DNA from: Pseudomonas brassicacearum
GTDB lineage: Bacteria > Pseudomonadota > Gammaproteobacteria > Pseudomonadales > Pseudomonadaceae
Assembly: GCF_003732225.1 (NCBI RefSeq)
Contig: NZ_MOBJ01000010.1
Coordinates: 124,001-188,000 of the forward strand
Reading direction: 5' to 3'
Length of the DNA stretch: 64,000 bases
Part shown: positions 1-64,000 of the stretch, in pieces
Layout: each line of letters begins with the position of its first letter
How positions within the stretch are numbered: position 1 is the stretch's first letter
Notes under the pieces: model-generated
Seen by the model: only the letters and a program-made list of their open reading frames with translations
Told to the model about the DNA's origin: nothing
The model's database searches: none
Made by a program: the position numbers and the translations under genes

Positions 1-1213
1 CTCTTATATCACTGTTGTCATGAGTAATCAGCAGATTCCGCGGATCGGCATAAATATTGTTGATGGCTTTTGTGGTGGTGGTATTTATAAAGATGATGGC
101 GGGCGTGGTGATCACTTCGGATCACCCATTATTGCTTTGGATGCGGTTCGGGAGACTGTCGCTGAAATCAATATCCAGAGAAATATGCCGCGGGAGGTGC
201 TCGCGCAGAATTTTTTCATCGATATAAAAAAGGACAATATCGATTACTTGAATGCTGTACTCGCTACTAAGGGCCATGGGCACCGCTTGGGCAGTGATAT
301 TTTTACGCTGAAATCAAGGTTCACTGATGCACTTCCTAGCGTTATTAAGAAAATTCAGGAATTTAAGTTCTCAGAGCGATCTTTATTTTTACTCGATCAA
401 TATGCTTATAAGGATGTTCCGTTTTCGAGTATCCGGACGATCTTTAAGAGCCTAGCCAATGCGGAAGTGTTGTTGACGTTCAACGTGGATAGCTTGATTG
501 ACTACCTGTCGGAGCGTGAAGAAAATAAGAAGGCGCTGCAAAATATTGATCTTGAAAAATACATTCCTTGGGAGAAATTACGCTCGCTCAAGGCGACGAT
601 GCGGCATGAGTGGCAGCATCTTATTCAACGCTTTCTGGCTGAGGGTATTTTAAAAGAAAGTGGCGCTGACTTTATGACCGTTTTCTTTATTACACCTGGT
701 GGCCATAACCCACGAACCTACTGGTTTATCCATTTGGCAAAAAGTTATCGTGCCAATGCGGTGATGAAACAAATACATTGGAAGTATGGCAATAATTTTT
801 CGCACTCAATGACGCCTGCATTATTTGTTGGGTATGACGCCAATAAAGATATACATGTCACGGATCAATATGCGCTTGGTTTTGGGCAGGAACACCACTT
901 TAGCGGCGTTACGGGGAAACGCATAGAGGCTGAACTTTCTGAGTTTTTACCCAAGAAAATATATGATCAGCCGCAACTATCTTTTTCTCAGATGATGATC
1001 GGCATGGCTAATAATACAATGGCCGATGAAAAAATAGTAAAGCAGTCGCTGCACGGCCCGATCATGAATGGCGATATCGAGGTTTACGATAAAGACAGTC
1101 GTACAAGGCGGCGCAAAGGAAGCAGCATCAAATCGAGCGACATTATTATTCCATCACCTCAGAGAACGATTTTTTTCATTCCCTCAGCACCTTATTTAAA
1201 GCTTGACGTATAG
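1..1213 (+). CDS. Three-Cys-motif partner protein (TcmP-like), 5' end cut by window edge
   Basis: The protein resembles the three-Cys-motif partner family. It has an N-terminal DGFCGGGIY motif followed by GSPIIAL, a central MRHEWQHL segment, and YWFIHLAKSYRANAVMKQIHW further on. The family is known for sitting next to a phage Gp37/Gp68-type three-Cys protein on mobile DNA; its biochemical role is not settled. The glycine-rich motif recalls a class I methyltransferase nucleotide loop, which is inference. The first ATG lies at 20, but no ribosome binding site precedes it. The frame stays open to base 2 and adds SYITVV, which fits the helix that normally precedes the glycine motif. The true start is therefore probably outside the window. 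The gene is clearly more AT-rich than its neighbours (many AAA, ATA and TTT codons), suggesting transfer. The expected partner would lie to the left and cannot be seen. Confidence 0.68.
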   Translation, partial: SYITVVMSNQQIPRIGINIVDGFCGGGIYKDDGGRGDHFGSPIIALDAVRETVAEINIQRNMPREVLAQNFFIDIKKDNIDYLNAVLATKGHGHRLGSDIFTLKSRFTDALPSVIKKIQEFKFSERSLFLLDQYAYKDVPFSSIRTIFKSLANAEVLLTFNVDSLIDYLSEREENKKALQNIDLEKYIPWEKLRSLKATMRHEWQHLIQRFLAEGILKESGADFMTVFFITPGGHNPRTYWFIHLAKSYRANAVMKQIHWKYGNNFSHSMTPALFVGYDANKDIHVTDQYALGFGQEHHFSGVTGKRIEAELSEFLPKKIYDQPQLSFSQMMIGMANNTMADEKIVKQSLHGPIMNGDIEVYDKDSRTRRRKGSSIKSSDIIIPSPQRTIFFIPSAPYLKLDV

Positions 1214-1399
1214 CCAGTTGCTTTCTGTTCTTTCCGAGCTTTTTGGGTCTTGAGTCTGTTCATGCGGGTTAAGTCGAACCATCTGTCACCTAGGAATACA
1301 CTTTAGAGCTCAGGGGCGAGCTAACGTCTAGTCCTCATTCTTTACATAAATAATTTATAACCGTTTTTCGGCATAATTTTGACAGGGAGGGAGGTGTTT

Positions 1400-1424
1400 C
1401 ATAGAAATCAAAGAGATTTCTATG
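1400..1424. repeat. Perfect 10-bp hairpin over the comM stop codon
   Basis: CATAGAAATC at 1400-1409 and its exact complement at 1415-1424 flank a 5-base loop. The right arm contains the comM stop codon (1420-1422). No T-run follows in the direction of comM, so it is not a textbook intrinsic terminator. It marks the junction between the GC-rich core gene and the AT-rich accessory DNA. Confidence 0.6.
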
Positions 1425-2910
1425 ACTGTGGCCGATACTGTAACGCCTCGGCCAGATGCTCGCGGGTGATGCCATCGACCTGCTCAAGGTCCGCCAGTGT
1501 TCGCGCTATCTTGAGCAGCCGATGGGCCGCCCTCAGCGACAAGGTCAATCGTTCGCACGCGGTTTCCAGCCAGGTTTCGTCGGCTGTGGATAACTTGCAG
1601 TGTCGGCGCAGGCCCGGCAAATCGAGGAAGGCATTGGCGCAGCCCTGGCGTTTGTGTTGCCGCTCCCTTGCGTCCGCGACCAGGGCTGCGGCGGTTACGG
1701 TGTCATCGCCGGGTTTTGGTGCCGGATTCAACGCCGTGACTTCGCGGGCAACCGTCAGGTGCAGATCAATTCGGTCCAGCAGCGGTCCCGACAGCTTGTT
1801 GCGATAACGCTGGATTTGGTCCGGAGAACAGCAGCAGCGTCCGCTCGGCTCGCCAAGATATCCACAGGGGCACGGGTTCATTGCGGCCACCAGTTGAAAG
1901 CGCGCGGGAAAACGTACGCGGTCACGGGCTCGGGAAATCACGATACACCCCGACTCCAACGGTTCCCTCAACACCTCCAGCACCTTGCGATCAAACTCCG
2001 GCAACTCGTCGAGGAATAGAACGCCATGGTGGGCGAGGGTGATTTCACCGGGCTGTGGTTTCGAGCCTCCGCCCACCAGTGCCGGGCCGGATGCTGAATG
2101 GTGTGGCTGGCGGAACGGTCGTTGAGGCCAATGGCTCAACGGCACACAACTGGTGACCGATTGAATCGCCGCGACTTCCAGCGCTTCGCTCTCGGCCAGT
2201 GGCGGCAGCAGCCCAGGCAAACGACTCGCCAGCAGGGTTTTCCCCGTTCCCGGTGGCCCGCTGAACAGCAGGTTATGAGCCCCCGCAGCAGCAATCAGTA
2301 ATGCACGCTTGGCCGCAATCTGGCCCTGCACTTCATTTAAATCGGGGTAGGGTTTGCTGGCGTGGAGCAAACCGTTGGATACATACGGTTCTACGGGCGT
2401 GTGGCCATTGAAATGCGCGACCGCCTCCAGCAGATGATCCACTGCAATGACCTTTAATCCTGACGCCAGGCACGCTTCCTCGGCATTTGCCCGCGGCACC
2501 ATCAACGATCGTCCGGCCTTGCGCGCCGCGAGTGCCGCCGGCAAGACACCACGAACCGCCCGCACCGCGCCTGACAGCGCCAGCTCTCCCAGACACTCCA
2601 CATCATCCAGCGTCAGAGTCGGCACCTGCACACTGGCAGCCAGAATCCCAAGGGCGATCGCCAGATCGAAGCGTCCACCGTCCTTCGGTAAATCGGCCGG
2701 GGCGAGATTCAAGGTGATGCGCCGAGCCGGAAATTGCAGCCCGGAATTGATGATCGCACTGCGCACCCGATCCTTGCTTTCTTTCACCGCTGCCTCCGGC
2801 AAACCCACCATCGTCAGCGACGGCAAGCCGTTGGCCAGATGGACTTCTACGGTGACGGCGGGCGCTTCCACACCGACCTGGGCGCGGCTGTGGACGATGG
2901 CCAGAGACAT
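1420..2910 (-). CDS. comM: ComM / YifB family Mg-chelatase-like AAA+ ATPase
   Basis: ComM is a hexameric AAA+ helicase that promotes branch migration during integration of incoming DNA in natural transformation. The family was earlier called Mg-chelatase-like or YifB. The N-terminal third (MSLAIVHSRAQVGVEAPAVT) is the ChlI/Lon-like domain. The central AAA+ domain carries Walker A GPPGTGKT near residue 215 and Walker B GVLFLDELPEF. A Cys-rich stretch (CPCGYLGEPSGRCCC) and a C-terminal helical domain follow. Length (496 aa) is normal. I chose the second of two close ATGs (2910) because AAGGA lies 6 bases upstream of it, whereas it directly abuts the first (2916). Accessory DNA lies on both sides of the gene. 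Confidence 0.95.
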   Translation of the reverse strand: MSLAIVHSRAQVGVEAPAVTVEVHLANGLPSLTMVGLPEAAVKESKDRVRSAIINSGLQFPARRITLNLAPADLPKDGGRFDLAIALGILAASVQVPTLTLDDVECLGELALSGAVRAVRGVLPAALAARKAGRSLMVPRANAEEACLASGLKVIAVDHLLEAVAHFNGHTPVEPYVSNGLLHASKPYPDLNEVQGQIAAKRALLIAAAGAHNLLFSGPPGTGKTLLASRLPGLLPPLAESEALEVAAIQSVTSCVPLSHWPQRPFRQPHHSASGPALVGGGSKPQPGEITLAHHGVLFLDELPEFDRKVLEVLREPLESGCIVISRARDRVRFPARFQLVAAMNPCPCGYLGEPSGRCCCSPDQIQRYRNKLSGPLLDRIDLHLTVAREVTALNPAPKPGDDTVTAAALVADARERQHKRQGCANAFLDLPGLRRHCKLSTADETWLETACERLTLSLRAAHRLLKIARTLADLEQVDGITREHLAEALQYRPQS

Positions 2911-3065
2911 GATCATTCCTTGAGCTGACGAGAACCGCTTCCTGCGGTGTTTTGAAGGGTAGTTGCGGCGTAGTGTTTTAGCGCGGCGGCTGAGGAGCGA
3001 AACCTTCGCAGGATGTTGCGGATGTCGGCGTATAGAGTGCGAGAGCGAAAAAAAACCGCCGTTTA

Positions 3066-3261
3066 GGCTAATGCCAGTCAGTTAAGAGAAATGCACAGCA
3101 CTTTGACGTAATCCGGAGATGTTCGGCGCGTGCAGGATCGCCAAGATCGCGGCCTGCGGCAGCTCCTACGCCGAACAGTTGAATCCGTACGCAAATCCGT
3201 AGGAGCTGCCGCAGGCTGCGATCTTTTGGGGTAACCAACGCTTAACTGACTGGCATTAGCC
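3066..3261. mobile_element. 196-bp element with perfect 21-bp terminal inverted repeats (MITE-like)
   Basis: The sequence at 3066-3086 (GGCTAATGCC then AGTCAGTTAAG) is matched exactly by its reverse complement at 3241-3261. The flanking bases are GTTTA on the left (3061-3065) and ATTTA on the right (3262-3266), four of five alike, which could be a target duplication. No transposase frame fits inside; the interior holds an inverted pair of REP palindromes. The structure suggests a non-autonomous transposable element, or an IS whose interior has been lost. I do not recognise the family. Confidence 0.55.
3133..3227. repeat. REP pair (REPIN), GTAGGAGCTGCCG type
   Basis: Two REP units face each other: the inverted copy at 3133-3159 and the forward copy at 3199-3227, which ends in GCTGCGATCTTTT. 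Both lie inside the 21-bp-repeat-bounded element. The left copy differs slightly from the common form (GATCGCGGCC instead of GATCGCAGCC). Confidence 0.85.
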
Positions 3262-3390
3262 ATTTAGGCAGTTTCTTTGGATGGAGGACTCAAGCTCGTA
3301 TACCTGCAAGCAGGCCAGTCGGCTCAAGTTCTTTGCCGCGAGTTGCACCGACTTCAAGGAATCGGCGCTGACTGGCAGAAACGTTGTCGG

Positions 3391-3657
3391 TTAAAGCGAT
3401 TGCAGCATTCTCGAAGCCCGCTTCCACCACGGGGCATTGACCACACTTCGTGGCCGCTTCCCCTCCGGCAACATGTGTGGAACATCTTGCAACCGGATCC
3501 ACGGCTGGTTGTTCCAGTGCAGCAAGCTCAGCGACATTCCTGGCCAGTTCAGCAGGCTCAGTATCGGGCGTTCGGTTGTGGCGGGTTGTTGGGCATCTCT
3601 GAGGGCTGGGACCACGTCGTGGGTCAGCCATTCCCGTAGGCCCCGGTAAGTCTGGAT
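3391..3657 (-). pseudogene. Truncated BRO-family (Bro-N) antirepressor remnant
   Basis: The minus frame is open from a stop at 3658-3660 to a stop at 3391. It reads YRGLREWLTHDVVPALRDAQ, then LSLLNWPGMSLSLLHWNNQ and PWIRLQDVPHMLPEG. The first part matches the end of a Bro-N domain (LRxWLTxxVxPALR); the second looks like the start of another Bro-N-like repeat (xxPWxxxxDV). The Bro-N core that should precede it is missing, and no start codon with a ribosome binding site is present, only an internal GTG at 3615. BRO proteins are phage-related DNA-binding antirepressors. I read this as a decayed phage-derived gene between comM and ubiK. Confidence 0.6.
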
Positions 3658-3660
3658 TTA

Positions 3661-3890
3661 CCGGGGTTCCCGTCTCGGGCTGACCATCTCATTAGAGTGG
3701 CAGCTATACGCGGGTTGGCGAACCGGAGCAAAAGGAACCCGGCAGACCCGAAGATCTCCCACGCACAGCCGCCATGACTCGAGTCGACGGACAAAAAGAG
3801 CCCGCCATCGGATGGTCGTCGTGCACCTTAAGCTTTCCAGGTCGCCAAACCCAGTGGTGAACATTCAGCTGACGTGAGCTTAGGAACCGG
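3661..3890. other. Gene-free leader-like segment upstream of the BRO remnant
   Basis: No convincing gene lies here. Open frames such as 3658-3864 on the minus strand lack family resemblance. On the minus strand it sits directly upstream of the BRO remnant. From memory it resembles leader DNA that precedes small phage-like genes in fluorescent pseudomonads; this is recollection, not something shown by the sequence. Confidence 0.3.
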
Positions 3891-3989
3891 GGCTTGGTGG
3901 TGCAATCGGAAAGCAGTGGTGGTTTTTGTAGGACTCAGCCTGGAAGTGGAGCTGAATCCGGAAATAGCAGGAGGGTCGTGCCGACCCTA

Positions 3990-4013
3990 ATCGCGAGCAA
4001 GCTCGCTCCCACA
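3990..4013. repeat. Single REP unit, TGTGGGAGCGAGCTTGCTCGCGAT type
   Basis: One inverted copy of the second REP family in this window lies just after the ubiK stop. A small 6-bp hairpin (3973-3987, GGGTCG/CGACCC) precedes it. Confidence 0.85.
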
Positions 4014-4027
4014 GGGGATTTGTGGGG

Positions 4028-4288
4028 TCATTCAGCCGGTGGATTCAGCTTCGCTTCCAACTCGGCGACTTTTGCCTCAAGGCTCTCAAGGCGTGCCCGG
4101 GTGCGCGCCAGGACGACCATCTGGCTGTCGAATTCTTCTCTGCTCACTAGATCAAGCTTGCTGAAGCCGCTTTGCAGCAGGGCTTTGAACTGGCTTTCGA
4201 TTTCGCTTTTTGGCAGCGGGGTTTCGCCGCTGAACAGGCGGGAGGCGGTGCCGCTCAGGGCATCGAGGAAGTCTTTGGGCGCGAGCAT
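4028..4288 (-). CDS. ubiK: UbiK accessory factor (YqiC/BMFP family)
   Basis: UbiK is a small accessory factor that helps the ubiquinone biosynthesis complex under aerobic conditions. The 86-residue protein starts MLAPKDFLDALSGTASRLF, contains a conserved SREEFDSQMVVLARTRARL segment, and ends in a coiled coil (LESLEAKVAELEAKL) that drives trimer formation in the family. The start has AGGA 8 bases upstream. The gene diverges from glnK across the region that holds the NtrC sites. Its place beside glnK-amtB is conserved in Pseudomonas. Confidence 0.9.
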   Translation of the reverse strand: MLAPKDFLDALSGTASRLFSGETPLPKSEIESQFKALLQSGFSKLDLVSREEFDSQMVVLARTRARLESLEAKVAELEAKLNPPAE

Positions 4289-4358
4289 GGGAAATGTCCT
4301 GGAAACAATGGCCGGCAGTGTATCACGCAGTGTCTATAGTCAATGGCGCGGGCACGGG

Positions 4359-4375
4359 TGCACGCTTTTCGCGCA
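4359..4375 (+). promoter_or_regulatory. Distal NtrC-binding site of glnK
   Basis: TGCACGCTTTTCGCGCA fits the NtrC pattern GCAC-N7-GTGC with one changed base (GCGC). Its centre (4367) is 33 bp, three helical turns, from the second site. Confidence 0.6.
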
Positions 4376-4392
4376 TGTTGCCGGGCGTTGTC

Positions 4393-4407
4393 GCACCGTT
4401 GTTGTGC
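4393..4407 (+). promoter_or_regulatory. Proximal NtrC-binding site of glnK
   Basis: GCACCGTTGTTGTGC is an exact GCAC-N7-GTGC match, centred at 4400. That is about 109 bp upstream of the expected transcription start, a spacing much like that of classical glnA enhancers. Confidence 0.7.
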
Positions 4408-4482
4408 GTATTGGTGGTGGCGATTGGGCATTGGCGCCCGCGGTATCGACCAAGTGATTGAAATCAGTGGTTTTTCACGAGA

Positions 4483-4499
4483 TGGCAAGCTTTCTGCTT
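4483..4499 (+). promoter_or_regulatory. Sigma-54 promoter of glnK-amtB
   Basis: TGGCAAGCTTTCTGCTT matches the sigma-54 consensus TGGCACG-N4-TTGCA, with the invariant GG and GC exactly 10 bases apart. Transcription should start near 4509, giving a leader of about 190 bases before glnK. With the two NtrC sites upstream this predicts induction under nitrogen limitation. Confidence 0.75.
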
Positions 4500-4537
4500 A
4501 GTCCCTTGTGACCCATGCACTGATGCAGTCGCTGTGA

Positions 4538-5041
<504 letters not shown>

Positions 5042-5074
5042 GCCGCCAAACCCAACGCCCCAGGAGAAAACAAA

Positions 5075-6412
5075 ATGACTCTGCGTAAATTCGCAGGGCT
5101 AGGAGCCCTGTTGTCCATCGTAATGCCCGGCCTGGCCATGGCGGCAGATCCGGTGGCTCCTCCAGTCCTCAATTCCGGCGATACCGCCTGGATGTTGACC
5201 TCTACTGCCCTCGTGCTGTTCATGACGATTCCGGGCCTCGCGCTGTTCTACGGCGGCATGGTTCGCTCCAAAAACGTTCTTTCGTTGATGATGCAGTGCT
5301 TCGCCATTACCGGCCTGGTCACCATCCTGTGGTTCCTTTATGGCTACAGCATGGCGTTTGACACGACTGGCATGGAAGCAAACGTCGTCAACCTCAATTC
5401 CTTTGTCGGCAGCTTCGCCAAGGCGTTCCTCGCCGGCATCACGCCCGCCAGTATTACTGGCCCTACGGCGCTGTTTCCCGAGGCAGTGTTTGTCACCTAT
5501 CAGATGACCTTCGCGATCATCACCCCGGCGCTGATCGTCGGTGCCTTCGCCGAGCGGATGAAGTTCTCCGCAATGCTGGTGTTCATGGGCCTCTGGTTCA
5601 CCGTGGTTTACGCGCCGATCGCGCACATGGTCTGGAGCGGTCCGGGTTCGCTGTTGGGCGACTGGGGCGTGCTCGACTTCGCGGGCGGCACCGTGGTCCA
5701 CATCAACGCCGGTGTCGCAGGTCTGGTGGCGTGCCTGGTACTGGGCAAGCGCAAAGGCTTCCCGACCACGCCGATGGCTCCGCACAACCTCGGTTACACC
5801 CTGATGGGCGCCGCGATGTTGTGGGTCGGCTGGTTCGGTTTCAACGCCGGTTCCGCTTCAGCCGCCAACGGCACTGCCGGTATGGCCATGCTGGTGACTC
5901 AGATCGCTACCGCCGCAGCGGCCCTGGGCTGGATGTTCGCCGAGTGGCTGACCCATGGCAAACCTAGCGCACTGGGTATCGCTTCGGGCGTGGTTGCCGG
6001 TCTGGTTGCGATCACTCCGGCTGCGGGCACCGTTGGCCCGATGGGGTCGCTGATCATCGGTCTGGCAGCGGGCGTGGTGTGCTTCTTCTGTGCCACGACG
6101 CTGAAACGCAAACTGGGTTACGACGATTCCCTCGACGCCTTCGGCGTACACGGTATCGGCGGTATCCTCGGCGCGATTCTCACAGGTGTATTCGCGGCTC
6201 CGTCGCTGGGTGGCTTCGGCACCGTGACCGACATCGCGGCACAAGTCTGGATTCAGTGCAAAGGCGTGGGTTTCACGGTGATCTACACCGCGATAGCCAC
6301 CTTCATCATTCTCAAGGTGCTGGACGCCGTCATGGGTCTGCGCATTTCCGAGGAAGAAGAGTCGGTGGGCATCGATCTGGCACTTCACAACGAGCGCGGC
6401 TACAACATGTAA
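5075..6412 (+). CDS. amtB: Ammonium transporter AmtB
   Basis: AmtB is an inner-membrane trimeric channel for ammonium, closed by GlnK when nitrogen is plentiful. The 445-residue protein starts with a cleavable signal peptide (ending near GLAMAADP) and has about eleven membrane segments. The twin pore histidines lie in YAPIAHMVW and DAFGVHGIGGILGA. The gate region includes PGLALFYGGMVR. The C-terminal tail (ISEEEESVGIDLALHNERGY) is the cytoplasmic part that contacts GlnK. It is the second gene of glnK-amtB and is followed by an intrinsic terminator. Confidence 0.96.
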   Translation: MTLRKFAGLGALLSIVMPGLAMAADPVAPPVLNSGDTAWMLTSTALVLFMTIPGLALFYGGMVRSKNVLSLMMQCFAITGLVTILWFLYGYSMAFDTTGMEANVVNLNSFVGSFAKAFLAGITPASITGPTALFPEAVFVTYQMTFAIITPALIVGAFAERMKFSAMLVFMGLWFTVVYAPIAHMVWSGPGSLLGDWGVLDFAGGTVVHINAGVAGLVACLVLGKRKGFPTTPMAPHNLGYTLMGAAMLWVGWFGFNAGSASAANGTAGMAMLVTQIATAAAALGWMFAEWLTHGKPSALGIASGVVAGLVAITPAAGTVGPMGSLIIGLAAGVVCFFCATTLKRKLGYDDSLDAFGVHGIGGILGAILTGVFAAPSLGGFGTVTDIAAQVWIQCKGVGFTVIYTAIATFIILKVLDAVMGLRISEEEESVGIDLALHNERGYNM

Positions 6413-6430
6413 GCAAGCGCATAAAAATTT

Positions 6431-6453
6431 GCCCGGCTTGCCGGGCATTTTTT
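6431..6453 (+). terminator. Intrinsic terminator of glnK-amtB
   Basis: A GCCCGG/CCGGGC stem with a CTTG loop is followed by ATTTTTTT. It lies 18 bases after the amtB stop. Confidence 0.9.
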
Positions 6454-6625
6454 TGTCTGGATTTTGTCTCTGAAAGTACGGCTGAAAGGTTTTTTCGTAC
6501 ACGTTTAGTGGTGTTTGTGGCGAGCGTTTTTCCGCGGCCAATGGCTTACATGATTGAAGGAATATTAGGGCCTTTGTTTTTTCCCAGAGCGCGCTAGAAT
6601 GCGCCCCGAACGTGCGGAGAACTGT

Positions 6626-7051
6626 ATGTGGCAACAGACTCTGATAACCCTGCAGGCACGGCCCCGGGGTTTTCATCTGGTAACGGACGAGTTACTCGCT
6701 GGCCTGCCTGAAATCAAGGCATGTCGGGTCGGTCTGTTGCATCTGTGGCTGCAGCATACCTCGGCGTCGTTGACCATCAACGAGAACGCCGATCCGGCGG
6801 TACGTCGCGACTTCGAACGGTTTTTCAATCGGCTGATCCCACAAGGAACAGCCGGCTATGAGCATAACGACGAAGGCCTGGACGACCTCCCGGCGCACTT
6901 CAAGGCCAGTTTGCTAGGCTGTCAGTTGAGTTTGCCGATAATGGCGGGCCGATTGGCGTTAGGTAGCTGGCAAGGTGTTTATCTGGGCGAACACCGCGAT
7001 CATGGCGGTGCTCGCAAAGTCCTCGCCACCGTGCACGGTGAAGAGGCATAA
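6626..7051 (+). CDS. YjbQ family protein (UPF0047)
   Basis: This 141-residue protein belongs to the YjbQ/UPF0047 family. Members have weak thiamine-phosphate synthase activity in vitro; the true role is uncertain. Family marks include the [14 protein letters not shown] segment, [15 protein letters not shown] with conserved His and Asp residues, and the ending [21 protein letters not shown] chose ATG 6626 because GGAGA lies 6 bases upstream and the protein then starts MWQQTLI, as is usual for the family. A longer frame from 6599 is less likely. Confidence 0.88.
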
Positions 7052-7153
7052 ACCGCTGGTTACCAGTGGATGTTGATTTTTTTCCGGCGGTCGTCGACAG
7101 ACGACGAAGCTGGGCTATAACTAATCTGCTTTTCGCAAGTCATGAGGTAGAAC

Positions 7154-7480
7154 ATGAGCGACGATGATCTGGAAAACGACGACCTCGAAGTAGGCGACGA
7201 AGACGAGACCGAAGAAGGCCTGGAAGCAGCGGCGGAAGACGTTGCTGACGACGATGGCGGTGATGACACGCCGGTCCCGACCGCCAAAGGCAAGGCCAAG
7301 GCTGCGGTGTCGGTAGACGAGCTGCCGAGTGTCGAAGCCAAGAACAAAGAGCGTGATGCTCTGGCACGCGCGATGGAAGAGTTCCTTGCCAAAGGCGGCA
7401 AGGTTCAGGAAGTCGAGGCCAACGTGGTGGCGGATCCGCCAAAGAAGCCTGATAACAAGTACGGCAGCCGGCCTATCTAA
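7154..7480 (+). CDS. sutA: RNA polymerase-binding regulator SutA
   Basis: SutA is a Pseudomonas protein that binds RNA polymerase and supports transcription of housekeeping genes during slow growth. The 108-residue protein has the expected plan: a highly acidic disordered N-terminus (residues 1-40, mostly D and E), a basic linker (TAKGKAKAAVSVDELP), a central helix (KNKERDALARAMEEFLAKGG), and a short conserved C-terminal tail ending NKYGSRPI. AGGTAGAAC precedes the ATG. It is followed by a strong terminator, so it is probably a single-gene unit. Confidence 0.9.
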   Translation: MSDDDLENDDLEVGDEDETEEGLEAAAEDVADDDGGDDTPVPTAKGKAKAAVSVDELPSVEAKNKERDALARAMEEFLAKGGKVQEVEANVVADPPKKPDNKYGSRPI

Positions 7481-7500
7481 GCGCCTGCTACGTGCTTGCT

Positions 7501-7531
7501 GAAAAAGCCCGCCGTCGCTGCGGGCTTTTTC
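7501..7531. terminator. Strong intrinsic terminator after sutA
   Basis: GAAAAAGCCCGC at 7501-7512 pairs perfectly with GCGGGCTTTTTC at 7520-7531 around a 7-base loop. A/T tracts on both sides make it usable from either strand, so it may also stop transcripts from the yigB side. Confidence 0.9.
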
Positions 7532-7549
7532 ATGGGTGAAACAAAAATC

Positions 7550-7617
7550 AAAAGATCGCAGCCTTCGGCAGCTCCTACGCCGATCAATGTAGGAACTGCC
7601 GCAGGCTGCGATCTTTT
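7550..7617. repeat. REPIN, GTAGGAGCTGCCG type
   Basis: Two inverted REP units with a short spacer form a 68-bp cruciform. One unit carries GGAACTGCC in place of GGAGCTGCC. It sits between the sutA terminator and the yigB stop. Confidence 0.9.
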
Positions 7618-7627
7618 CAGGCACCAC

Positions 7628-8335
7628 TCAAATCTTGGCCGTGTTCCACCGCGCCAGCAACGCTGGCAGCTCGGTCAAACTGCGAATCTCGGCATCTGGC
7701 GCCTTGTCGGCTTCCCACACCTTGCCCGCCGGGTTGAACCAGATCGCCCGCAACCCTGCCTGCTGAGCGCCGGCAATGTCATCGCCCGGATGATCGCCGA
7801 TATGCACCGCGCTTTCTGCGGTCGCACCGCCGCGTTTCAGGGCTTCGTGGAACAGTCGGGCATCGGGTTTGGCGATGCCGATATCCTCAGCGCACAGGAT
7901 GAACTTGAAGTAATCCGCCAGCCCCAGCCGCCGCACATCCGCATTGCCGTTGGTGACCACGCCCAAGGCGTAATGATTGGCCAGAATCTCCAGGGTCGGT
8001 TGCACCTCGGGGAAGATTTCCAGCTGATGCCGAGCATGCAAAAACACTTCGAAGCCTTGATCCGCCAGTTCGATAGCGTGCTCATGGGCGTAACCGGCTT
8101 CTTCCAGGGCATGGAACAGCACCCGGCGACGCAGGGCGCTGATGCGGTGCTTGAGGTTTGGTTCGTGACTCAATACCCGCTCACGAATGCTCCACAAGTG
8201 ATCTACCGGCAAGGCACCGAGGTTCGGCGTGTGCTCGGCCAGCCACTGGCGCAGCACCGCTTCAGCGCTGTTGATCACTGGGGCGGTGTCCCACAGGGTG
8301 TCGTCGAGGTCGAAGGTGATCAGTTGGATTGTCAT
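7628..8335 (-). CDS. yigB: HAD-family phosphatase, YigB-like
   Basis: This is a haloacid-dehalogenase-type phosphatase. In E. coli YigB acts on FMN and on the riboflavin precursor 5-amino-6-(5-phospho-D-ribitylamino)uracil; substrate use here is inferred. Motif [11 protein letters not shown] lies at residues 8-17, motif II in [11 protein letters not shown], the motif III lysine in [10 protein letters not shown], and motif IV in [13 protein letters not shown]. The 235-residue length fits. The start overlaps the xerC stop by 4 bases, so the two are translationally coupled. The order xerC-yigB is as in enterobacteria. Confidence 0.85.
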
Positions 8336-9231
8336 TGCTCATCGCCTTTGATGCGTTTGGCCCGTGGATGGGCGCTGTCGTAGACCGTGGCCAAATGCTG
8401 GAAGTCCAGGTGGGTATAGATCTGCGTGGTTTTGATGTCCGAGTGGCCGAGCAATTCCTGCACCGCGCGCAGGTCTTGCGAGGACTCCAGCAAGTGGCTG
8501 GCAAAGGAGTGTCGCAGCATGTGCGGGTGCAGGTTTTGCCCCAGTTCGCGCTCGCCGACGGCTTTGACCCGTGCCTGAACGGCCCGTGAGCCGAGGCGTC
8601 GGCCCTTCTGGCTGACGAATACCGCATCGTCCGCCGGGTTCGCCATGGCCCGTAGCGGCAGCCACAATTCCAGGGCTTCGCGGGCCTTCTTGCCGACCGG
8701 CAGCACTCGGGTCTTGCTGCCCTTGCCGAGCACTTGCACCAGACCATCCGCCAGATCCAGCTGTTCAAGGTTGAGCCCGGTCAGCTCCGACAGACGCAAG
8801 CCGGACGAGTAAAACAGTTCAAGAATCGCCTGGTCGCGGCGGGCCATGAAGTCGTCTTCAACGGCGCCATCGAGCAGTTGCAGCGCACGGTCGGTGTCGA
8901 GGGTTTTCGGCAGTCGGCGCTCGCCTTTGGGGGGCGCCAGGCCGTTGGCCGGATCGTGGTCGCAGAGGCCTTCGCGGTTCAGGTAGTTATAAAGCCCGCG
9001 TACCGCCGAGAGCAGCCGCGCCAGGCTGCGCGAGGATTGCCCTTGCGAGTGCAAGCGGGCGATCAGGCTGCGCAGGCGCTGGATGTCCAGCGAGGCCCAG
9101 CTGTCGATGTTCTGTTTCTTGCAGTGCGCCAGGACCTTGTTCAGGTCGCGCCGGTAGGCTTCAAGCGTGTGAGGCGACACCTGACGCTCACTGCGCAGGT
9201 GCTCGCAGTAGGCGTCCAGTTGTCGTTCCAT
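8332..9231 (-). CDS. xerC: Tyrosine recombinase XerC (Sss)
   Basis: XerC, with XerD, resolves chromosome dimers at dif; in Pseudomonas it is also called Sss and affects rhizosphere colonisation. The 299-residue protein has an N-terminal SAM-like core-binding domain (residues 1-90, [20 protein letters not shown]) and a catalytic domain with the arginine in [24 protein letters not shown] (H-x-x-R), [14 protein letters not shown] and the nucleophilic tyrosine in that last segment. All catalytic residues are present. It lies in the lptM-lysA-dapF-DUF484-xerC-yigB operon, 2 bases after DUF484. Confidence 0.95.
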
Positions 9232-9233
9232 GG

Positions 9234-9959
9234 TCAGCGTACCGAGCGTAGCGAAGTGTTGACCCGTGGCAGCACGCGGCCCATGACTTCAGCGATGTAG
9301 CTGAGGAACAACGTGCCCACCGAACTTTTATAGTGCTGCGGATCGCGACTGGCGATCGCCAGGACGCCATGCAGGCCTTGATGACTGATGGTGACCACCG
9401 CAGTGGAACCGATCTGCTTGCGCTGTTCTTCGCCAAACAGGAAGTCCAGCTCGTGTTCGCGCAGGCTGCCGCTGACGCATTTGTTTTCCGACAGCAAGCC
9501 ACCAATCGCCTTTTGCGCTTCGGCGCCGGTCACCCAGCGGCCGACCGGCAAGGGCTCGTCGCTGAACAGGATCAGGCTGACAAAGGGCACCTGGAAGTCC
9601 TGGCGCAGGCTGTCTTCGACGCTGATGACCACGTCGTCCAGGCTGCTGGCGTCCATCAAGGCGAGTGTCAGGCGGCGGGTCTTGTCGAACAGCCGATCGT
9701 TGTCGCGGGCGACATCCATCAGTTGCGAGAGGCGATGGCGCATTTCGATGTTGCGTTCGCGCAGGATTTTCATCTGGCGTTCGACCAGCGAAATGGTGTC
9801 GCCGCGCTGGTGCGGAATGCGCAGCGCCGGGAGCAATTCTTCATGCTCGACGAAGAAATCCGGATGAGCCTCCAGGTACGCGGCAATCGCCGCCGCCTCC
9901 AGGCTTTCGGAAGGGGATTCGTCGGGCTGTGGGGCTGGAACCTGAGGCTGATCAGTCAT
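9234..9959 (-). CDS. DUF484 (YigA-like) GAF-type protein
   Basis: This 241-residue protein belongs to the DUF484 family, known as YigA in E. coli and always found between dapF and xerC. The function is unknown; the family has a GAF-like fold. The N-terminus is Pro/Glu-rich and low in complexity, then [30 protein letters not shown] is the typical family opening, followed by a helical region ([19 protein letters not shown]) that may be a coiled coil and a C-terminal GAF-like domain. It stands 13 bases after dapF and 2 before xerC, in one operon. Confidence 0.88.
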
Positions 9960-9972
9960 GTATTTCGCTCAC

Positions 9973-10803
9973 TCAAAGACGCACTTGTCCTTCGTATACG
10001 CGCACTGCCGGGCCGGTCATCATCACCGGTTGGCCAGGGCCTGCCCACTCAATGGACAAGCGCCCGCCGGGCAGGTCGATCAATAGCGGCGAATCCATCC
10101 ACCCCTGGCTGATCGCGGCCACTGCGGCAGCGCAGGCACCGGTCCCGCAGGCCTGGGTTTCCCCGGCGCCGCGTTCCCAGACGCGCAACTGCGCACGGCT
10201 CCGGTCGATGACCTGGAGAAAACCGACATTGACCCGTGCCGGGAAGCGCGGGTGGTTTTCGATCTTCGGTCCCAGCTCATGCACCGGTGCGTTGTTGATG
10301 TCACTGACCCGCACTACGGCGTGGGGGTTACCCATGGATACTGCGGCGAGCTCGACAGTTTGACCATCGACTTCGACCTGATAACTCAAGGCCTGAGCCG
10401 GCGCCTGGAACGGAATGTCAGCCGGCACCAGGCGCGGTGCGCCCATGTTGACGCCGATCTGGCCGTCGCTGCGGATATCCAGTTCAATAATGCCGCTTTT
10501 GGTCTCGACGCGAATCTGCCGCTTGGCGGTCAGGCGCTTGTCCAGAACGAAGCGCGCGAAGCAGCGCGCACCGTTGCCGCATTGCTCCACTTCGGAACCA
10601 TCGGCGTTGAAAATCCGGTAACGGAAATCCACGTCCGGGTTGCTCGGCGCTTCGACGATCAGCAACTGGTCGAAACCGACACCGGTATGCCGGTCGCCCC
10701 ATTGTTTGGCGTGCTTGGGCAGAATATGCGCGTGCTGGCTGACCAGGTCGAGGACCATGAAGTCGTTGCCCAGGCCATGCATCTTGGTAAAACGCAGCAG
10801 CAT
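9973..10803 (-). CDS. dapF: Diaminopimelate epimerase
   Basis: DapF converts LL- to meso-diaminopimelate, the precursor of lysine and of the peptidoglycan cross-link. The 276-residue protein has the family start [20 protein letters not shown], the first catalytic cysteine in [13 protein letters not shown], and the second in [13 protein letters not shown]. The start at 10803 follows GGAG with a 7-base gap and gives the usual N-terminus; a longer frame from 10836 would overlap lysA. lysA ends 4 bases upstream, so two enzymes acting in sequence on DAP are coupled. Confidence 0.96.
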
Positions 10804-10807
10804 GGGT

Positions 10808-12055
10808 TTACTCCGGCAGCAGGCTTTCGCCAGCAAACAACTCGGCTACCGTCTCGCGGCGACGCACTTCAACGGCCTGATCACCGTCCACCAGCACTTC
10901 GGCGGCGCGGCCGCGAGTGTTGTAGTTGGAGCTCATGACAAACCCGTAGGCGCCGGCCGAATGCACGGCGAGCAAATCGCCTTCTTCCAGCGCCAGCTGA
11001 CGATCCTTGGCGAGGAAGTCGCCGGTTTCGCAGATCGGTCCGACGATGTCGTAGGCGCGCGCCGGGGTTGCACGCGGGCGCACGGCCGTGACGTCCATCC
11101 AGGCCTGATACAGCGCTGGGCGGATCAGGTCGTTCATGGCCGCGTCGACGATGGCGAAGTCTTTGTGTTCGGTGTGCTTGAGGTACTCGACCTGGGTCAG
11201 CAACACGCCAGCGTTGGCGACGATGAAGCGGCCCGGTTCGAACACCAGCGTCAGGTCGCGGCCGTCGATGCGTTCGCGAACGGCTTTGATGTAATCGGCA
11301 GCCAATGGCGGCTCTTCATCGCGATAACGCACGCCCAAACCACCACCGAGGTCGATGTGGCGCAGGTAGATCCCGCAATCGCTCAGACGGTCGATCAGCG
11401 CCAGCAGGCGGTCGAGGGCATCGATGAAGGGCGGCAGCGTCGTCAGTTGCGAACCGATGTGGCAATCGACACCGACCACTTCCAGGTTCGGCAGTTGTGC
11501 GGCGCGGACGTACACGTCTTCGGCGTCGGCAATGGCGATGCCGAACTTGTTTTCCTTGAGACCGGTAGAAATGTACGGGTGCGTACCGGCATCGACGTCC
11601 GGGTTGACCCGCAGCGAGATCGGCGCGCGAACGCCAAGTTCGGCAGCGACGACTTGCAGGCGTTCGAGTTCGTCGGTGGACTCGACGTTGAAGCAGTGCA
11701 CGCCGACTTCCAGGGCGCGACGCATGTCGTCACGGGTCTTGCCGACGCCGGAGAAAACGATCTTGTCAGGCTGGCCACCGGCGGCCAGAACACGTTCCAG
11801 CTCACCACGGGAGACGATGTCGAAACCAGCGCCCAAACGCGCCAGGACATTCAGTACGCCCAGGTTGGAGTTGGCCTTGACCGCAAAGCAGACCAGGTGC
11901 GGCGTGCCGGCCAGGGCGTCGGCGAACGCCAGGTACTGGGCTTCGATGTGTGCACGGGAGTAGACGTAGGTGGGTGTGCCAAAGCGCTCGGCGATGGCGG
12001 ACAGGGCAACACCTTCCGCGAACAGCTCCCCGTCACGGTAGTTAAAAGCGTCCAT
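10808..12055 (-). CDS. lysA: Diaminopimelate decarboxylase
   Basis: LysA is the PLP-dependent enzyme that decarboxylates meso-diaminopimelate to lysine. The 415-residue protein shows the PLP lysine in [14 protein letters not shown], the HIGSQLTTL strand, the GGGLGVRY phosphate-binding turn, and [11 protein letters not shown], then the C-terminal [11 protein letters not shown] with the conserved cysteine and [11 protein letters not shown]. It lies 9 bases after lptM and 4 before dapF. Length and motifs are normal for the family. Confidence 0.97.
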
Positions 12056-12064
12056 GATGTTCCC

Positions 12065-12238
12065 TTAGTAAGTGCTGGTACCGGTGCTGTGCTGGTGCGC
12101 TTTGGACTGCGACGACTTCGCCTGTTCTTCAGGGGATTTGCTGTCATCGGGCAGATACAGCGGACCTTTTTGACCACAGGCAGTGACAAGGCAGGCAACC
12201 GCGACGAGCGCAGCAAGGGAAGAGATCAGGCGCTTCAT
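12065..12238 (-). CDS. lptM: Small lipoprotein LptM (YifL/LppL)
   Basis: This 57-residue lipoprotein reads MKRLISSLAALVAVACLVT then ACGQKGPLYLP. The lipobox LVTAC and the conserved CGQKGPLYLP mature start identify LptM (formerly YifL; LppL in Pseudomonas). It helps disulfide maturation of the LptD outer-membrane LPS translocon. The hydrophilic C-terminus is Ser/Gln/Lys-rich. It heads the lysA-dapF operon, an arrangement kept between enterobacteria and Pseudomonas. Confidence 0.88.
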   Translation of the reverse strand: MKRLISSLAALVAVACLVTACGQKGPLYLPDDSKSPEEQAKSSQSKAHQHSTGTSTY

Positions 12239-12476
12239 GGCGAAATCCTTGAAAATGCGTTAATTGCGCCGGAGTATACCGGCCACCCGGCAGCTTGCCT
12301 ATGCGACGGACCACCCGTCTGGCGGGCCTTTGCCCGGGCAAGCGATCAAGCGGCGCAAGGCGTGCCGATATTTTCTACTCTTGTCCGATGCCTGGTCGGT
12401 ATCCTTTGCAATCGCTGGGGCTCGGCCGTATCTTGCGGCGCTTGAGCGTGAGTAGACACTTTTTGAGGTTCCTGCA

Positions 12477-12809
12477 ATGAGTTTGACTGAAGCCCGTTTC
12501 CACGACCTGGTCGATGCCACCCAGCAAACGCTGGAGGATATTTTCGATGAGAGTGGCCTGGATGTTGATCTGGAAAGCTCGGCCGGTGTGCTCACCGTCA
12601 AGTTCGAAAGCGGCAGCCAGTTGATCTTCAGTCGCCAGGAGCCGCTGCGTCAGCTGTGGCTGGCGGCCGTGTCTGGCGGCTTCCACTTCGACTATGACGA
12701 AGAAAGCGAACGCTGGATGTGTGACAAGAGCGAAGAGCAGCTCGGCGAGATGCTTGAGCGCATTGTCGGCGAGCAGGCCGGCGCCAAGCTTGATTTCGAA
12801 GGGCTGTGA
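12477..12809 (+). CDS. cyaY: Iron donor protein CyaY (frataxin)
   Basis: CyaY is the bacterial frataxin. It binds iron through an acidic ridge and modulates the IscS/IscU cluster machinery. The 110-residue protein has the acidic first helix (SLTEARFHDLVDATQQTLEDIFDE), the strand SGLDVDLESSAGVLTVKFESG, and the conserved PLRQLWLAAVSGGFHFDYDE region. It is divergent from lptM and 4 bases ahead of the DUF1289 gene. The usual neighbourhood with cyaA is kept. Confidence 0.95.
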   Translation: MSLTEARFHDLVDATQQTLEDIFDESGLDVDLESSAGVLTVKFESGSQLIFSRQEPLRQLWLAAVSGGFHFDYDEESERWMCDKSEEQLGEMLERIVGEQAGAKLDFEGL

Positions 12810-12813
12810 TCTT

Positions 12814-13038
12814 GTGACCGAGGCAGCGCCCGCCCGTCCGCCGAAGCCGCTGTACAGCAACGTCAGCACGGCGGTGCCGTCGCCGTGCACCAGTGTCTGT
12901 CGGCTGGACGAGCAGAAAGTCTGCCTGGGTTGTTTTCGCCATGTCGAAGATATCCGCGAATGGCGCTCGGCCGACGATGATCGACGCCGGGTGATTTGCG
13001 CCCAGGCTCAACAGCGCAAGAACTCAAGCCACCCGTAG
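12814..13038 (+). CDS. DUF1289 small Cys-rich protein
   Basis: This 74-residue protein starts at GTG 12814, four bases after the cyaY stop. It has four conserved cysteines in PCTSVCRLDEQKVCLGCFR followed by VEDIREWRSADDDRRRVI, the DUF1289 signature. The Cys spacing suggests metal binding; the function is unknown. The frame is open further upstream to an ATG at 12694, but that would overlap cyaY by more than 100 bases. The stop codon TAG (13036-13038) lies inside a REP palindrome that starts at 13035, so the repeat has supplied the end of the gene. Confidence 0.8.
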   Translation: MTEAAPARPPKPLYSNVSTAVPSPCTSVCRLDEQKVCLGCFRHVEDIREWRSADDDRRRVICAQAQQRKNSSHP

Positions 13039-13135
13039 GAGCTGCCGCAGGCTGCGATCTTTTGATCTTGCCCTTTACAGACGTCTGCACCAATCGCGAC
13101 GCGCCGGAAAGATCGCAGCCTTCGGCAGCTCCTAC
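13035..13135. repeat. REPIN, GTAGGAGCTGCCG type, overlapping the DUF1289 stop
   Basis: A forward REP unit at 13035-13063 and an inverted one at 13108-13135 are separated by 44 bp. The forward unit contains the stop codon of the preceding gene. Confidence 0.88.
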
Positions 13136-13200
13136 AGGGATCGTGCGGGCTGTCCGGTGCTGGCTTGTATATTTTTTGAGCTGTGATAGTGTCCGGATAC

Positions 13201-13256
13201 GCCTCAACTCATCGAGGCTCGTGAAAACCCCGCCTATTTCTGGCGGGGTTTTGCTT
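13201..13256 (+). terminator. Tandem hairpins with terminator in front of rnk
   Basis: A 5-bp hairpin (GCCTC 13201-13205 with GAGGC 13214-13218) is followed by an 11-bp stem (13224-13234 with 13242-13252) and a T-rich tail (TTTTGCTTTT). The terminator ends about 35 bases before the rnk start codon. It may close the cyaY-DUF1289 transcript, end a short RNA, or act as an attenuator for rnk. Confidence 0.7.
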
Positions 13257-13289
13257 TTGTCGTGCAGAAAAAAGGAGTCTGCCTCAATC

Positions 13290-13700
13290 ATGACCGCACC
13301 TTCCATCATCCTTACCCGCCTGGACGTGCAACGTCTGGAGCGTTTGATCGACAGCCTGGATGACTCGCTGCCAGGTGTTATCGCGCTGCAAACCGAACTG
13401 GATCGCGCCGACACGCTGGTCGGTCACGATGAAGTGCCAGCCGATGTCGTGACCATGAACTCGCGTGTGCATTGCCGTGAGGAAAGCAGCGGCAAGGACT
13501 ATCACCTGACCCTGGTTTATCCACAGGACGCCAATGCCGACGAAGGCAGGATTTCCATTCTTGCGCCGGTAGGCAGCGCCTTGCTCGGTTTGAAGGTTGG
13601 CCAGCACATCGATTGGCCGGCACCCGGCGGCAAGACCCTGAAGCTCACACTGCTTGAGGTTGAGTCGCAGCCAAAGAATGGCGGTGACTGCTCATTCTGA
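13290..13700 (+). CDS. rnk: Nucleoside diphosphate kinase regulator Rnk
   Basis: Rnk is a GreA/GreB-like protein that binds RNA polymerase; it was first found in Pseudomonas as a regulator of nucleoside diphosphate kinase levels and alginate. The 136-residue protein has a short N-terminal coiled coil (ILTRLDVQRLERLIDSLDD) and a C-terminal FKBP-like GreA-type domain (HLTLVYPQDANADEGRISIL, then VGSALLGLKVGQHIDWPAPG). AAAGGAG lies 12 bases upstream of ATG 13290. It converges on cyaA, 7 bases stop to stop. Confidence 0.92.
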   Translation: MTAPSIILTRLDVQRLERLIDSLDDSLPGVIALQTELDRADTLVGHDEVPADVVTMNSRVHCREESSGKDYHLTLVYPQDANADEGRISILAPVGSALLGLKVGQHIDWPAPGGKTLKLTLLEVESQPKNGGDCSF

Positions 13701-13707
13701 CAATACC

Positions 13708-16557
13708 TCAGACCTGTTCGAGCGCCTTGTTCAATGCGCGCTCCAGGTCTGCCTTGTAGCGCAGGTAAAGATTGCTTGAGCTCTGACCATCACCGAGCAG
13801 GCCGGACAGGTCCAGGTCGGTGATGTAGCAGCGATACTGTTGCGCCTCTCGACGCTGCCCGACGATCTCCTGCGCAACCACGGCAAATAGCTGGTCGCCA
13901 TGCTCCAGCTCGGAAAACTCTCGCTGATTGCAATACAAGGTGACCTGTCCTTGGCCCGGTACGGCTTTGCCGATAATCGCCTGGACGTCGTAGAACGGCT
14001 TGTTCACCGGAGTCTGCGGCGCCGGCCGTGGTTCGACCCGGCGTGCACGGTTGGTGCCCGACGGCAGCAGTTGGTAGTACAGGGTTTCCAGCACCGTCAT
14101 CGGTTGAGCGGCATCCATCGGCAGCAGCGCGTCACGGCGATACAGGATCGATTGCAGGAAACGTTGCAGTGGCACCAGCAGGCTTTGTTCGTCGTGATAC
14201 GGCTGGCGCTGTTGCCACAGGGCATTGAATTCATCCAGCACGTACAACTCGGCGTGGGCATCGTTGATGCGGTAAAACACCTGAATGCAGTCGGGCTGGC
14301 CCATCGGCAGGATCAGCGCCAGGTCGTGATCCGCCAGCGCCATCGGGTCCAGTTGCAGCGGGCTATAGCGTGTCAGGTCTTCACTCAGGTAATCGAGCAG
14401 CGCCGGCAGGCTGGCCAGCGCGACATGCTTGACCTGGCCGGGCACCAGTTCCAGCACGTGGTAATGCTGCTGGACCTGAATCAGGTAGCGATGATTGAGC
14501 TGGCTGAGCAGCAGGTTCTGCGCGGTATCGAGGACTTCTTCGACACGTTGGGCGATGAATTGCGCACGGTTATGGCAGAAACAGCGCACTCGCAGTCGAG
14601 GTTGCTGCGGGCCGCCCGGCAGGTTGTTGAGGTAATCGCGCAGGCAATCGAGCAGGGCGTGGGCGCCGTCATAGCGGCTGACCAGCACTTCGTTCCAGCT
14701 GTTGAGCGTGACCTGGTCGAGGGTCAGCACCAGATTTTCGCGGACCCCGGCGTAGCTCAGCGAGTCTGTGCGCTCGGTGGTCATCAGAATGTTCAGGTCG
14801 CGGTGATGCTTGAGCGGGTCGACGCCAACGTTCACCAGAATCAGCACCTCGCTCGGCACGCTGGCGCGCAGCAGCTGTTCTTCGCTGACGCTGGTCAGGG
14901 GCAGGGCGATGGTCTGTTGCAGGCTGCCCAGCAGGTTGAACAGCTCGAACTCACTCAGGTCGCTGCTGCCGGGGTGTAAGGCCAGGCGCGTGCTGCTGTC
15001 GATAACGCCGTTGCGGTGGCACCAGGTCAGGAGTTCCAGCAGTTCGCGGCTGCGCTTGATCGGCGCGAAATGCTCCCATTCCTGCGCGGACAGGTTGCCA
15101 TTGTACAAACCCCAATGGGTCTGCCCGGATTCTTTCTTGTTCGCTGACTGGACGAGTGTCAGTGTGTCTTCAGCCAGGTCTGGCGCAATGCCCGGGTTGA
15201 TGAACTCGATCTTGTCGGCCTTGCGTTCGAAAGCGGCATACAGCCTGCGACCCAGCACATTGAGGTCGCGCTTGTTGATCAGGCTGACGCTCTGCTCGGT
15301 ACGGGCGAATTGGGTCAGGAAGCGGTAGCTGTAGTTCAGCTCGTTGACCAGTGCGCGGCGCTCGGAACTGACCTGACGGACCTTCCATTGACTACGGCTG
15401 TCGAGCATCGCCAATTGCCGATGATCCCAGCCCCATTCTTGAGCCAGCCGCTCCAGCAGCAACCGCTGCCAGCTTTTGCTGCGCTGGCCGCTGTTGCCGG
15501 TCAGCTTGCGATTGACCTTGAGGTACAAGGCGCGCCGAACCAGCTCCAGCCGTTCTGGCTCGCCTCGGGTCGTGAGGTACTCCTCGATGCGCCGATAGAC
15601 CACGATGTACGGGTCGAGCTCATCCAGATCGAGGCGGTTGGCGAACACTGCGTGCTTGAAGCGCAGGCTCAGGCATTCGACCTTCGGGTGTTCGCTGGCG
15701 TAGACCTCGGTCAGCAGCAGTTTGAGCACCGATTTGTAGGGTGATTCGATGCCTTTGAACAACTGCCAGAGCCCGGCCCCGATGAATTCGCCGGGCGGAA
15801 TGTGTGCCAGGTGGCCGAGATCGAGGGTTTCGTCGGCGCGGATAAAGCGCTTGGATAGCAGCGTATGGGTGTACTGATCGTAACCGGCCTCTTCGTATAC
15901 CGGCACCAGCCACCAGATCGGCGTGCGCCCGGCGAGCCAGATGGCGGTGCGATAGAACTCATCGAGCAGCAAGTAATGCTGGGTAGTGCCGCAGTTGTCG
16001 GAGCTCAATTGGCTGTCGCGTTCGCCGCGGACGAAACGTTGCGGGTCGATCAGAAAGAAATGCGCCTCGGCGCCCTGACTGGCGGCCCAGACTTCCAGCA
16101 ACTGGCACTTTTTACGCAGCTCAGTGAGTTCGTTTTCGCTCAAGTCCGAGGCATGACAGACCCACACGTCCATGTCGCTCTGATCGGCCTGAGCGAGGGT
16201 GCCGAGGCTGCCCATCAGGAACAAACCATGAATCGGTCGCGGCGGATTGCCGTGGCGGGGCTTGTAGGAGAATGAGCGGGTCAGGCGTTGCGCTTCGGCA
16301 AGCGCCGTGGCGTCAGGCTCGAAATTTGACAGCCCGGCCGGCGTGCTGCCCGAGACGTAACCCGGCAATAGCGGGTGATTGACGTGGAAGAACAGCGGCA
16401 ACAAGGTCAAAACCCCTTGCTGGCGGGGCGACAACCCTTCCATGGCGCGGGCCAACCGGCCGTCATTGAGCTTCAGAAAGCGCGCGCGCAACTGGCTGAG
16501 AACCTTGCGATCGATTCCTTCGTCCAGATCGGGGCGAATTTCATGGGTGCGGGTCAT
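13708..16557 (-). CDS. cyaA: Class I adenylate cyclase
   Basis: CyaA makes cyclic AMP from ATP in the cytoplasm, the signal for Vfr/CRP-type regulators. The 949-residue protein is a full-length class I cyclase. The N-terminal catalytic domain contains FLMGSLGTLAQADQSDMDVW, the nucleotidyltransferase G-S and D-x-D pattern, and a conserved SDNCGTTQHYLLLDEFYRTA segment; the long C-terminal part is regulatory. It is transcribed towards rnk. The syntenic unit cyaA-rnk-cyaY-lptM-lysA-dapF matches Pseudomonas. Confidence 0.95.
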   Translation of the reverse strand: MTRTHEIRPDLDEGIDRKVLSQLRARFLKLNDGRLARAMEGLSPRQQGVLTLLPLFFHVNHPLLPGYVSGSTPAGLSNFEPDATALAEAQRLTRSFSYKPRHGNPPRPIHGLFLMGSLGTLAQADQSDMDVWVCHASDLSENELTELRKKCQLLEVWAASQGAEAHFFLIDPQRFVRGERDSQLSSDNCGTTQHYLLLDEFYRTAIWLAGRTPIWWLVPVYEEAGYDQYTHTLLSKRFIRADETLDLGHLAHIPPGEFIGAGLWQLFKGIESPYKSVLKLLLTEVYASEHPKVECLSLRFKHAVFANRLDLDELDPYIVVYRRIEEYLTTRGEPERLELVRRALYLKVNRKLTGNSGQRSKSWQRLLLERLAQEWGWDHRQLAMLDSRSQWKVRQVSSERRALVNELNYSYRFLTQFARTEQSVSLINKRDLNVLGRRLYAAFERKADKIEFINPGIAPDLAEDTLTLVQSANKKESGQTHWGLYNGNLSAQEWEHFAPIKRSRELLELLTWCHRNGVIDSSTRLALHPGSSDLSEFELFNLLGSLQQTIALPLTSVSEEQLLRASVPSEVLILVNVGVDPLKHHRDLNILMTTERTDSLSYAGVRENLVLTLDQVTLNSWNEVLVSRYDGAHALLDCLRDYLNNLPGGPQQPRLRVRCFCHNRAQFIAQRVEEVLDTAQNLLLSQLNHRYLIQVQQHYHVLELVPGQVKHVALASLPALLDYLSEDLTRYSPLQLDPMALADHDLALILPMGQPDCIQVFYRINDAHAELYVLDEFNALWQQRQPYHDEQSLLVPLQRFLQSILYRRDALLPMDAAQPMTVLETLYYQLLPSGTNRARRVEPRPAPQTPVNKPFYDVQAIIGKAVPGQGQVTLYCNQREFSELEHGDQLFAVVAQEIVGQRREAQQYRCYITDLDLSGLLGDGQSSSNLYLRYKADLERALNKALEQV

Positions 16558-16744
16558 GTCAGCTCAAACCGGCTCGCAGTGCTCGAACGAGGGAAAGTCT
16601 CAGGGCGGTGGGCAGTTTACAGCCTGACGCTCAGGACTTTTAAGCTGATTTTTGGTTTCTGGCGTCAAATTTCTTTCGATGGGCGACAGTCTGCCCGCGG
16701 AAATCCCGTAGCAGGGGTTTCCGTGGGCGATAGGGCGGCAACGG

Positions 16745-16990
16745 TCAGGCGGTTTCTTGGACAGACAGAATGGTCAGAACTGTCTGAACATTCTGTGCAG
16801 CGTCACGGCCCAGGCTGGTCAGATAACCGCCATCGGGCTGGGTGATCAGCTCTTTGTCGAACAGACGTTGTGCGGCGGCAATGGCTTTCGGGGCAGCGGT
16901 CTGATGGATTTTCAAACCTTCCTGGGAACTGTCCAGGTTGAAGAGTGCAAGGATTTCCAGTTCGGCAACCAGCTCAGGGGTAAGCGACAT
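16745..16990 (-). CDS. TIGR02647 family conserved protein
   Basis: This 81-residue protein is of the TIGR02647 type, conserved in Pseudomonas and relatives, function unknown. It reads MSLTPELVAELEILALFNLD, continues SSQEGLKIHQTAAPKAIAAA, and ends with a helix holding VQTVLTILSVQ. The fold looks like a small winged-helix or helical DNA-binding type, but no direct evidence is visible. AGTCCTTATG places the start well. It is monocistronic, upstream of cyaA on the same strand with 187 bases between. Confidence 0.8.
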   Translation of the reverse strand: MSLTPELVAELEILALFNLDSSQEGLKIHQTAAPKAIAAAQRLFDKELITQPDGGYLTSLGRDAAQNVQTVLTILSVQETA

Positions 16991-17127
16991 AAGGACTCCA
17001 GACTTTCTAGGAATTAGACGATAGCGTCCCTAAGGTGAACGCACTCGGGCGAGCTGTCCAGTGTCGGCTGAGGGCTTTTCGCCGCTGGCGGAGTGCCGCG
17101 ATAGTCGTGGGGTGTTGTTGGGGGGCG

Positions 17128-17202
17128 AAAAGATCGCAGCCTTCGGCAGCTCCTACGGAGTACACCGCTCGTCGTAGGAGCTGCCGAAGGCTGCGATCTT
17201 TT
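17128..17202. repeat. REPIN, GTAGGAGCTGCCG type
   Basis: A near-perfect inverted pair of 29-bp REP units with a 17-bp spacer lies between two minus-strand genes. Confidence 0.9.
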
Positions 17203-17206
17203 GATT

Positions 17207-17491
17207 TTATTTCTTTTCTGGCGGCAGCTCTGGCAGTGCGCGCAGCGCAGTTTCATACCATTCGGTATTGAATGCGCGGTCTTCTTCGAGGATTGCGTCG
17301 ATTTCAACGGCCAAAACGTGGGCCATCAATTGCAGGATTTCTTCACGCTCGTAACCGACCAGGGTCAGTTTGTTGAACGTCGCCTTGGCTGCTGGCGGGT
17401 TGTCGCTTTCGATCTGGTTTTCGATCGCTTCGATCAGGGTGGTTTCGGCGAACTCTTCTTCGTCGTTATCGATATCGGCTGGCTCGCTCAT
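17207..17491 (-). CDS. Conserved acidic hypothetical protein
   Basis: I do not recognise a named family. The 94-residue protein is strongly acidic at the start (SEPADIDNDEEEFAETTLIE) and mostly helical, with a KLTLVGYEREEILQLMAHVL segment in the middle and a C-terminal ALPELPPEKK tail. GAGGAG 7 bases upstream selects ATG 17491; the frame is open further up but without support. It looks like a small soluble cytoplasmic protein conserved in Pseudomonas. A REPIN follows immediately. Confidence 0.72.
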   Translation of the reverse strand: MSEPADIDNDEEEFAETTLIEAIENQIESDNPPAAKATFNKLTLVGYEREEILQLMAHVLAVEIDAILEEDRAFNTEWYETALRALPELPPEKK

Positions 17492-17616
17492 GGCAGGCTC
17501 CTCAAGAATAGGTCGCCAGTTTACCTGCATTCAGCCGTGTGATGCTGCTGGCGAGAGTGCTCCCGACGTTCTATAACAGTCGCTGCCAACCCCCTGCACG
17601 GCCTGGAGGCCATGTG

Positions 17617-18276
17617 ATGCTCAAACTTTATGGATTTTCCGTCAGCAACTACTACAACATGGTCAAACACGCGTTGCTGGAGAAGGGCCTGCCCTTTGAG
17701 GAAGTAGCGTTTTACGCCGGTCAAAGCCCTGAAGCGCTGGCCATCAGCCCGCGCGGCAAGGTTCCGGTGCTGGGTGTCGAACAGGGTTTCATCAACGAGA
17801 CCAGCGTGATTCTTCAGTACCTCGAAGACACGCAATCGGGTCCTGCGCTGCTGCCCAAAACAGCCTTCGAGCGGGCTCAGGTTCTGGCGCTGGCCAAGGA
17901 AATCGAGCTGTACATCGAGCTGCCGGCTCGCGCCTGTTTCGCTGAGGCCTTTTTCGGCATGCCGGTGCCGGAAGCGATCAAGGAAAAAGCCAAGGCCGAG
18001 CTGCTGCTGGGGGTTGCGTCGCTGGGACGTCACGGCAAGTTCGCGCCGTATGTGGCGGGCGAGACGCTGAGCGTGGCGGATCTGTACTTCCTGTACAGCG
18101 TCAGCATTGCCTGCGCGGTCGGCAAAAAGCTCTTCGATCTGGATCTGTTGGCCGAGCTGCCGGCGGCCAGGGCATTGCTTGAGCAGCTGGAACAAACACC
18201 GCATGCCAAGCGGATTGCGGCGGACAAGGAAGCGGCGATGCCAGGGTTTTTGGCGATGATCGCTTCCAGGAAATAA
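17617..18276 (+). CDS. Glutathione S-transferase
   Basis: This is a cytosolic glutathione S-transferase of 219 residues. The N-terminal thioredoxin-like domain has MLKLYGFSVSNYYNMVKHAL, the cis-proline turn GKVPVLGVEQG and the glutathione-binding INETSVILQYLED. The C-terminal helical domain includes APYVAGETLSVADLYFLYS. The substrate is unknown. The start at 17617 follows GGAGG with a 7-base gap. The gene is monocistronic between two REPINs. Confidence 0.9.
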   Translation: MLKLYGFSVSNYYNMVKHALLEKGLPFEEVAFYAGQSPEALAISPRGKVPVLGVEQGFINETSVILQYLEDTQSGPALLPKTAFERAQVLALAKEIELYIELPARACFAEAFFGMPVPEAIKEKAKAELLLGVASLGRHGKFAPYVAGETLSVADLYFLYSVSIACAVGKKLFDLDLLAELPAARALLEQLEQTPHAKRIAADKEAAMPGFLAMIASRK

Positions 18277-18344
18277 AAAAGATCGCAGCCTGCGGCAGCT
18301 CCTACACCGACTCGCGTAGGAGCTGCCGCAGGCTGCGATCTTTT
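18277..18344. repeat. REPIN, GTAGGAGCTGCCG type
   Basis: A perfect inverted pair of GTAGGAGCTGCCGCAGGCTG units with a 10-bp spacer begins directly after the GST stop codon and ends 15 bases before the argH stop. It may serve as the shared end of both transcripts. Confidence 0.92.
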
Positions 18345-18358
18345 GGGACCGCGAAAGC

Positions 18359-19753
<1,395 letters not shown>

Positions 19754-20258
19754 GAATTCGCTCGTGATCGGCTGAAGGAAAATGGCGTAAAACCTGCCGC
19801 GGATAATAACAGGGTTGCCAATCCTGTCGGTGACACTGGTCGATACGTTTTTTTCTTATTTGACCGGCCATACTCAAAGGGCCGCCTCTGCGATTACGCA
19901 ACGATATTTGTCAAATGAGCACTTTCGTCGTGGCAAACGTCTACAGTTGGACTTGAGGGTCAGCGCAATTGCCGATCGTCTGGTGGGCCTCATCCGCATT
20001 GCTGCAAAGCGCGCTACGGCCAGCGTCGAAGCCGACTATAAAAGAAGGGGTGTTCATATTGTGTATCAGCAAACCCTATGGTGACGCCACGCCGCGGCAG
20101 GCTTCGAACGGAACTGCGCAGGCACCGGTAAATATTGCAACCCGACGTGCGGCACTTTTTGGCGCTCGCGCTAGTCTTAGCGTGGATCGCGGTGACGGAC
20201 GTCACTTCACCTGTCTACGCTATCCTTGTGCGAGACTCACGCAGGAATCCAGCGCAAT
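19754..20258. other. 505-bp gene-free region between argH and algR
   Basis: It should hold the promoters of argH and algR. No convincing coding frame is present: short frames here (for example 19815-20084) have no kinase features. In P. aeruginosa the algZ/fimS sensor kinase gene lies directly upstream of algR; it is absent here. I did not find a clear sigma-factor site. Confidence 0.6.
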
Positions 20259-21005
20259 ATGAATGTCCTGATCGTTGATGACGAACCCCAAGCCCGCGAG
20301 CGCCTGAGCCGTATGGTCGGCGAGCTCGAGGGATACAGTGTCCTGGAGCCCAGCGCCACCAATGGCGATGAGGCGTTGACCCTGATCGACAGCCTGAAGC
20401 CCGATATCGTGCTGCTCGACATCCGCATGTCTGGCCTCGACGGTTTGCAAGTCGCTGCAAGGTTGTGCGAACGCGAGACGCCACCGGCGGTGGTGTTTTG
20501 TACGGCCCAGGATGAATTTGCCATAGACGCCTTGCAAACCAGCGAGGTGGGTTACCTGGTCAAACCGGTGCGTTCGGAGCTGCTGCTCGATGCCTTGAAA
20601 AAAGCCGAGCGTCCCAACCGCGTTCAGCTCGCGGCGCTGACCCGGCCAGCGGCAGAAAGCGGCAGTGGCCCACGCAGCCATATCAGTGCGCGAACCCGCA
20701 AAGGCATCGAGCTGATCCCGTTGGCTCAAGTCGTCTATTTTATCGCCGACCACAAATACGTGACCTTGCGCCACGAAGCGGGCGAGGTGTTGCTGGACGA
20801 GCCGTTGAAAGCCCTCGAAGATGAATTTGGCGACCGCTTTGTGCGTATTCACCGCAATGCGCTGGTGGCACGCGAGCGTATCGAGCGGTTACAACGCACG
20901 CCGCTTGGGCACTTCCAGCTGTTTCTCAAGGGGCTTAACGGTGACGCGCTGATTGTCAGTCGACGTCATGTCGCGGGTGTGCGCAAAATGATGCAACAGC
21001 TTTAG
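20259..21005 (+). CDS. algR: LytTR response regulator AlgR
   Basis: AlgR regulates alginate, motility and virulence genes in Pseudomonas. The 248-residue protein has a receiver domain (MNVLIVDDEPQARERLSRMV, phospho-acceptor aspartate in DIVLLDIRMSG near residue 54, and the switch lysine in YLVKPVRSELL) and a C-terminal LytTR DNA-binding domain (ISARTRKGIELIPLAQVVYF, then FVRIHRNALVARERIERL). The start at 20259 gives the usual MNVLIVDDEP. The cognate kinase gene algZ/fimS is not adjacent. hemC follows 138 bases later, as in other pseudomonads. Confidence 0.95.
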   Translation: MNVLIVDDEPQARERLSRMVGELEGYSVLEPSATNGDEALTLIDSLKPDIVLLDIRMSGLDGLQVAARLCERETPPAVVFCTAQDEFAIDALQTSEVGYLVKPVRSELLLDALKKAERPNRVQLAALTRPAAESGSGPRSHISARTRKGIELIPLAQVVYFIADHKYVTLRHEAGEVLLDEPLKALEDEFGDRFVRIHRNALVARERIERLQRTPLGHFQLFLKGLNGDALIVSRRHVAGVRKMMQQL

Positions 21006-21143
21006 CCTGCTGTTTGCGCACGGATTTCACTCCCCTTTGCCGGGCAGGTGAGGCCAGGGAGGCTGCGCTGTTTCTGATACAAGTCAAAGCGGATTTGGCT
21101 GAGCTGTTATTATCCGCCGTATCTATTCAGTACGGATTGATCC

Positions 21144-22085
21144 ATGTCCCCTCGCGAAATCCGCATCGCTACCCGCAAAAGTGCCTTGGCCTTGTGGCAG
21201 GCCGAATACGTCAAAGCCCGTCTGGAGCAGGCTCACCCTGGCCTGCTCGTGACGCTGGTGCCTATGGTCAGTCGCGGTGACAAGTTGCTCGACTCGCCAT
21301 TGTCGAAAATCGGCGGCAAGGGCCTGTTCGTCAAAGAACTGGAAACCGCGTTGCTCGACAATGAAGCCGACATTGCCGTGCACTCGATGAAAGACGTGCC
21401 GATGGACTTCCCTGAAGGTCTGGGTCTGTTTTGCATCTGCGAGCGCGAAGATCCGCGTGATGCCTTTGTTTCCAACACCTATGCCAGCCTCGACGAACTG
21501 CCTCAGGGCAGCGTGGTCGGCACCTCGAGCCTGCGTCGCCAGGCGCAGTTGCTGACCCGTCGACCGGACCTGCAAATCCGCTTCCTGCGCGGCAACGTCA
21601 ACACCCGCCTGGCCAAGCTCGATGCCGGAGAGTACGACGCGATCATCCTCGCGGCAGCCGGTTTGATTCGCCTGGGCTTCGAAGATCGCATCGCCTCTTC
21701 GATCAGCGTCGATGACAGTCTTCCAGCCGGTGGTCAGGGCGCGGTCGGTATCGAGTGCCGCAGCGCTGACACTGAAATTCACACACTGCTTGCCCCTCTG
21801 CATCACCAGGACACCGCCACCCGCGTCACTGCCGAACGTGCGCTGAACAAGCACTTGAACGGCGGCTGTCAGGTACCGATCGCCTGCTATGCGGTGCTCG
21901 AAGGCGAGCAGATCTGGCTGCGTGGTCTGGTGGGTGATCCGAAGGGTGGCCTGCTGCTGACTGCCGAGGCTCGTGCGCCACGCAGTGATGCCGAAGCTCT
22001 GGGTGTGCAAGTTGCCGAAGACCTTCTTGGCCAGGGCGCCAACGACATTCTGAAGGCGGTCTATGGCGAGGCGGGTCACGAGTGA
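21144..22085 (+). CDS. hemC: Porphobilinogen deaminase
   Basis: HemC joins four porphobilinogen units into hydroxymethylbilane. The 313-residue enzyme starts [20 protein letters not shown] and has [20 protein letters not shown] with substrate-binding arginines, and the cofactor cysteine in [14 protein letters not shown]. The aspartate of the active site is in [12 protein letters not shown]. Its stop overlaps the GTG start of hemD, so the next enzyme of the pathway is coupled. Confidence 0.97.
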
Positions 22086-22846
22086 CGGGTTGGCGCCTGC
22101 TGTTGACGCGTCCCGCGGATGATTCGGCGGCGCTGACCCGTGTTCTGGCCGAAGAGGGGATTTTCAGCAGCAGTTTGCCGCTTTTGGAAATAGAGCCGAT
22201 TCCTGTCTCTGAGACAATGCGCGAAGTGATTCAGGGTATGGATCGCTATTGCGCAGTGATCGTGGTCAGCAAGCCGGCCGCCCGAATCGGTGTGGATCTG
22301 GTCGACCGGTACTGGCCGCAATCACCGCGCTTGAAGTGGTTCAGCGTGGGTGCGGCGACCGCGCAGGTCCTCCTGGATCACGGGTTGGACGTCAGCTTCC
22401 CGGTGGATGGCGATGACAGCGAATCCTTGCTTGAGCTTCCGTTGTTGCGCGAGGCTATCGCCCGGCCCGACGCCCGTGTGTTGATCATGCGCGGCGAGGG
22501 TGGGCGTGAACTGCTCGCAGAGCGTTTACGCGAGCAAGGTGCTAGTGTCGATTATCTGGAGTTGTACCGTCGCGGCTTGCCGCGGTATGTCGAGGGCGCG
22601 TTGCCTGAGCGGATTCAATCGGAACACCTGAACGGTCTGGTGGTCAGCAGTGGACAGGGTTTTGAGCACCTGTACCAATTGGCGGGCAGTGCCTGGCCTG
22701 AGTTGGCGCGGTTGCCATTGTTTGTTCCAAGCCCTCGGGTGGCCGAGATGGCGCGGGCCGCAGGGGCCCAAACAGTTGTGGATTGTCGTGGCGCCAGTGC
22801 CACGGCTTTGCTAACGGCGTTGCGGGAAACCCGGCCCGTTTTCTAA
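22082..22846 (+). CDS. hemD: Uroporphyrinogen-III synthase
   Basis: HemD closes hydroxymethylbilane with D-ring inversion to uroporphyrinogen III. The 254-residue protein starts at GTG 22082 inside the hemC stop (4-base overlap) and has two alpha/beta domains. Markers are [19 protein letters not shown] at the start, [13 protein letters not shown] in the first domain and [17 protein letters not shown] later. Sequence conservation in this family is low, so context (hemC-hemD-hemX-hemY) carries much of the assignment. Confidence 0.92.
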
Positions 22847-22862
22847 TGCAAAGGATGGATAC

Positions 22863-23999
22863 GTGAGCGAAACAGCCTTGCCTAAAGATGACGTCCAGCC
22901 TGCGCTCGATGCGTCGGTTGAAACTGTGAAGAGTCCTGAGCCGCGTCGTGGCAACGGGCTGGTGATCCTGGCATTGCTGCTGGGTGCCGCGGGTGTTGCC
23001 GCTGGCGGTTGGGGGATCTGGCAGGTGCGCAGCCTGCAAACCAACAATCAGCAACAGCTGGGGCAGTTGCAGGCCCTGAATGATCAGGCGCAAAGCCTCA
23101 AGCTCAATGAGCAGCGCCTGACAGCCCGACTTGAGCAATTACCTCCCGCCGATGAACTGGAAGACCGCAGACGCCTGGTGACCCAGTTGCAGGGCGATCA
23201 GCAGCGCTTGAATCAGCGTCTGGAAACGGTTCTGGGCGCCAGCCGCAAGGATTGGCGATTGGCCGAGGCCGAGCATTTGCTGCGTCTGGCCAGTTTGCGT
23301 CTGTCTGCCTTGCAGGACATCAGCAGCGCTCAGGCGCTGGTGCAAGGTGCTGATGAAATCCTGCGCGAGCAGAATGATCCGGGATCTTTCGCTGCCCGCG
23401 AGCAGATTGCGAAGAGTCTTGCGGCACTGCGCAGTACCGAGCAACCGGATCGCACCGGGTTGTTCCTGCAACTGGGAGCCCTGCGCGATCAAGTGGTCGA
23501 ACTCAGCGAACTGGCCCCCGAGTTTCATGAGCGCGATTCTCTATCGAGCCTGACCTCCGATGGCGATGGAGCCAGTCGCTGGGCGCAATGGTGGGACCAG
23601 ATCTCGCGCTACATCCGGATTGATTTCAACGCCGATAAAAACATTCGTCCATTGCTCGCCGGGCAAAGCCTGAGTCAGGTCCGCCTGGCTTTGAGCCTGG
23701 CGCTTGAGCAAGCGCAATGGGCTGCGCTCAACGGCCAGGCGCCGGTGTATACCCAGGCGCTGGTTGAGGCGCGGGATGTGCTCAAGGGCAGCTTCAATCA
23801 GGATAATCCGCAAAGCAAAGTGATGCTCGAGCGGGTTGTCGAATTGAGCAAACAACCGGTAACGGTCATCACGCCTGACCTGACGACCACCCTGAGCACG
23901 GTGCAGGTATACCTGGAGCGCCGTAATGTCAGTGCAGAGGACTCGGTGAAAGCCGTCGCCAAGCCTGCTGCGAGCGCCACGCCGGGGACCAGCCCATGA
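22863..23999 (+). CDS. hemX: HemX-like uroporphyrinogen-III C-methyltransferase family protein
   Basis: This 378-residue inner-membrane protein belongs to the family named HemX; despite the database name it lacks SAM methyltransferase motifs. It has a cytoplasmic acidic N-terminus, a single membrane segment (LVILALLLGAAGVAAGGWGI, about residues 37-56), a periplasmic coiled coil (LQTNNQQQLGQLQALNDQAQ) and the family segment DWRLAEAEHLLRLASLRL. GTG start at 22863 follows AAGGA. The C-terminus is Ala/Pro-rich. Its stop overlaps the hemY start (ATGA). Confidence 0.88.
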   Translation: MSETALPKDDVQPALDASVETVKSPEPRRGNGLVILALLLGAAGVAAGGWGIWQVRSLQTNNQQQLGQLQALNDQAQSLKLNEQRLTARLEQLPPADELEDRRRLVTQLQGDQQRLNQRLETVLGASRKDWRLAEAEHLLRLASLRLSALQDISSAQALVQGADEILREQNDPGSFAAREQIAKSLAALRSTEQPDRTGLFLQLGALRDQVVELSELAPEFHERDSLSSLTSDGDGASRWAQWWDQISRYIRIDFNADKNIRPLLAGQSLSQVRLALSLALEQAQWAALNGQAPVYTQALVEARDVLKGSFNQDNPQSKVMLERVVELSKQPVTVITPDLTTTLSTVQVYLERRNVSAEDSVKAVAKPAASATPGTSP

Positions 24000-25234
24000 A
24001 GCGACTTTATGTGATTGTGTTTTTGGTCATCGCTGCCGCCGGGGCCCTGGGGTTGGCGATTGCTCAGCACTCTGGTTATGTGCTGATCGCTTACAGGACC
24101 TTTCGCTATGAGTCGAGCCTGTGGGCGACCCTGCTGCTGGTGGCGGTGATCTGGCTGGTGCTATGGGGCATCAAGATGCTGATCGAGTTGGTGACCACCT
24201 CCAGTGGTGTGGTCAACCCCTGGTCGAACCGCAACCGCAGTCGTCGTGTACAAGTGGCGATCGAGCACGGTCAGTTGGACCTCGCTGAAGGTCGGTGGGC
24301 CAGCGCCCAGCGTCATTTGTATCGCGCCGCTGAAGCCGAACGCCAGCCGCTGCTCTATTACCTGGGGGCCGCGCGAGCGGCGAACGAGCAGGGTCACTAT
24401 GACGAAAGTGACAGCTTGCTGGAGCGTGCGCTGGAGCGTCAGCCTCAGGCCGAGTTGGCGATTGCCTTGAGTCACGCGCAGTTGCAGACCGACCGTGGCG
24501 ATACCGAAGGTGCGCTGACAACACTGCAGGCCATGCACGAGCGTCATCCTCACAGCGTTCAGGTCTTGCGTCAGTTGCAACGTTTGCTGCAGCAGCGCGG
24601 CGACTGGTCGGCGGTCATCCGTCTGTTACCGGAATTGCGCAAGGACAAGGTTTTGCCGGCCAGCGAGCTGGCGGAGCTGGAGCGTCGGGCATGGGGTGAA
24701 AACCTCACCTTGGCCGCTCGCCGGGAGGAAGACGGCGCCGTGGGTTTGCAGGCGCTCAATCGCGCCTGGCAACAGCTGACGTCCGCTCAGCGCCAGGAAC
24801 CGCAGCTGGTGCTTGCCTATGCCGAACAATTGCGGCAACTGGGCGCTGAGGTCGAGGCAGAGGAAGTTCTGCGCGGGGCGCTCAAGCGTAAATATGACAG
24901 CCATCTGGCGCGACTGTATGGCTTGCTGCGTGGCAGCGACCCAGCGCGGCAACTGCAAACGGCCGAGGGTTGGTTGAAGGACCATCCTGGTGACCCAAGC
25001 TTGCTGCTGACGTTGGGGCGGTTGTGTTTGCAAAGCAGCCTGTGGGGCAAGGCGCGGGACTATCTGGAAAGCAGCCTGCGGGTTCAGCGTAACCCCGAGG
25101 CCTGTGCCGAGCTCGCCCGCCTGCTGGCTCAGCTGGGTGATACCGAGCGTAGTAATCAGCTCTTCCAGGAAGGCCTGGGTCTGCTGGACAAACGCCTGCT
25201 GGCTTCGCCTTTGCCGGTGCCTGCGCGCGCGTAA
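23996..25234 (+). CDS. hemY: HemY-like TPR membrane protein
   Basis: This 412-residue protein has two N-terminal membrane segments (VIVFLVIAAAGALGLAIAQ and SLWATLLLVAVIWLVLWGI), the HemY-N domain, and then TPR-like helical repeats facing the cytoplasm (from LAEGRWASAQRHLYRAAEAE on). This proteobacterial HemY is not the protoporphyrinogen oxidase of Bacillus; it influences haem synthesis by an unclear route. It overlaps hemX by 4 bases and ends the algR-hem group. Length is usual. Confidence 0.9.
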   Translation: MKRLYVIVFLVIAAAGALGLAIAQHSGYVLIAYRTFRYESSLWATLLLVAVIWLVLWGIKMLIELVTTSSGVVNPWSNRNRSRRVQVAIEHGQLDLAEGRWASAQRHLYRAAEAERQPLLYYLGAARAANEQGHYDESDSLLERALERQPQAELAIALSHAQLQTDRGDTEGALTTLQAMHERHPHSVQVLRQLQRLLQQRGDWSAVIRLLPELRKDKVLPASELAELERRAWGENLTLAARREEDGAVGLQALNRAWQQLTSAQRQEPQLVLAYAEQLRQLGAEVEAEEVLRGALKRKYDSHLARLYGLLRGSDPARQLQTAEGWLKDHPGDPSLLLTLGRLCLQSSLWGKARDYLESSLRVQRNPEACAELARLLAQLGDTERSNQLFQEGLGLLDKRLLASPLPVPARA

Positions 25235-25344
25235 AATGCGCGGCGGCCGGGTCGCCCAGGCAGGCGATCCGGCCATTGGCAAATCGAGAATTCTTCCCTG
25301 TCATGCTGGCTATAGGCAGAGTCTTACAAGAGACTACATTTGAT

Positions 25345-25452
25345 CCTGTCTCTTCTGTCGGGAATTCCCTACACCTGTGGCGAAGTGTCCACGCTGCCTT
25401 GCCTTGAAAGGCCAGAGGGCTTTCCTCTACCGTAACTGCCTGTCTCTTCTGT
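25345..25452 (+). repeat. 14-bp direct repeat upstream of dsbB
   Basis: CCTGTCTCTTCTGT occurs at 25345-25358 and again at 25439-25452, 94 bases apart. The second copy lies 12 bases before the dsbB start codon, over its ribosome-binding region. The meaning is unknown; it may mark a short tandem duplication. Confidence 0.5.
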
Positions 25453-25464
25453 TACGGATAAGCC

Positions 25465-26016
25465 ATGTCTTTGGCCAGCACACGCTCATTGTTTTTCATG
25501 GCCTTCATCGCGGGAGCCCTGGCCTTGGGCGCTTCGTACTATCTCGAATACGCCATCGGGCTCAAGCCGTGTGGGCTGTGCCTGTTGCAGCGGCTTTTTT
25601 TGGCCCTGTTCACGACTGTCTGCCTGGTTGCCGCGCTGCACGGGCCCAGGCGTCTGGGCTGTTTACTGTATTGGTTGCTCAGCCTGTTCAGCAGCCTGGC
25701 GGGGATTGTTACGGCGTGGCGTCAGGTGGTATTGCAAAGCGATCCGGCTCAACAGGTGTCGGAGTGCTCTACCAGCCTGGAAGGTCTGTTCGCAGACATG
25801 CCCTGGCTGTGCGTTGTGAAACGGGTATTCAGCGGAACCGCTGACTGCGCGGAAATTTCCTGGACGCTGTTCGACCTGAGTATCCCTGAATGGAGTTTGT
25901 TGTTTTTTGTCGGAATGACGATTCTCGGGGCTTATCAGATCTTGCGGCTGGTCTGGTACGCGTATCAGCGACCGCCCAGCGGCGAGTCGTCGCATGGGGA
26001 CCGGGTGGGTGATTAA
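25465..26016 (+). CDS. dsbB: Disulfide bond formation protein B (DsbB/DsbH)
   Basis: DsbB is an inner-membrane protein that reoxidises DsbA and passes electrons to ubiquinone. The 183-residue protein has four membrane segments, the redox pair in KPCGLCLLQRLF, and periplasmic loop cysteines in VSECSTSLEGLF and PWLCVVKRVF, with a further Cys in GTADCAEISW. The second copy found in Pseudomonas is named DsbH or DsbB1. The start at 25465 follows GGATAAGCC. The 230-base upstream gap contains a 14-bp direct repeat. Confidence 0.93.
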   Translation: MSLASTRSLFFMAFIAGALALGASYYLEYAIGLKPCGLCLLQRLFLALFTTVCLVAALHGPRRLGCLLYWLLSLFSSLAGIVTAWRQVVLQSDPAQQVSECSTSLEGLFADMPWLCVVKRVFSGTADCAEISWTLFDLSIPEWSLLFFVGMTILGAYQILRLVWYAYQRPPSGESSHGDRVGD

Positions 26017-26193
26017 ACACTTGTATGAACTTTATCTCCTGCGTACCTTGAAGGTGTTGTCGTGCGGGCATAATCTGGCCCGCACGTATCATTGGAATTA
26101 TGTTGCTCGATGATGCTCTGCCTGGCCAAATCTTGATCTTCAAGTCTTGCGGCGAGTGCGGGCGGCATTACCCATAAGGGAAGAGAGATCACC

Positions 26194-26652
26194 ATGCTCG
26201 AAAGTTGTCAGAATGCTCAGGAACGCTGGGGTGGAGTGCATCTGCTGATCGATCGTTGGTTGCAGGAGCGTCACGAACTGGTTCGAGCCTATGATGCTCT
26301 CGGCGCCAAGCCTGAGGCTCTGGGCGAGAATCGCAAACCGTTGCAGGAGTTCTGTGGTGTCCTGGTCGATTACGTCTCTGCCGGCCACTTCGAAATCTAC
26401 GAACAGCTGACGGGCGAAGCCAAGGCATTCGGTGACACGCGCGGGCTTGAATTGGCCGAAACCATTTATCCGCGCATTGATGTGATCACCGAGAAGCTGC
26501 TGGCTTTCAACGATCTCTGCGATCAAGGCAAGTGCGTTGCGGAGAAATTCAAGGAGCTCGGTGGTCTGTTGCACGAGCGCTTCGAACTGGAAGATTGCCT
26601 GATCGAAGTGCTGCACACGGCTCACAAGGAAGAAACTCCAGAGCAAGCCTGA
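26194..26652 (+). CDS. algQ: Anti-sigma-70 factor Rsd/AlgQ
   Basis: AlgQ (Rsd) binds region 4 of sigma-70 and shifts RNA polymerase towards alternative sigma factors; in Pseudomonas it influences alginate and siderophore genes. The 152-residue helical protein starts [20 protein letters not shown] and contains [12 protein letters not shown], then [19 protein letters not shown] and a C-terminal [20 protein letters not shown], as in the family. GGAAGAGAG precedes the start. A terminator follows. Confidence 0.94.
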
Positions 26653-26680
26653 GTTCTCACGTGTTGTAAAAGATCCCTTG

Positions 26681-26706
26681 AACGGTGCGCTCTGCGCGCC
26701 GTTTTT
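26681..26706 (+). terminator. Intrinsic terminator of algQ
   Basis: AACGGTGCGC pairs with GCGCGCCGTT (one G-U pair) around TCT, followed by TTTTCGTTT. It lies between the convergent algQ and FKBP genes. Confidence 0.85.
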
Positions 26707-26721
26707 CGTTTGGGCGATTGC

Positions 26722-27387
26722 TCAGCCAGTCGCGCCGAGCAGTTCGATTTCAAACACCAGAGGCGTGAACGGCGCGATCAGGTCCCCTGCGCCATCGGCT
26801 CCGTAGGCTTGCGCGGATGGAATCACCAGGCGCCATTTCGCACCTACTGGCATCTGTTGCAACGCACTGCGCCAGCCACTGATCACACTGTCGAGGCTGA
26901 ACCACTGCGCCTGAGTGTTCTGATCGAACACCGTGCCGTCGGGCAGCTTGCCGATGTAGCGAACCTGCACCTTGCCACTGGGTCCGGCCTTGGCGCCGTT
27001 ACCTGCGACCAGTTCGGTCAGCAGGATGCCATCTGCCAGTTCGCGAACCCCGGGTTTTGCCTTCTCGGCTGTCAGGAAGCGTTGTTCCTTGTCCAGGGCT
27101 ACTTCGCTTTGCGGTATCGCTGGCTGCTCGGCAATTTGCGCTTCGTGCTCGGCCAGGATTTTTTCGATCTGCTGATCTTTCAGCGCCAGTGGCTTGCCTT
27201 GATAGGCCTGCTGCAAGCCTTCGACCAGTGCCTGAATTTGCAGATCTGGAACCTCTTGGCGCAGACGTTCACCCAGACTTGCACCCAGGCTGTAAGCGAG
27301 ATCGTGGGCGTCATTTTCCGTGGCTTTTTCCGCAGCATGAGCCAACGAAAAAAACACGCACAAGGGTAAAAAAAGGTAACGCGACAT
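26722..27387 (-). CDS. FKBP-type peptidyl-prolyl isomerase
   Basis: This periplasmic FKBP-type isomerase has 221 residues. A signal peptide (MSRYLFLPLCVFFSLAHAAE) is followed by the helical dimerisation domain (AYSLGASLGERLRQEVPDLQ, then ALVEGLQQAYQGKPLALKD) and a C-terminal FKBP domain (VQVRYIGKLPDGTVFDQNTQ, later PVGAKWRLVIPSAQAYG). It resembles FkpA/FklB. ATG 27387 has GGAG 7 bases upstream; the longer open frame has no signal peptide. Convergent to algQ. Confidence 0.9.
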   Translation of the reverse strand: MSRYLFLPLCVFFSLAHAAEKATENDAHDLAYSLGASLGERLRQEVPDLQIQALVEGLQQAYQGKPLALKDQQIEKILAEHEAQIAEQPAIPQSEVALDKEQRFLTAEKAKPGVRELADGILLTELVAGNGAKAGPSGKVQVRYIGKLPDGTVFDQNTQAQWFSLDSVISGWRSALQQMPVGAKWRLVIPSAQAYGADGAGDLIAPFTPLVFEIELLGATG

Positions 27388-27579
27388 GGGCGCTCTCCAG
27401 CCTGAGATGCGCAGGATTATGCCAGTGAGAATGCCGTGAGCGGTGAACTGCTTTGAGGTGTCTGCAGAACATTTTAAAATTGGTGCAACGCACAGCAATC
27501 GATACTGTCAACATGCCCTAGCGGCGGTAGCAGCAGAGGTCTAGTATGAGCCGCATTCACGTCAGCCAGGAGGTAAATC

Positions 27580-28668
27580 ATGTCGGCCAATAAGAAGCCT
27601 GTAAATACTCCGTTGCACTTACTCCATCAGCTTTCGGGCAGCTTGCTCGAGCATTTGGAAAACGCTTGTTCCCAAGCCTTGGCTGATGCTGAAAAACTGC
27701 TCGCCAAACTGGAAAAGCAGCGCGGAAAAGCACAGGAAAAATTGCACAAATCTCGCACCAAATTGCAGGACGCTGCGGCGGCCGGCAAAGCCAAGGCACA
27801 AGCCAAGGCCAAAGATGCGGTACAAGAACTTGAAGATCTGCTTGATGCGCTCAAGGATCGTCAGTCCGAAACTCGCGGCTACATTCTGCAACTCAAGCGC
27901 GATGCCCAGGAAAGCCTGAAACTGGCCCAGGGTATTGGTCGCGTGAAAGAGGCCGTCGGCAAAACGCTGACCCTGCGTTCGGCCAAGCCAGCCGCCGCTG
28001 CTGGCGCCGCGAAAAAACCAGCTGCCAAACCGGCAGCCGCCAAGGCACCGGCCAAGGCTCCAGCGAAAGCAGCCGCCAAACCTGCGACAAAACCTGCAGT
28101 GAAAAAACCAGTCGCAGCCAGCGCGGCTAAACCGGCCGCTGCCAAAGCCGCTGCCAAACCTGCTGCCGCTAAACCAGCAGCAAAGCCAGCTGCTAAAACT
28201 GCCGCCGCCAAACCAGCAGTAGCGAAAGCCACCGCGGCCAAACCTGCTGCCAAACCAGCAGCAAAAACCGCAGCGGCCAAACCGGCTGCCAAGCCAGCCG
28301 CTAAACCGGTAGCTGCAAAACCTGCCGCCAAGCCAGCGGCCAAACCCGCAGCTGCCAAAGCGCCGGCCAAGCCTGCCGCTAAACCAGCAGCCGCTGCCAA
28401 GCCTGCAGTGTCCAGTGCTGCCAAACCTGCTGCCGCCAAACCGGTTGCTGCAAAACCAGCCGCCAAGCCTGCGGTGAAAAAGCCAGTCGTGGCCAAACCT
28501 GCTGCCGCCAAACCAGCGGCTGCAAAACCGGCAACCGCACCAGCGGCCGCCAAGCCTGCGACGTCTGCACCGGCTGCTGCACCTGCGCCAGCCGCGAGCA
28601 CGCCAGCCGCTTCGCCTGCACCGGCAGCTGCTGCAAGCACTACCAGCACCCCGACCAGCGCTTCCTAA
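27580..28668 (+). CDS. algP: AlgP, histone H1-like KPAA-repeat protein
   Basis: AlgP (AlgR3) is a histone H1-like protein named for its effect on alginate genes. The 362-residue protein has an N-terminal helical domain with a coiled coil (about residues 10-130: LHQLSGSLLEHLENACSQAL through ELEDLLDALKDRQSET) and then about 200 residues of Ala/Lys/Pro repeats (AAKPAAKPAA and variants) which should bind DNA. The tail changes to APAAAPAPAASTPA. The repeat DNA produces long false frames on other strands and could vary in copy number. The ribosome binding site is AGGAGG. The stop overlaps the opposing gene by 4 bases. Confidence 0.92.
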   Translation: MSANKKPVNTPLHLLHQLSGSLLEHLENACSQALADAEKLLAKLEKQRGKAQEKLHKSRTKLQDAAAAGKAKAQAKAKDAVQELEDLLDALKDRQSETRGYILQLKRDAQESLKLAQGIGRVKEAVGKTLTLRSAKPAAAAGAAKKPAAKPAAAKAPAKAPAKAAAKPATKPAVKKPVAASAAKPAAAKAAAKPAAAKPAAKPAAKTAAAKPAVAKATAAKPAAKPAAKTAAAKPAAKPAAKPVAAKPAAKPAAKPAAAKAPAKPAAKPAAAAKPAVSSAAKPAAAKPVAAKPAAKPAVKKPVVAKPAAAKPAAAKPATAPAAAKPATSAPAAAPAPAASTPAASPAPAAAASTTSTPTSAS

Positions 28669-29129
28669 GTGCCGGTCACCGCGACGCGCAGCTGATGCAG
28701 CGCGTCGCGGTTCAGGTTGGCGGCGCCCGCCGCCAATCCTTCCAGCCACACGGCCAGGTCTTTGGCTTGACCCTGCGGCCATGTTTGCGCCGCATTCTCC
28801 AGACGCAACAACAGTTGCCGCTCCGCTTCCAGCTCCAGAGCTTTGACTTGCGCTCGTAACGTGTTCAGTTCTTCGTCGGCGAGGGCTGCGGCCTTCCACT
28901 GCGTACGCAGTTGTCGAAGCGGTTGCACGACTTCCGTATGCCACGGGCCGGCCAGGTGCTGGAGTTGTTGCAGGCGTTGCGCATTGCATCGCACGCCGTG
29001 CTGTCCGAGCCAGGCTGCGCACAACAGCAGGCAAACGTTGGCCCCGGCTGCTTGCAGCTTCAGGCAGGCGTCTTCAACACCCGGTCGGGTGTAGAGGGTG
29101 AGGGAAAAGCTCCACAGGTCAGAGGACAT
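28665..29129 (-). CDS. TIGR02444 family protein
   Basis: This 154-residue protein is of the TIGR02444 (DUF2390) family of unknown function, found next to algP in Pseudomonas. It opens MSSDLWSFSLTLYTRPGVED, with ACLKLQAAGANVCLLLCAAW next, both typical, and is otherwise helical (VKALELEAERQLLLRLENAA). It converges on algP; the two stops share the CTAA bases at 28665-28668. It diverges from the ABC-F gene with about 50 bases between. Confidence 0.85.
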   Translation of the reverse strand: MSSDLWSFSLTLYTRPGVEDACLKLQAAGANVCLLLCAAWLGQHGVRCNAQRLQQLQHLAGPWHTEVVQPLRQLRTQWKAAALADEELNTLRAQVKALELEAERQLLLRLENAAQTWPQGQAKDLAVWLEGLAAGAANLNRDALHQLRVAVTGT

Positions 29130-29179
29130 AGTGCTACTCGCGCCAGTTGCGAGCGAAGCTGGTAGACTCCGCCGCCATT

Positions 29180-31090
29180 ATGATTCGACTTCAGAACCTG
29201 ACTTTACAACGTGGCCCGCAACGTCTGCTAGAAGACGCCGAGCTGACCCTGCACGCCGGTCACAAAGCCGGCCTGATCGGTGCCAACGGCGCCGGCAAAT
29301 CGAGCCTGTTCGCCTTGCTTCTGGGTGACCTGCACCCGGACTCGGGTGACTGCTTCTTGCCGGCCGACTGGCGCATCGCCCACATGCGCCAAGAGATCGA
29401 CACCCTCGATCGCATCGCGGTCGACTATGTGCTTGATGGTGACCTGCGTCTGCGCGAGGTGCAACGCGACCTCGCCGCAGCCGAAGCGGCCCATGACGGT
29501 GCTGCTCAGGCCCGTCTGCACGCAGAGCTCGACAGCGCCGATGGCTACACCGCCGACGCCCGGGCGCGCAAGTTGCTCGCAGGCCTGGGCTTCACCAATG
29601 AACAGATGGATCGGCAGGTCGGAGATTTCTCCGGTGGTTGGCGGATGCGTCTGAACCTGGCGCAGGCGCTGATGTGCCCGTCGGACCTGTTGTTGCTCGA
29701 CGAACCGACCAACCACTTGGACCTCGACGCGATTATCTGGCTGGAAGAGTGGCTCAAGAGCTACCCCGGCACCTTGCTGCTGATTTCCCACGACCGCGAC
29801 TTCCTCGACGCCGTGGTCGATCACGTGGCTCACGTCGATCAGCGCAAAATTACCCTCTATCGCGGTGGCTACTCGGCGTTCGAACGTGCCCGCGCCGAAC
29901 GTCTGGCCCAGCAGCAACAGGCCTACGAGAAGCAACAGGCGCAACGTGCGCACATGGAAAGCTACATCGCCCGCTTCAAGGCCCAGGCCACCAAGGCCCG
30001 TCAGGCCCAGAGCCGGATCAAGGCGCTGGAGCGGATGGAAGAGTTGTCCGCCGCCCACGTCGATTCGCCGTTCGACTTCGTCTTCCGCGAGTCGGCGAAG
30101 ATTTCCAGCCCGTTGATCGACCTCTCCGACGCCCGTCTGGGTTATGGCGAGCGAACCGTGCTGGAGAAGGTCAAGCTGCAACTGACGCCAGGTGCGCGGA
30201 TCGGCTTGCTCGGCCCCAACGGTGCGGGTAAATCGACGCTGATCAAAAACCTCGCCGGTGAACTCGAGCCATTGTCCGGCCGACTGACCCGTGGCGAGAA
30301 CACGGTCGTCGGTTACTTCGCCCAGCATCAGCTGGACTCGCTGGATTCCAAGGCCAGCCCGTTGCTGCACTTGCAGCGTCTGGCGCCGACCGAGCGTGAG
30401 CAGACCCTGCGCGACTTCCTCGGTGGTTTCGACTTCCGTGGTGCGCGGATCGACGAGCCGGTGCTGAATTTCTCCGGCGGCGAAAAGGCCCGACTGGCAC
30501 TGGCGTTGATTGCCTGGGACCGGCCGAACCTGTTGCTGCTCGACGAACCGACCAACCACCTGGACCTGGAAATGCGCCTGGCGCTGACCATGGCCCTGCA
30601 AGAATTCAGTGGCGCAGTGCTGGTGGTCTCCCACGATCGTCATCTGCTGAAAAGCACCACGGATAACTTCTTCCTGGTGGCCGATGGCAAGGTCGAAGAG
30701 TTCGACGGCGATCTGGAAGACTACGCCCGCTGGCTGGTCGATTATCGCCAGCGCAATGCGCCGGTGAACAACTCGCCGGTCAATCCGGACAAGACCGACA
30801 AGAAAGCCCAGCGTCAGGCCGCTGCTGCGTTGCGGCAGCAACTGGCACCGCACAAGCGCGAAGCCGACAAGCTCGAAGCCGAGTTGGGCAAGTTGCACGA
30901 GAAGCTGGCGAAGATCGAAACCAGCCTCGGCGACAGCGCCGTCTACGAAGCCGCCCGCAAGGACGAGCTGCGCGATCTGCTGGCCGAACAGGCCAAGCTG
31001 AAAGTTCGCGAAGCCGAGCTTGAAGAAACCTGGATGGAAGCCCTGGAGCTGCTCGAAAGCATGCAGGCAGAGCTGGAAGCGCTGTCCTGA
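29180..31090 (+). CDS. ABC-F family ATPase, YheS-like
   Basis: This is an ABC-F protein: two ATPase domains on one chain without membrane segments; such proteins act on ribosomes. The 636-residue size matches YheS. Domain 1 has Walker A GANGAGKSS and signature FSGGWRMRLNLAQAL with Walker B LLLLDEPTNHLDLDAI. The linker (about residues 230-310) is charged and helical. Domain 2 has GPNGAGKSTL and FSGGEKARLALALIAWD with LLLLDEPTNHLDLEM. A C-terminal coiled coil (KREADKLEAELGKLHEKLAK) ends the protein. ATG 29180 gives the usual MIRLQNLTLQRG. Confidence 0.92.
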   Translation: MIRLQNLTLQRGPQRLLEDAELTLHAGHKAGLIGANGAGKSSLFALLLGDLHPDSGDCFLPADWRIAHMRQEIDTLDRIAVDYVLDGDLRLREVQRDLAAAEAAHDGAAQARLHAELDSADGYTADARARKLLAGLGFTNEQMDRQVGDFSGGWRMRLNLAQALMCPSDLLLLDEPTNHLDLDAIIWLEEWLKSYPGTLLLISHDRDFLDAVVDHVAHVDQRKITLYRGGYSAFERARAERLAQQQQAYEKQQAQRAHMESYIARFKAQATKARQAQSRIKALERMEELSAAHVDSPFDFVFRESAKISSPLIDLSDARLGYGERTVLEKVKLQLTPGARIGLLGPNGAGKSTLIKNLAGELEPLSGRLTRGENTVVGYFAQHQLDSLDSKASPLLHLQRLAPTEREQTLRDFLGGFDFRGARIDEPVLNFSGGEKARLALALIAWDRPNLLLLDEPTNHLDLEMRLALTMALQEFSGAVLVVSHDRHLLKSTTDNFFLVADGKVEEFDGDLEDYARWLVDYRQRNAPVNNSPVNPDKTDKKAQRQAAAALRQQLAPHKREADKLEAELGKLHEKLAKIETSLGDSAVYEAARKDELRDLLAEQAKLKVREAELEETWMEALELLESMQAELEALS

Positions 31091-31276
31091 TAGAGGCCAG
31101 CCAGCGCTCGGTACGACGCTGGCGCGGCAACGACGTGTTGTCGAGCGGCTTCGAAAAGTAGCCGGACTGCCGGTAACGCTGGTCGGCAGGGCGATTTTTC
31201 TGCAAAAAATCGATAGTCATTCACAAGCCAGCACATTAGCTTAGACGTCTATAACGAGTCTGAGTCGAGGTGTGCG

Positions 31277-31909
31277 ATGGTGCTTGAGACATGGCTGGCG
31301 TTTTTTGCCGCCTGTTGGGTGATCAGTCTTTCCCCGGGCGCCGGCGCCATTGCGTCGATGTCCTGCGGTTTGCAGTACGGTTTCTGGCGTGGCTACTGGA
31401 ACGCCCTTGGCCTGCAGCTGGGGCTGGCGATGCAGATTGCGATTGTCGCCGCCGGTGTGGGCGCAATTCTCGCCACGTCGGCCACGGCCTTCTACGCGAT
31501 CAAATGGTTTGGCGTGGCTTATCTAGTGTATCTGGCGGTCAAGCAATGGCGCGCACTGCCCAGCAACATGAGCGATGACGCGGCCATTCGGCAGATTGGC
31601 AAACCGCTGGCGCTGGTATTTCGCGGTTTCCTGGTGAATGTCAGCAACCCCAAGGCGCTGGTGTTCATGCTCGCGGTGCTGCCGCAGTTCATCGACCCGC
31701 ATGCGCCACTGGTGGCGCAGTACCTGATTCTTGGCGTGACCATGATCTGTGTCGATCTGATCGTGATGGCCGGCTACACCGGCCTCGCTTCCAAGGTTCT
31801 GCGACTGCTGCGCACACCCAAGCAACAACGACGGATGAACCGCACGTTTGCCGGGCTGTTCATTGGTGCTGCCGGGCTGCTGGCGACCATTCGTAGAGCT
31901 GCGGTGTAA
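31277..31909 (+). CDS. LysE/RhtB family amino acid exporter
   Basis: This 210-residue inner-membrane protein is of the LysE/RhtB family, which exports amino acids such as homoserine, threonine or lysine; the substrate cannot be read from sequence. It has about six membrane segments, and the family start WLAFFAACWVISLSPGAGAI, with the conserved SPGAG turn, followed by GFWRGYWNALGLQLG and later VNVSNPKALVFMLAVLPQFI. GAGGTGTGCG precedes the ATG. A bidirectional terminator follows. Confidence 0.9.
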   Translation: MVLETWLAFFAACWVISLSPGAGAIASMSCGLQYGFWRGYWNALGLQLGLAMQIAIVAAGVGAILATSATAFYAIKWFGVAYLVYLAVKQWRALPSNMSDDAAIRQIGKPLALVFRGFLVNVSNPKALVFMLAVLPQFIDPHAPLVAQYLILGVTMICVDLIVMAGYTGLASKVLRLLRTPKQQRRMNRTFAGLFIGAAGLLATIRRAAV

Positions 31910-31924
31910 AACCCGCAAGGCACA

Positions 31925-31954
31925 AAAAAGGCGACCTCAAGAGGTCGCCTTTTT
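31925..31954. terminator. Bidirectional terminator, LysE and lipoprotein cluster
   Basis: AAAAAGGCGACCTC pairs perfectly with GAGGTCGCCTTTTT around a 2-base AA centre. It lies between two convergent units. Confidence 0.93.
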
Positions 31955-31972
31955 CGTTCCCGCATGGATGAC

Positions 31973-32716
31973 TCAGCGCAGAATGACCGGCGCCGTATCA
32001 CGTGGCAGGTTATTGCGCAGTGGTGCTTGCCCCGGCTGTTGCTGAGTGCCGCGACCGAGTTGTTCGCCCAACTGACGGGCCACGTCCTCGCCCAGCGACT
32101 TGGACACGTCACGCACCACCCGTGGGCGGTTCAGCGAAACCTTGACGTCTTCGCCGTTCACCAGCTTGGTGTCCTGGCCGTCACCCATGGCGGTGAATGC
32201 CGACGTGATTTCAAACGTCCGGGTGTTGATCAGGCTGAAGTCCGCCACCAGGCTCAGGCCGAGAATCGCCGAGTAGCTGTCGGTGTTGGCCAGCGAGGTG
32301 ATGTCGCGGGTGAAGTCGATGTCCGACAGGGTGCCGAACAACACATAGTCGGCGCCCTTGTAGTTACCGGCCTTGATCCGTTTGATCACGTCGTAGACGT
32401 CTTCCTTGGACTTGGCAGTGTACGGCGTGCCTTGCACCAGCTGGAACATCCCGGACTTGAGAATCTCGCCCTTGATGTCGCCGCTGAACTTGCGAAGCTC
32501 GCCTTGCTCGATGTAGCTGCTGCTGGCCTCGATCTCGTTGTAGCTCGACGAGCCACTGGCGTGATACATGCCCGCCTGCATATTGCTCTGTGCGGAGACG
32601 ATGTGGATGTACTGCTCCACCCGCTCTTGGTAGGCGAGGTCGGTGACCGCGATTTTCGGGGCCGCCTGCGCGCCAAACGCGCAGGCCAGGGCCATGATGC
32701 CAATCCATGCACGCAT
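31973..32716 (-). CDS. Periplasmic CsgG/LpoB-like protein
   Basis: The 247-residue protein has a signal peptide (MRAWIGIMALACAFGAQAAP, likely cut after AQA) and a domain like that of LpoB/CsgG (KIAVTDLAYQERVEQYI, then GELRKFSGDIKGEILKSGMF and NYKGADYVLFGTLSDIDF). No clear lipobox is present. The C-terminal tail is Gln/Pro-rich. It is the last gene of the COG3014-ycfL-lpoB cluster and starts 3 bases after lpoB. I infer a role in envelope synthesis with LpoB; function is not known. Confidence 0.75.
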   Translation of the reverse strand: MRAWIGIMALACAFGAQAAPKIAVTDLAYQERVEQYIHIVSAQSNMQAGMYHASGSSSYNEIEASSSYIEQGELRKFSGDIKGEILKSGMFQLVQGTPYTAKSKEDVYDVIKRIKAGNYKGADYVLFGTLSDIDFTRDITSLANTDSYSAILGLSLVADFSLINTRTFEITSAFTAMGDGQDTKLVNGEDVKVSLNRPRVVRDVSKSLGEDVARQLGEQLGRGTQQQPGQAPLRNNLPRDTAPVILR

Positions 32717-32719
32717 TGC

Positions 32720-33307
32720 TTAACGCTCCGTGGTTTTGCGGATCTCTTTCTCGTCCATCCACTCGGCCAGACCGCTTTCAACGTCGATCAGTTGCAGGCT
32801 GAACTTGTAGAAAACGTCTTTGTAATCGCTGCTGCGCTTGACGATCGAGCTGATCGAGCCTTCAAGACGGTATTTGGCAGCGACCATATTGCCGGTCTTG
32901 GCCACGGTGCCTTTCTTGTACAGGCCGCTCTGGTTTTGCAGTTTGAGCTGGTCGACCTGGCTCTGCATCGCGGTGTTATCGCTGGCAAAACGGGCGGTGC
33001 CGGACTTCATCAGTTGAGTCTTGATGCTGGTGGTGATTTCGCGGGTATCGATGTATTCGCTGGTCTTGTTCTTCACGTCGTAGACCTGTACGACCGGGCG
33101 GCCTTGCAAGATGCCGGATTGGGCCAGGGAACGGGTCATGGATTCCGCAATCATCTGCAGGTCAGTGGAACCGAACTCGTTGGTCACCAGCTCAACAGCC
33201 TTGCTGTCGCCGTAACCGATGTTTTTCCCGCCCAGAACCGGCGAGTTGTTGGCGCAGCCGCTGGCCAGAAGGGCGACCACGGCGAGGAACGAAAAGCGTA
33301 CAAACAT
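32720..33307 (-). CDS. lpoB: Penicillin-binding protein activator LpoB
   Basis: LpoB is an outer-membrane lipoprotein that reaches through the periplasm to activate PBP1B in enterobacteria. The 195-residue protein has a lipobox (VALLASGCANNS), a short linker, and the LpoB fold: STDLQMIAESMTRSLAQSGI, then DTREITTSIKTQLMKSGTAR and KYRLEGSISSIVKRS. Pseudomonas commonly uses LpoP with its PBP1b, so activity of this LpoB-type protein on a PBP is inference. It lies between ycfL and the CsgG-like gene. Confidence 0.82.
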   Translation of the reverse strand: MFVRFSFLAVVALLASGCANNSPVLGGKNIGYGDSKAVELVTNEFGSTDLQMIAESMTRSLAQSGILQGRPVVQVYDVKNKTSEYIDTREITTSIKTQLMKSGTARFASDNTAMQSQVDQLKLQNQSGLYKKGTVAKTGNMVAAKYRLEGSISSIVKRSSDYKDVFYKFSLQLIDVESGLAEWMDEKEIRKTTER

Positions 33308-33342
33308 GGGAATGTCTCTCTGTCACGAAATAGGGGGAGTGC

Positions 33343-33714
33343 TTAAGGGGTTTTGACTTCAAGGCGGAAGTCAGTGGCCTTGGGCACCGGCGCAATGGCC
33401 GGCAGGAACGTGGCCTGCGCGGCATACAGGTTCAGGGTTTTCCAGCTTTCTTCATCGGCCACCGGGAAGCCGTCGTCGCCCAGCCAGACGAAGCGGTAGT
33501 ACATCGTCATGTTCGTGTGGCTGGTGTTGTTCAGCGCGACCTTGACGGTCAGGAAGCCGTTTTCACGGGCGACCCGCATCGCGCCAATCGCGATGTTTTT
33601 GAACTTGTTCATCACCACGACTTTGCTCTCGGCACTGCCAGGCGCAGGTGGCGGCGGGGTGGCGCAACCGGCCAGCAGAGCCAGGGCGGCAACAGCAATC
33701 AGTTTGAAACGCAT
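33343..33714 (-). CDS. YcfL family lipoprotein (DUF1425)
   Basis: This 123-residue lipoprotein has the lipobox LALLAGCATPPPPAPG, a Pro-rich linker, and the DUF1425 domain with NNTSHTNMTMYYRFVWLGDD and GFPVADEESWKTLNLYAAQA. In E. coli ycfL lies directly before lpoB (ycfM), as here. The role is unknown; the adjacency suggests work with LpoB. It is 13 bases after the COG3014 gene and 35 before lpoB. Confidence 0.85.
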   Translation of the reverse strand: MRFKLIAVAALALLAGCATPPPPAPGSAESKVVVMNKFKNIAIGAMRVARENGFLTVKVALNNTSHTNMTMYYRFVWLGDDGFPVADEESWKTLNLYAAQATFLPAIAPVPKATDFRLEVKTP

Positions 33715-33727
33715 GGAGAAGCTCCGC

Positions 33728-35125
33728 TTAAGGTTGTTTGACGCTGGCCACGACTTGCGGGGTGGTGCTTGGGATCACGTGGGCGGCGACGCCACTGGCG
33801 AACACCTGATTGCCCACCGTACGCAGGCTGATCACCTGGTAACGCTGATCGACCTTGACGGTGATTCGCGAACCGCCCAGAGCGTTCGGCAGGCTCAGTT
33901 GGTGCTCGCCTTTGGCCAGGCGCAGGCGCACAACCTGGGTGTTGTCGGGCAGGGTGCGCCAGGTGCGGGTATCCGCCCCTTCCATCACCGCCGACGTGAT
34001 GCCTACGGCCAGACCGGCCAGAGGGTTGGTTTCGTTGATCTTCTTTTGCGCCACGGCGCGAGTCACGGCTCGTACAGTGGTGCGCAGAATGATCCCGGGC
34101 ATATCGTCACGCAGGGCGCGGCGGGACATGGCGGTGGTGCTGTTGAGCTGGGTCAGGTTCTGTTGCTGGCCGTCGACACCGATCTGCGCATACGTCACGG
34201 TCGAGGTGTCAGGCTTGATTACCGGGAACGACAGCGGGGTGATCACCACGTTATTGCTGATTGGCAGTGGCAAGGGAATGCGAATGGAATCACGACTCGG
34301 CGCAAGGCCGCTTTGCACGACGATCAGGATGTCGCTTTCTTCGTTTTTGCCGGCCGGCTTGTCCAGGTTGAGCAGCGCTTGTTCGAGCAACGGAGTGTTG
34401 GGGCGCAGTTCGGCGGCTTTGCGATAACCCGGCGCGGCCAGGTCTTTTTCACCCAGGGCTTCGTAGACGAAACCGGCCAGGTAATGACTGAACGCACTCT
34501 GATAGCTGTTCTTCAGGCCGACCACGTCAGGCGCGTCGAGGCTCGCCACCGGGTAACCCTTCAGGTCCTTGTATTGAGTCTTGACGCCTTGCTTCTCGGC
34601 TTCGTCTTCGCGCTTGAGGTATTCCTTGTCCCGCAGTTCGGCGATCACCGCTTCGCGTTCGTGGGTCTTCTTGATTTCGGTGCGGGCACCGTCGAAATCG
34701 TTCACTGCCAGCAGGTTCAAGGCCATTTGCGTGGTCAGCATGACTTTTTCGTAGTCATACCCTTCGTAGCGGCGGACCTTGTCATTGACCAGAAAGCTGC
34801 CGAACTGAGCCAGGTACTTGTCGGTGTCCAGCTTGACCGACTCTTCCCAGGTACCGACGACCTGGTCCGCGCTTCTCCAGGCGGTCTGGCTGCCGGTCAG
34901 GTCGCCCTTGGCGCGCAGCAGTTCACCTTTCTCGAAGTAATAGAGCAGGTCTTTGTTTTCACCGGTGTTGTTTTTTTCCAGCAGCGTCAGTGCGGCGTCG
35001 ACGTTACCGCTGGCCAACTGCTGGTTGGTTTCTTGCAGTTCTGTGTCGTAGCTGCGAAAGGCCGAACAACCGGCAAGCAAAGTGACTGCGCTGAGCGCGA
35101 TCGAGGTGAGGGCGCGGGATGCCAT
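33728..35125 (-). CDS. COG3014 family lipoprotein
   Basis: This 465-residue lipoprotein is of the COG3014 family of unknown function. The signal and lipobox are MASRALTSIALSAVTLLAGC. The N-terminal half looks like TPR helices (QLASGNVDAALTLLEKNNTG, then GELLRAKGDLTGSQTAWRSA), the C-terminal half is beta-rich with LPLPISNNVVITPLSFPV. ATG 35125 gives the signal peptide; a longer frame from 35212 is less likely. First gene of the minus-strand envelope cluster, which may have one promoter upstream of 35125. Confidence 0.82.
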   Translation of the reverse strand: MASRALTSIALSAVTLLAGCSAFRSYDTELQETNQQLASGNVDAALTLLEKNNTGENKDLLYYFEKGELLRAKGDLTGSQTAWRSADQVVGTWEESVKLDTDKYLAQFGSFLVNDKVRRYEGYDYEKVMLTTQMALNLLAVNDFDGARTEIKKTHEREAVIAELRDKEYLKREDEAEKQGVKTQYKDLKGYPVASLDAPDVVGLKNSYQSAFSHYLAGFVYEALGEKDLAAPGYRKAAELRPNTPLLEQALLNLDKPAGKNEESDILIVVQSGLAPSRDSIRIPLPLPISNNVVITPLSFPVIKPDTSTVTYAQIGVDGQQQNLTQLNSTTAMSRRALRDDMPGIILRTTVRAVTRAVAQKKINETNPLAGLAVGITSAVMEGADTRTWRTLPDNTQVVRLRLAKGEHQLSLPNALGGSRITVKVDQRYQVISLRTVGNQVFASGVAAHVIPSTTPQVVASVKQP

Positions 35126-35433
35126 GGGTACTTCTTCCCTGAGTTTAAACAGCCGAGCGTGCTGGTCGGGCTGGGTGAACCAATCGACAGGGAAGATGGC
35201 TATCCATGCCAATTCCTCATAAAAAGAGGAGCTTAAATACCCGATCGCAATAACGAGGGCGCGGCATTATAAGCGCGGATACTGGCCATGTAATGGCTTT
35301 TTAATTTCATTTTTTCTTTGGGTGCCACCATGTGGGAGGTGTCTGAATCCACGAACAATGGACGACAAAGCTTGAGCGGAAAGCATTGAGAGTGAACAAT
35401 GTGTTACTTCGTATTATCAATTGAGATTCATTC
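35126..35433. other. 308-bp intergenic region, divergent COG3014 and FTR1 genes
   Basis: This AT-rich region should contain both divergent promoters. The bases just before the FTR1 start (35413-35432, ATTATCAATTGAGATTCATT) look somewhat like a Fur site but match poorly. No gene is visible. Confidence 0.5.
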
Positions 35434-37332
35434 ATGACTGCCCCGTCCCGTTTCCTGGCCTGGCTAGTGTTCCCTTTGTTTGCCCTGTGTAGTTTCAACC
35501 TGCTGGCCGACACGGTGGAAGGTGCGCCACAGGCACTGCATTTGCTCGATTACATTGGTGCCGATTATCCGGCGACTGTGGAGGCGGGACAGGTCATCGA
35601 TGATGGCGAATACCGCGAGCAGCTGGAGTTTCTCGGTGTCTTGCAGGGGCTGATCGTTGCGCTACCGGCAAAACCCGAGCGCGCGGAGCTTGAGCAGGGT
35701 GTGAGCAATCTGCGTAACGCTGTAACCCTGCGTCAAGACGGTGCGGAGGTGGCCCGTCTGGCGCGGCAACTGGGCGCGAAACTGGCAGTGGCCTATGAAG
35801 TCAGTCAGGCACCGATCATTACGCCGGACCCCACACGCGGTGCGCCGTTGTATGCCCAGCATTGCTCGGTGTGCCATGGCGACGCCGGTGCCGGTGATGG
35901 TCCCGCAGGTGTCGGCCTGACGCCGCCACCCGCCAATCTGCGCGATGCCACGCGGCTGGACCGCCTGAGCCTGTACGCGATCTACAGCACGTTGGGGCAG
36001 GGTATCGAGGGCACTGACATGCCGGCCTTCGCCGATCAACTCGACGAGCGTCAGCGCTGGGATCTGGCGACCTATATCGCCGCGTTCAGCGCCGATCCGA
36101 CTGCGGCGAAAAGCGAAAAGAACTTCAACCTCGCCGACCTGGCCCGACAGACCCCGGCTGAAGTGCTGACGGCCGAAGGCCCTCAGGCAGCTGCTACGTT
36201 CCGCGCCCAGCGTGCGCAGCCGCCGCAAGTCAAACGCGGTCCGGCGCAGTTGCTCGATTACACCGCGGCGACCCTCGACAAGAGCATCGCCGCGTACCGT
36301 GCCGGCGCGCACGATCAGGCCTATGACCTGTCGGTGGCGGCGTATCTGGAGGGCTTCGAACTGGTCGAAAGCTCGCTGGATAACGTCAACGCCGTGGTGC
36401 GCAAAGACACTGAAAAATCCCTGATGGCTTACCGTCAGTCGTTGCAGGACGGGCTGCCGATCGAGCAAGCCGAGCAACGTCTGGCGTTTGCCAAGGCCAA
36501 GTTGAAAGAGTCAGCCGACCTGCTGGGCAGCGATGGATTGAGCTGGTCGTTGAGCTACGTATCGGGTCTGCTGATTCTGTTGCGCGAAGGATTGGAAGCG
36601 ATTCTGGTACTGGCTGCGGTGCTGGCATTCCTGCGCAACACCGGTCAACAGTCGGCAATTCGCAGCGTCAACATCGGCTGGGGCTTGGCGCTGATAGCGG
36701 GTCTGGCGACCTGGGCGCTGGCGGCGTATGTGATCGATGTCAGTGGTGCCCAACGTGAGTTGCTCGAAGGCTGCACCGCGCTGTTCGCCAGTGTCATGGT
36801 GCTCTGGCTCGGGGTCTGGATGCACGACCGTCGTCACGCGGCCGCCTGGCAGGACTACATCAAGAGCAGCCTGGTCAGCGGCGGGGGGCGTTTCGGTTTT
36901 GCGGCGCTGGCATTTTTCTCGGTCTATCGCGAGCTGTTCGAAGTGGTGCTGTTTTACGAGACCCTGTGGCTGCAAGCCGGCCCGGCCGGGCATAACGCGG
37001 TACTGGCGGGTGGCGCCACGGCGTTGGTGTTGTTGGTCGGTCTGGCCTGGGTGATCCTGCGCGGCTCGGCGAAACTGCCGTTGGCGCTGTTCTTCGGGAT
37101 CAACGCCGGTTTGCTCTGCGCGTTGTCGGTGGTGTTCGCCGGGCATGGCGTCAAAGCCTTGCAGGAGGCCGGGATCTTTGGCACTCGTCCGGTGGCATTC
37201 TTTGACTTCGACTGGCTGGGGATTCACGCTGATGCCTATTCGCTGAGCGCGCAGGCGGTGGCGATTCTGGCGATTGTCGTGCTGTACAGTCGCAGTCGTA
37301 TGGCCGAGAAGCGGCGGGTTCAAGCCTCTTAA
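35434..37332 (+). CDS. FTR1-type iron permease with cytochrome c domain
   Basis: This 632-residue protein joins a periplasmic cytochrome c to an FTR1 iron permease. A signal peptide (ending LLADTVEGAP) is followed by a helical region, a c-type haem site CSVCHGDAGAGDGPAG near residue 145 with distal methionine in GTDMPAFADQL, a linker, then about seven membrane segments with the iron-binding motifs LLREGLEAILVL and VYRELFEVVLFYETLW. Iron is presumably handled with redox coupling. No strong ribosome binding site precedes the start. A REPIN separates it from the DUF188 gene. Confidence 0.9.
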   Translation: MTAPSRFLAWLVFPLFALCSFNLLADTVEGAPQALHLLDYIGADYPATVEAGQVIDDGEYREQLEFLGVLQGLIVALPAKPERAELEQGVSNLRNAVTLRQDGAEVARLARQLGAKLAVAYEVSQAPIITPDPTRGAPLYAQHCSVCHGDAGAGDGPAGVGLTPPPANLRDATRLDRLSLYAIYSTLGQGIEGTDMPAFADQLDERQRWDLATYIAAFSADPTAAKSEKNFNLADLARQTPAEVLTAEGPQAAATFRAQRAQPPQVKRGPAQLLDYTAATLDKSIAAYRAGAHDQAYDLSVAAYLEGFELVESSLDNVNAVVRKDTEKSLMAYRQSLQDGLPIEQAEQRLAFAKAKLKESADLLGSDGLSWSLSYVSGLLILLREGLEAILVLAAVLAFLRNTGQQSAIRSVNIGWGLALIAGLATWALAAYVIDVSGAQRELLEGCTALFASVMVLWLGVWMHDRRHAAAWQDYIKSSLVSGGGRFGFAALAFFSVYRELFEVVLFYETLWLQAGPAGHNAVLAGGATALVLLVGLAWVILRGSAKLPLALFFGINAGLLCALSVVFAGHGVKALQEAGIFGTRPVAFFDFDWLGIHADAYSLSAQAVAILAIVVLYSRSRMAEKRRVQAS

Positions 37333-37352
37333 CAGCATTCGCTGCGCTCACA

Positions 37353-37415
37353 ATCGCGAGCAAGCTCGCTCCCACAGGATTGCGTATAACCTGTGGGAGC
37401 GAGCTTGCTCGCGAT
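37353..37415. repeat. REPIN, TGTGGGAGCGAGCTTGCTCGC type
   Basis: Inverted pair of 24-bp REP units (37353-37376 and 37392-37415) with a 15-bp spacer, just upstream of the DUF188 start. Confidence 0.92.
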
Positions 37416-37437
37416 GTTTTTGAAAGGGAAATACACA

Positions 37438-37893
37438 ATGCGTGTCTGGATCGATGCCGACGCCTGCCCTCGGGCGGCGAAGGACCTGGTGGTGAAGTTC
37501 GCCCTCAAGCGCCAGTTCGAAGTGGTGCTGGTGGCCGGGCAGCCGCAGATCAAGCCGAGCCTGGCCCTGGTGAAACTGATCGTGGTGCCGAGCGGTCCGG
37601 ACGCGGCCGACGATTACCTGGTTGAACATGCGCTGCCCGGTGATCTGGTGATTTGCAGTGACGTGCCGCTGGCTGATCGGCTGGTGAAGAAGGGTGTGGC
37701 GGCGCTTGATCCGCGCGGCAAGGAATTCGATGCGCAGAACATGGGCGATCGGTTGGCGGTGCGTAACCTGTTCACCGATCTGCGCGAGCAGGGCCAGATG
37801 AGCGGTGGTCCCGCGCCGTTTGGCGATCGGGAGAAGCAGGCGTTCGCCAATGCGCTGGACCGGATCATCACCCGGCTGACCCGAAAACCCTGA
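37438..37893 (+). CDS. YaiI/YqxD family protein (DUF188)
   Basis: This 151-residue protein belongs to the DUF188/UPF0178 family with a PIN-like fold; function unknown. It starts MRVWIDADACPRAAKDLVVK, with conserved acidic residues and cysteine, then has GPDAADDYLVEHALPGDLVI, DVPLADRLVKKGVAALDPRG and SGGPAPFGDREKQAFANALD, all typical. AAAGGGAA lies 8 bases before ATG 37438. It is placed between two REPINs. Confidence 0.88.
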   Translation: MRVWIDADACPRAAKDLVVKFALKRQFEVVLVAGQPQIKPSLALVKLIVVPSGPDAADDYLVEHALPGDLVICSDVPLADRLVKKGVAALDPRGKEFDAQNMGDRLAVRNLFTDLREQGQMSGGPAPFGDREKQAFANALDRIITRLTRKP

Positions 37894-37909
37894 GCTTGGC
37901 GGTGAACCC

Positions 37910-37999
37910 TGTGGGAGCGAGCTTGCTCGCGATAGGGCCAGCACATCCAACATTAATGTCGACGGTCAGGTCGCTATCGCGAGCAAGCTCGCTCCCACA
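37910..37999. repeat. REPIN, TGTGGGAGCGAGCTTGCTCGC type
   Basis: Inverted REP pair at 37910-37933 and 37976-37999 with a 42-bp spacer, between the convergent DUF188 and elbB genes. Confidence 0.92.
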
Positions 38000-38010
38000 T
38001 TTAAACCGTG

Positions 38011-38679
38011 TTACGCATCATTCTCGTGAGTCAGCTCCAGCACCCGATCAACCAGCTTGTTGATCCCCGAGGCTGCTTCGCTGATCGACTGAGCGAGCAT
38101 ATAAGCCGGGGTGCTCACCAGTTTGCGGGCCTTGTCCTCAATGATGTCGCCGACCGCGCAGTCTGCGTGGGTAGCGCCCATTTTGGTCATTGCAGCGGCA
38201 GTGTCGGTGTCGTTGCCGATGGTGCAGGTCACGCCCGGGCCATAGATCTTCGCCGCCAGCGCCGGCGAGATACAGATCAGGCCAACCGGCTTGCCGGCTT
38301 CGGCAAAGGCTTCGGCCAGCGCCAGGACTTCTGGCTGAAGGCTGCAACCGGCGCCTTCGATGGCGAAGTTGGACAGGTTCTTCGCGGCGCCAAAACCGCC
38401 GGGCACGATCAACGCGTCGAAGTCTTCGGCGTTGGCTTCACGCAGGTCTTTTACGTGTCCACGGGCGATGCGCGCCGACTCCACCAGCACGTTGCGCGAC
38501 TCGGGCATTTCTTCGCCCGTCAGGTGGTTGATCACGTGCAATTGCGCGATATCAGGGGCGAAGCACTGGACCTGCGCGCCGCGTTGGTCAAGGCGTAGCA
38601 GGGTGATCACGCTTTCATGGATCTCGGCGCCGTCATAGACGCCACAGCCGGAAAGTATCACTGCAACTTTTTTGCTCAT
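38011..38679 (-). CDS. elbB: ElbB (isoprenoid biosynthesis glyoxalase)
   Basis: ElbB is a DJ-1/PfpI-like protein with glyoxalase activity; its link to isoprenoid synthesis comes from E. coli studies. The 222-residue protein starts MSKKVAVILSGCGVYDGAEI, with the family ALIVPGGFGAAKNLSNFAIE and GKPVGLICISPALAAKIYG, where the nucleophilic cysteine lies in LICIS. The C-terminal helix is GINKLVDRVLEL. It is monocistronic and divergent from the desaturase-type gene, 114 bases away. Confidence 0.92.
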   Translation of the reverse strand: MSKKVAVILSGCGVYDGAEIHESVITLLRLDQRGAQVQCFAPDIAQLHVINHLTGEEMPESRNVLVESARIARGHVKDLREANAEDFDALIVPGGFGAAKNLSNFAIEGAGCSLQPEVLALAEAFAEAGKPVGLICISPALAAKIYGPGVTCTIGNDTDTAAAMTKMGATHADCAVGDIIEDKARKLVSTPAYMLAQSISEAASGINKLVDRVLELTHENDA

Positions 38680-38793
38680 GGGTTCTTCTCCAGATTCATG
38701 GCGTTAAATGTCCACTAATTTGTCACTCGTTGCCATAGGGTTATTTCGCGTCTACACCTAATCTTTTGGCAACAATTGTGATCAGGTCGCGTC

Positions 38794-40029
38794 ATGGACT
38801 TCATTCTGTATGCGGTGCCGTTTTTCTTTGTGTTGATTGCCGTCGAGCTGTTGGCGGACCGCTGGCGCGGGGTGAGTAATTATCGCCTGGCCGATGCGAT
38901 CAACAGCCTCAGCACCGGCGTGCTGTCGACCACCACCGGCCTGTTGACCAAAGGCGTGGGGCTGCTGACGTACGCCTTTGCGCTGAAACATCTGGCGTTG
39001 TTCGAGCTGTCGGCCGAGAGCGTTTGGGTCTGGGTGTTCGCCTTTGTCCTTTACGACTTCTGCTACTACTGGCTGCACCGCATGGGGCATGAGCGCAACA
39101 TCCTCTGGGCGGCGCATTCGGTGCACCATCAAAGCGAGGACTACAACCTCTCCACGGCATTGCGCCAGACCAGCACCGGGTTCCTGCTGAGCTGGATTTT
39201 CTACCTGCCGATGGCGGTGCTCGGTGTGCCGCTGCTGGTGTTCGTCAGCGTCGCGGCGCTGAACCTGCTGTATCAATTCTGGGTCCACACCAAACACATT
39301 CCCAAGCTCGGCTGGTTCGAATGGTTCTTCGTCACGCCGTCCAACCATCGGGCTCACCACGCGCAGAACGCGCTGTACATGGATCGCAACTACGGTGGGG
39401 TGTTCATTGTCTGGGACCGGTTGTTTGGCTCGTTCCAGGAGGAGGACGACAACGAGCCGGTGATTTTTGGCGTGACCACGCCGCTGGCGAGCTGGAATCC
39501 GTTGTGGGCGAACCTGCAGTTCTATGCGCAGTTGTGGGCCGATGCTCGACGCGCCGAGAGCCTGTGGGACAAGCTGCGGATCTGGTTCATGCGCACTGGC
39601 TGGCGTCCGGCGGACGTGGCGGCGAAGTACCCGATGAACAAGCCCGACCTGAGTCAGTTCCGTAAATTCGAGGTGCCGCTGGACGGTCGCCAGCAGCTGT
39701 ATATCGCACTGCAATTTTGCGTGTACATCGCGCTGGGCAGCTACCTGATGAATCTTGCGCAAAGCCTGTCGACCGCGGCCCTGGTGTTGGGCTGGGGCGC
39801 GGTGGCGCTGGGTTTGTTTGTGTTGGGCGTGGCCCTGGAGAATCGCCCGCAGGCGTTGAAGCTGGAACTGCTACGGCTGGTGTTGAACCTGCCGCTGGTG
39901 TGGCTGGCGCCGCTGGTCGGGCTATGGCCGGCCAGCGCGGTGGGCTGGGTCGGCCTGCTCAGTTACAGCCTGGTCAGCGGTATCGGCCTCTACTGCTGCA
40001 GAAACCGTTTCACTCGACTGGCGTCGTAG
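38794..40029 (+). CDS. Sterol desaturase / fatty acid hydroxylase family protein
   Basis: This 411-residue membrane protein has the di-iron hydroxylase histidine boxes: YWLHRMGHE, AAHSVHHQSEDYN and PSNHRAHHAQN. The N-terminal part (about residues 1-280) is the hydroxylase domain with membrane helices; the C-terminal part has four further membrane segments. It should hydroxylate or desaturate a lipid; the substrate cannot be determined. It converges on the DedA gene and the coding regions overlap by 20 bases. Confidence 0.88.
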   Translation: MDFILYAVPFFFVLIAVELLADRWRGVSNYRLADAINSLSTGVLSTTTGLLTKGVGLLTYAFALKHLALFELSAESVWVWVFAFVLYDFCYYWLHRMGHERNILWAAHSVHHQSEDYNLSTALRQTSTGFLLSWIFYLPMAVLGVPLLVFVSVAALNLLYQFWVHTKHIPKLGWFEWFFVTPSNHRAHHAQNALYMDRNYGGVFIVWDRLFGSFQEEDDNEPVIFGVTTPLASWNPLWANLQFYAQLWADARRAESLWDKLRIWFMRTGWRPADVAAKYPMNKPDLSQFRKFEVPLDGRQQLYIALQFCVYIALGSYLMNLAQSLSTAALVLGWGAVALGLFVLGVALENRPQALKLELLRLVLNLPLVWLAPLVGLWPASAVGWVGLLSYSLVSGIGLYCCRNRFTRLAS

Positions 40030-40642
40030 GTTCGTTGGCGCGGGCCTTTTCGTTGGTCTTGGCCTGCTCGTCGGCGTAGATCTGCTTGGCCAGGCGGGCA
40101 TTCTTGAAGCGCCGACGCAGCCACAGGCAGAGGCCCAGCACCAGCAGGGCGCCGAGAACCCACAACTCGTACTTCTTGACGCTGCCGAGCATGCCTTCGA
40201 GCACTGCGCCAAAGTGGTAAGCGGCGGCCGCCAGGGCGCTGGCCCATATCGCCGCACCAATACCATTGAGTATCAGGTAGCGTCCTGGCGGATAACCCGA
40301 CAGGCCGATGGCCACGGGCATCACTGTGCGCAGGCCGTAGACGAAGCGAAAGCTCAGGACCCAGATGTCCGGGTGCTTGCGGATATGCTCAAGCGCCCGA
40401 TCACCCATCAATTGCCAGCGTGGTTTGCGCGCCAGCAGTTTGCGGCCGTGTTTGCGCCCCAGGAAGTACCACAGCTGATCGCCGGCATAACTGCCGAAGA
40501 ACGCCACGACCACCACCAGGTTGATGTCCATGTATCCGCGGAACGCGAGGAAGCCTGCGAGTACCAGAATGGTTTCGCCTTCGAAGAACGTGCCGAGGAA
40601 AAGGGCAAAGTAGCCGAAGTCATGCAGAAATTGTTGGAGCAT
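40010..40642 (-). CDS. DedA family membrane protein
   Basis: DedA proteins are inner-membrane proteins linked to undecaprenyl-phosphate recycling and resistance to cationic peptides. The 210-residue protein has GTFFEGETILVLAGFLAFRG, then FGSYAGDQLWYFLGRKHGR and RFVYGLRTVMPVAIGLSGYP, matching the family core with conserved E, D and R residues. The C-terminal tail is charged. It overlaps the end of the opposing hydroxylase gene by 20 bases. Confidence 0.9.
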   Translation of the reverse strand: MLQQFLHDFGYFALFLGTFFEGETILVLAGFLAFRGYMDINLVVVVAFFGSYAGDQLWYFLGRKHGRKLLARKPRWQLMGDRALEHIRKHPDIWVLSFRFVYGLRTVMPVAIGLSGYPPGRYLILNGIGAAIWASALAAAAYHFGAVLEGMLGSVKKYELWVLGALLVLGLCLWLRRRFKNARLAKQIYADEQAKTNEKARANEPTTPVE

Positions 40643-40723
40643 TGTCTGGGTGCTGGCGAAATGAACGCGCAGCCTAACCCTTCAGACACATTCAGGAAAG
40701 TGTCGAAATGTGTCTCGACGTGA

Positions 40724-41863
<1,140 letters not shown>

Positions 41864-41881
41864 CCCTCCCAGGAACACTCG

Positions 41882-44104
41882 ATGAATACCGAAGGATTCA
41901 CTGAAGTTGCCGTAAACGAAGCTCAACCTGTGGTTGAGCCAGTCGTCGAAACCCCGTTGGAGCTGGAGCCTGCTCCACCCGCGGTAGTAGTCGACGCTGT
42001 GCCGGCGACGCCTGCGATCGCGATTCCTGGTCTGGATGACAGCAGCCTGTATATCCATCGCGAGCTGTCGCAACTGCAGTTCAACATCCGCGTACTGGAG
42101 CAGGCGCTGGATGAGTCCTATCCCTTGCTGGAGCGGCTGAAGTTTTTGCTGATCTTCTCCAGCAACCTGGACGAGTTCTTCGAGATTCGTGTAGCAGGGC
42201 TTAAAAAGCAGATCACCTTCGCCCGTGAACAGGCCGGTGCTGATGGTCTGCAACCGCATCAGGCGTTGGCGCGCATCAGCGATCTGGTGCACGGCCACGT
42301 CGATCGCCAATACGCGATCCTCAACGACATTCTGTTGCCGGAACTGGAAAAACATCAGGTCCGCTTCATCCGTCGTCGCTACTGGACCACCAAGCTCAAG
42401 ACCTGGGTACGCCGCTATTTCCGCGACGAGATCGCGCCGATCATCACCCCGATCGGTCTCGATCCGACGCACCCGTTCCCGTTGCTGGTGAACAAGAGCC
42501 TGAACTTCATCGTCGAACTCGAAGGTATCGATGCGTTCGGTCGCGATTCCGGTCTGGCGATTATCCCGGCACCGCGTCTGCTGCCGCGCGTCATCAAGGT
42601 GCCGGAAGAGGTGGGTGGCACGGGTGACAACTACGTGTTCCTGTCGTCGATGATCCACGCACACGCCGATGACCTGTTCCAGGGCATGAAGGTCAAGGGC
42701 TGCTACCAGTTCCGGCTGACCCGAAACGCCGACCTGGCAGTCGACACCGAAGACGTCGAAGACCTGGCCCGCGCCCTGCGCGGTGAGCTGTTCTCCCGTC
42801 GCTACGGTGACGCGGTGCGTCTGGAAGTGGCGGACACCTGCCCGAAACACCTGGCCGACTACCTGCTCAAGCAGTTCAACCTGCAAGAGACCGAACTGTA
42901 TCGGGTCAACGGTCCGGTCAACCTGACGCGGCTGTTCAGCATCACCGGCCTGGACAGTCACCCAGAGCTGCAATACACGCCGTTCACCCCGCAGATCCCG
43001 AAACTGCTGCAAAACAGCGAGAACATTTTCAGCGTGATCAGCAAGCAGGACATCCTGCTGCTGCACCCGTTCGAGTCGTTCACCCCGGTGGTCGACCTGC
43101 TGCGCCAGGCTGCCAAGGACCCGCACGTATTGGCGGTCCGTCAGACCCTGTACCGCAGCGGTGCCAACTCGGAAATCGTCGATGCCCTGGTCGACGCGGC
43201 GCGTAACGGCAAGGAAGTTACCGCGGTGATCGAATTGCGCGCGCGGTTCGATGAAGAGTCCAACCTGCAACTGGCCAGCCGTCTGCAAGCCGCTGGCGCG
43301 GTGGTGATCTACGGTGTGGTGGGCTTCAAGACCCACGCCAAGATGATGCTGATTCTGCGCCGCGAGGCTGGCGAGATTGTCCGTTACGCCCACTTGGGCA
43401 CCGGCAACTACCACGCGGCCAACGCCCGTCTGTACACCGACTACAGCTTGCTGACCTCCGATGACGCCTTGTGCGAAGACGTCGGCAAACTGTTCAGCCA
43501 GTTGATCGGCATGGGTAAAACCCTGCGCATGAAGAAACTGCTGCACGCGCCGTTCACGTTGAAGAAGGGCATGCTCGACATGATTGCCCGCGAGACCCAG
43601 TTCGCCCTCGACGGCAAACCGGCGCACATCATCGCCAAGTTCAACTCGCTGACCGACCCGAAGGTCATCCGCGCGCTGTACAAGGCCAGCCAGTCAGGGG
43701 TGCGGATCGATCTGGTGATACGTGGCATGTGCTGCCTGCGGCCGGGTATCGCCGGGGTTTCGCACAACATCCATGTGCGCTCGATCATTGGCCGCTTCCT
43801 GGAGCACACGCGGGTCTTCTACTTCCTCAACGGCGGCGAAGAGCAGATGTTCCTGTCGAGTGCCGACTGGATGGAGCGCAACCTCGATAAACGCGTCGAG
43901 ACCTGCTTCCCGGTCGAGGGCAAGAAGCTGATTACCCGGGTCAAAAAAGAGCTGGAGCTTTACCTCACCGATAACACCCACAGCTGGAGCCTGCAGTCGG
44001 ACGGTCGTTACATCCGTAACACGCCGACCGGCAACCAGAACCCACGCAGTGCCCAGGCAACCTTGCTGGAGCGTTTGGGCAGCCCGATTCTGACCGTCAA
44101 TTGA
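41882..44104 (+). CDS. ppk: Polyphosphate kinase 1
   Basis: Ppk1 makes polyphosphate from ATP at the membrane. The 740-residue protein has an N-terminal acidic tail (about 50 residues), the N and head domains ([20 protein letters not shown] on), and two phospholipase-D-like C domains. The phosphorylated histidine lies in [15 protein letters not shown], and [20 protein letters not shown] follows. The second set includes [20 protein letters not shown]. It sits behind hemB and its Pho box, with ppx in the opposite direction after it. Confidence 0.97.
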
Positions 44105-44165
44105 GGTCCGGGGACACCTCACGCAAAGGCCATGGAAGGCCAATGTCGAAATAGCGCAGCCTAAA

Positions 44166-44268
44166 TGTGGGAGCAGCCGGTCGACGCTCGATTGCTCGCG
44201 ATGACGGAATGACATTCAACATTCATGTTGACTGCTGCACCGCTATCGCGAGCAAGCTCGCTCCCACA
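44166..44268. repeat. REP pair with one altered arm
   Basis: The second unit (44245-44268) is canonical, TGTGGGAGCGAGCTTGCTCGC type, inverted. The first (44166-44202) begins TGTGGGAGC and ends TTGCTCGCGAT but carries extra bases (AGCCGGTCGACGCTCGA) in the loop. It lies between convergent ppk and ppx. Confidence 0.85.
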
Positions 44269-44296
44269 TTGGTTTTGCTGTGTGTAATCGAGCGGA

Positions 44297-45799
44297 TTAG
44301 CGCACGTTGAGGCTGAAGTTGACGCGGGTCAGCCATTCCGCTTCCAGCGCGAAGTCCGCCTGCGTCAGCTGGTTTTCGTCCAGCCAGTTCTCCGGGAACA
44401 ATACATCCAGGCTGTCGCCGTTGGCCTGCAACGTGACCTGCGGCATCTTTTGGGTGCCACGGATGTGATGGAACAGAATCGCGAAGCGCAGCAACACGCA
44501 GAGGCGAATCAGCTTGATGCCTTCATCGCCGAACTCGGCAAACTTGTCCTTGGGAATGTTGCGGCGGTGGCCGCGCACCAATAGCGCCAGCATCAGTTGG
44601 TCTTCACGAGAGAAACCGGCCAGATCGGAGTGTTCGATCAGGTAGGCACCGTGCTTGTGGAATTGATAGTGGGCGATGTCCAGCCCGACTTCGTGGACCT
44701 TGGCCGCCCAGCCCAGCAGTTCGCGCCAGACTCCGTCATTCAGATCCCAGTCGTCGGCCACCTGGTCGAACGCGTGAAGCGCTTTGCGTTCGACGCGGTC
44801 GGCCTGTTCCACGTCGACGTGGTAACGCTCCATGAGCGAGCTGAGGGTGCGTTCGCGGACGTCTTCGTGGTGATGACGGCCCATCAGGTCGTAGAGCACG
44901 CCTTCACGCAGAGCGCCCTCACAGTGATCCATGCGTTGCAATTCGAGTGCGTCGAAGATCGCTTCGAGAATCGCCAGGCCGGCCGGGAAAATCGCCCGGC
45001 GATCAGGTTTTATGCCTTCGAAATCGATTTTTTCGACGTCGCCGAGCTTGATCAGCTTGCGCTTGAGCCAGGACAGACCCTCGGCGTTGACCTCGCCAGC
45101 GCCATGGCCGCCAGCCTTCAGCGCCAGACCGATGGCGCGGATGGTGCCCGAGGAGCCGATGGCTTCATCCCAGGTCAGGCGGTGCAGGGCGTGTTCAATG
45201 CTCATGATCTCCAGCCGCGCTGCGGTGTAGGCCTGGGCGTAGCGGGCCGGGGTGATCTTGCCGTCGCGGAAATAGCGCTGGGTGTAGCTCACGCAGCCCA
45301 TTTGCAGGCTTTCGCGCAGCAGCGGTTCGAAGCGCTGGCCGATGATGAATTCGGTACTGCCGCCGCCGATGTCGGCCACCAGACGCTTGCCTGGGGTGTC
45401 GGCGAGGGTGTGGGAGACGCCAAGGTAGATCAAACGTGCTTCTTCACGACCGGAAATGACTTCCACCGGGTGGCCGAGGATTTCTTCGGCGCGACGGATG
45501 AATTCGCCGCGGTTGCGCGCCTCGCGCAGGGCGTTGGTCCCGACGATCCGCACGGCGCCCTGTGGCATACCGTTGATCAGCTGGGCAAAGCGCTTCAGAC
45601 AATCGAGCCCGCGCTGCATGGATTCTTCGGTGAGTTGGCGTTCTTCATCGATCCCGGCGGCCAGTTGAACCTTCTCGCCAAGCCGCTCGAGAATACGGAT
45701 CTCATTGTGGTAGGCCTTGGCCACGACCATATGAAAGCTGTTCGAGCCCAGGTCGATAGCGGCGATCAGGGACAGATTCTTGGCTTGGGATTGAGGCAT
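44297..45799 (-). CDS. ppx: Exopolyphosphatase
   Basis: Ppx removes terminal phosphate from polyphosphate and also acts on pppGpp. The 500-residue protein has the ASKHA ATPase-like core ([49 protein letters not shown]) and a C-terminal HD-like region ([20 protein letters not shown]). It is opposite to ppk, the usual pairing in Pseudomonas. Its start lies near a REP pair. Confidence 0.96.
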
Positions 45800-45883
45800 G
45801 GTTTAGAGGTCTCGGTCGATAACCCGACCATCGTGCCACGATCAACCGCTGCCGCCAACGCGTAGGTGACCGCTTCGCGGTCA

Positions 45884-45974
45884 ATCGCGAGCAAGCTCGC
45901 TCCCACATTGGTTTTGTGTTGCCCGCAGGACTGAAGCCAACAAAGAATCCTGTGGGAGCGAGCTTGCTCGCGAT
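45884..45974. repeat. REPIN, TGTGGGAGCGAGCTTGCTCGC type
   Basis: Inverted REP pair at 45884-45907 and 45951-45974 with a 43-bp spacer, between ppx and the ABC transporter operon. Confidence 0.92.
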
Positions 45975-45997
45975 GGCGGCCCGGCAGGCGCCAAAAA

Positions 45998-46735
45998 TTA
46001 GCCCGCCGCCTCAACCGTGCCAATGAAATTCGCCAGTTCCGCCGTCTGCGGATTGGCAAACAACACTTTAGGATCGCCCACCTCATGCACTTTGCCCTGA
46101 TGCATGAACACCAGTTTGTCCCCAACTTCCCGGGCGAAGCGCATTTCGTGGGTGACCATGATCAGCGTCATCCCGTCCCTGGCCAGTTGCCGGACCACGC
46201 TCAGCACCTCGTTGACCAGCTCCGGGTCGAGCGCCGAGGTGATTTCGTCGCACAGCAGCACTTTCGGAGACATCGCCAAGGCCCGTGCGATCGCGACCCG
46301 CTGTTGCTGGCCGCCGGACAGCCGATCGGGGAACGCATCGAACTTTTCCGCGAGCCCGACCCGTTCCAGCATCTCTTGTGCCAGCTCTTTAGCCTTGGCT
46401 TTGGAAGCTTTCTGCACCACTTGCGGCGCGAGCATGACGTTTTCACCCACCGTCAGGTGTGGGAACAGGTTGAACTGCTGAAACACCATGCCGACCTTCT
46501 GCCTGAGGCTGCGCAAGTCGGCGCGGGCGGCGTCGAGGTATTCGCCGTCGACTTCGATCACCCCGTCGTTGATCGACTCCAGGCCGTTCAAGGTGCGCAG
46601 CAGGGTCGATTTACCCGAGCCGCTGCGACCGATGATCGCCACCACCTGGCCTTCGTCGATGCTCAGGTCGATGCCTTTGAGCACATGGTGATCGCCGTAA
46701 TATTTATGCAGGGCGGAAATTCTAAGCAGAGGCAT
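45998..46735 (-). CDS. Polar amino acid ABC transporter, ATP-binding protein
   Basis: The ATPase of a polar amino acid importer (GlnQ/HisP type), 245 residues. Walker A is GRSGSGKST, the Q-loop VFQQFNLFPHLTVGENVML, the signature LSGGQQQRVAIARALAMSP, and Walker B KVLLCDEITSALDPE. The start at 46735 has AAAGGAG 5 bases upstream, inside the end of the permease gene, and the frames overlap by 14 bases. Last gene of the operon SBP-permease-permease-ATPase. Confidence 0.93.
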   Translation of the reverse strand: MPLLRISALHKYYGDHHVLKGIDLSIDEGQVVAIIGRSGSGKSTLLRTLNGLESINDGVIEVDGEYLDAARADLRSLRQKVGMVFQQFNLFPHLTVGENVMLAPQVVQKASKAKAKELAQEMLERVGLAEKFDAFPDRLSGGQQQRVAIARALAMSPKVLLCDEITSALDPELVNEVLSVVRQLARDGMTLIMVTHEMRFAREVGDKLVFMHQGKVHEVGDPKVLFANPQTAELANFIGTVEAAG

Positions 46736-47372
46736 GCAGTCTCCTTTCCAGGTAGCGGGCACTGAGGGACAACGGGTAGCAGAGCAGGAAGTAACCGAGC
46801 GCGACCAGGCCGTAGACCATGAAGGGTTCGAAGGTTGCGTTGGCGAGCATGCCGCCGGTTTTGGTGAGTTCGGTGAAACCGATGATCGAGGTCACCGCTG
46901 TGCCTTTGACCACCTGCACCGAGAAGCCCACGGTCGGTGCCACGCCAATGCGCAAGGCTTGCGGCAGGATCACGTAACGCAGTTGTTCAAAGGGATTGAG
47001 CGCCAGGCTCGCCGACGCTTCCCACTGACCGTTGGCGATCGAGTCGACGCAACCGCGCCAGATCTCCGCCAGGTAAGCGCTGGTAAACAACGTCAGGGCA
47101 ATCGCCGCCGCCAGCCACGGCGAAATCTCGATCCCCAGTAGCGCCACGCCGAAAAACACCAGAAACAGCTGCATCAACAGTGGCGTACCCTGGAACAGTT
47201 CGATCCAGGTACGGGCGAAACTGCGCGGCAGGGCGTTTTTCGAAATGCGCAGGGTCATGATCAGCAAGCCGATCAGCCCGCCACCGATAAACGCCACCAG
47301 CGACAGTGCCAGGGTCCATTGCAGGCCGGTGAGCAAGTTGCGCACGATGTCCCAGAAGGTGAAATCGCTCAT
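46722..47372 (-). CDS. Amino acid ABC transporter permease (second)
   Basis: A HisM/HisQ-type permease of 216 residues with about five membrane segments, opening FWDIVRNLLTGLQWTLALSL. The EAA-loop that contacts the ATPase lies in GQWEASASLALNPFEQLRYV with ILPQALRIGVAPTVGF. It overlaps the preceding permease by 4 bases (ATGA). The two permeases probably form a heterodimer. Confidence 0.93.
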   Translation of the reverse strand: MSDFTFWDIVRNLLTGLQWTLALSLVAFIGGGLIGLLIMTLRISKNALPRSFARTWIELFQGTPLLMQLFLVFFGVALLGIEISPWLAAAIALTLFTSAYLAEIWRGCVDSIANGQWEASASLALNPFEQLRYVILPQALRIGVAPTVGFSVQVVKGTAVTSIIGFTELTKTGGMLANATFEPFMVYGLVALGYFLLCYPLSLSARYLERRLHASA

Positions 47373-48049
47373 TGGCTAGTCCTCGCGCTGCTTCTGGCTA
47401 TAAACCGTCGCCCAATCCAGCCCAGCAACTGGCGGATCAGCAAGGCCATGCACAGGTAAACCAGTGTGGTCAGGGCGTAGGTTTCGAAGGCGCGAAAGTT
47501 GCGTGACTGAATGAAGTTGGCGGCAAAACTCAGTTCTTCCGTGGCGATCTGCGAGCACACCGCCGAACCGAGCATGACGATGATGATCTGGCTGCTCAGG
47601 GCCGGCCAGACCTTGCCCAGCGCCGGCAGCAGCACCACGTGGCGGAACGCTTCGAAACGGCTCATCGCCAACGCCGCCGCGGCTTCCAGCTGCCCGCGCG
47701 GGATCGCTTGAATGCCGGCGCGAATGATTTCCGTCGAATAGGCGCCGAGGTTGATCACCATCGCCAACACCGCGGCCTGCCATTCGGAGATTTGCAGGCC
47801 CAGCGACGGCAAGCCGAAGAAGATGAAAAACAGTTGCACCAGAAACGGCGTGTTGCGGATCAATTCGACATAAACCCCGAAAATCCCGGCAAACGGACGG
47901 ATATTCCACGCCCGTACCACGGCGCCGACAATCCCCAGGCTGACCCCGAGCAGCGCGCCGATGGCCGTTAGCTCAAGGGTGAACAGCGCACCGCGCAGCA
48001 ACAGGTCGGTGTTTTGCACCACCGGTAAAAAGTCGAACTGATAGGCCAT
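47369..48049 (-). CDS. Amino acid ABC transporter permease (first)
   Basis: A permease of 226 residues, HisM/GlnP type, with DLLLRGALFTLELTAIGALL at the start, ELIRNTPFLVQLFFIFFGLP in the middle and the EAA-loop PRGQLEAAAALAMSRFEAFR. It lies 34 bases after the binding-protein gene. Hydrophobicity predicts five membrane segments. Confidence 0.93.
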   Translation of the reverse strand: MAYQFDFLPVVQNTDLLLRGALFTLELTAIGALLGVSLGIVGAVVRAWNIRPFAGIFGVYVELIRNTPFLVQLFFIFFGLPSLGLQISEWQAAVLAMVINLGAYSTEIIRAGIQAIPRGQLEAAAALAMSRFEAFRHVVLLPALGKVWPALSSQIIIVMLGSAVCSQIATEELSFAANFIQSRNFRAFETYALTTLVYLCMALLIRQLLGWIGRRFIARSSARTSQ

Positions 48050-48083
48050 GGGCAGGTTCCTCGATTAAGCGGCGTCGCGACAA

Positions 48084-48869
48084 TCAGAGATCGGCTGGCA
48101 GCGGTTGCTTGAGCCAGGTCTGGGAGTTTTTCTCCAGGCTGCCGTCGGTTCTGGCGGTGGCGAGGATCTGGTTGACCTTGTCCAGCAGCGCCGGCTCGTT
48201 CTTGTTCACGCCAACGTAGACCGGCGAGTCCTTGAGTTTCACTTTCAGCGCTGGAATGCGTTTCGGGTTGCGTTCACTGATGGCCACCATCACCACGTTG
48301 CCGCTGGCGATCAGGTCGACCTGGCCTGCGAGGTAAGCGGCGACGGTCGAGTTGTTGTCTTCGAAGCGCTTGATGGTTACGCCTTGCGGGGCAACGGCGG
48401 TCAGCTCGATGTCTTCGATGGCGCCACGGGTGACGCTGATGGTTTTGCCTTTGAGGTCATCCAGGCCGTTGATGGCGACCTCGGGCGGGCCGAAAACCGC
48501 GAGATAGAAGGGGGCATAGGCGCGGGAGAAGTCGATGACCTTCTCGCGCTCAGGGTTTTTACCGAGGCTGGAGATCACCAGGTCGACCTTGCCGGTGGTC
48601 AGGAACGGAATGCGGTTGGTGCTGTTGACCGGCGTCAGTTCGAGTTTGACCTTGAGCTGGTCGGCCAGGAGCGCAGCAGTGTCGATGTCCAGGCCGCGGG
48701 GTTTCATGTCCGGGCCCACCGAGCCAAACGGCGGGAAATCCTGAGGCACGGCGACCTTGAGTGTCCCGCGCTTGACCACATCCTCCAGGCCGTCGGCATG
48801 GGCGGGGAACTGACAGAGCATCAGGCTGGCGAACAGGGCAGTGAGCAGGGCGCTGCAACGCTGGGTCAT
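48084..48869 (-). CDS. Amino acid ABC transporter substrate-binding protein
   Basis: A periplasmic binding protein of the SBP_bac_3 family, 261 residues. The signal peptide (MTQRCSALLTALFASLMLCQ, cut near AHADG) is followed by DVVKRGTLKVAVPQDFPPFG and the family segment DMKPRGLDIDTAALLADQL. The pattern resembles glutamine/glutamate-type proteins, but the ligand is not determined. I chose ATG 48869 because it gives the signal peptide. First gene of the operon, divergent from the GntR regulator. Confidence 0.92.
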   Translation of the reverse strand: MTQRCSALLTALFASLMLCQFPAHADGLEDVVKRGTLKVAVPQDFPPFGSVGPDMKPRGLDIDTAALLADQLKVKLELTPVNSTNRIPFLTTGKVDLVISSLGKNPEREKVIDFSRAYAPFYLAVFGPPEVAINGLDDLKGKTISVTRGAIEDIELTAVAPQGVTIKRFEDNNSTVAAYLAGQVDLIASGNVVMVAISERNPKRIPALKVKLKDSPVYVGVNKNEPALLDKVNQILATARTDGSLEKNSQTWLKQPLPADL

Positions 48870-48981
48870 GGCAAATCTCCGGATTCGGCAAGTGATTTCT
48901 GCGAATCGACAGAGCACAGCCCGTGCCAACCCCCGGCGAAATGCCTGTCAGACCGCGGATTTACTGGCATTGATCGGTCTT

Positions 48982-49107
48982 ACTGGTCTGAACAGTTGCT
49001 GGTTTTTTCGCACCTTGATCGGGCATCGCCCAAGGCGCTCGAACCCCCGTGGGGCACGACTTGCCTGACTCGGCGATTAGCTTTACAACTAGCCGCTCAC
49101 TGGTCTG
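48982..49107. promoter_or_regulatory. Candidate GntR operators (ACTGGTCTG repeats)
   Basis: ACTGGTCTG occurs at 48982-48990 and 49099-49107 in the 254-base region between the divergent transporter and regulator genes. The first extends to ACTGGTCTGAACAGT, a near-palindrome; the second lies 17 bases before the regulator start. FCD-type GntR proteins often bind TGGTCTGACCA-like sites. Confidence 0.4.
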
Positions 49108-49123
49108 GCTCGTCTGAAAAAAC

Positions 49124-49828
49124 ATGAATTCCATCTCCCGCGCCGTACCCGAAGTGGCGCTGCACGCCATCCGTAAACTGATTGCCGAACAGGGTTTCGG
49201 GCCGGGGGATGTGCTGCCTTCGCAGCGCGATCTGGCAGTGCAACTGGGTGTGAGCCGGGCGTCGCTGCGCGAGGCGCTGTCATCCTTGAGTGCCTTGGGG
49301 GTGATCAGCGTGCAGCCGGGCAAGGGGGTATTCGTGCAGGCGGTTGAGCCATCCCCGGCGATGTCGGGGGTGAGTTGGCCGTTCGCTGCTCAAGCCTCGC
49401 CTGTGGATATCTTTCAACTGCGCTATGCCCTGGAGGGTTTCGCGGCGGGGTTGGCGGCGGTGACGTTGAGCGCCGATGAGCTGGATGCCCTTGAAGACAA
49501 CGTCGCAGCGATGCGCGACGAGTTGCGTGCCGGGGACTTCGACGCGGCGGCGCGACTGGATTTCGAATTCCATCGGCGAATCCTGCTGGCCAGCGGCAAT
49601 CAGGCGATGTTGAGCATTCTGACGGCGAGTGCCGAGCTCTTTCTGGAGAGCCAGAAACTACCGTTCATCCGGGCCGAACGGGCCATGGAAACCTGGCAAG
49701 AACACCGCAAGATCCTTCGAGCGCTGGCCCGCCGGGCTTCGAGTGCCGCCCAGAAGGCTATGCAGGAGCATGTGCGCAACGCGGCCCTGCGCACTGGAAT
49801 TTCCTTCGTGACCCCCGCCACGCCGTGA
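49124..49828 (+). CDS. GntR family regulator, FadR/FCD type
   Basis: The 234-residue protein has an N-terminal winged helix (GPGDVLPSQRDLAVQLGVSR, then ASLREALSSLSALGVISVQP) and a C-terminal FCD effector domain (VDIFQLRYALEGFAAGLAAV, with LDFEFHRRILLASGN and the metal-binding histidine in the later EHRKILRAL). It diverges from the amino acid transporter, so it likely controls it, with an amino acid or related acid as effector; this is inference. Confidence 0.9.
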   Translation: MNSISRAVPEVALHAIRKLIAEQGFGPGDVLPSQRDLAVQLGVSRASLREALSSLSALGVISVQPGKGVFVQAVEPSPAMSGVSWPFAAQASPVDIFQLRYALEGFAAGLAAVTLSADELDALEDNVAAMRDELRAGDFDAAARLDFEFHRRILLASGNQAMLSILTASAELFLESQKLPFIRAERAMETWQEHRKILRALARRASSAAQKAMQEHVRNAALRTGISFVTPATP

Positions 49829-49948
49829 CTTGAGCTATACCCAAACTCATGGGCCGCCATAGCGAGACTCAATCATCTGCGGCTTCCTGAACGAGGGAAG
49901 GGCAGCTATGATGGGCCACGTTTTTTTGCTTACAACCTGGAGACTTCC

Positions 49949-50278
49949 ATGAGCAGCGATCTTATCAAACACGTTAGCGACGCTAGCTTCGAAGCTGACG
50001 TACTCAAGGCCGAAGGTGCTGTACTGGTCGACTACTGGGCTGAGTGGTGTGGCCCATGCAAGATGATCGCTCCGGTTCTGGACGAAATCGCTGAAACCTA
50101 CAAAGGCAAGCTGACCGTTGCCAAGCTGAACATCGACGAAAACCAGGAAACCCCGGCCAAGCACGGCGTGCGTGGTATCCCGACCCTGATGTTGTTCAAA
50201 AATGGCAACGTCGAAGCGACCAAGGTTGGCGCGCTGTCGAAGTCGCAACTGGCTGCCTTCCTCGACGCCAACATCTAA
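49949..50278 (+). CDS. trxA: Thioredoxin 1
   Basis: TrxA is the general dithiol reductant for ribonucleotide reductase, PAPS reductase and other proteins. The 109-residue protein has the active site [20 protein letters not shown] and the cis-proline in [14 protein letters not shown]. Length is typical. GGAGACTTCC precedes the start. It has its own terminator and lies 248 bases before rho, as in E. coli. Confidence 0.97.
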
Positions 50279-50300
50279 GCGTCGTTGCAAGTGTCACCCA

Positions 50301-50329
50301 AAAGGCCCCGCAAATAGCGGGGCCTTTTC
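50301..50329 (+). terminator. Intrinsic terminator of trxA
   Basis: AAAGGCCCCGC pairs with GCGGGGCCTTT around an AAATA loop, followed by T and CG. It ends trxA before the rho leader. Confidence 0.9.
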
Positions 50330-50526
50330 GTTATTCAGGGCTAGACGCTCCGAAACTCAGGTGTTACATTCGGCCCCGCACTGGTTTCTCCAGCGCCCCC
50401 TGCAAGCCGTCGCCGACGCTCTCCTTTTCGAATAAGTACGCGATCCTGTCGCCTTCTCTGCGGCGCGGCCTCATTAAGCCAAAAGCTTAATTTCCCCCCC
50501 TCCATAAATGATTACGTCATTCCTAT

Positions 50527-51786
<1,260 letters not shown>

Positions 51787-51802
51787 GTCGAGCGGGAATG
51801 CG

Positions 51803-51826
51803 AAAGCCGGGGAAACCCGGCTTTTT
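51803..51826 (+). terminator. Intrinsic terminator of rho
   Basis: AAAGCCGGG pairs with CCCGGCTTT around GAAA, followed by TTT, 17 bases after the rho stop. Confidence 0.88.
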
Positions 51827-51927
51827 GCTATCTGATTTTTGATGATTTGCCAGGTCACTCTTCTGAACGGGTGGGTTCGAGGCTAAACTCATGCCCCCGA
51901 ACGCCATGGCCAAAACGAGGCTAATGC

Positions 51928-53394
51928 ATGCAGTATCGCGACTTGCGCGACTTTATCAGCGGCCTGGAACAGCGCGGCGAGCTCAAGCGCATCCAGGTTC
52001 CGGTGTCACCAGTGCTGGAAATGACCGAGGTCTGCGATCGCACCTTGCGGGCCAAGGGCCCGGCGCTGCTGTTCGAAAACCCGACCGGCTATGACATTCC
52101 CGTGCTTGGCAACCTGTTCGGTACGCCTGAGCGCGTGGCTTTGGGCATGGGCGCCGAAGCCGTCAGCGAACTGCGCGAGATTGGCAAACTGCTGGCCTTC
52201 CTCAAAGAGCCTGAGCCGCCAAAGGGTCTGAAAGACGCCTGGTCCAAGCTGCCGATCTTCCGCAAGATCATCGCCATGGCGCCGAAAGTCGTCAAAGACG
52301 CGATCTGCCAGGAAGTGGTCATCGAAGGCGATGACGTCGACCTGGCGATGCTGCCGGTGCAGACCTGCTGGCCCGGCGATGTCGGCCCGCTGATCACCTG
52401 GGGCCTGACGGTCACCAAAGGTCCGAACAAGGATCGCCAGAACCTCGGCATCTATCGCCAGCAGGTGATCGGCCGTAACAAAGTCATCATGCGCTGGCTG
52501 AGCCACCGTGGCGGCGCGCTGGACTACCGCGAGTGGTGCGAGAAGCATCCGGGCCAGCCGTTCCCGGTGTCCGTGGCGCTGGGCGCCGACCCTGCGACCA
52601 TACTGGGTGCCGTGACGCCGGTGCCGGACAGCCTGTCCGAGTACGCCTTCGCCGGCCTGTTGCGCGGTAACCGCACCGAGTTGGTGAAGTGCCGTGGCAA
52701 CGACCTGCAAGTGCCGGCCACCGCCGAGATCATCCTCGAAGGCGTGATCCATCCGGGCGAAATGGCTGACGAAGGTCCTTACGGCGACCACACCGGCTAT
52801 TACAACGAAGTCGACAGCTTCCCGGTGTTCACCGTCGAGCGCATCACGCACCGCATCAAGCCGATCTACCACAGCACCTATACCGGCCGTCCACCGGATG
52901 AGCCGGCGATCCTTGGTGTGGCGCTGAACGAAGTGTTCGTGCCGATCCTGCAAAAGCAGTTCCCTGAGATCACCGACTTCTACCTGCCGCCCGAAGGCTG
53001 CTCGTACCGCATGGCCATTGTGACCATGAAGAAGCAGTATCCCGGCCACGCCAAGCGGGTAATGCTCGGTGTCTGGTCGTTTTTGCGACAGTTCATGTAC
53101 ACCAAGTTCGTTATCGTCACTGACGACGATATCAACGCCCGCGACTGGAACGACGTGATCTGGGCCATCACCACGCGCATGGACCCCAAGCGCGATACGG
53201 TGATGATCGATAACACGCCGATCGACTACCTCGACTTCGCCTCGCCGATTTCCGGCCTGGGGTCGAAGATGGGGCTCGATGCCACGCATAAATGGCCCGG
53301 TGAAACCACCCGCGAGTGGGGCCGGGTGATCGTCAAGGATGAGGCGGTGACACGCCGGATCGATGCCATCTGGAATCAGTTAGGAATAGATTGA
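51928..53394 (+). CDS. ubiD: 4-hydroxy-3-polyprenylbenzoate decarboxylase UbiD
   Basis: UbiD decarboxylates the polyprenyl-hydroxybenzoate intermediate of ubiquinone synthesis with prenylated FMN made by UbiX. The 488-residue protein starts [20 protein letters not shown]. Prenyl-FMN-binding and catalytic parts include [40 protein letters not shown], and [20 protein letters not shown] with the catalytic glutamate. The stop overlaps the start of the following reductase by 1 base. In E. coli fre lies at the same place. Confidence 0.96.
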
Positions 53395-54371
53395 TGCGTG
53401 TAACCTTGCAGCCGTCCGGAGCAGTGCTTGAGATACTGCCCGGCGAGCGGATTCTCGATGGGGCGCGGCGCCTGGGCTATGAGTGCCCGCAAAGCTGTCG
53501 TAATGGCAACTGCCACGTTTGTGGAGCGTTGCTGGTTGAAGGCCGGGTCAAGCAGTCAGGCGATGTGCGCGACCACGGCGAGTTCTACACTTGCATAGCA
53601 GAGCCGCTGGAAGACTGCATCGTATTGTGGGATGGCGTCCTTGCGCTGGGAGAGCTACCGGTGCGCAGCCTGTCGTGTCAGGTCACTGAATGCATAGACG
53701 TTGGCGGCGATACCTGGCGGGTTCGACTGCGGGCTCCGGCTGGCAAGCCGCCGCGCTATCACGCTGGGCAGTACCTGCTGATCGAGCGCGAGAATGGCGA
53801 AAAATCTGCCTTCTCATTGGCCTCGGCACCGCACTCGGGGCGAGATCTGGAAATTCATGTGCTGGCGCGCGAAGCCAGCGCACTGAGCCTGATCGAGCAG
53901 TTGCAGCGCAATCGCATGGTGCGCATCGAAATGCCCTTCGGCGATACGCATCTGGCCGAATTGCCTGAGAGTCCGCTGGTGTTGATGGCTGCGGGTACCG
54001 GCATGGGGCAGATCCACAGCCTGATCGAGCATTGCCGGGCCAAGGGTTTCAAGCATCCGGTGCATTTGTACTGGGGTGTGCGGCGACCGGAAGATTTTTA
54101 TCAGATCGAGCATTGGGATGAATGGCTGAAGCTGCCCAACCTGTTCCTGCACAAGGTCGTCAGCGATCTGTGCGGTTGGGAAGGGCGTTGCGGCATGTTG
54201 CACGAGGCGGTTTGCGAGGATTTCCCCGATCTGAAATCCCTGCATGTGTATGCCAGTGGTTCGCCGGCGATGGTTTACGGCACTCTGGACGCCTTGGTCA
54301 ACGCCGGGATGGACGCCCACCAGATGCGCGCTGACGTCTTCGCCTACGCGCCCCGACCGCAAGCAAGCTAG
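53394..54371 (+). CDS. 2Fe-2S/FAD reductase (AscD-like)
   Basis: The 325-residue protein joins an N-terminal plant-type ferredoxin (residues 1-85: CPQSCRNGNCHVCGA, with a fourth Cys in FYTCIAEPL) to a ferredoxin-NADP reductase module (PPRYHAGQYLLIERENGEKS for FAD, VLMAAGTGMGQIHSLIEHCR for NAD(P)H, ending FAYAPRP). It resembles CDP-6-deoxy-3,4-glucoseen reductases and aromatic oxygenase reductases. ATG 53394 overlaps the ubiD stop by one base. The E. coli neighbour Fre lacks the ferredoxin part. It could reduce flavin or an oxygenase; the partner is unknown. Confidence 0.9.
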   Translation: MRVTLQPSGAVLEILPGERILDGARRLGYECPQSCRNGNCHVCGALLVEGRVKQSGDVRDHGEFYTCIAEPLEDCIVLWDGVLALGELPVRSLSCQVTECIDVGGDTWRVRLRAPAGKPPRYHAGQYLLIERENGEKSAFSLASAPHSGRDLEIHVLAREASALSLIEQLQRNRMVRIEMPFGDTHLAELPESPLVLMAAGTGMGQIHSLIEHCRAKGFKHPVHLYWGVRRPEDFYQIEHWDEWLKLPNLFLHKVVSDLCGWEGRCGMLHEAVCEDFPDLKSLHVYASGSPAMVYGTLDALVNAGMDAHQMRADVFAYAPRPQAS

Positions 54372-54847
54372 AAGCGCACGCCGGTGGTGATCATCGCGGC
54401 ATTAAAACCGAGCAGAACCAGCTCGGCGGCCACCGGACCGTAATGCGCGCCCAGTGATGGAATGATCACGGGCGCTACGCCGAAGTGGTTGAGCGGAATC
54501 TTGTCCTTGTACTCGCCGCTGTAACCCTGAAGTAATCCACCGGTCAGCTTTATATACACCGGATAGTCGGCGCTCTCGTAACGCTTCCCCGCATAGGCGT
54601 AATACGAGCGCTGACTGAACGAGTTACGAAAAGTCGCTGCGCCAAACAACCAGCCGGATGCTTCATTGCGTTCAAGGCCGATCAGGTCCTGATTGTTATT
54701 GTGATCGGGGTCTGGCGAATAGTGCTTGGTGTAGAGGCTACCTTGCAGGTACCAGAAACCCTTGTCTTCCCGAGTCGGGCTTTCTACTGCCAGCGCCGGG
54801 GTGGCCAGCGCCAGTAACAGCAGACCGTACATTTTCAGGTTTTTCAT
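54368..54847 (-). CDS. Outer-membrane beta-barrel protein (unnamed)
   Basis: I do not recognise a firm family. The 159-residue protein has a signal peptide (MKNLKMYGLLLLALATPALA) and a body rich in alternating hydrophobic and aromatic residues, ending in ITTGVRF with the terminal phenylalanine typical of outer-membrane barrels. A PagP-like eight-stranded barrel is possible (WYLQGSLYTKHYSPDPDHNN is PagP-like in style). The gene converges on the reductase; the stops overlap by 4 bases. It may be linked to lipid A or glycerophosphate metabolism. Confidence 0.72.
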   Translation of the reverse strand: MKNLKMYGLLLLALATPALAVESPTREDKGFWYLQGSLYTKHYSPDPDHNNNQDLIGLERNEASGWLFGAATFRNSFSQRSYYAYAGKRYESADYPVYIKLTGGLLQGYSGEYKDKIPLNHFGVAPVIIPSLGAHYGPVAAELVLLGFNAAMITTGVRF

Positions 54848-55189
54848 CTTGCGACCTCTATTGGTAATTCGGCTTGCGCCTGTGGAGGCTGCTATACGCC
54901 TGCATTCAAAGAAGGGGCGGCAGGGTATCAGACGAATACGTCAGAAAGATCTGTTAAGTGACGGTTGATTCTGAACGGCCGCAAGGCTTATGCATATTTC
55001 ATTCGGGTATTTAAGGTATTTCCCAAAGAGTATTAGGCTATATATCAGGCTCCTTCATGGGTTGCAGTCCTTGATATAGAAGGGTCATACGTCCTTTAGC
55101 ACTTTTCGTTTTACGTTTACTGCTATATGTTCTATGACGTTAATCTTACTTACATCTTGTAATACTTGTGGGACTGAACACCCTTTGCC
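54848..55189. other. 342-bp AT-rich intergenic region
   Basis: This lies between the outer-membrane protein (divergent) and chaC. It is distinctly AT-rich from 54960 to 55180 and must hold both promoters. I see no gene, repeat or strong regulatory site. Confidence 0.5.
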
Positions 55190-55828
55190 ATGACCGCCAT
55201 TGAATCTGCTTGTTTGAATCTGGCTTACCCTCCGCGGCTCGATCTGGGCGCGCAGCTGACTCACGAACAATTGCTCAGCTCGATGCAGTCCACCATGGCT
55301 CGGCACAAGGGTGGGCCGGTCTGGTTATTCGCTTATGGTTCATTGATCTGGCGCCCGGAATGCACAGCCGTCGAGCGGGTGCGCGGGCGCGTGCATGGTT
55401 ACCATCGCGGCTTGTACCTGTGGTCCCACGAACACCGCGGTACGCCGGAAATGCCGGGGCTGGTGTTTGGTCTGGATCGCGGCGGCTCTTGCAGCGGCTT
55501 TGCCTATCGGTTGCCCGAGGAGCAATTGGAAGCATCGCTGTACGCACTTTGGCAGCGCGAAATGCCGGTGCCGTCTTATCGCCCGCACTGGCTCAATTGC
55601 CGGCTGGAAGACGGAAGCAAGGTTCAGGCATTGGGGTTTGTTTTGGAGCGGCACCTGCCCAGCTACGCCGGCAACTTGCCGGACCATGTGCTGAGCCAGG
55701 TGTTCGAAAGCGCTTGCGGGCGTTACGGTACCACTCGCGATTATGTCGAGCAGACTGCACACGCCCTGCGCAGCCACGCCATGCCAGACCGGAATCTGGA
55801 GGCGCGGCTCAAGCGCTGCAAGGCTTAA
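55190..55828 (+). CDS. chaC: Gamma-glutamylcyclotransferase (ChaC-like)
   Basis: ChaC-type enzymes split glutathione to 5-oxoproline and Cys-Gly in the cytoplasm. The 212-residue protein has the family substrate loop [14 protein letters not shown], then [20 protein letters not shown] and [20 protein letters not shown] with the conserved acidic catalytic region. A 30-residue N-terminal extension precedes the domain. The stop overlaps that of glpT by 4 bases. Confidence 0.9.
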
Positions 55829-57174
55829 GCGAGTGCTTCACGACCCTGACTGGCGACTTGCTTGTGCCACAAAGTCGGTGCCAGGCAAGCCATCGCCAAC
55901 AGACACGCACCGACCAGCAACACGAAACCGCCATCCCAGCCGAAGTGGTCCACGGTGTAGCCCATCGCTGCACTGGCCGCGACCGACCCGCCCAGATAAC
56001 CGAACAAACCGGTGAAACCCGCAGCAGTGCCGGCGGCTTTCTTCGGCGCCAGTTCCAGCGCTTGCAGGCCGATCAGCATCACCGGGCCATAGATCAGGAA
56101 GCCGATAGAGAACAGCGCGATCATGTCGATGGTCGGGTTGCCGGCCGGGTTCAGCCAGTAAACCAGGGTCGCCACGGTGACCAATGCCATGAACACCATG
56201 CCGGTCAGGCCACGGTTGCCGCGGAAAATCTTGTCCGACATCCAGCCGCACAGCAGCGTGCCCGGGATACCGGCCCACTCGTAGAAAAAGTACGCCCACG
56301 AGGTTTTATCCACGTCGAAGTGCTTGGCTTCCTTCAGGTAGGTCGGCGCCCAGTCCAGCACGCCGTAGCGCAGCAGGTAGACAAAGACGTTGGCCATGGC
56401 GATGTACCAGAGCATTTTGTTGCGCAGCACGTACTTGACGAAGATTTCCTTGGCGCTGAATTCGTCTTCGTGGCTGGCATCGTAGCCTTCCGGGTAATCG
56501 TTCTTGTACTTCTCGATAGGCGGCAGGCCTACCGATTGCGGGGTATCGCGCATCACCATGAAGGCGAACACTGCCACCAGCAAGGCCACGGCTGCCGGGA
56601 CGTAGAACGCCGCGTGCCAGTCGTTGAAAAGGCCCATGCCAAGCAGGAACAGCGGGCCAATCAGGCCGCCGCCGACGTTATGCGCGACGTTCCAGACCGA
56701 CACCACGCCACCACGTTCCTTCTGCGACCACCAGTGCACCATGGTCCGGCCGCTCGGCGGCCAACCCATGCCCTGGGCCCAGCCGTTGATGAACAGGAGG
56801 ATGAACATCATGGTCACGCTGGACGTTGCCCAGGGTGCGAAACCGAAAATGAACATGACCCCGGCCGATACCAGCAAGCCAAAGGGCAGGAAGTACCGCG
56901 GGTTGGAACGGTCGGACACCAGGCCCATCAAAAACTTCGACAAGCCGTAGGCAATCGCGATTGCCGACATCGCCAGGCCCAACTGGCCACGGGTGTAGCC
57001 TTCGTCGATCAGGTACGGCATGGCCAGGGAGAAGTTTTTGCGCAGCAGGTAATAACCCGCGTAGCCAAAGAAAATCCCGGCGAAGATTTGCCAGCGCAAG
57101 CGCCGGTAGGTGCTGTCTACGTGTTCTTCAGGCAATGGAGCCTGATGTGCGGCAGGACGAAAGAAAGCAAACAT
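55825..57174 (-). CDS. glpT: Glycerol-3-phosphate transporter GlpT
   Basis: GlpT is a major facilitator antiporter that exchanges glycerol-3-phosphate for phosphate at the inner membrane and also admits fosfomycin. The 449-residue protein has twelve membrane segments, starting with [20 protein letters not shown] and the conserved [16 protein letters not shown], an essential arginine in the same helix. Further markers are [20 protein letters not shown] and [13 protein letters not shown]. It converges on chaC. Confidence 0.96.
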
Positions 57175-57502
57175 TCAAGAGCTCCAAATTTCTTGTTTTG
57201 ACTGCGGATGCGAATGTTACAGTTTCGTTACCGAAGATGGCACCGTTTCTCATCTGTAAAAAAGACGCAAATGAACAAAATCGCGCGTTCTTTTATGAAC
57301 ATGTCGCTCAGATGTAAGGAGAGGGCGGCGTAGGAATAATTACCCGAAGGCCTGAGTGCGGTTCTTTCGCGCAACGTAGGGCGAAGATTTAGGAAATGTC
57401 CTGGGTTCAGATGAGAGGTCATCGCATTTAGCTTCTGGGGTTTGAGCCTTAACCTTCGTACTGATGCCAAATTCGGTATTTCAGTCGCAAGGGAGTGGGG
57501 TT
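57175..57502. other. 328-bp intergenic region upstream of glpT
   Basis: It holds the divergent promoters of glpT and the TonB-domain gene. A feature of note is ATGAACA at 57271-57277 and 57295-57301 around a GTTC (57287-57290), giving GAAC/GTTC half-sites that may be a GlpR operator; the match is weak. No gene is seen. Confidence 0.45.
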
Positions 57503-58111
57503 ATGCGGTGGTTTATGTTGTTTTTTTTACTGGTATTGTCTGGTGCTATCCGGGCCGGGGAGGTGTTTTTGATACCGGAAAACAATCCAAAGCCGCTTTA
57601 CCCCAGGGCGCTTCACAGAGCAGGGATTACCGGCGATGTGCGGGTCGGTTTTACCGTTCATGCCGATGGGTCAGTCAACAAGATCAATATTCTTCAAAGC
57701 GACCATCCAGATCTCGCCGAAGCGACCAAGGTCGCGATAGGGCAGTGGCGGTTCAAACCGTGGACGGTTGAAGGTGACAAACCAGCCGAACTGGAAATTA
57801 TTGCGCCGATGGTTTTTCTACTTGATGCACCGAATGGCATCAACCAGTGGCTCAAAGAGCTGAAATGCAGCGAGGTCAACAAGGGCCTTGTTGGTACCGT
57901 GGATTACCACTGGATCGATTTAGCTGCGTTTCATTACACCCGTGCTTATCTGTCGAATGGGTTTCCCCAAGGACAATTGTCGACAGAACAACGTCTGGCG
58001 ATGATCGCCAAACTGAATAGACGTGTGCCGAGTATTGCCAGGCAATGTCTGGAGTACCCAGCCTCCAGATACATGAGGTTGCTGCCGGAGGAGATTCGTA
58101 GGTTGCTTTAG
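57503..58111 (+). CDS. TonB C-terminal domain protein
   Basis: The 202-residue protein has a signal-like N-terminus (MRWFMLFFLLVLSGAIRAGE) and a TonB C-terminal domain: PKPLYPRALHRAGITGDVRV, then GFTVHADGSVNKINILQSDH and IGQWRFKPWTVEG. It lacks the Pro-rich spacer of normal TonB, so it probably is not the main energy transducer; the C-terminal half (about residues 115-202) has no clear family. ATG 57503 follows GGGAGTGG. A terminator follows. Its role is unknown. Confidence 0.82.
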   Translation: MRWFMLFFLLVLSGAIRAGEVFLIPENNPKPLYPRALHRAGITGDVRVGFTVHADGSVNKINILQSDHPDLAEATKVAIGQWRFKPWTVEGDKPAELEIIAPMVFLLDAPNGINQWLKELKCSEVNKGLVGTVDYHWIDLAAFHYTRAYLSNGFPQGQLSTEQRLAMIAKLNRRVPSIARQCLEYPASRYMRLLPEEIRRLL

Positions 58112-58120
58112 AGACAAAGT

Positions 58121-58160
58121 AAGCAGCGTCGCCGTCGACGGCGGTGACGCTGCTTTGTTT
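58121..58160 (+). terminator. Intrinsic terminator of the TonB-domain gene
   Basis: AAGCAGCGTC pairs with GACGCTGCTT with further pairing inside, followed by TGTTT. Convergent histidine phosphatase lies 77 bases beyond. Confidence 0.82.
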
Positions 58161-58236
58161 CAGACAGTGTAAAGCGATGAGGAATCAGCGAGCCTGCACC
58201 TGCACTTGAATGAAGCCTTGGTCGGTTTCTCTATAA

Positions 58237-58851
58237 TCAGCTGCCATCTCCGGGCAGCAGATGTTCCTGGACCTTCTGGCTATGGGATTCGACCAATTGC
58301 CCCTGGTCGTCGAAGCGCAACACGATCAGCCAGTTATAGACGTCCTCTGGCCAGGATTTCTGCCCGGTCAACGCTTGGCCATCGCCACCGAACGCTTCGA
58401 TCAAATTGTCGATATGCCCGTGATGCCAGGCGATCAATACGACCGAGGCCTGGTTCTTCTTGCCCAGCGATTTGACCAGTTTGTCGACTTCTTCATCGGC
58501 ATAGGGTTGCTCGATCGGAATGTGCAGGCGTTGCGACAGCGGTGTCAGGGTCAGCCGTGGTCGTGCGCTGGACTTGCTGTCGCTGGTGGCGATCAGTCGT
58601 TGCGGTACCAGGTTCTTGCCGCCCAGCTGCAGCGGGTTGAAATAGTGCGCATAAGCCTCAGCGCGCTGCTCGCCACGAGGGCTTAATCCTGTGCCCTGAT
58701 CGGGCTTTTCCGCGTGCCGGACGATCAGCACCGTGACATTTTTCAGGCCCTGAGCGGCCTTGTCACTCTGATTTGCCGGTGCCTGCGTTGAAGTCACCAG
58801 CGCAGGCAAGACAGCCAGACCCAATAACAATTTACGCAGCATCATGCTCAA
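58237..58851 (-). CDS. Exported histidine phosphatase
   Basis: A histidine phosphatase (phosphoglycerate mutase-like fold) of 204 residues with signal peptide (MSMMLRKLLLGLAVLPALVT, cut near STQAPANQ). The catalytic motif is VLIVRHAEKPDQGTGLS, with the second histidine in LIAWHHGHIDNL. The substrate is unknown; export suggests a periplasmic phosphatase. Two ATGs (58851 and 58845/58842) are possible starts. Confidence 0.85.
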   Translation of the reverse strand: MSMMLRKLLLGLAVLPALVTSTQAPANQSDKAAQGLKNVTVLIVRHAEKPDQGTGLSPRGEQRAEAYAHYFNPLQLGGKNLVPQRLIATSDSKSSARPRLTLTPLSQRLHIPIEQPYADEEVDKLVKSLGKKNQASVVLIAWHHGHIDNLIEAFGGDGQALTGQKSWPEDVYNWLIVLRFDDQGQLVESHSQKVQEHLLPGDGS

Positions 58852-58902
58852 CCTCCGTCCTGTGATGGGTAAACAGACTCGAAGCGTAGCAGGGAGTCTG
58901 GT

Positions 58903-59880
58903 TCACCGTACCTGCACCACCACCTTTCCAACGGCCTTGCGCTGGCCCAGATCATTGATGGCGTTGGCGGCCTGAGCCAGCGGATACACCTGCGACACCA
59001 GAGGCTTGAGCTTGCCTTCGGCGAACCAGCCAAACAGTTGCTGGAAGTTTGCGGCGTTGTCTTGCGGCTGGCGCTGGGCGAAGGAACCCCAGAACACGCC
59101 AACGACTGCGGCGCCTTTGAGCAGGGCGAGGTTTACCGGCAGTTCCGGGATGCGTCCGCTGGCGAAACCGACCACCAGCAGGCGACCGTTCCAGGCAATG
59201 GCGCGGATCGCCTGGTCGAACAGGTCGCCACCCACCGGGTCGTAGATCACGTCGGCACCGTTGCCGTCGGTCAGGCGTTTGATTTCGTCCTTGAGGTTGG
59301 CTTCGCTGTAATTAATCAGCTCGTCGGCGCCGGCAGCCTTGGCCACCGCGAGTTTCTCGGCGCTGCTGGCGGCAGCGATGACCCGGGCGCCCAGGGCTTT
59401 ACCGATTTCCACGGCGGCCAGGCCCACACCACCCGAAGCGCCGAGCACCAGCAGGGTTTCCCCCGGTTGCAGGTTGCCACGCTGTTTCAGCGCGTGCATC
59501 GACGTGCCGTAGGTCATGCTGAACGCGGCGGCGGTGTTGAAGTCCATGGACGGCGGGATGGGCAGTACGTTGTAGCCCGGCACCGCGACTTGCTCGGCAA
59601 AACTGCCCCATCCGGTCAGTGCCATGACCCGGTCACCGACCTTGAGGTGGCTGACCTTTTCGCCCACCGCGCTCACCACTCCAGCGGCTTCACCGCCCGG
59701 CGAAAACGGGAAGGGTGGCTTGAACTGGTATTTCCCCTCGATGATCAGCGTGTCCGGGAAGTTCACCCCGGCCGCATGCACGTCCAGCAGGATTTCGTTC
59801 TTCTTGGCGGCAGGACTGGCGACTTCTTCCAGCACCAGCGATTCGGCAGGGCCGAAGGCTTTGCACAGCACGGCTTTCAT
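58903..59880 (-). CDS. NADPH:quinone oxidoreductase family protein
   Basis: A medium-chain reductase of the quinone oxidoreductase family, 325 residues, without the structural zinc cysteines. It starts MKAVLCKAFGPAESLVLEEV; GVNFPDTLIIEGKYQFKPPF and the NADPH-binding LVLGASGGVGLAAVEIGKA are typical. The electron acceptor is unknown. I chose ATG 59880 because the 44-residue upstream extension is not family-like. It lies beside the divergent FliL-like gene. Confidence 0.9.
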   Translation of the reverse strand: MKAVLCKAFGPAESLVLEEVASPAAKKNEILLDVHAAGVNFPDTLIIEGKYQFKPPFPFSPGGEAAGVVSAVGEKVSHLKVGDRVMALTGWGSFAEQVAVPGYNVLPIPPSMDFNTAAAFSMTYGTSMHALKQRGNLQPGETLLVLGASGGVGLAAVEIGKALGARVIAAASSAEKLAVAKAAGADELINYSEANLKDEIKRLTDGNGADVIYDPVGGDLFDQAIRAIAWNGRLLVVGFASGRIPELPVNLALLKGAAVVGVFWGSFAQRQPQDNAANFQQLFGWFAEGKLKPLVSQVYPLAQAANAINDLGQRKAVGKVVVQVR

Positions 59881-60031
59881 CAGGGCTATTCCTTTGGGAG
59901 TGATGGCCGATAAGTGTAGGTGTGTGAGTCGACGGGTCAACGAGCATGCCCGACCCTGATAGTCAGCCATAAGCTTTGTGCTTGGGCTGCGGGTCGCTAT
60001 GCTAGGCCGCAAACCGGATTAGGAGCGAATT

Positions 60032-60439
60032 GTGAAAGCGTGGATCATGTTGATGCTGGCCCTGTCTCTGCCTGTGGCAGCGATGGCCGAGGAAGCCAAA
60101 GAAGGCGAAGCGCCGAAAGTCAGCTATATCAGCCTGACCCCACCGTTCGTGGGTAACTACGGGCTGGATGGCACCCCGAAGCTCAAGGTCTACAAAGCTG
60201 ATGTGGCGTTGCGGGTAACCGGTGACGAAGCGGTCAAGGCGGTGAAGGCCAACGAGCCGTTGATCCGCAATCAGCTGGTGGCGCTGTTCGCCCAGCAAAC
60301 CACTGAAACCATGAGCAACGTCGAAGCGAAAGAGAAGTTGCGTCAGGAAGCCTTGAAGCAGACCCAGCAAGTGATGAATGACGAAACCGGCAAACCGGTG
60401 GTTGACGACCTGTTGTTCAACAACCTGATCATCCAGTAA
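60032..60439 (+). CDS. FliL-like flagellar basal body-associated family protein
   Basis: The 135-residue protein has an N-terminal signal (KAWIMLMLALSLPVAAMAEE) and a FliL-like periplasmic domain (KLKVYKADVALRVTGDEAVK, with RNQLVALFAQQTTETMSNVE and DDLLFNNLIIQ). It is outside the flagellar genes and lacks the long membrane anchor, so it is a paralogue rather than FliL proper. GTG start 60032 follows AGGAG with a 6-base gap. A REPIN follows. Confidence 0.82.
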   Translation: MKAWIMLMLALSLPVAAMAEEAKEGEAPKVSYISLTPPFVGNYGLDGTPKLKVYKADVALRVTGDEAVKAVKANEPLIRNQLVALFAQQTTETMSNVEAKEKLRQEALKQTQQVMNDETGKPVVDDLLFNNLIIQ

Positions 60440-60464
60440 GTCCTTCGCTGTTCGGGCGGCCCTC

Positions 60465-60557
60465 ATCGCGAGCAAGCTCGCTCCCACACTGAAACGGTGT
60501 CAGTCCACAGTATTGTGAACGGCACTAATCCCCTGTGGGAGCGAGCTTGCTCGCGAT
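60465..60557. repeat. REPIN, TGTGGGAGCGAGCTTGCTCGC type
   Basis: Inverted REP pair at 60465-60488 and 60534-60557 with a 45-bp spacer, between the convergent FliL-like and EVE genes. Confidence 0.92.
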
Positions 60558-60582
60558 AGCATTTGTGCAGTCGCCGCATTAC

Positions 60583-61035
60583 TCACGAACGCAACACCAA
60601 CACCGCAGCCCATTGCTCGGCCGTCACCGGCATCACCGATAGTCGTGAGCCTTTCTGCACCAACGGCATTTCTGCCAGCGCCGTTTGCTGCTTCAGATAG
60701 TCGAGCTTCAGCACCTTGCCAAACGTCTCGATATGGGCGACGTCGATCGCGCTCCAGGCATTTTTCTCGGGCGTGGCCTTCGGGTCGAAATAAACACTCT
60801 CCGGCTCCAGCGCCGTCGGGTCCGGATACGCCGCTTCAATGATTCGCCCGATCCCGGCGATGCCCGGCTCGGGGCAGCTGGAGTGATAAAAGAAAAACTC
60901 GTCGCCGACCGCCATGGCCCGCAGAAAGTTGCGTGCCTGATAGTTGCGAACACCGTCCCAGCGGGCTTCGCCGAGCTTCTCCAGGCCTTTGATCGAGAGC
61001 TCGTCGGGCTCGGATTTCATAAGCCAATAGGCCAT
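60583..61035 (-). CDS. EVE domain-containing protein
   Basis: The 150-residue protein is a single EVE (PUA-like) domain, thymocyte nuclear protein type: MAYWLMKSEPDELSIKGLEK at the start, RWDGVRNYQARNFLRAMAVG, then FFYHSSCPEPGIAGIGRIIE and the C-terminal KGSRLSVMPVTAEQW. EVE domains recognise modified bases in nucleic acids; the target here is unknown. It is the usual neighbour of fau and the small membrane protein in Pseudomonas. Confidence 0.9.
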   Translation of the reverse strand: MAYWLMKSEPDELSIKGLEKLGEARWDGVRNYQARNFLRAMAVGDEFFFYHSSCPEPGIAGIGRIIEAAYPDPTALEPESVYFDPKATPEKNAWSAIDVAHIETFGKVLKLDYLKQQTALAEMPLVQKGSRLSVMPVTAEQWAAVLVLRS

Positions 61036-61233
61036 CTTTTTTGCTCCGAAAGCGGTGGCCGGAAAAGGTGCCCGGCAATTTTATGACAAACCGACGGTCG
61101 GTTGACGCCAGCGTTTGCGTGTCGCTTCACGTTACCGCAAAATGCCGGACTTTTAAGCGAGACGCGGCAAGCACGGCCTATTTCGGCAACCGTTGCTGTC
61201 ATCGTGTGCGACATGCCTTGAGGGGGGCAATCG

Positions 61234-61395
61234 ATGAAACGCAAACCGGATTTACTGTGGATTTTAGTCATTGTGTTCGGCCTGGGCGTCGTAACCACGG
61301 GTTATGCGCAAAGCCTGTGGGCGAACAAGACCGATGCGCCGATCGAAGTCGCGCAACTGCAACAGCAACAACATCTAAAGCCGCACAAGCGCTAA
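61234..61395 (+). CDS. Small single-pass membrane protein
   Basis: A 53-residue frame with a good ribosome binding site (GAGGGGGG before ATG 61234). It reads MKRKPDLLWILVIVFGLGVV, then TTGYAQSLWANKTDAPIEVA, and ends in a Gln/His/Lys tail. One membrane segment (about residues 7-24) follows a basic start, so the C-terminus should face the periplasm. I do not know a function. It is divergent from the EVE gene and convergent to fau, whose stop lies 44 bases beyond. Confidence 0.7.
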   Translation: MKRKPDLLWILVIVFGLGVVTTGYAQSLWANKTDAPIEVAQLQQQQHLKPHKR

Positions 61396-61438
61396 AACCG
61401 AAGCAAGCGACGCCGCTGATGGCGGTGGCGTCTGAAGT

Positions 61439-62050
61439 CTAGCCTGCGAAATACCACTTCCTGTCAGTCACCGTTCCTTGCAACGGTACATCCCAGCTCG
61501 CTTGAGCCAGTTTTTCGACTTGCTGACATTCATGGGCCAGACCCAGCAGCGTCGGCTTGCGCCAGTTTTTGCGGCGCGCCAGATAGGCCAGGCTGCGATC
61601 ATAGAAACCGCCGCCCATTCCCAGGCGTCCACCGTGTTCGTCAAAACCGACCAACGGCAACAACACCAGGTCCAGTGCCCAGACCTTGCGTTGCCTGGCC
61701 TGGTTGACCCGTGGTTCGAGAATGCGAAAGCGGTTGGGCCGCAGCTTTTCGCCGGGGCGAATCCGCTGGAAGACCATCTTGGTCCGCGGCCAGGCACTGA
61801 GTACCGGCAGATAGGTCGCCTTACCCCGGCGTTGAGCGGCACGCAGCAGCAGGCGCGGGTCGATTTCACCGTCGGTGGGCAGGTACAGGGAAATGTGTTT
61901 GGCGCGGCGAAACAGCGGATGCTGCGCCAATTGCCGATACAGCCCGCGTGCGGCCTGGCGTTGCTCGCAGTGCGAGAGTGCGCGACGGGCCTTGCGCAGC
62001 ATGCGTCGAAGTTGCGGGCGGGAAAGCGGCGCAGGTTCGGTCATCGTCAT
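61439..62050 (-). CDS. fau: 5-formyltetrahydrofolate cyclo-ligase
   Basis: Fau (YgfA) uses ATP to turn 5-formyl-THF into methenyl-THF. The 203-residue protein has the family RRMLRKARRALSHCEQRQAA, then HISLYLPTDGEIDPRLLLRA, and the signature VLLPLVGFDEHGGRLGMGGG with FYDRSLAYL. ATG 62050 gives the usual start MTMTEPAPLSRPQLRR. It lies directly downstream of 6S RNA on the same strand, the conserved zapA-ssrS-fau order. Confidence 0.94.
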   Translation of the reverse strand: MTMTEPAPLSRPQLRRMLRKARRALSHCEQRQAARGLYRQLAQHPLFRRAKHISLYLPTDGEIDPRLLLRAAQRRGKATYLPVLSAWPRTKMVFQRIRPGEKLRPNRFRILEPRVNQARQRKVWALDLVLLPLVGFDEHGGRLGMGGGFYDRSLAYLARRKNWRKPTLLGLAHECQQVEKLAQASWDVPLQGTVTDRKWYFAG

Positions 62051-62091
62051 GGGCTGTTCGAGTGTCGAGGGCAGCAGATTGATGCCTTCGT

Positions 62092-62125
62092 AAAAAGCCG
62101 ATGCCAGCAAAAACTGGCATCGGCT
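62092..62125 (-). terminator. 6S RNA terminator
   Basis: AGCCGATGCCAG (62096-62107) pairs perfectly with CTGGCATCGGCT (62114-62125) around a 6-base loop. On the minus strand it is followed by TTTT, so it closes the 6S transcript; read-through would reach fau. Confidence 0.88.
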
Positions 62126-62309
62126 TGAATCAGGCTCCCCGGATGAACCGCTGTCGACTTAGCCCTTGAACCCGAAAGTTCAAGGTGGAAGATGCAGTAG
62201 ACCTTAAGGCTTTCCGTCTAGCGGACATGCACACCGGCCCAACGTGCAACTTCCAGGGTAGTGCGAATCGGCTCAGGGACATCGCCAACTGGCAAGCACC
62301 CCAGGGAGT
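62092..62309 (-). ncRNA. ssrS: 6S RNA with its promoter-side 5' end and terminator
   Basis: 6S RNA binds sigma-70 RNA polymerase and down-regulates it in stationary phase. The 290-base gap between zapA and fau holds a structured RNA on the minus strand. Its promoter shows TATACT at 62321-62316, so transcription should begin near 62309. The 5' part reads CTCCCTGGGGTGCTTGCCAG, followed by GATGTCCCTGAGCCGAT; the 3' part, CCGGGGAGCC, can pair with CTCC of the 5' end to make the closing stem. The mature RNA probably ends near 62128, before the terminator hairpin. Position between zapA and fau is the conserved locus. Confidence 0.82.
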
Positions 62310-62340
62310 GGCGCGAGTATACCGCAACCACCCTCAGGAA

Positions 62341-62658
62341 TCAGCCCTTGCTGACATCCGTATCGGTGGCGAGCACCAGATCCACGCGTTCGAGCAGATC
62401 GCGCACCTGCTCGCGAGTCGAGCCGCTGGCCTGCACATCAGGACGTTCCTGGGTGTGCAACAGATCGTGAGTGATGTTCAGCGCGGCCATCACGGCGATA
62501 CGATCGGCGCCGATGACTTTGCCGCTGCTGCGGATCTCGCGCATTTTGCCGTCCAGGTAACGGGCGGCGCTCACCAGGTTGCTGCGCTCTTCCTGGGGGC
62601 AAATGATCGAGTACTCTTTATCGAGGATCTGCACGGTAACGCTATTGCTTGAACTCAT
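62341..62658 (-). CDS. zapA: Cell division protein ZapA
   Basis: ZapA bundles FtsZ filaments at the division site. The 105-residue protein starts MSSSNSVTVQILDKEYSIIC and has CPQEERSNLVSAARYLDGKM and RIAVMAALNITHDLLH, all family traits; the C-terminal coiled coil is shorter here and ends LVLATDTDVSKG. Its start overlaps the stop of the ZapB-like gene by 4 bases; 6S RNA follows. Confidence 0.95.
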   Translation of the reverse strand: MSSSNSVTVQILDKEYSIICPQEERSNLVSAARYLDGKMREIRSSGKVIGADRIAVMAALNITHDLLHTQERPDVQASGSTREQVRDLLERVDLVLATDTDVSKG

Positions 62659-62864
62659 GAGTCTTGCTCCAGGGCTTTGAGGCGCGAAATCATCGATTCG
62701 ACCTTACGCCGGGCGATTTCGTTTTTTTCAATGAGATGAGCGCGTTCCTCGCGCCAGGTCTTTTCCTGAGCTAATAAGAGTCCGTTTTGGCTCTTAAGTT
62801 GCTCGACTCGGGCAATTAGCAGCTCGAGTCTGGCCATCAGCGCTTGCAGGTCGTTGTCTTCCAT
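62655..62864 (-). CDS. TIGR02449 family (ZapB-like) protein
   Basis: A 69-residue coiled-coil protein (MEDNDLQALMARLELLIARV, then EQLKSQNGLLLAQEKTWREE) of the TIGR02449 type, which is similar to ZapB. ATG 62864 gives the usual start; the longer frame from 62966 lacks support. Its overlap with zapA supports a shared role in Z-ring assembly, by inference. Confidence 0.86.
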   Translation of the reverse strand: MEDNDLQALMARLELLIARVEQLKSQNGLLLAQEKTWREERAHLIEKNEIARRKVESMISRLKALEQDS

Positions 62865-62991
62865 AGTGTTCCACGGGATTTGTCTGATGGGCGGTAACTG
62901 GCGGACAGCCTTTAATAGTCTTGGCGAGTCTGTCGATGTAGGATACAAGGCCTTCATTCTAGACATAGCGCCGTCTGGCGCCTAGCTGCCC

Positions 62992-63549
62992 ATGACCATT
63001 CAGAATTCCCCGTATAACGCCTTCGCCACCCTGCTGAGCTCCAGCGGCCATCCTTGCTCCCCTGCCGAGCTTCACGGCGTGCTGCTGGGCCGCAGTTGCA
63101 CCGGTGTCGGCTTTGATGCCGACACCTGGTTGGCTGACGTCGCCGAGCTGCTGGAAACCGAACCGGCCGATAACGTACGCAACGCGCTGATCGGCCTGCA
63201 AGAAATGGTCAAGGGCGAGTTGACGGGCGACGACGTCACCGTGGTCCTGTTACTGCCGACCGACGACGCGCCGCTCACCGAACGTGCCGCTGCGCTGGGC
63301 CAATGGTGCCAGGGCTTCCTCCACGGCTTCGGCGTGAACGCGGGCGGCCTGGAACTGAGCAAAGATGCCCAGGAAGTGCTGCAAGACCTCGCCGCCATCG
63401 CTCAGGTGCAAGATGCCCTGGAAGAATCCGAAGACGGCGAAGGCGACTACATGGAAGTGATGGAATACCTGCGCGTCGCGCCATTGCTGCTGTTCGCCGA
63501 GACCAAGAAACCGGCGCAAGCCGCTGCTGCCAAACCTTCTCTGCACTGA
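62992..63549 (+). CDS. YgfB/YecA family protein (UPF0149)
   Basis: A 185-residue UPF0149 (YgfB) protein, helical. It starts [20 protein letters not shown] with [17 protein letters not shown], then has [20 protein letters not shown] and a C-terminal [19 protein letters not shown]. In P. aeruginosa YgfB affects beta-lactam tolerance through ampDh3; whether this copy does is inference. pepP follows 27 bases later on the same strand. Confidence 0.92.
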
Positions 63550-63576
63550 TCGTTTGTAAGGGACTTCCATCTGCCC

Positions 63577-64000
63577 ATGATTCATATCCCTAAATCGGAA
63601 TACACCCGCCGCCGCAAGGCGTTGATGGCGCAGATGGAACCCAACAGCATCGCAATCCTGCCGGCCGCCGCCGTGGCGATCCGCAACCGCGACGTCGAGC
63701 ACGTTTACCGTCAGGACAGCGACTTCCAGTACCTGAGCGGTTTTCCCGAGCCTCAGGCGGTCATCGTATTGATGCCCGGCCGTGAGCATGGCGAATACAT
63801 TCTGTTCTGCCGTGAACGCAACGCCGAACGCGAACTGTGGGACGGCCTGCGTGCCGGGCAGGAAGGCGCGATCCGCGATTTCGGTGCCGACGACGCCTTT
63901 CCGATCACCGACATCGACGACATCCTGCCGGGCCTGATCGAAGGCCGTGACCGGGTCTATTCGGCCATGGGCAGCAACCCCGAATTCGATCGTCACCTGA
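63577..64000 (+). CDS. pepP: Xaa-Pro aminopeptidase PepP, 3' end cut by window edge
   Basis: PepP removes N-terminal residues before proline. Only the first 141 residues are present: the start MIHIPKSEYTRRRKALMAQM and the non-catalytic N-terminal domain (VYRQDSDFQYLSGFPEPQAV, then ILFCRERNAERELWDGLRAG) match the family. The metal-binding catalytic domain lies to the right of the window. It is the second gene of ygfB-pepP, normally followed by ubiH. Confidence 0.94.
   Translation, partial: MIHIPKSEYTRRRKALMAQMEPNSIAILPAAAVAIRNRDVEHVYRQDSDFQYLSGFPEPQAVIVLMPGREHGEYILFCRERNAERELWDGLRAGQEGAIRDFGADDAFPITDIDDILPGLIEGRDRVYSAMGSNPEFDRHL

Follow-up and report, generated by a model that had tools for sequence, protein, structure and literature searches.

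A TcmP–DUF5131–TcmP gene trio, apparently a variant of a candidate defence pair, on a probable Tn6022-like transposon remnant beside intact comM

The window, that is, the whole stretch of 64,000 nucleotides analysed (G000:C6:124001-188000), has a GC content of 59.4%. Its left edge stands apart, with about 43% GC over positions 1-1250 against 52-65% in 500-base steps from 1251 on. A forward-strand open reading frame, 2-1213, runs open into this edge, the first ATG inside the window being at position 20, and the sequence to the left was extended by 18 kb. The features of the locus are listed below, those left of the window in G000:C6 coordinates.

120774-121414: comM 3′ fragment, 641 bases, 78% identical to the intact comM, with an in-frame stop
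from 121415: left end of a transposon, TGTAGG, beside the comM fragment
about 121738-122895: TcmP1 (“DP” kind), ~385 codons; TIGR04474 at 8.8e-27, 94.7 bits
123136-123879: DUF5131 (Gp37/Gp68), 247 codons; PF07505 at 1.5e-111
window 2..1213, plus strand: TcmP2 (“DQ” kind), C-terminal 403 codons; TIGR04474 at 2e-69, PDC-M30A at 9.7e-27
window 1214..1419: join between island remnant and comM, 206 bases
window 1420..2916, minus strand: comM, intact, 498 codons, the gene into which Tn6022-like transposons insert
window 2065..2069: GCCTC (GAGGC along comM), the comM point matching the stop of the fragment and the start of the transposon end

The first-pass annotation had described a TcmP-like, AT-rich gene ending some 200 bases before comM, and had placed both its real N-terminus and a Gp37/Gp68-type partner, as probable, to the left of the window. 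All of this was borne out. The whole TcmP2 gene (G000:C6:123897-125213, 438 codons) starts with a GTG 104 bases beyond the edge, with AAAGGA just 5′ of it, and 35 of its codons lie outside. The full protein scores 234.5 bits against TIGR04474, “three-Cys-motif partner TcmP”, whose curated cut-off of 53 bits is exceeded by TcmP1 as well. Since the TcmP2 frame stops 206 bases from the 3′ end of comM, the two genes are convergent. The leftward extension and DUF5131 search that the annotation had proposed found the DUF5131 gene directly upstream, ending 17 bases 5′ of TcmP2; it is the three-Cys-motif neighbour expected of a TIGR04474 gene. The annotation missed the second TcmP, the decayed comM fragment and the transposon end because all lie outside the window, and a second TcmP of the other kind goes beyond what it had predicted. 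The gene order is TcmP1 (DP kind), DUF5131, TcmP2 (DQ kind), with a gap of 240 bases between the first two. An isolated orphan TcmP is ruled out by the adjoining DUF5131 and the second TcmP.

As regards a conserved RNA between TcmP1 and DUF5131, eight aligned gaps of 196-250 bases clearly have in common only their final part, which includes the ribosome site. The 206-base join has no relative among the comparison loci, where only a 19-base match at E 0.38 was found. Third-position GC is 0.68 in DUF5131 against 0.45-0.46 in both flanking TcmP genes, and this composition would possibly reflect a separate history of DUF5131, or gene exchange, relative to its neighbours.

The two TcmPs are of different kinds. 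TcmP1 and its relatives carry the DP motif FFIDPKGW, with D149, P150, and W153 invariant in 15 rows. TcmP2 and its relatives carry the DQ motif, LLDQYxY in 54 rows and LLDQYAY in the window copy, an invariance that is partly built in, since the 68 TcmP2 loci were picked up with the peptides IDPHSKIK or FLLDQY[AG]Y. Five TcmPs retrieved with the TIGR04474 profile instead carry LDQCGH, so only DQ is kept. In an hhalign comparison, the DP and DQ kinds are homologous across 344 columns (E 1.3e-19).

How regular is the association of these genes? In one draw of 249 genus genomes, 14 have TcmP and exactly these 14 have DUF5131, each of the 15 DUF5131 places having a TcmP match no more than about 100 bases away; both TcmP kinds together with DUF5131, hereafter the trio, occur in eight. 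Island-matching DNA was found at comM in 0 of 29 relatives, chosen by comM similarity and not by genome kinship. The comparison among relatives that the annotation had suggested thus gives the patchy distribution it expected of an island, and an ordinary core gene is ruled out. A bacteria-wide search with the TcmP2 alignment gave the 68 loci mentioned above, some of them near-copies. DUF5131 is in the stretch in 66 of these (about 1 kb from TcmP2 in L130 and L151), and in the two others, L168 and L176, the TcmP2 gene stands at the contig start. In 50 of the 68, the DQ kind accompanies DUF5131 and a DP kind was not detected. The trio is found in 17 by a DP-kind profile score above 90 bits, or in 18 if L115 is counted, whose DP-kind TcmP scored 27 bits and was then read by eye. 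The DP kind alone with DUF5131 occurs on one plasmid each of Sinorhizobium and Pseudochrobactrum and on two alike viral contigs.

Trio genes are arranged in three orders, DP-DUF-DQ, DUF-DQ-DP, and DUF-DQ with DP reversed, and the hosts include Pseudomonas, Duganella, Janthinobacterium, Herbaspirillum, Rhodoferax, Hydrogenophaga, Geobacter, and others. A quickly built tree of 55 DUF5131 rows, 16 of them trio proteins (from 15 of the 18 trio loci, plus the window’s), requires at least six changes of the trio label, three of them forced by starred branches; gains and losses are inseparable on this tree, and the place of L115, a long row, is unsure. The trio recurs as a unit, in different lineages. 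A phage gene has little support, with one partial phage record matching TcmP2 and 2 + 2 viral-contig loci.

Some trios depart from the intact arrangement. In the P. aeruginosa plasmid NZ_CP124633.1 (L104, about 8240-8980) the DUF5131 frame is interrupted and both TcmP genes are open, and in L131 the DP-kind TcmP is split over two overlapping frames. The Burkholderiales trios (L131, L132, L134, L137, and L139) have a far diverged DUF5131, 38-40% identical to that of L109, in which the three cysteines are kept. In L134 and L139, TnsB relatives are found no more than 6 kb away from the trio.

Comparison with PADLOC profiles places the locus next to a candidate system. DUF5131 matches PDC-M30B (3.3e-113, 375.2 bits) and PDC-M41B (1.6e-112, 372.8 bits) about equally well, and therefore cannot separate the two on its own; TcmP2 does, matching PDC-M30A at 9.7e-27 and PDC-M41A at 9.8e-7. 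Both component profiles of PDC-M30, a PADLOC-DB candidate phage-defence pair, are thus matched by neighbouring genes. PDC-M30 is a pair, whereas the unit here holds a second TcmP of another kind, and the name is a candidate name, matched by profile only. Among 100 P. aeruginosa strains, 68.8% of the 32 with PDC-M30 were reported as phage-resistant, as were strains with more systems of any kind (PMC10855318).

The same DUF5131-TcmP2 order is found in the integrase-DUF5131-TcmP cassette of pCAR1 and P. aeruginosa plasmids. In the copies of G004 and G063, DUF5131 is 92-93% and TcmP2 55% identical to those of the window. This cassette differs in that a site-specific integrase stands in the place of TcmP1; in this pair version on Pseudomonas plasmids (pCAR1, pPABL048) and in G004 (L070 3302-5455, L105, L106), the integrase and a KfrA-like DNA-binding gene lie directly upstream of DUF5131.

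The carrier can be seen in the trio relatives. In six of the eight trio genomes (G084, G236, G121, G149, G136, and G130), comM, a gene for foreign DNA uptake, is split at codons ~264-286. In G033 the trio lies 380 kb away from an intact comM, and in G000 comM is intact, with the 3′ fragment in addition. The halves are on different contigs in G136 and G236, so these two islands are not closed. Five-base duplications accompany all six insertions (GTGGA, GTGGT, GCGGC, GGCAG, ACTGG, and GCAGT). Relatives of TnsA, TnsB, and TnsC are present in five of the six islands, and the sixth, in G236, has part of TnsA, with TnsB on a separate contig. A Pfam check of the Tns proteins, made for G136 and G121 only, found TnsA, a Mu-type transposase, and TniB in the former and TniQ in the latter. 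The transposon ends in G084 (TGGGACAAAAAG) are unlike the TGT ends of the other five, and the insertion in G136 is ~20 codons from the others; in G121, G130, G236, G084, and G149, comM is broken at or within a few bases of the point corresponding to window positions 2065-2069. A TnsB query matches 31 of the 249 genus genomes, and the trio is found in 6 of these 31 against 2 of the 218 TnsB-negative genomes (Fisher p 5.5e-5, uncorrected for species relatedness).

Tn6022-like transposons, of the Tn7 family, are described as targeting this same gene near the Walker B motif, using TnsF (PMC10293859), and here a Tn7-type end stands beside a 5-base site. The likeness extends in six trio relatives to a split comM with 5-base duplications, in five to TnsABC, and in G121 to TniQ. 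The usual comM insertion point is likewise found in G000, where the fragment stops by the TGTAGG end, at or a few bases from the break of the five genomes. At the position where TnsF would be expected, the G136 island has a 401-codon open reading frame after TnsC, with relatives in the G084, G130, and G121 islands and no Pfam match. The window copy differs in having one end, no tns genes, and an intact comM, the comparison being with published descriptions of these elements. The title of a survey on the cargo of Tn7-like elements speaks of an enormous diversity of defence systems, and the survey’s main text does not name TcmP (PMC8649781). In G121, GajA and GajB (Gabija) and a SIR2 domain lie between the comM halves, in the island. 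In G136, GajA and GajB are on the trio contig.

Two other comM loci may be mentioned here. In G008 (L090, about 15374-15754) an intact comM has another comM 3′ piece lying 8 kb downstream, which may be a further scar of a similar sort, with other cargo. In G014 (L094, 6577-17395) a 9-kb insert splits comM at codon ~211-218, unlike the Tn7-type point, and two of its open reading frames resemble recombinases by eye.

Turning to G000 itself, the comM fragment stops at GCCTC and is followed by TGTAGG, with repeats like those at the ends of the other islands. The end repeat AATWNMTGCGA, a pattern picked after inspecting the ends, has three matches in the stretch L002 against 0.23 expected, none of them farther than about 130 bases from the end; 1 of 200 shuffles had as many. 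There is no Tns match in L002 and no TnsB relative in the whole genome. A target duplication with two ends was not seen, as there is a left end only, and the other side runs into the intact comM. This genome has about 6.4 kb between comM and the neighbour gene, where 8 of 16 relatives have about 16-34 bases; the spacing is ~1 kb in three more, and the neighbour is absent from the stretch in five. Between the comM fragment and the left flank, outside the transposon end, lies an AT-rich lipoprotein gene with a Tle1-like (T6SS phospholipase) domain (G000:C6:119190-120656; L002 13190-14656).

On these sequence comparisons, the trio is probably the cargo of a comM-targeting Tn6022-like (Tn7-type) transposon, now stranded beside an intact comM. 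Gene content and carrier are well supported. In an ancestor, a Tn6022-like transposon would have entered comM; later recombination would have restored an intact comM, or placed the cargo beside one, with the tns genes lost and the cargo fixed. It is possible, although we hold it to be somewhat doubtful, that comM was never split in this lineage, and that a comM 3′ end, the transposon end, and the trio were captured together from a donor by recombination beside the native comM. This alternative concerns the origin only. It would fit the observation that both halves of the intact comM are 81-85% identical to those of 11 of 12 relatives, about equally close, and the fragment 75-78%; the twelfth relative, G049, matches only 62 bases of the comM 3′ half. 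On a tree of comM 3′ sequences, however, the fragment falls in the host’s own group (17 rows, FastTree support 0.88), nearest the intact copy, and apart from the islands of P. lactis, P. poae, and G121, whose trios rank among the closest. The split comM of G084, a trio genome, belongs to that group too, and a close donor would give the same placement. We favour restoration of comM by recombination over capture beside it.

What might the three proteins do? The DUF5131 model, built on a 95.5% identical relative from L109, has a pLDDT of 89.9 and folds as a partial TIM-type barrel of the radical-SAM sort, with three cysteines that would hold an iron-sulphur cluster. With Foldseek, it gave only six matches at E<=0.001, all of them spore photoproduct lyase; in VIA-align, spore photoproduct lyase scores Z 13.6 over 196 residues, followed by a viperin-like enzyme at 12.1 and RlmN at 11.3, a family absent from such fold lists not being thereby excluded. 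These latter two are close enough below the first that the fold does not fix the substrate of DUF5131. The canonical radical-SAM cysteine spacing is CX3CX2C. DUF5131 has CX6CX2C instead, its cysteines C20, C27, and C30 being invariant in 54 of 54 rows; spore photoproduct lyase, its nearest fold, likewise has three cysteines, in the CX3CX2C spacing, is 10-13% identical, and is about 95 residues longer. The nearest NCBIfam model is “radical SAM mobile pair protein A”, at 98.7 bits, below its cut-off of 355.

The TcmP2 model, built on an 87.5% identical relative in L109, has a pLDDT of 82.0, with residues 300-333 unsure. The first ten rows of its fold list are nine entries of E. coli RlmJ, the 23S rRNA adenine-N6 methyltransferase, and a Legionella DUF519 protein, at Z 16.2-17.0; the next is at 13.8. 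The best superposition with RlmJ has Z 17.0 over 215 residues and an rmsd of 3.2. TcmP-DQ and RlmJ align at a KH motif in the N-terminal part and at the D..(A/C)G motif that comes after it, the comparison set being the 14 of 22 fetched RlmJ loci that passed a motif filter. The DPPY/F of RlmJ corresponds to DQYxY or DPKGW in the TcmPs, and methyl transfer may thus be lost. RlmJ also lacks the further C-terminal stretch of TcmP-DQ, which matches GMT-wHTH below its cut-off. Homology by sequence between TcmP and RlmJ was not demonstrated: by hhalign, the DQ kind gives E 0.08, which is not significant, and the DP kind a weak E 8e-4 over 30 columns (probability 25%), and PF04378, the RlmJ family, is absent from the TcmP Pfam matches to E 1. 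Sequence searches of solved structures gave nothing useful, with best E values of 0.33 and 0.49 and none for TcmP1.

By their nearest folds, both DUF5131 and TcmP2 look like S-adenosylmethionine-using enzymes, and since these nearest folds act on DNA or RNA, we infer a nucleic-acid substrate. RlmN and Cfr (radical SAM) and RlmJ (methyltransferase) modify RNA, and one may ask whether the trio modifies ribosomal or transfer RNA, changing drug or toxin sensitivity. With RlmJ the nearest fold to TcmP-DQ, and RlmN among the radical-SAM folds near DUF5131, this is conceivable; it seems quite improbable, however, given that spore photoproduct lyase is nearer than RlmN, that the DPPY motif is absent, and that two co-operating partners are not known from the RlmN, Cfr, and RlmJ systems. 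A role like that of viperin appears more improbable still. In it, DUF5131 would make a modified nucleotide that stops phage polymerases, with the TcmPs as tailoring or sensing subunits. Viperin-like chains do come close behind spore photoproduct lyase among the folds, yet two partners with a nucleic-acid methyltransferase fold would be left unexplained, and no viperin family is among the Pfam or PADLOC matches of DUF5131.

Rates of change may also bear on how the trio works. Against G121, dN is 0.020 for DUF5131, 0.073 for TcmP2, and 0.118 for TcmP1; dN was used because dS is saturated, giving no value, in most pairs. A slow DUF5131 with faster TcmPs is the pattern that a single enzyme serving two partners would give, but it could have other causes.

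Taken with the PDC-M30A and PDC-M30B matches, the Gabija genes GajA and GajB in G121 and G136, and the SIR2 domain in G121, these features lead us to consider it somewhat probable that the trio is a nucleic-acid-modifying conflict cassette, likely anti-phage, a trio version of PDC-M30 that was once carried by a comM transposon. The defence part is weakened by the fact that transposon cargo need not be defence. For the mechanism, DUF5131 would be a radical-SAM enzyme abstracting hydrogen on a nucleobase, and the two TcmPs would be partners with a methyltransferase fold, each binding, flipping, or methylating a different target for the one common enzyme, in conflict with phages or rival mobile DNA. 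Alternatively, the cassette might modify the DNA of its own carrier element against host restriction or other defences, and not be anti-phage itself. This we regard as unlikely. The relatives are found in transposons and on plasmids (of 59 plasmid records matching TcmP2, 29 are typed conjugative, 27 non-mobilizable, and 3 mobilizable), and the two-gene version adjoins genes for a site-specific integrase and a DNA-binding protein (in G004, Pfam Phage_integrase and KfrA_N), as self-protection would predict; defence systems ride such elements too, however, and Gabija genes lie in or beside the cargo in two trio genomes. We therefore retain the anti-phage conflict cassette, in which nucleic acid modification and phage blocking are what we infer for the trio.

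In its most specific form, which we consider rather unlikely, the proposal is that one radical-SAM enzyme with a spore photoproduct lyase fold, common to two unlike methyltransferase-fold partners, acts on nucleobases in invading DNA or RNA, marking or damaging them, and that the unit was assembled several times and spread by a comM-targeting transposon. If true, this would be defence by radical chemistry on nucleic acid.

From its sequence, the trio appears to be a three-gene form of a known candidate defence pair, sitting on what remains of a transposon of a known kind, and the locus suggests that transposon cargo can outlast its transposon beside an intact comM. In the open-access literature searched, we found no tested activity of any TcmP or DUF5131 protein, both of which are family names. 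For these families, the trio offers a model that can be tested in concrete terms: a highly conserved enzyme (dN 0.02) that may serve two faster-evolving partners (dN 0.07 and 0.12).
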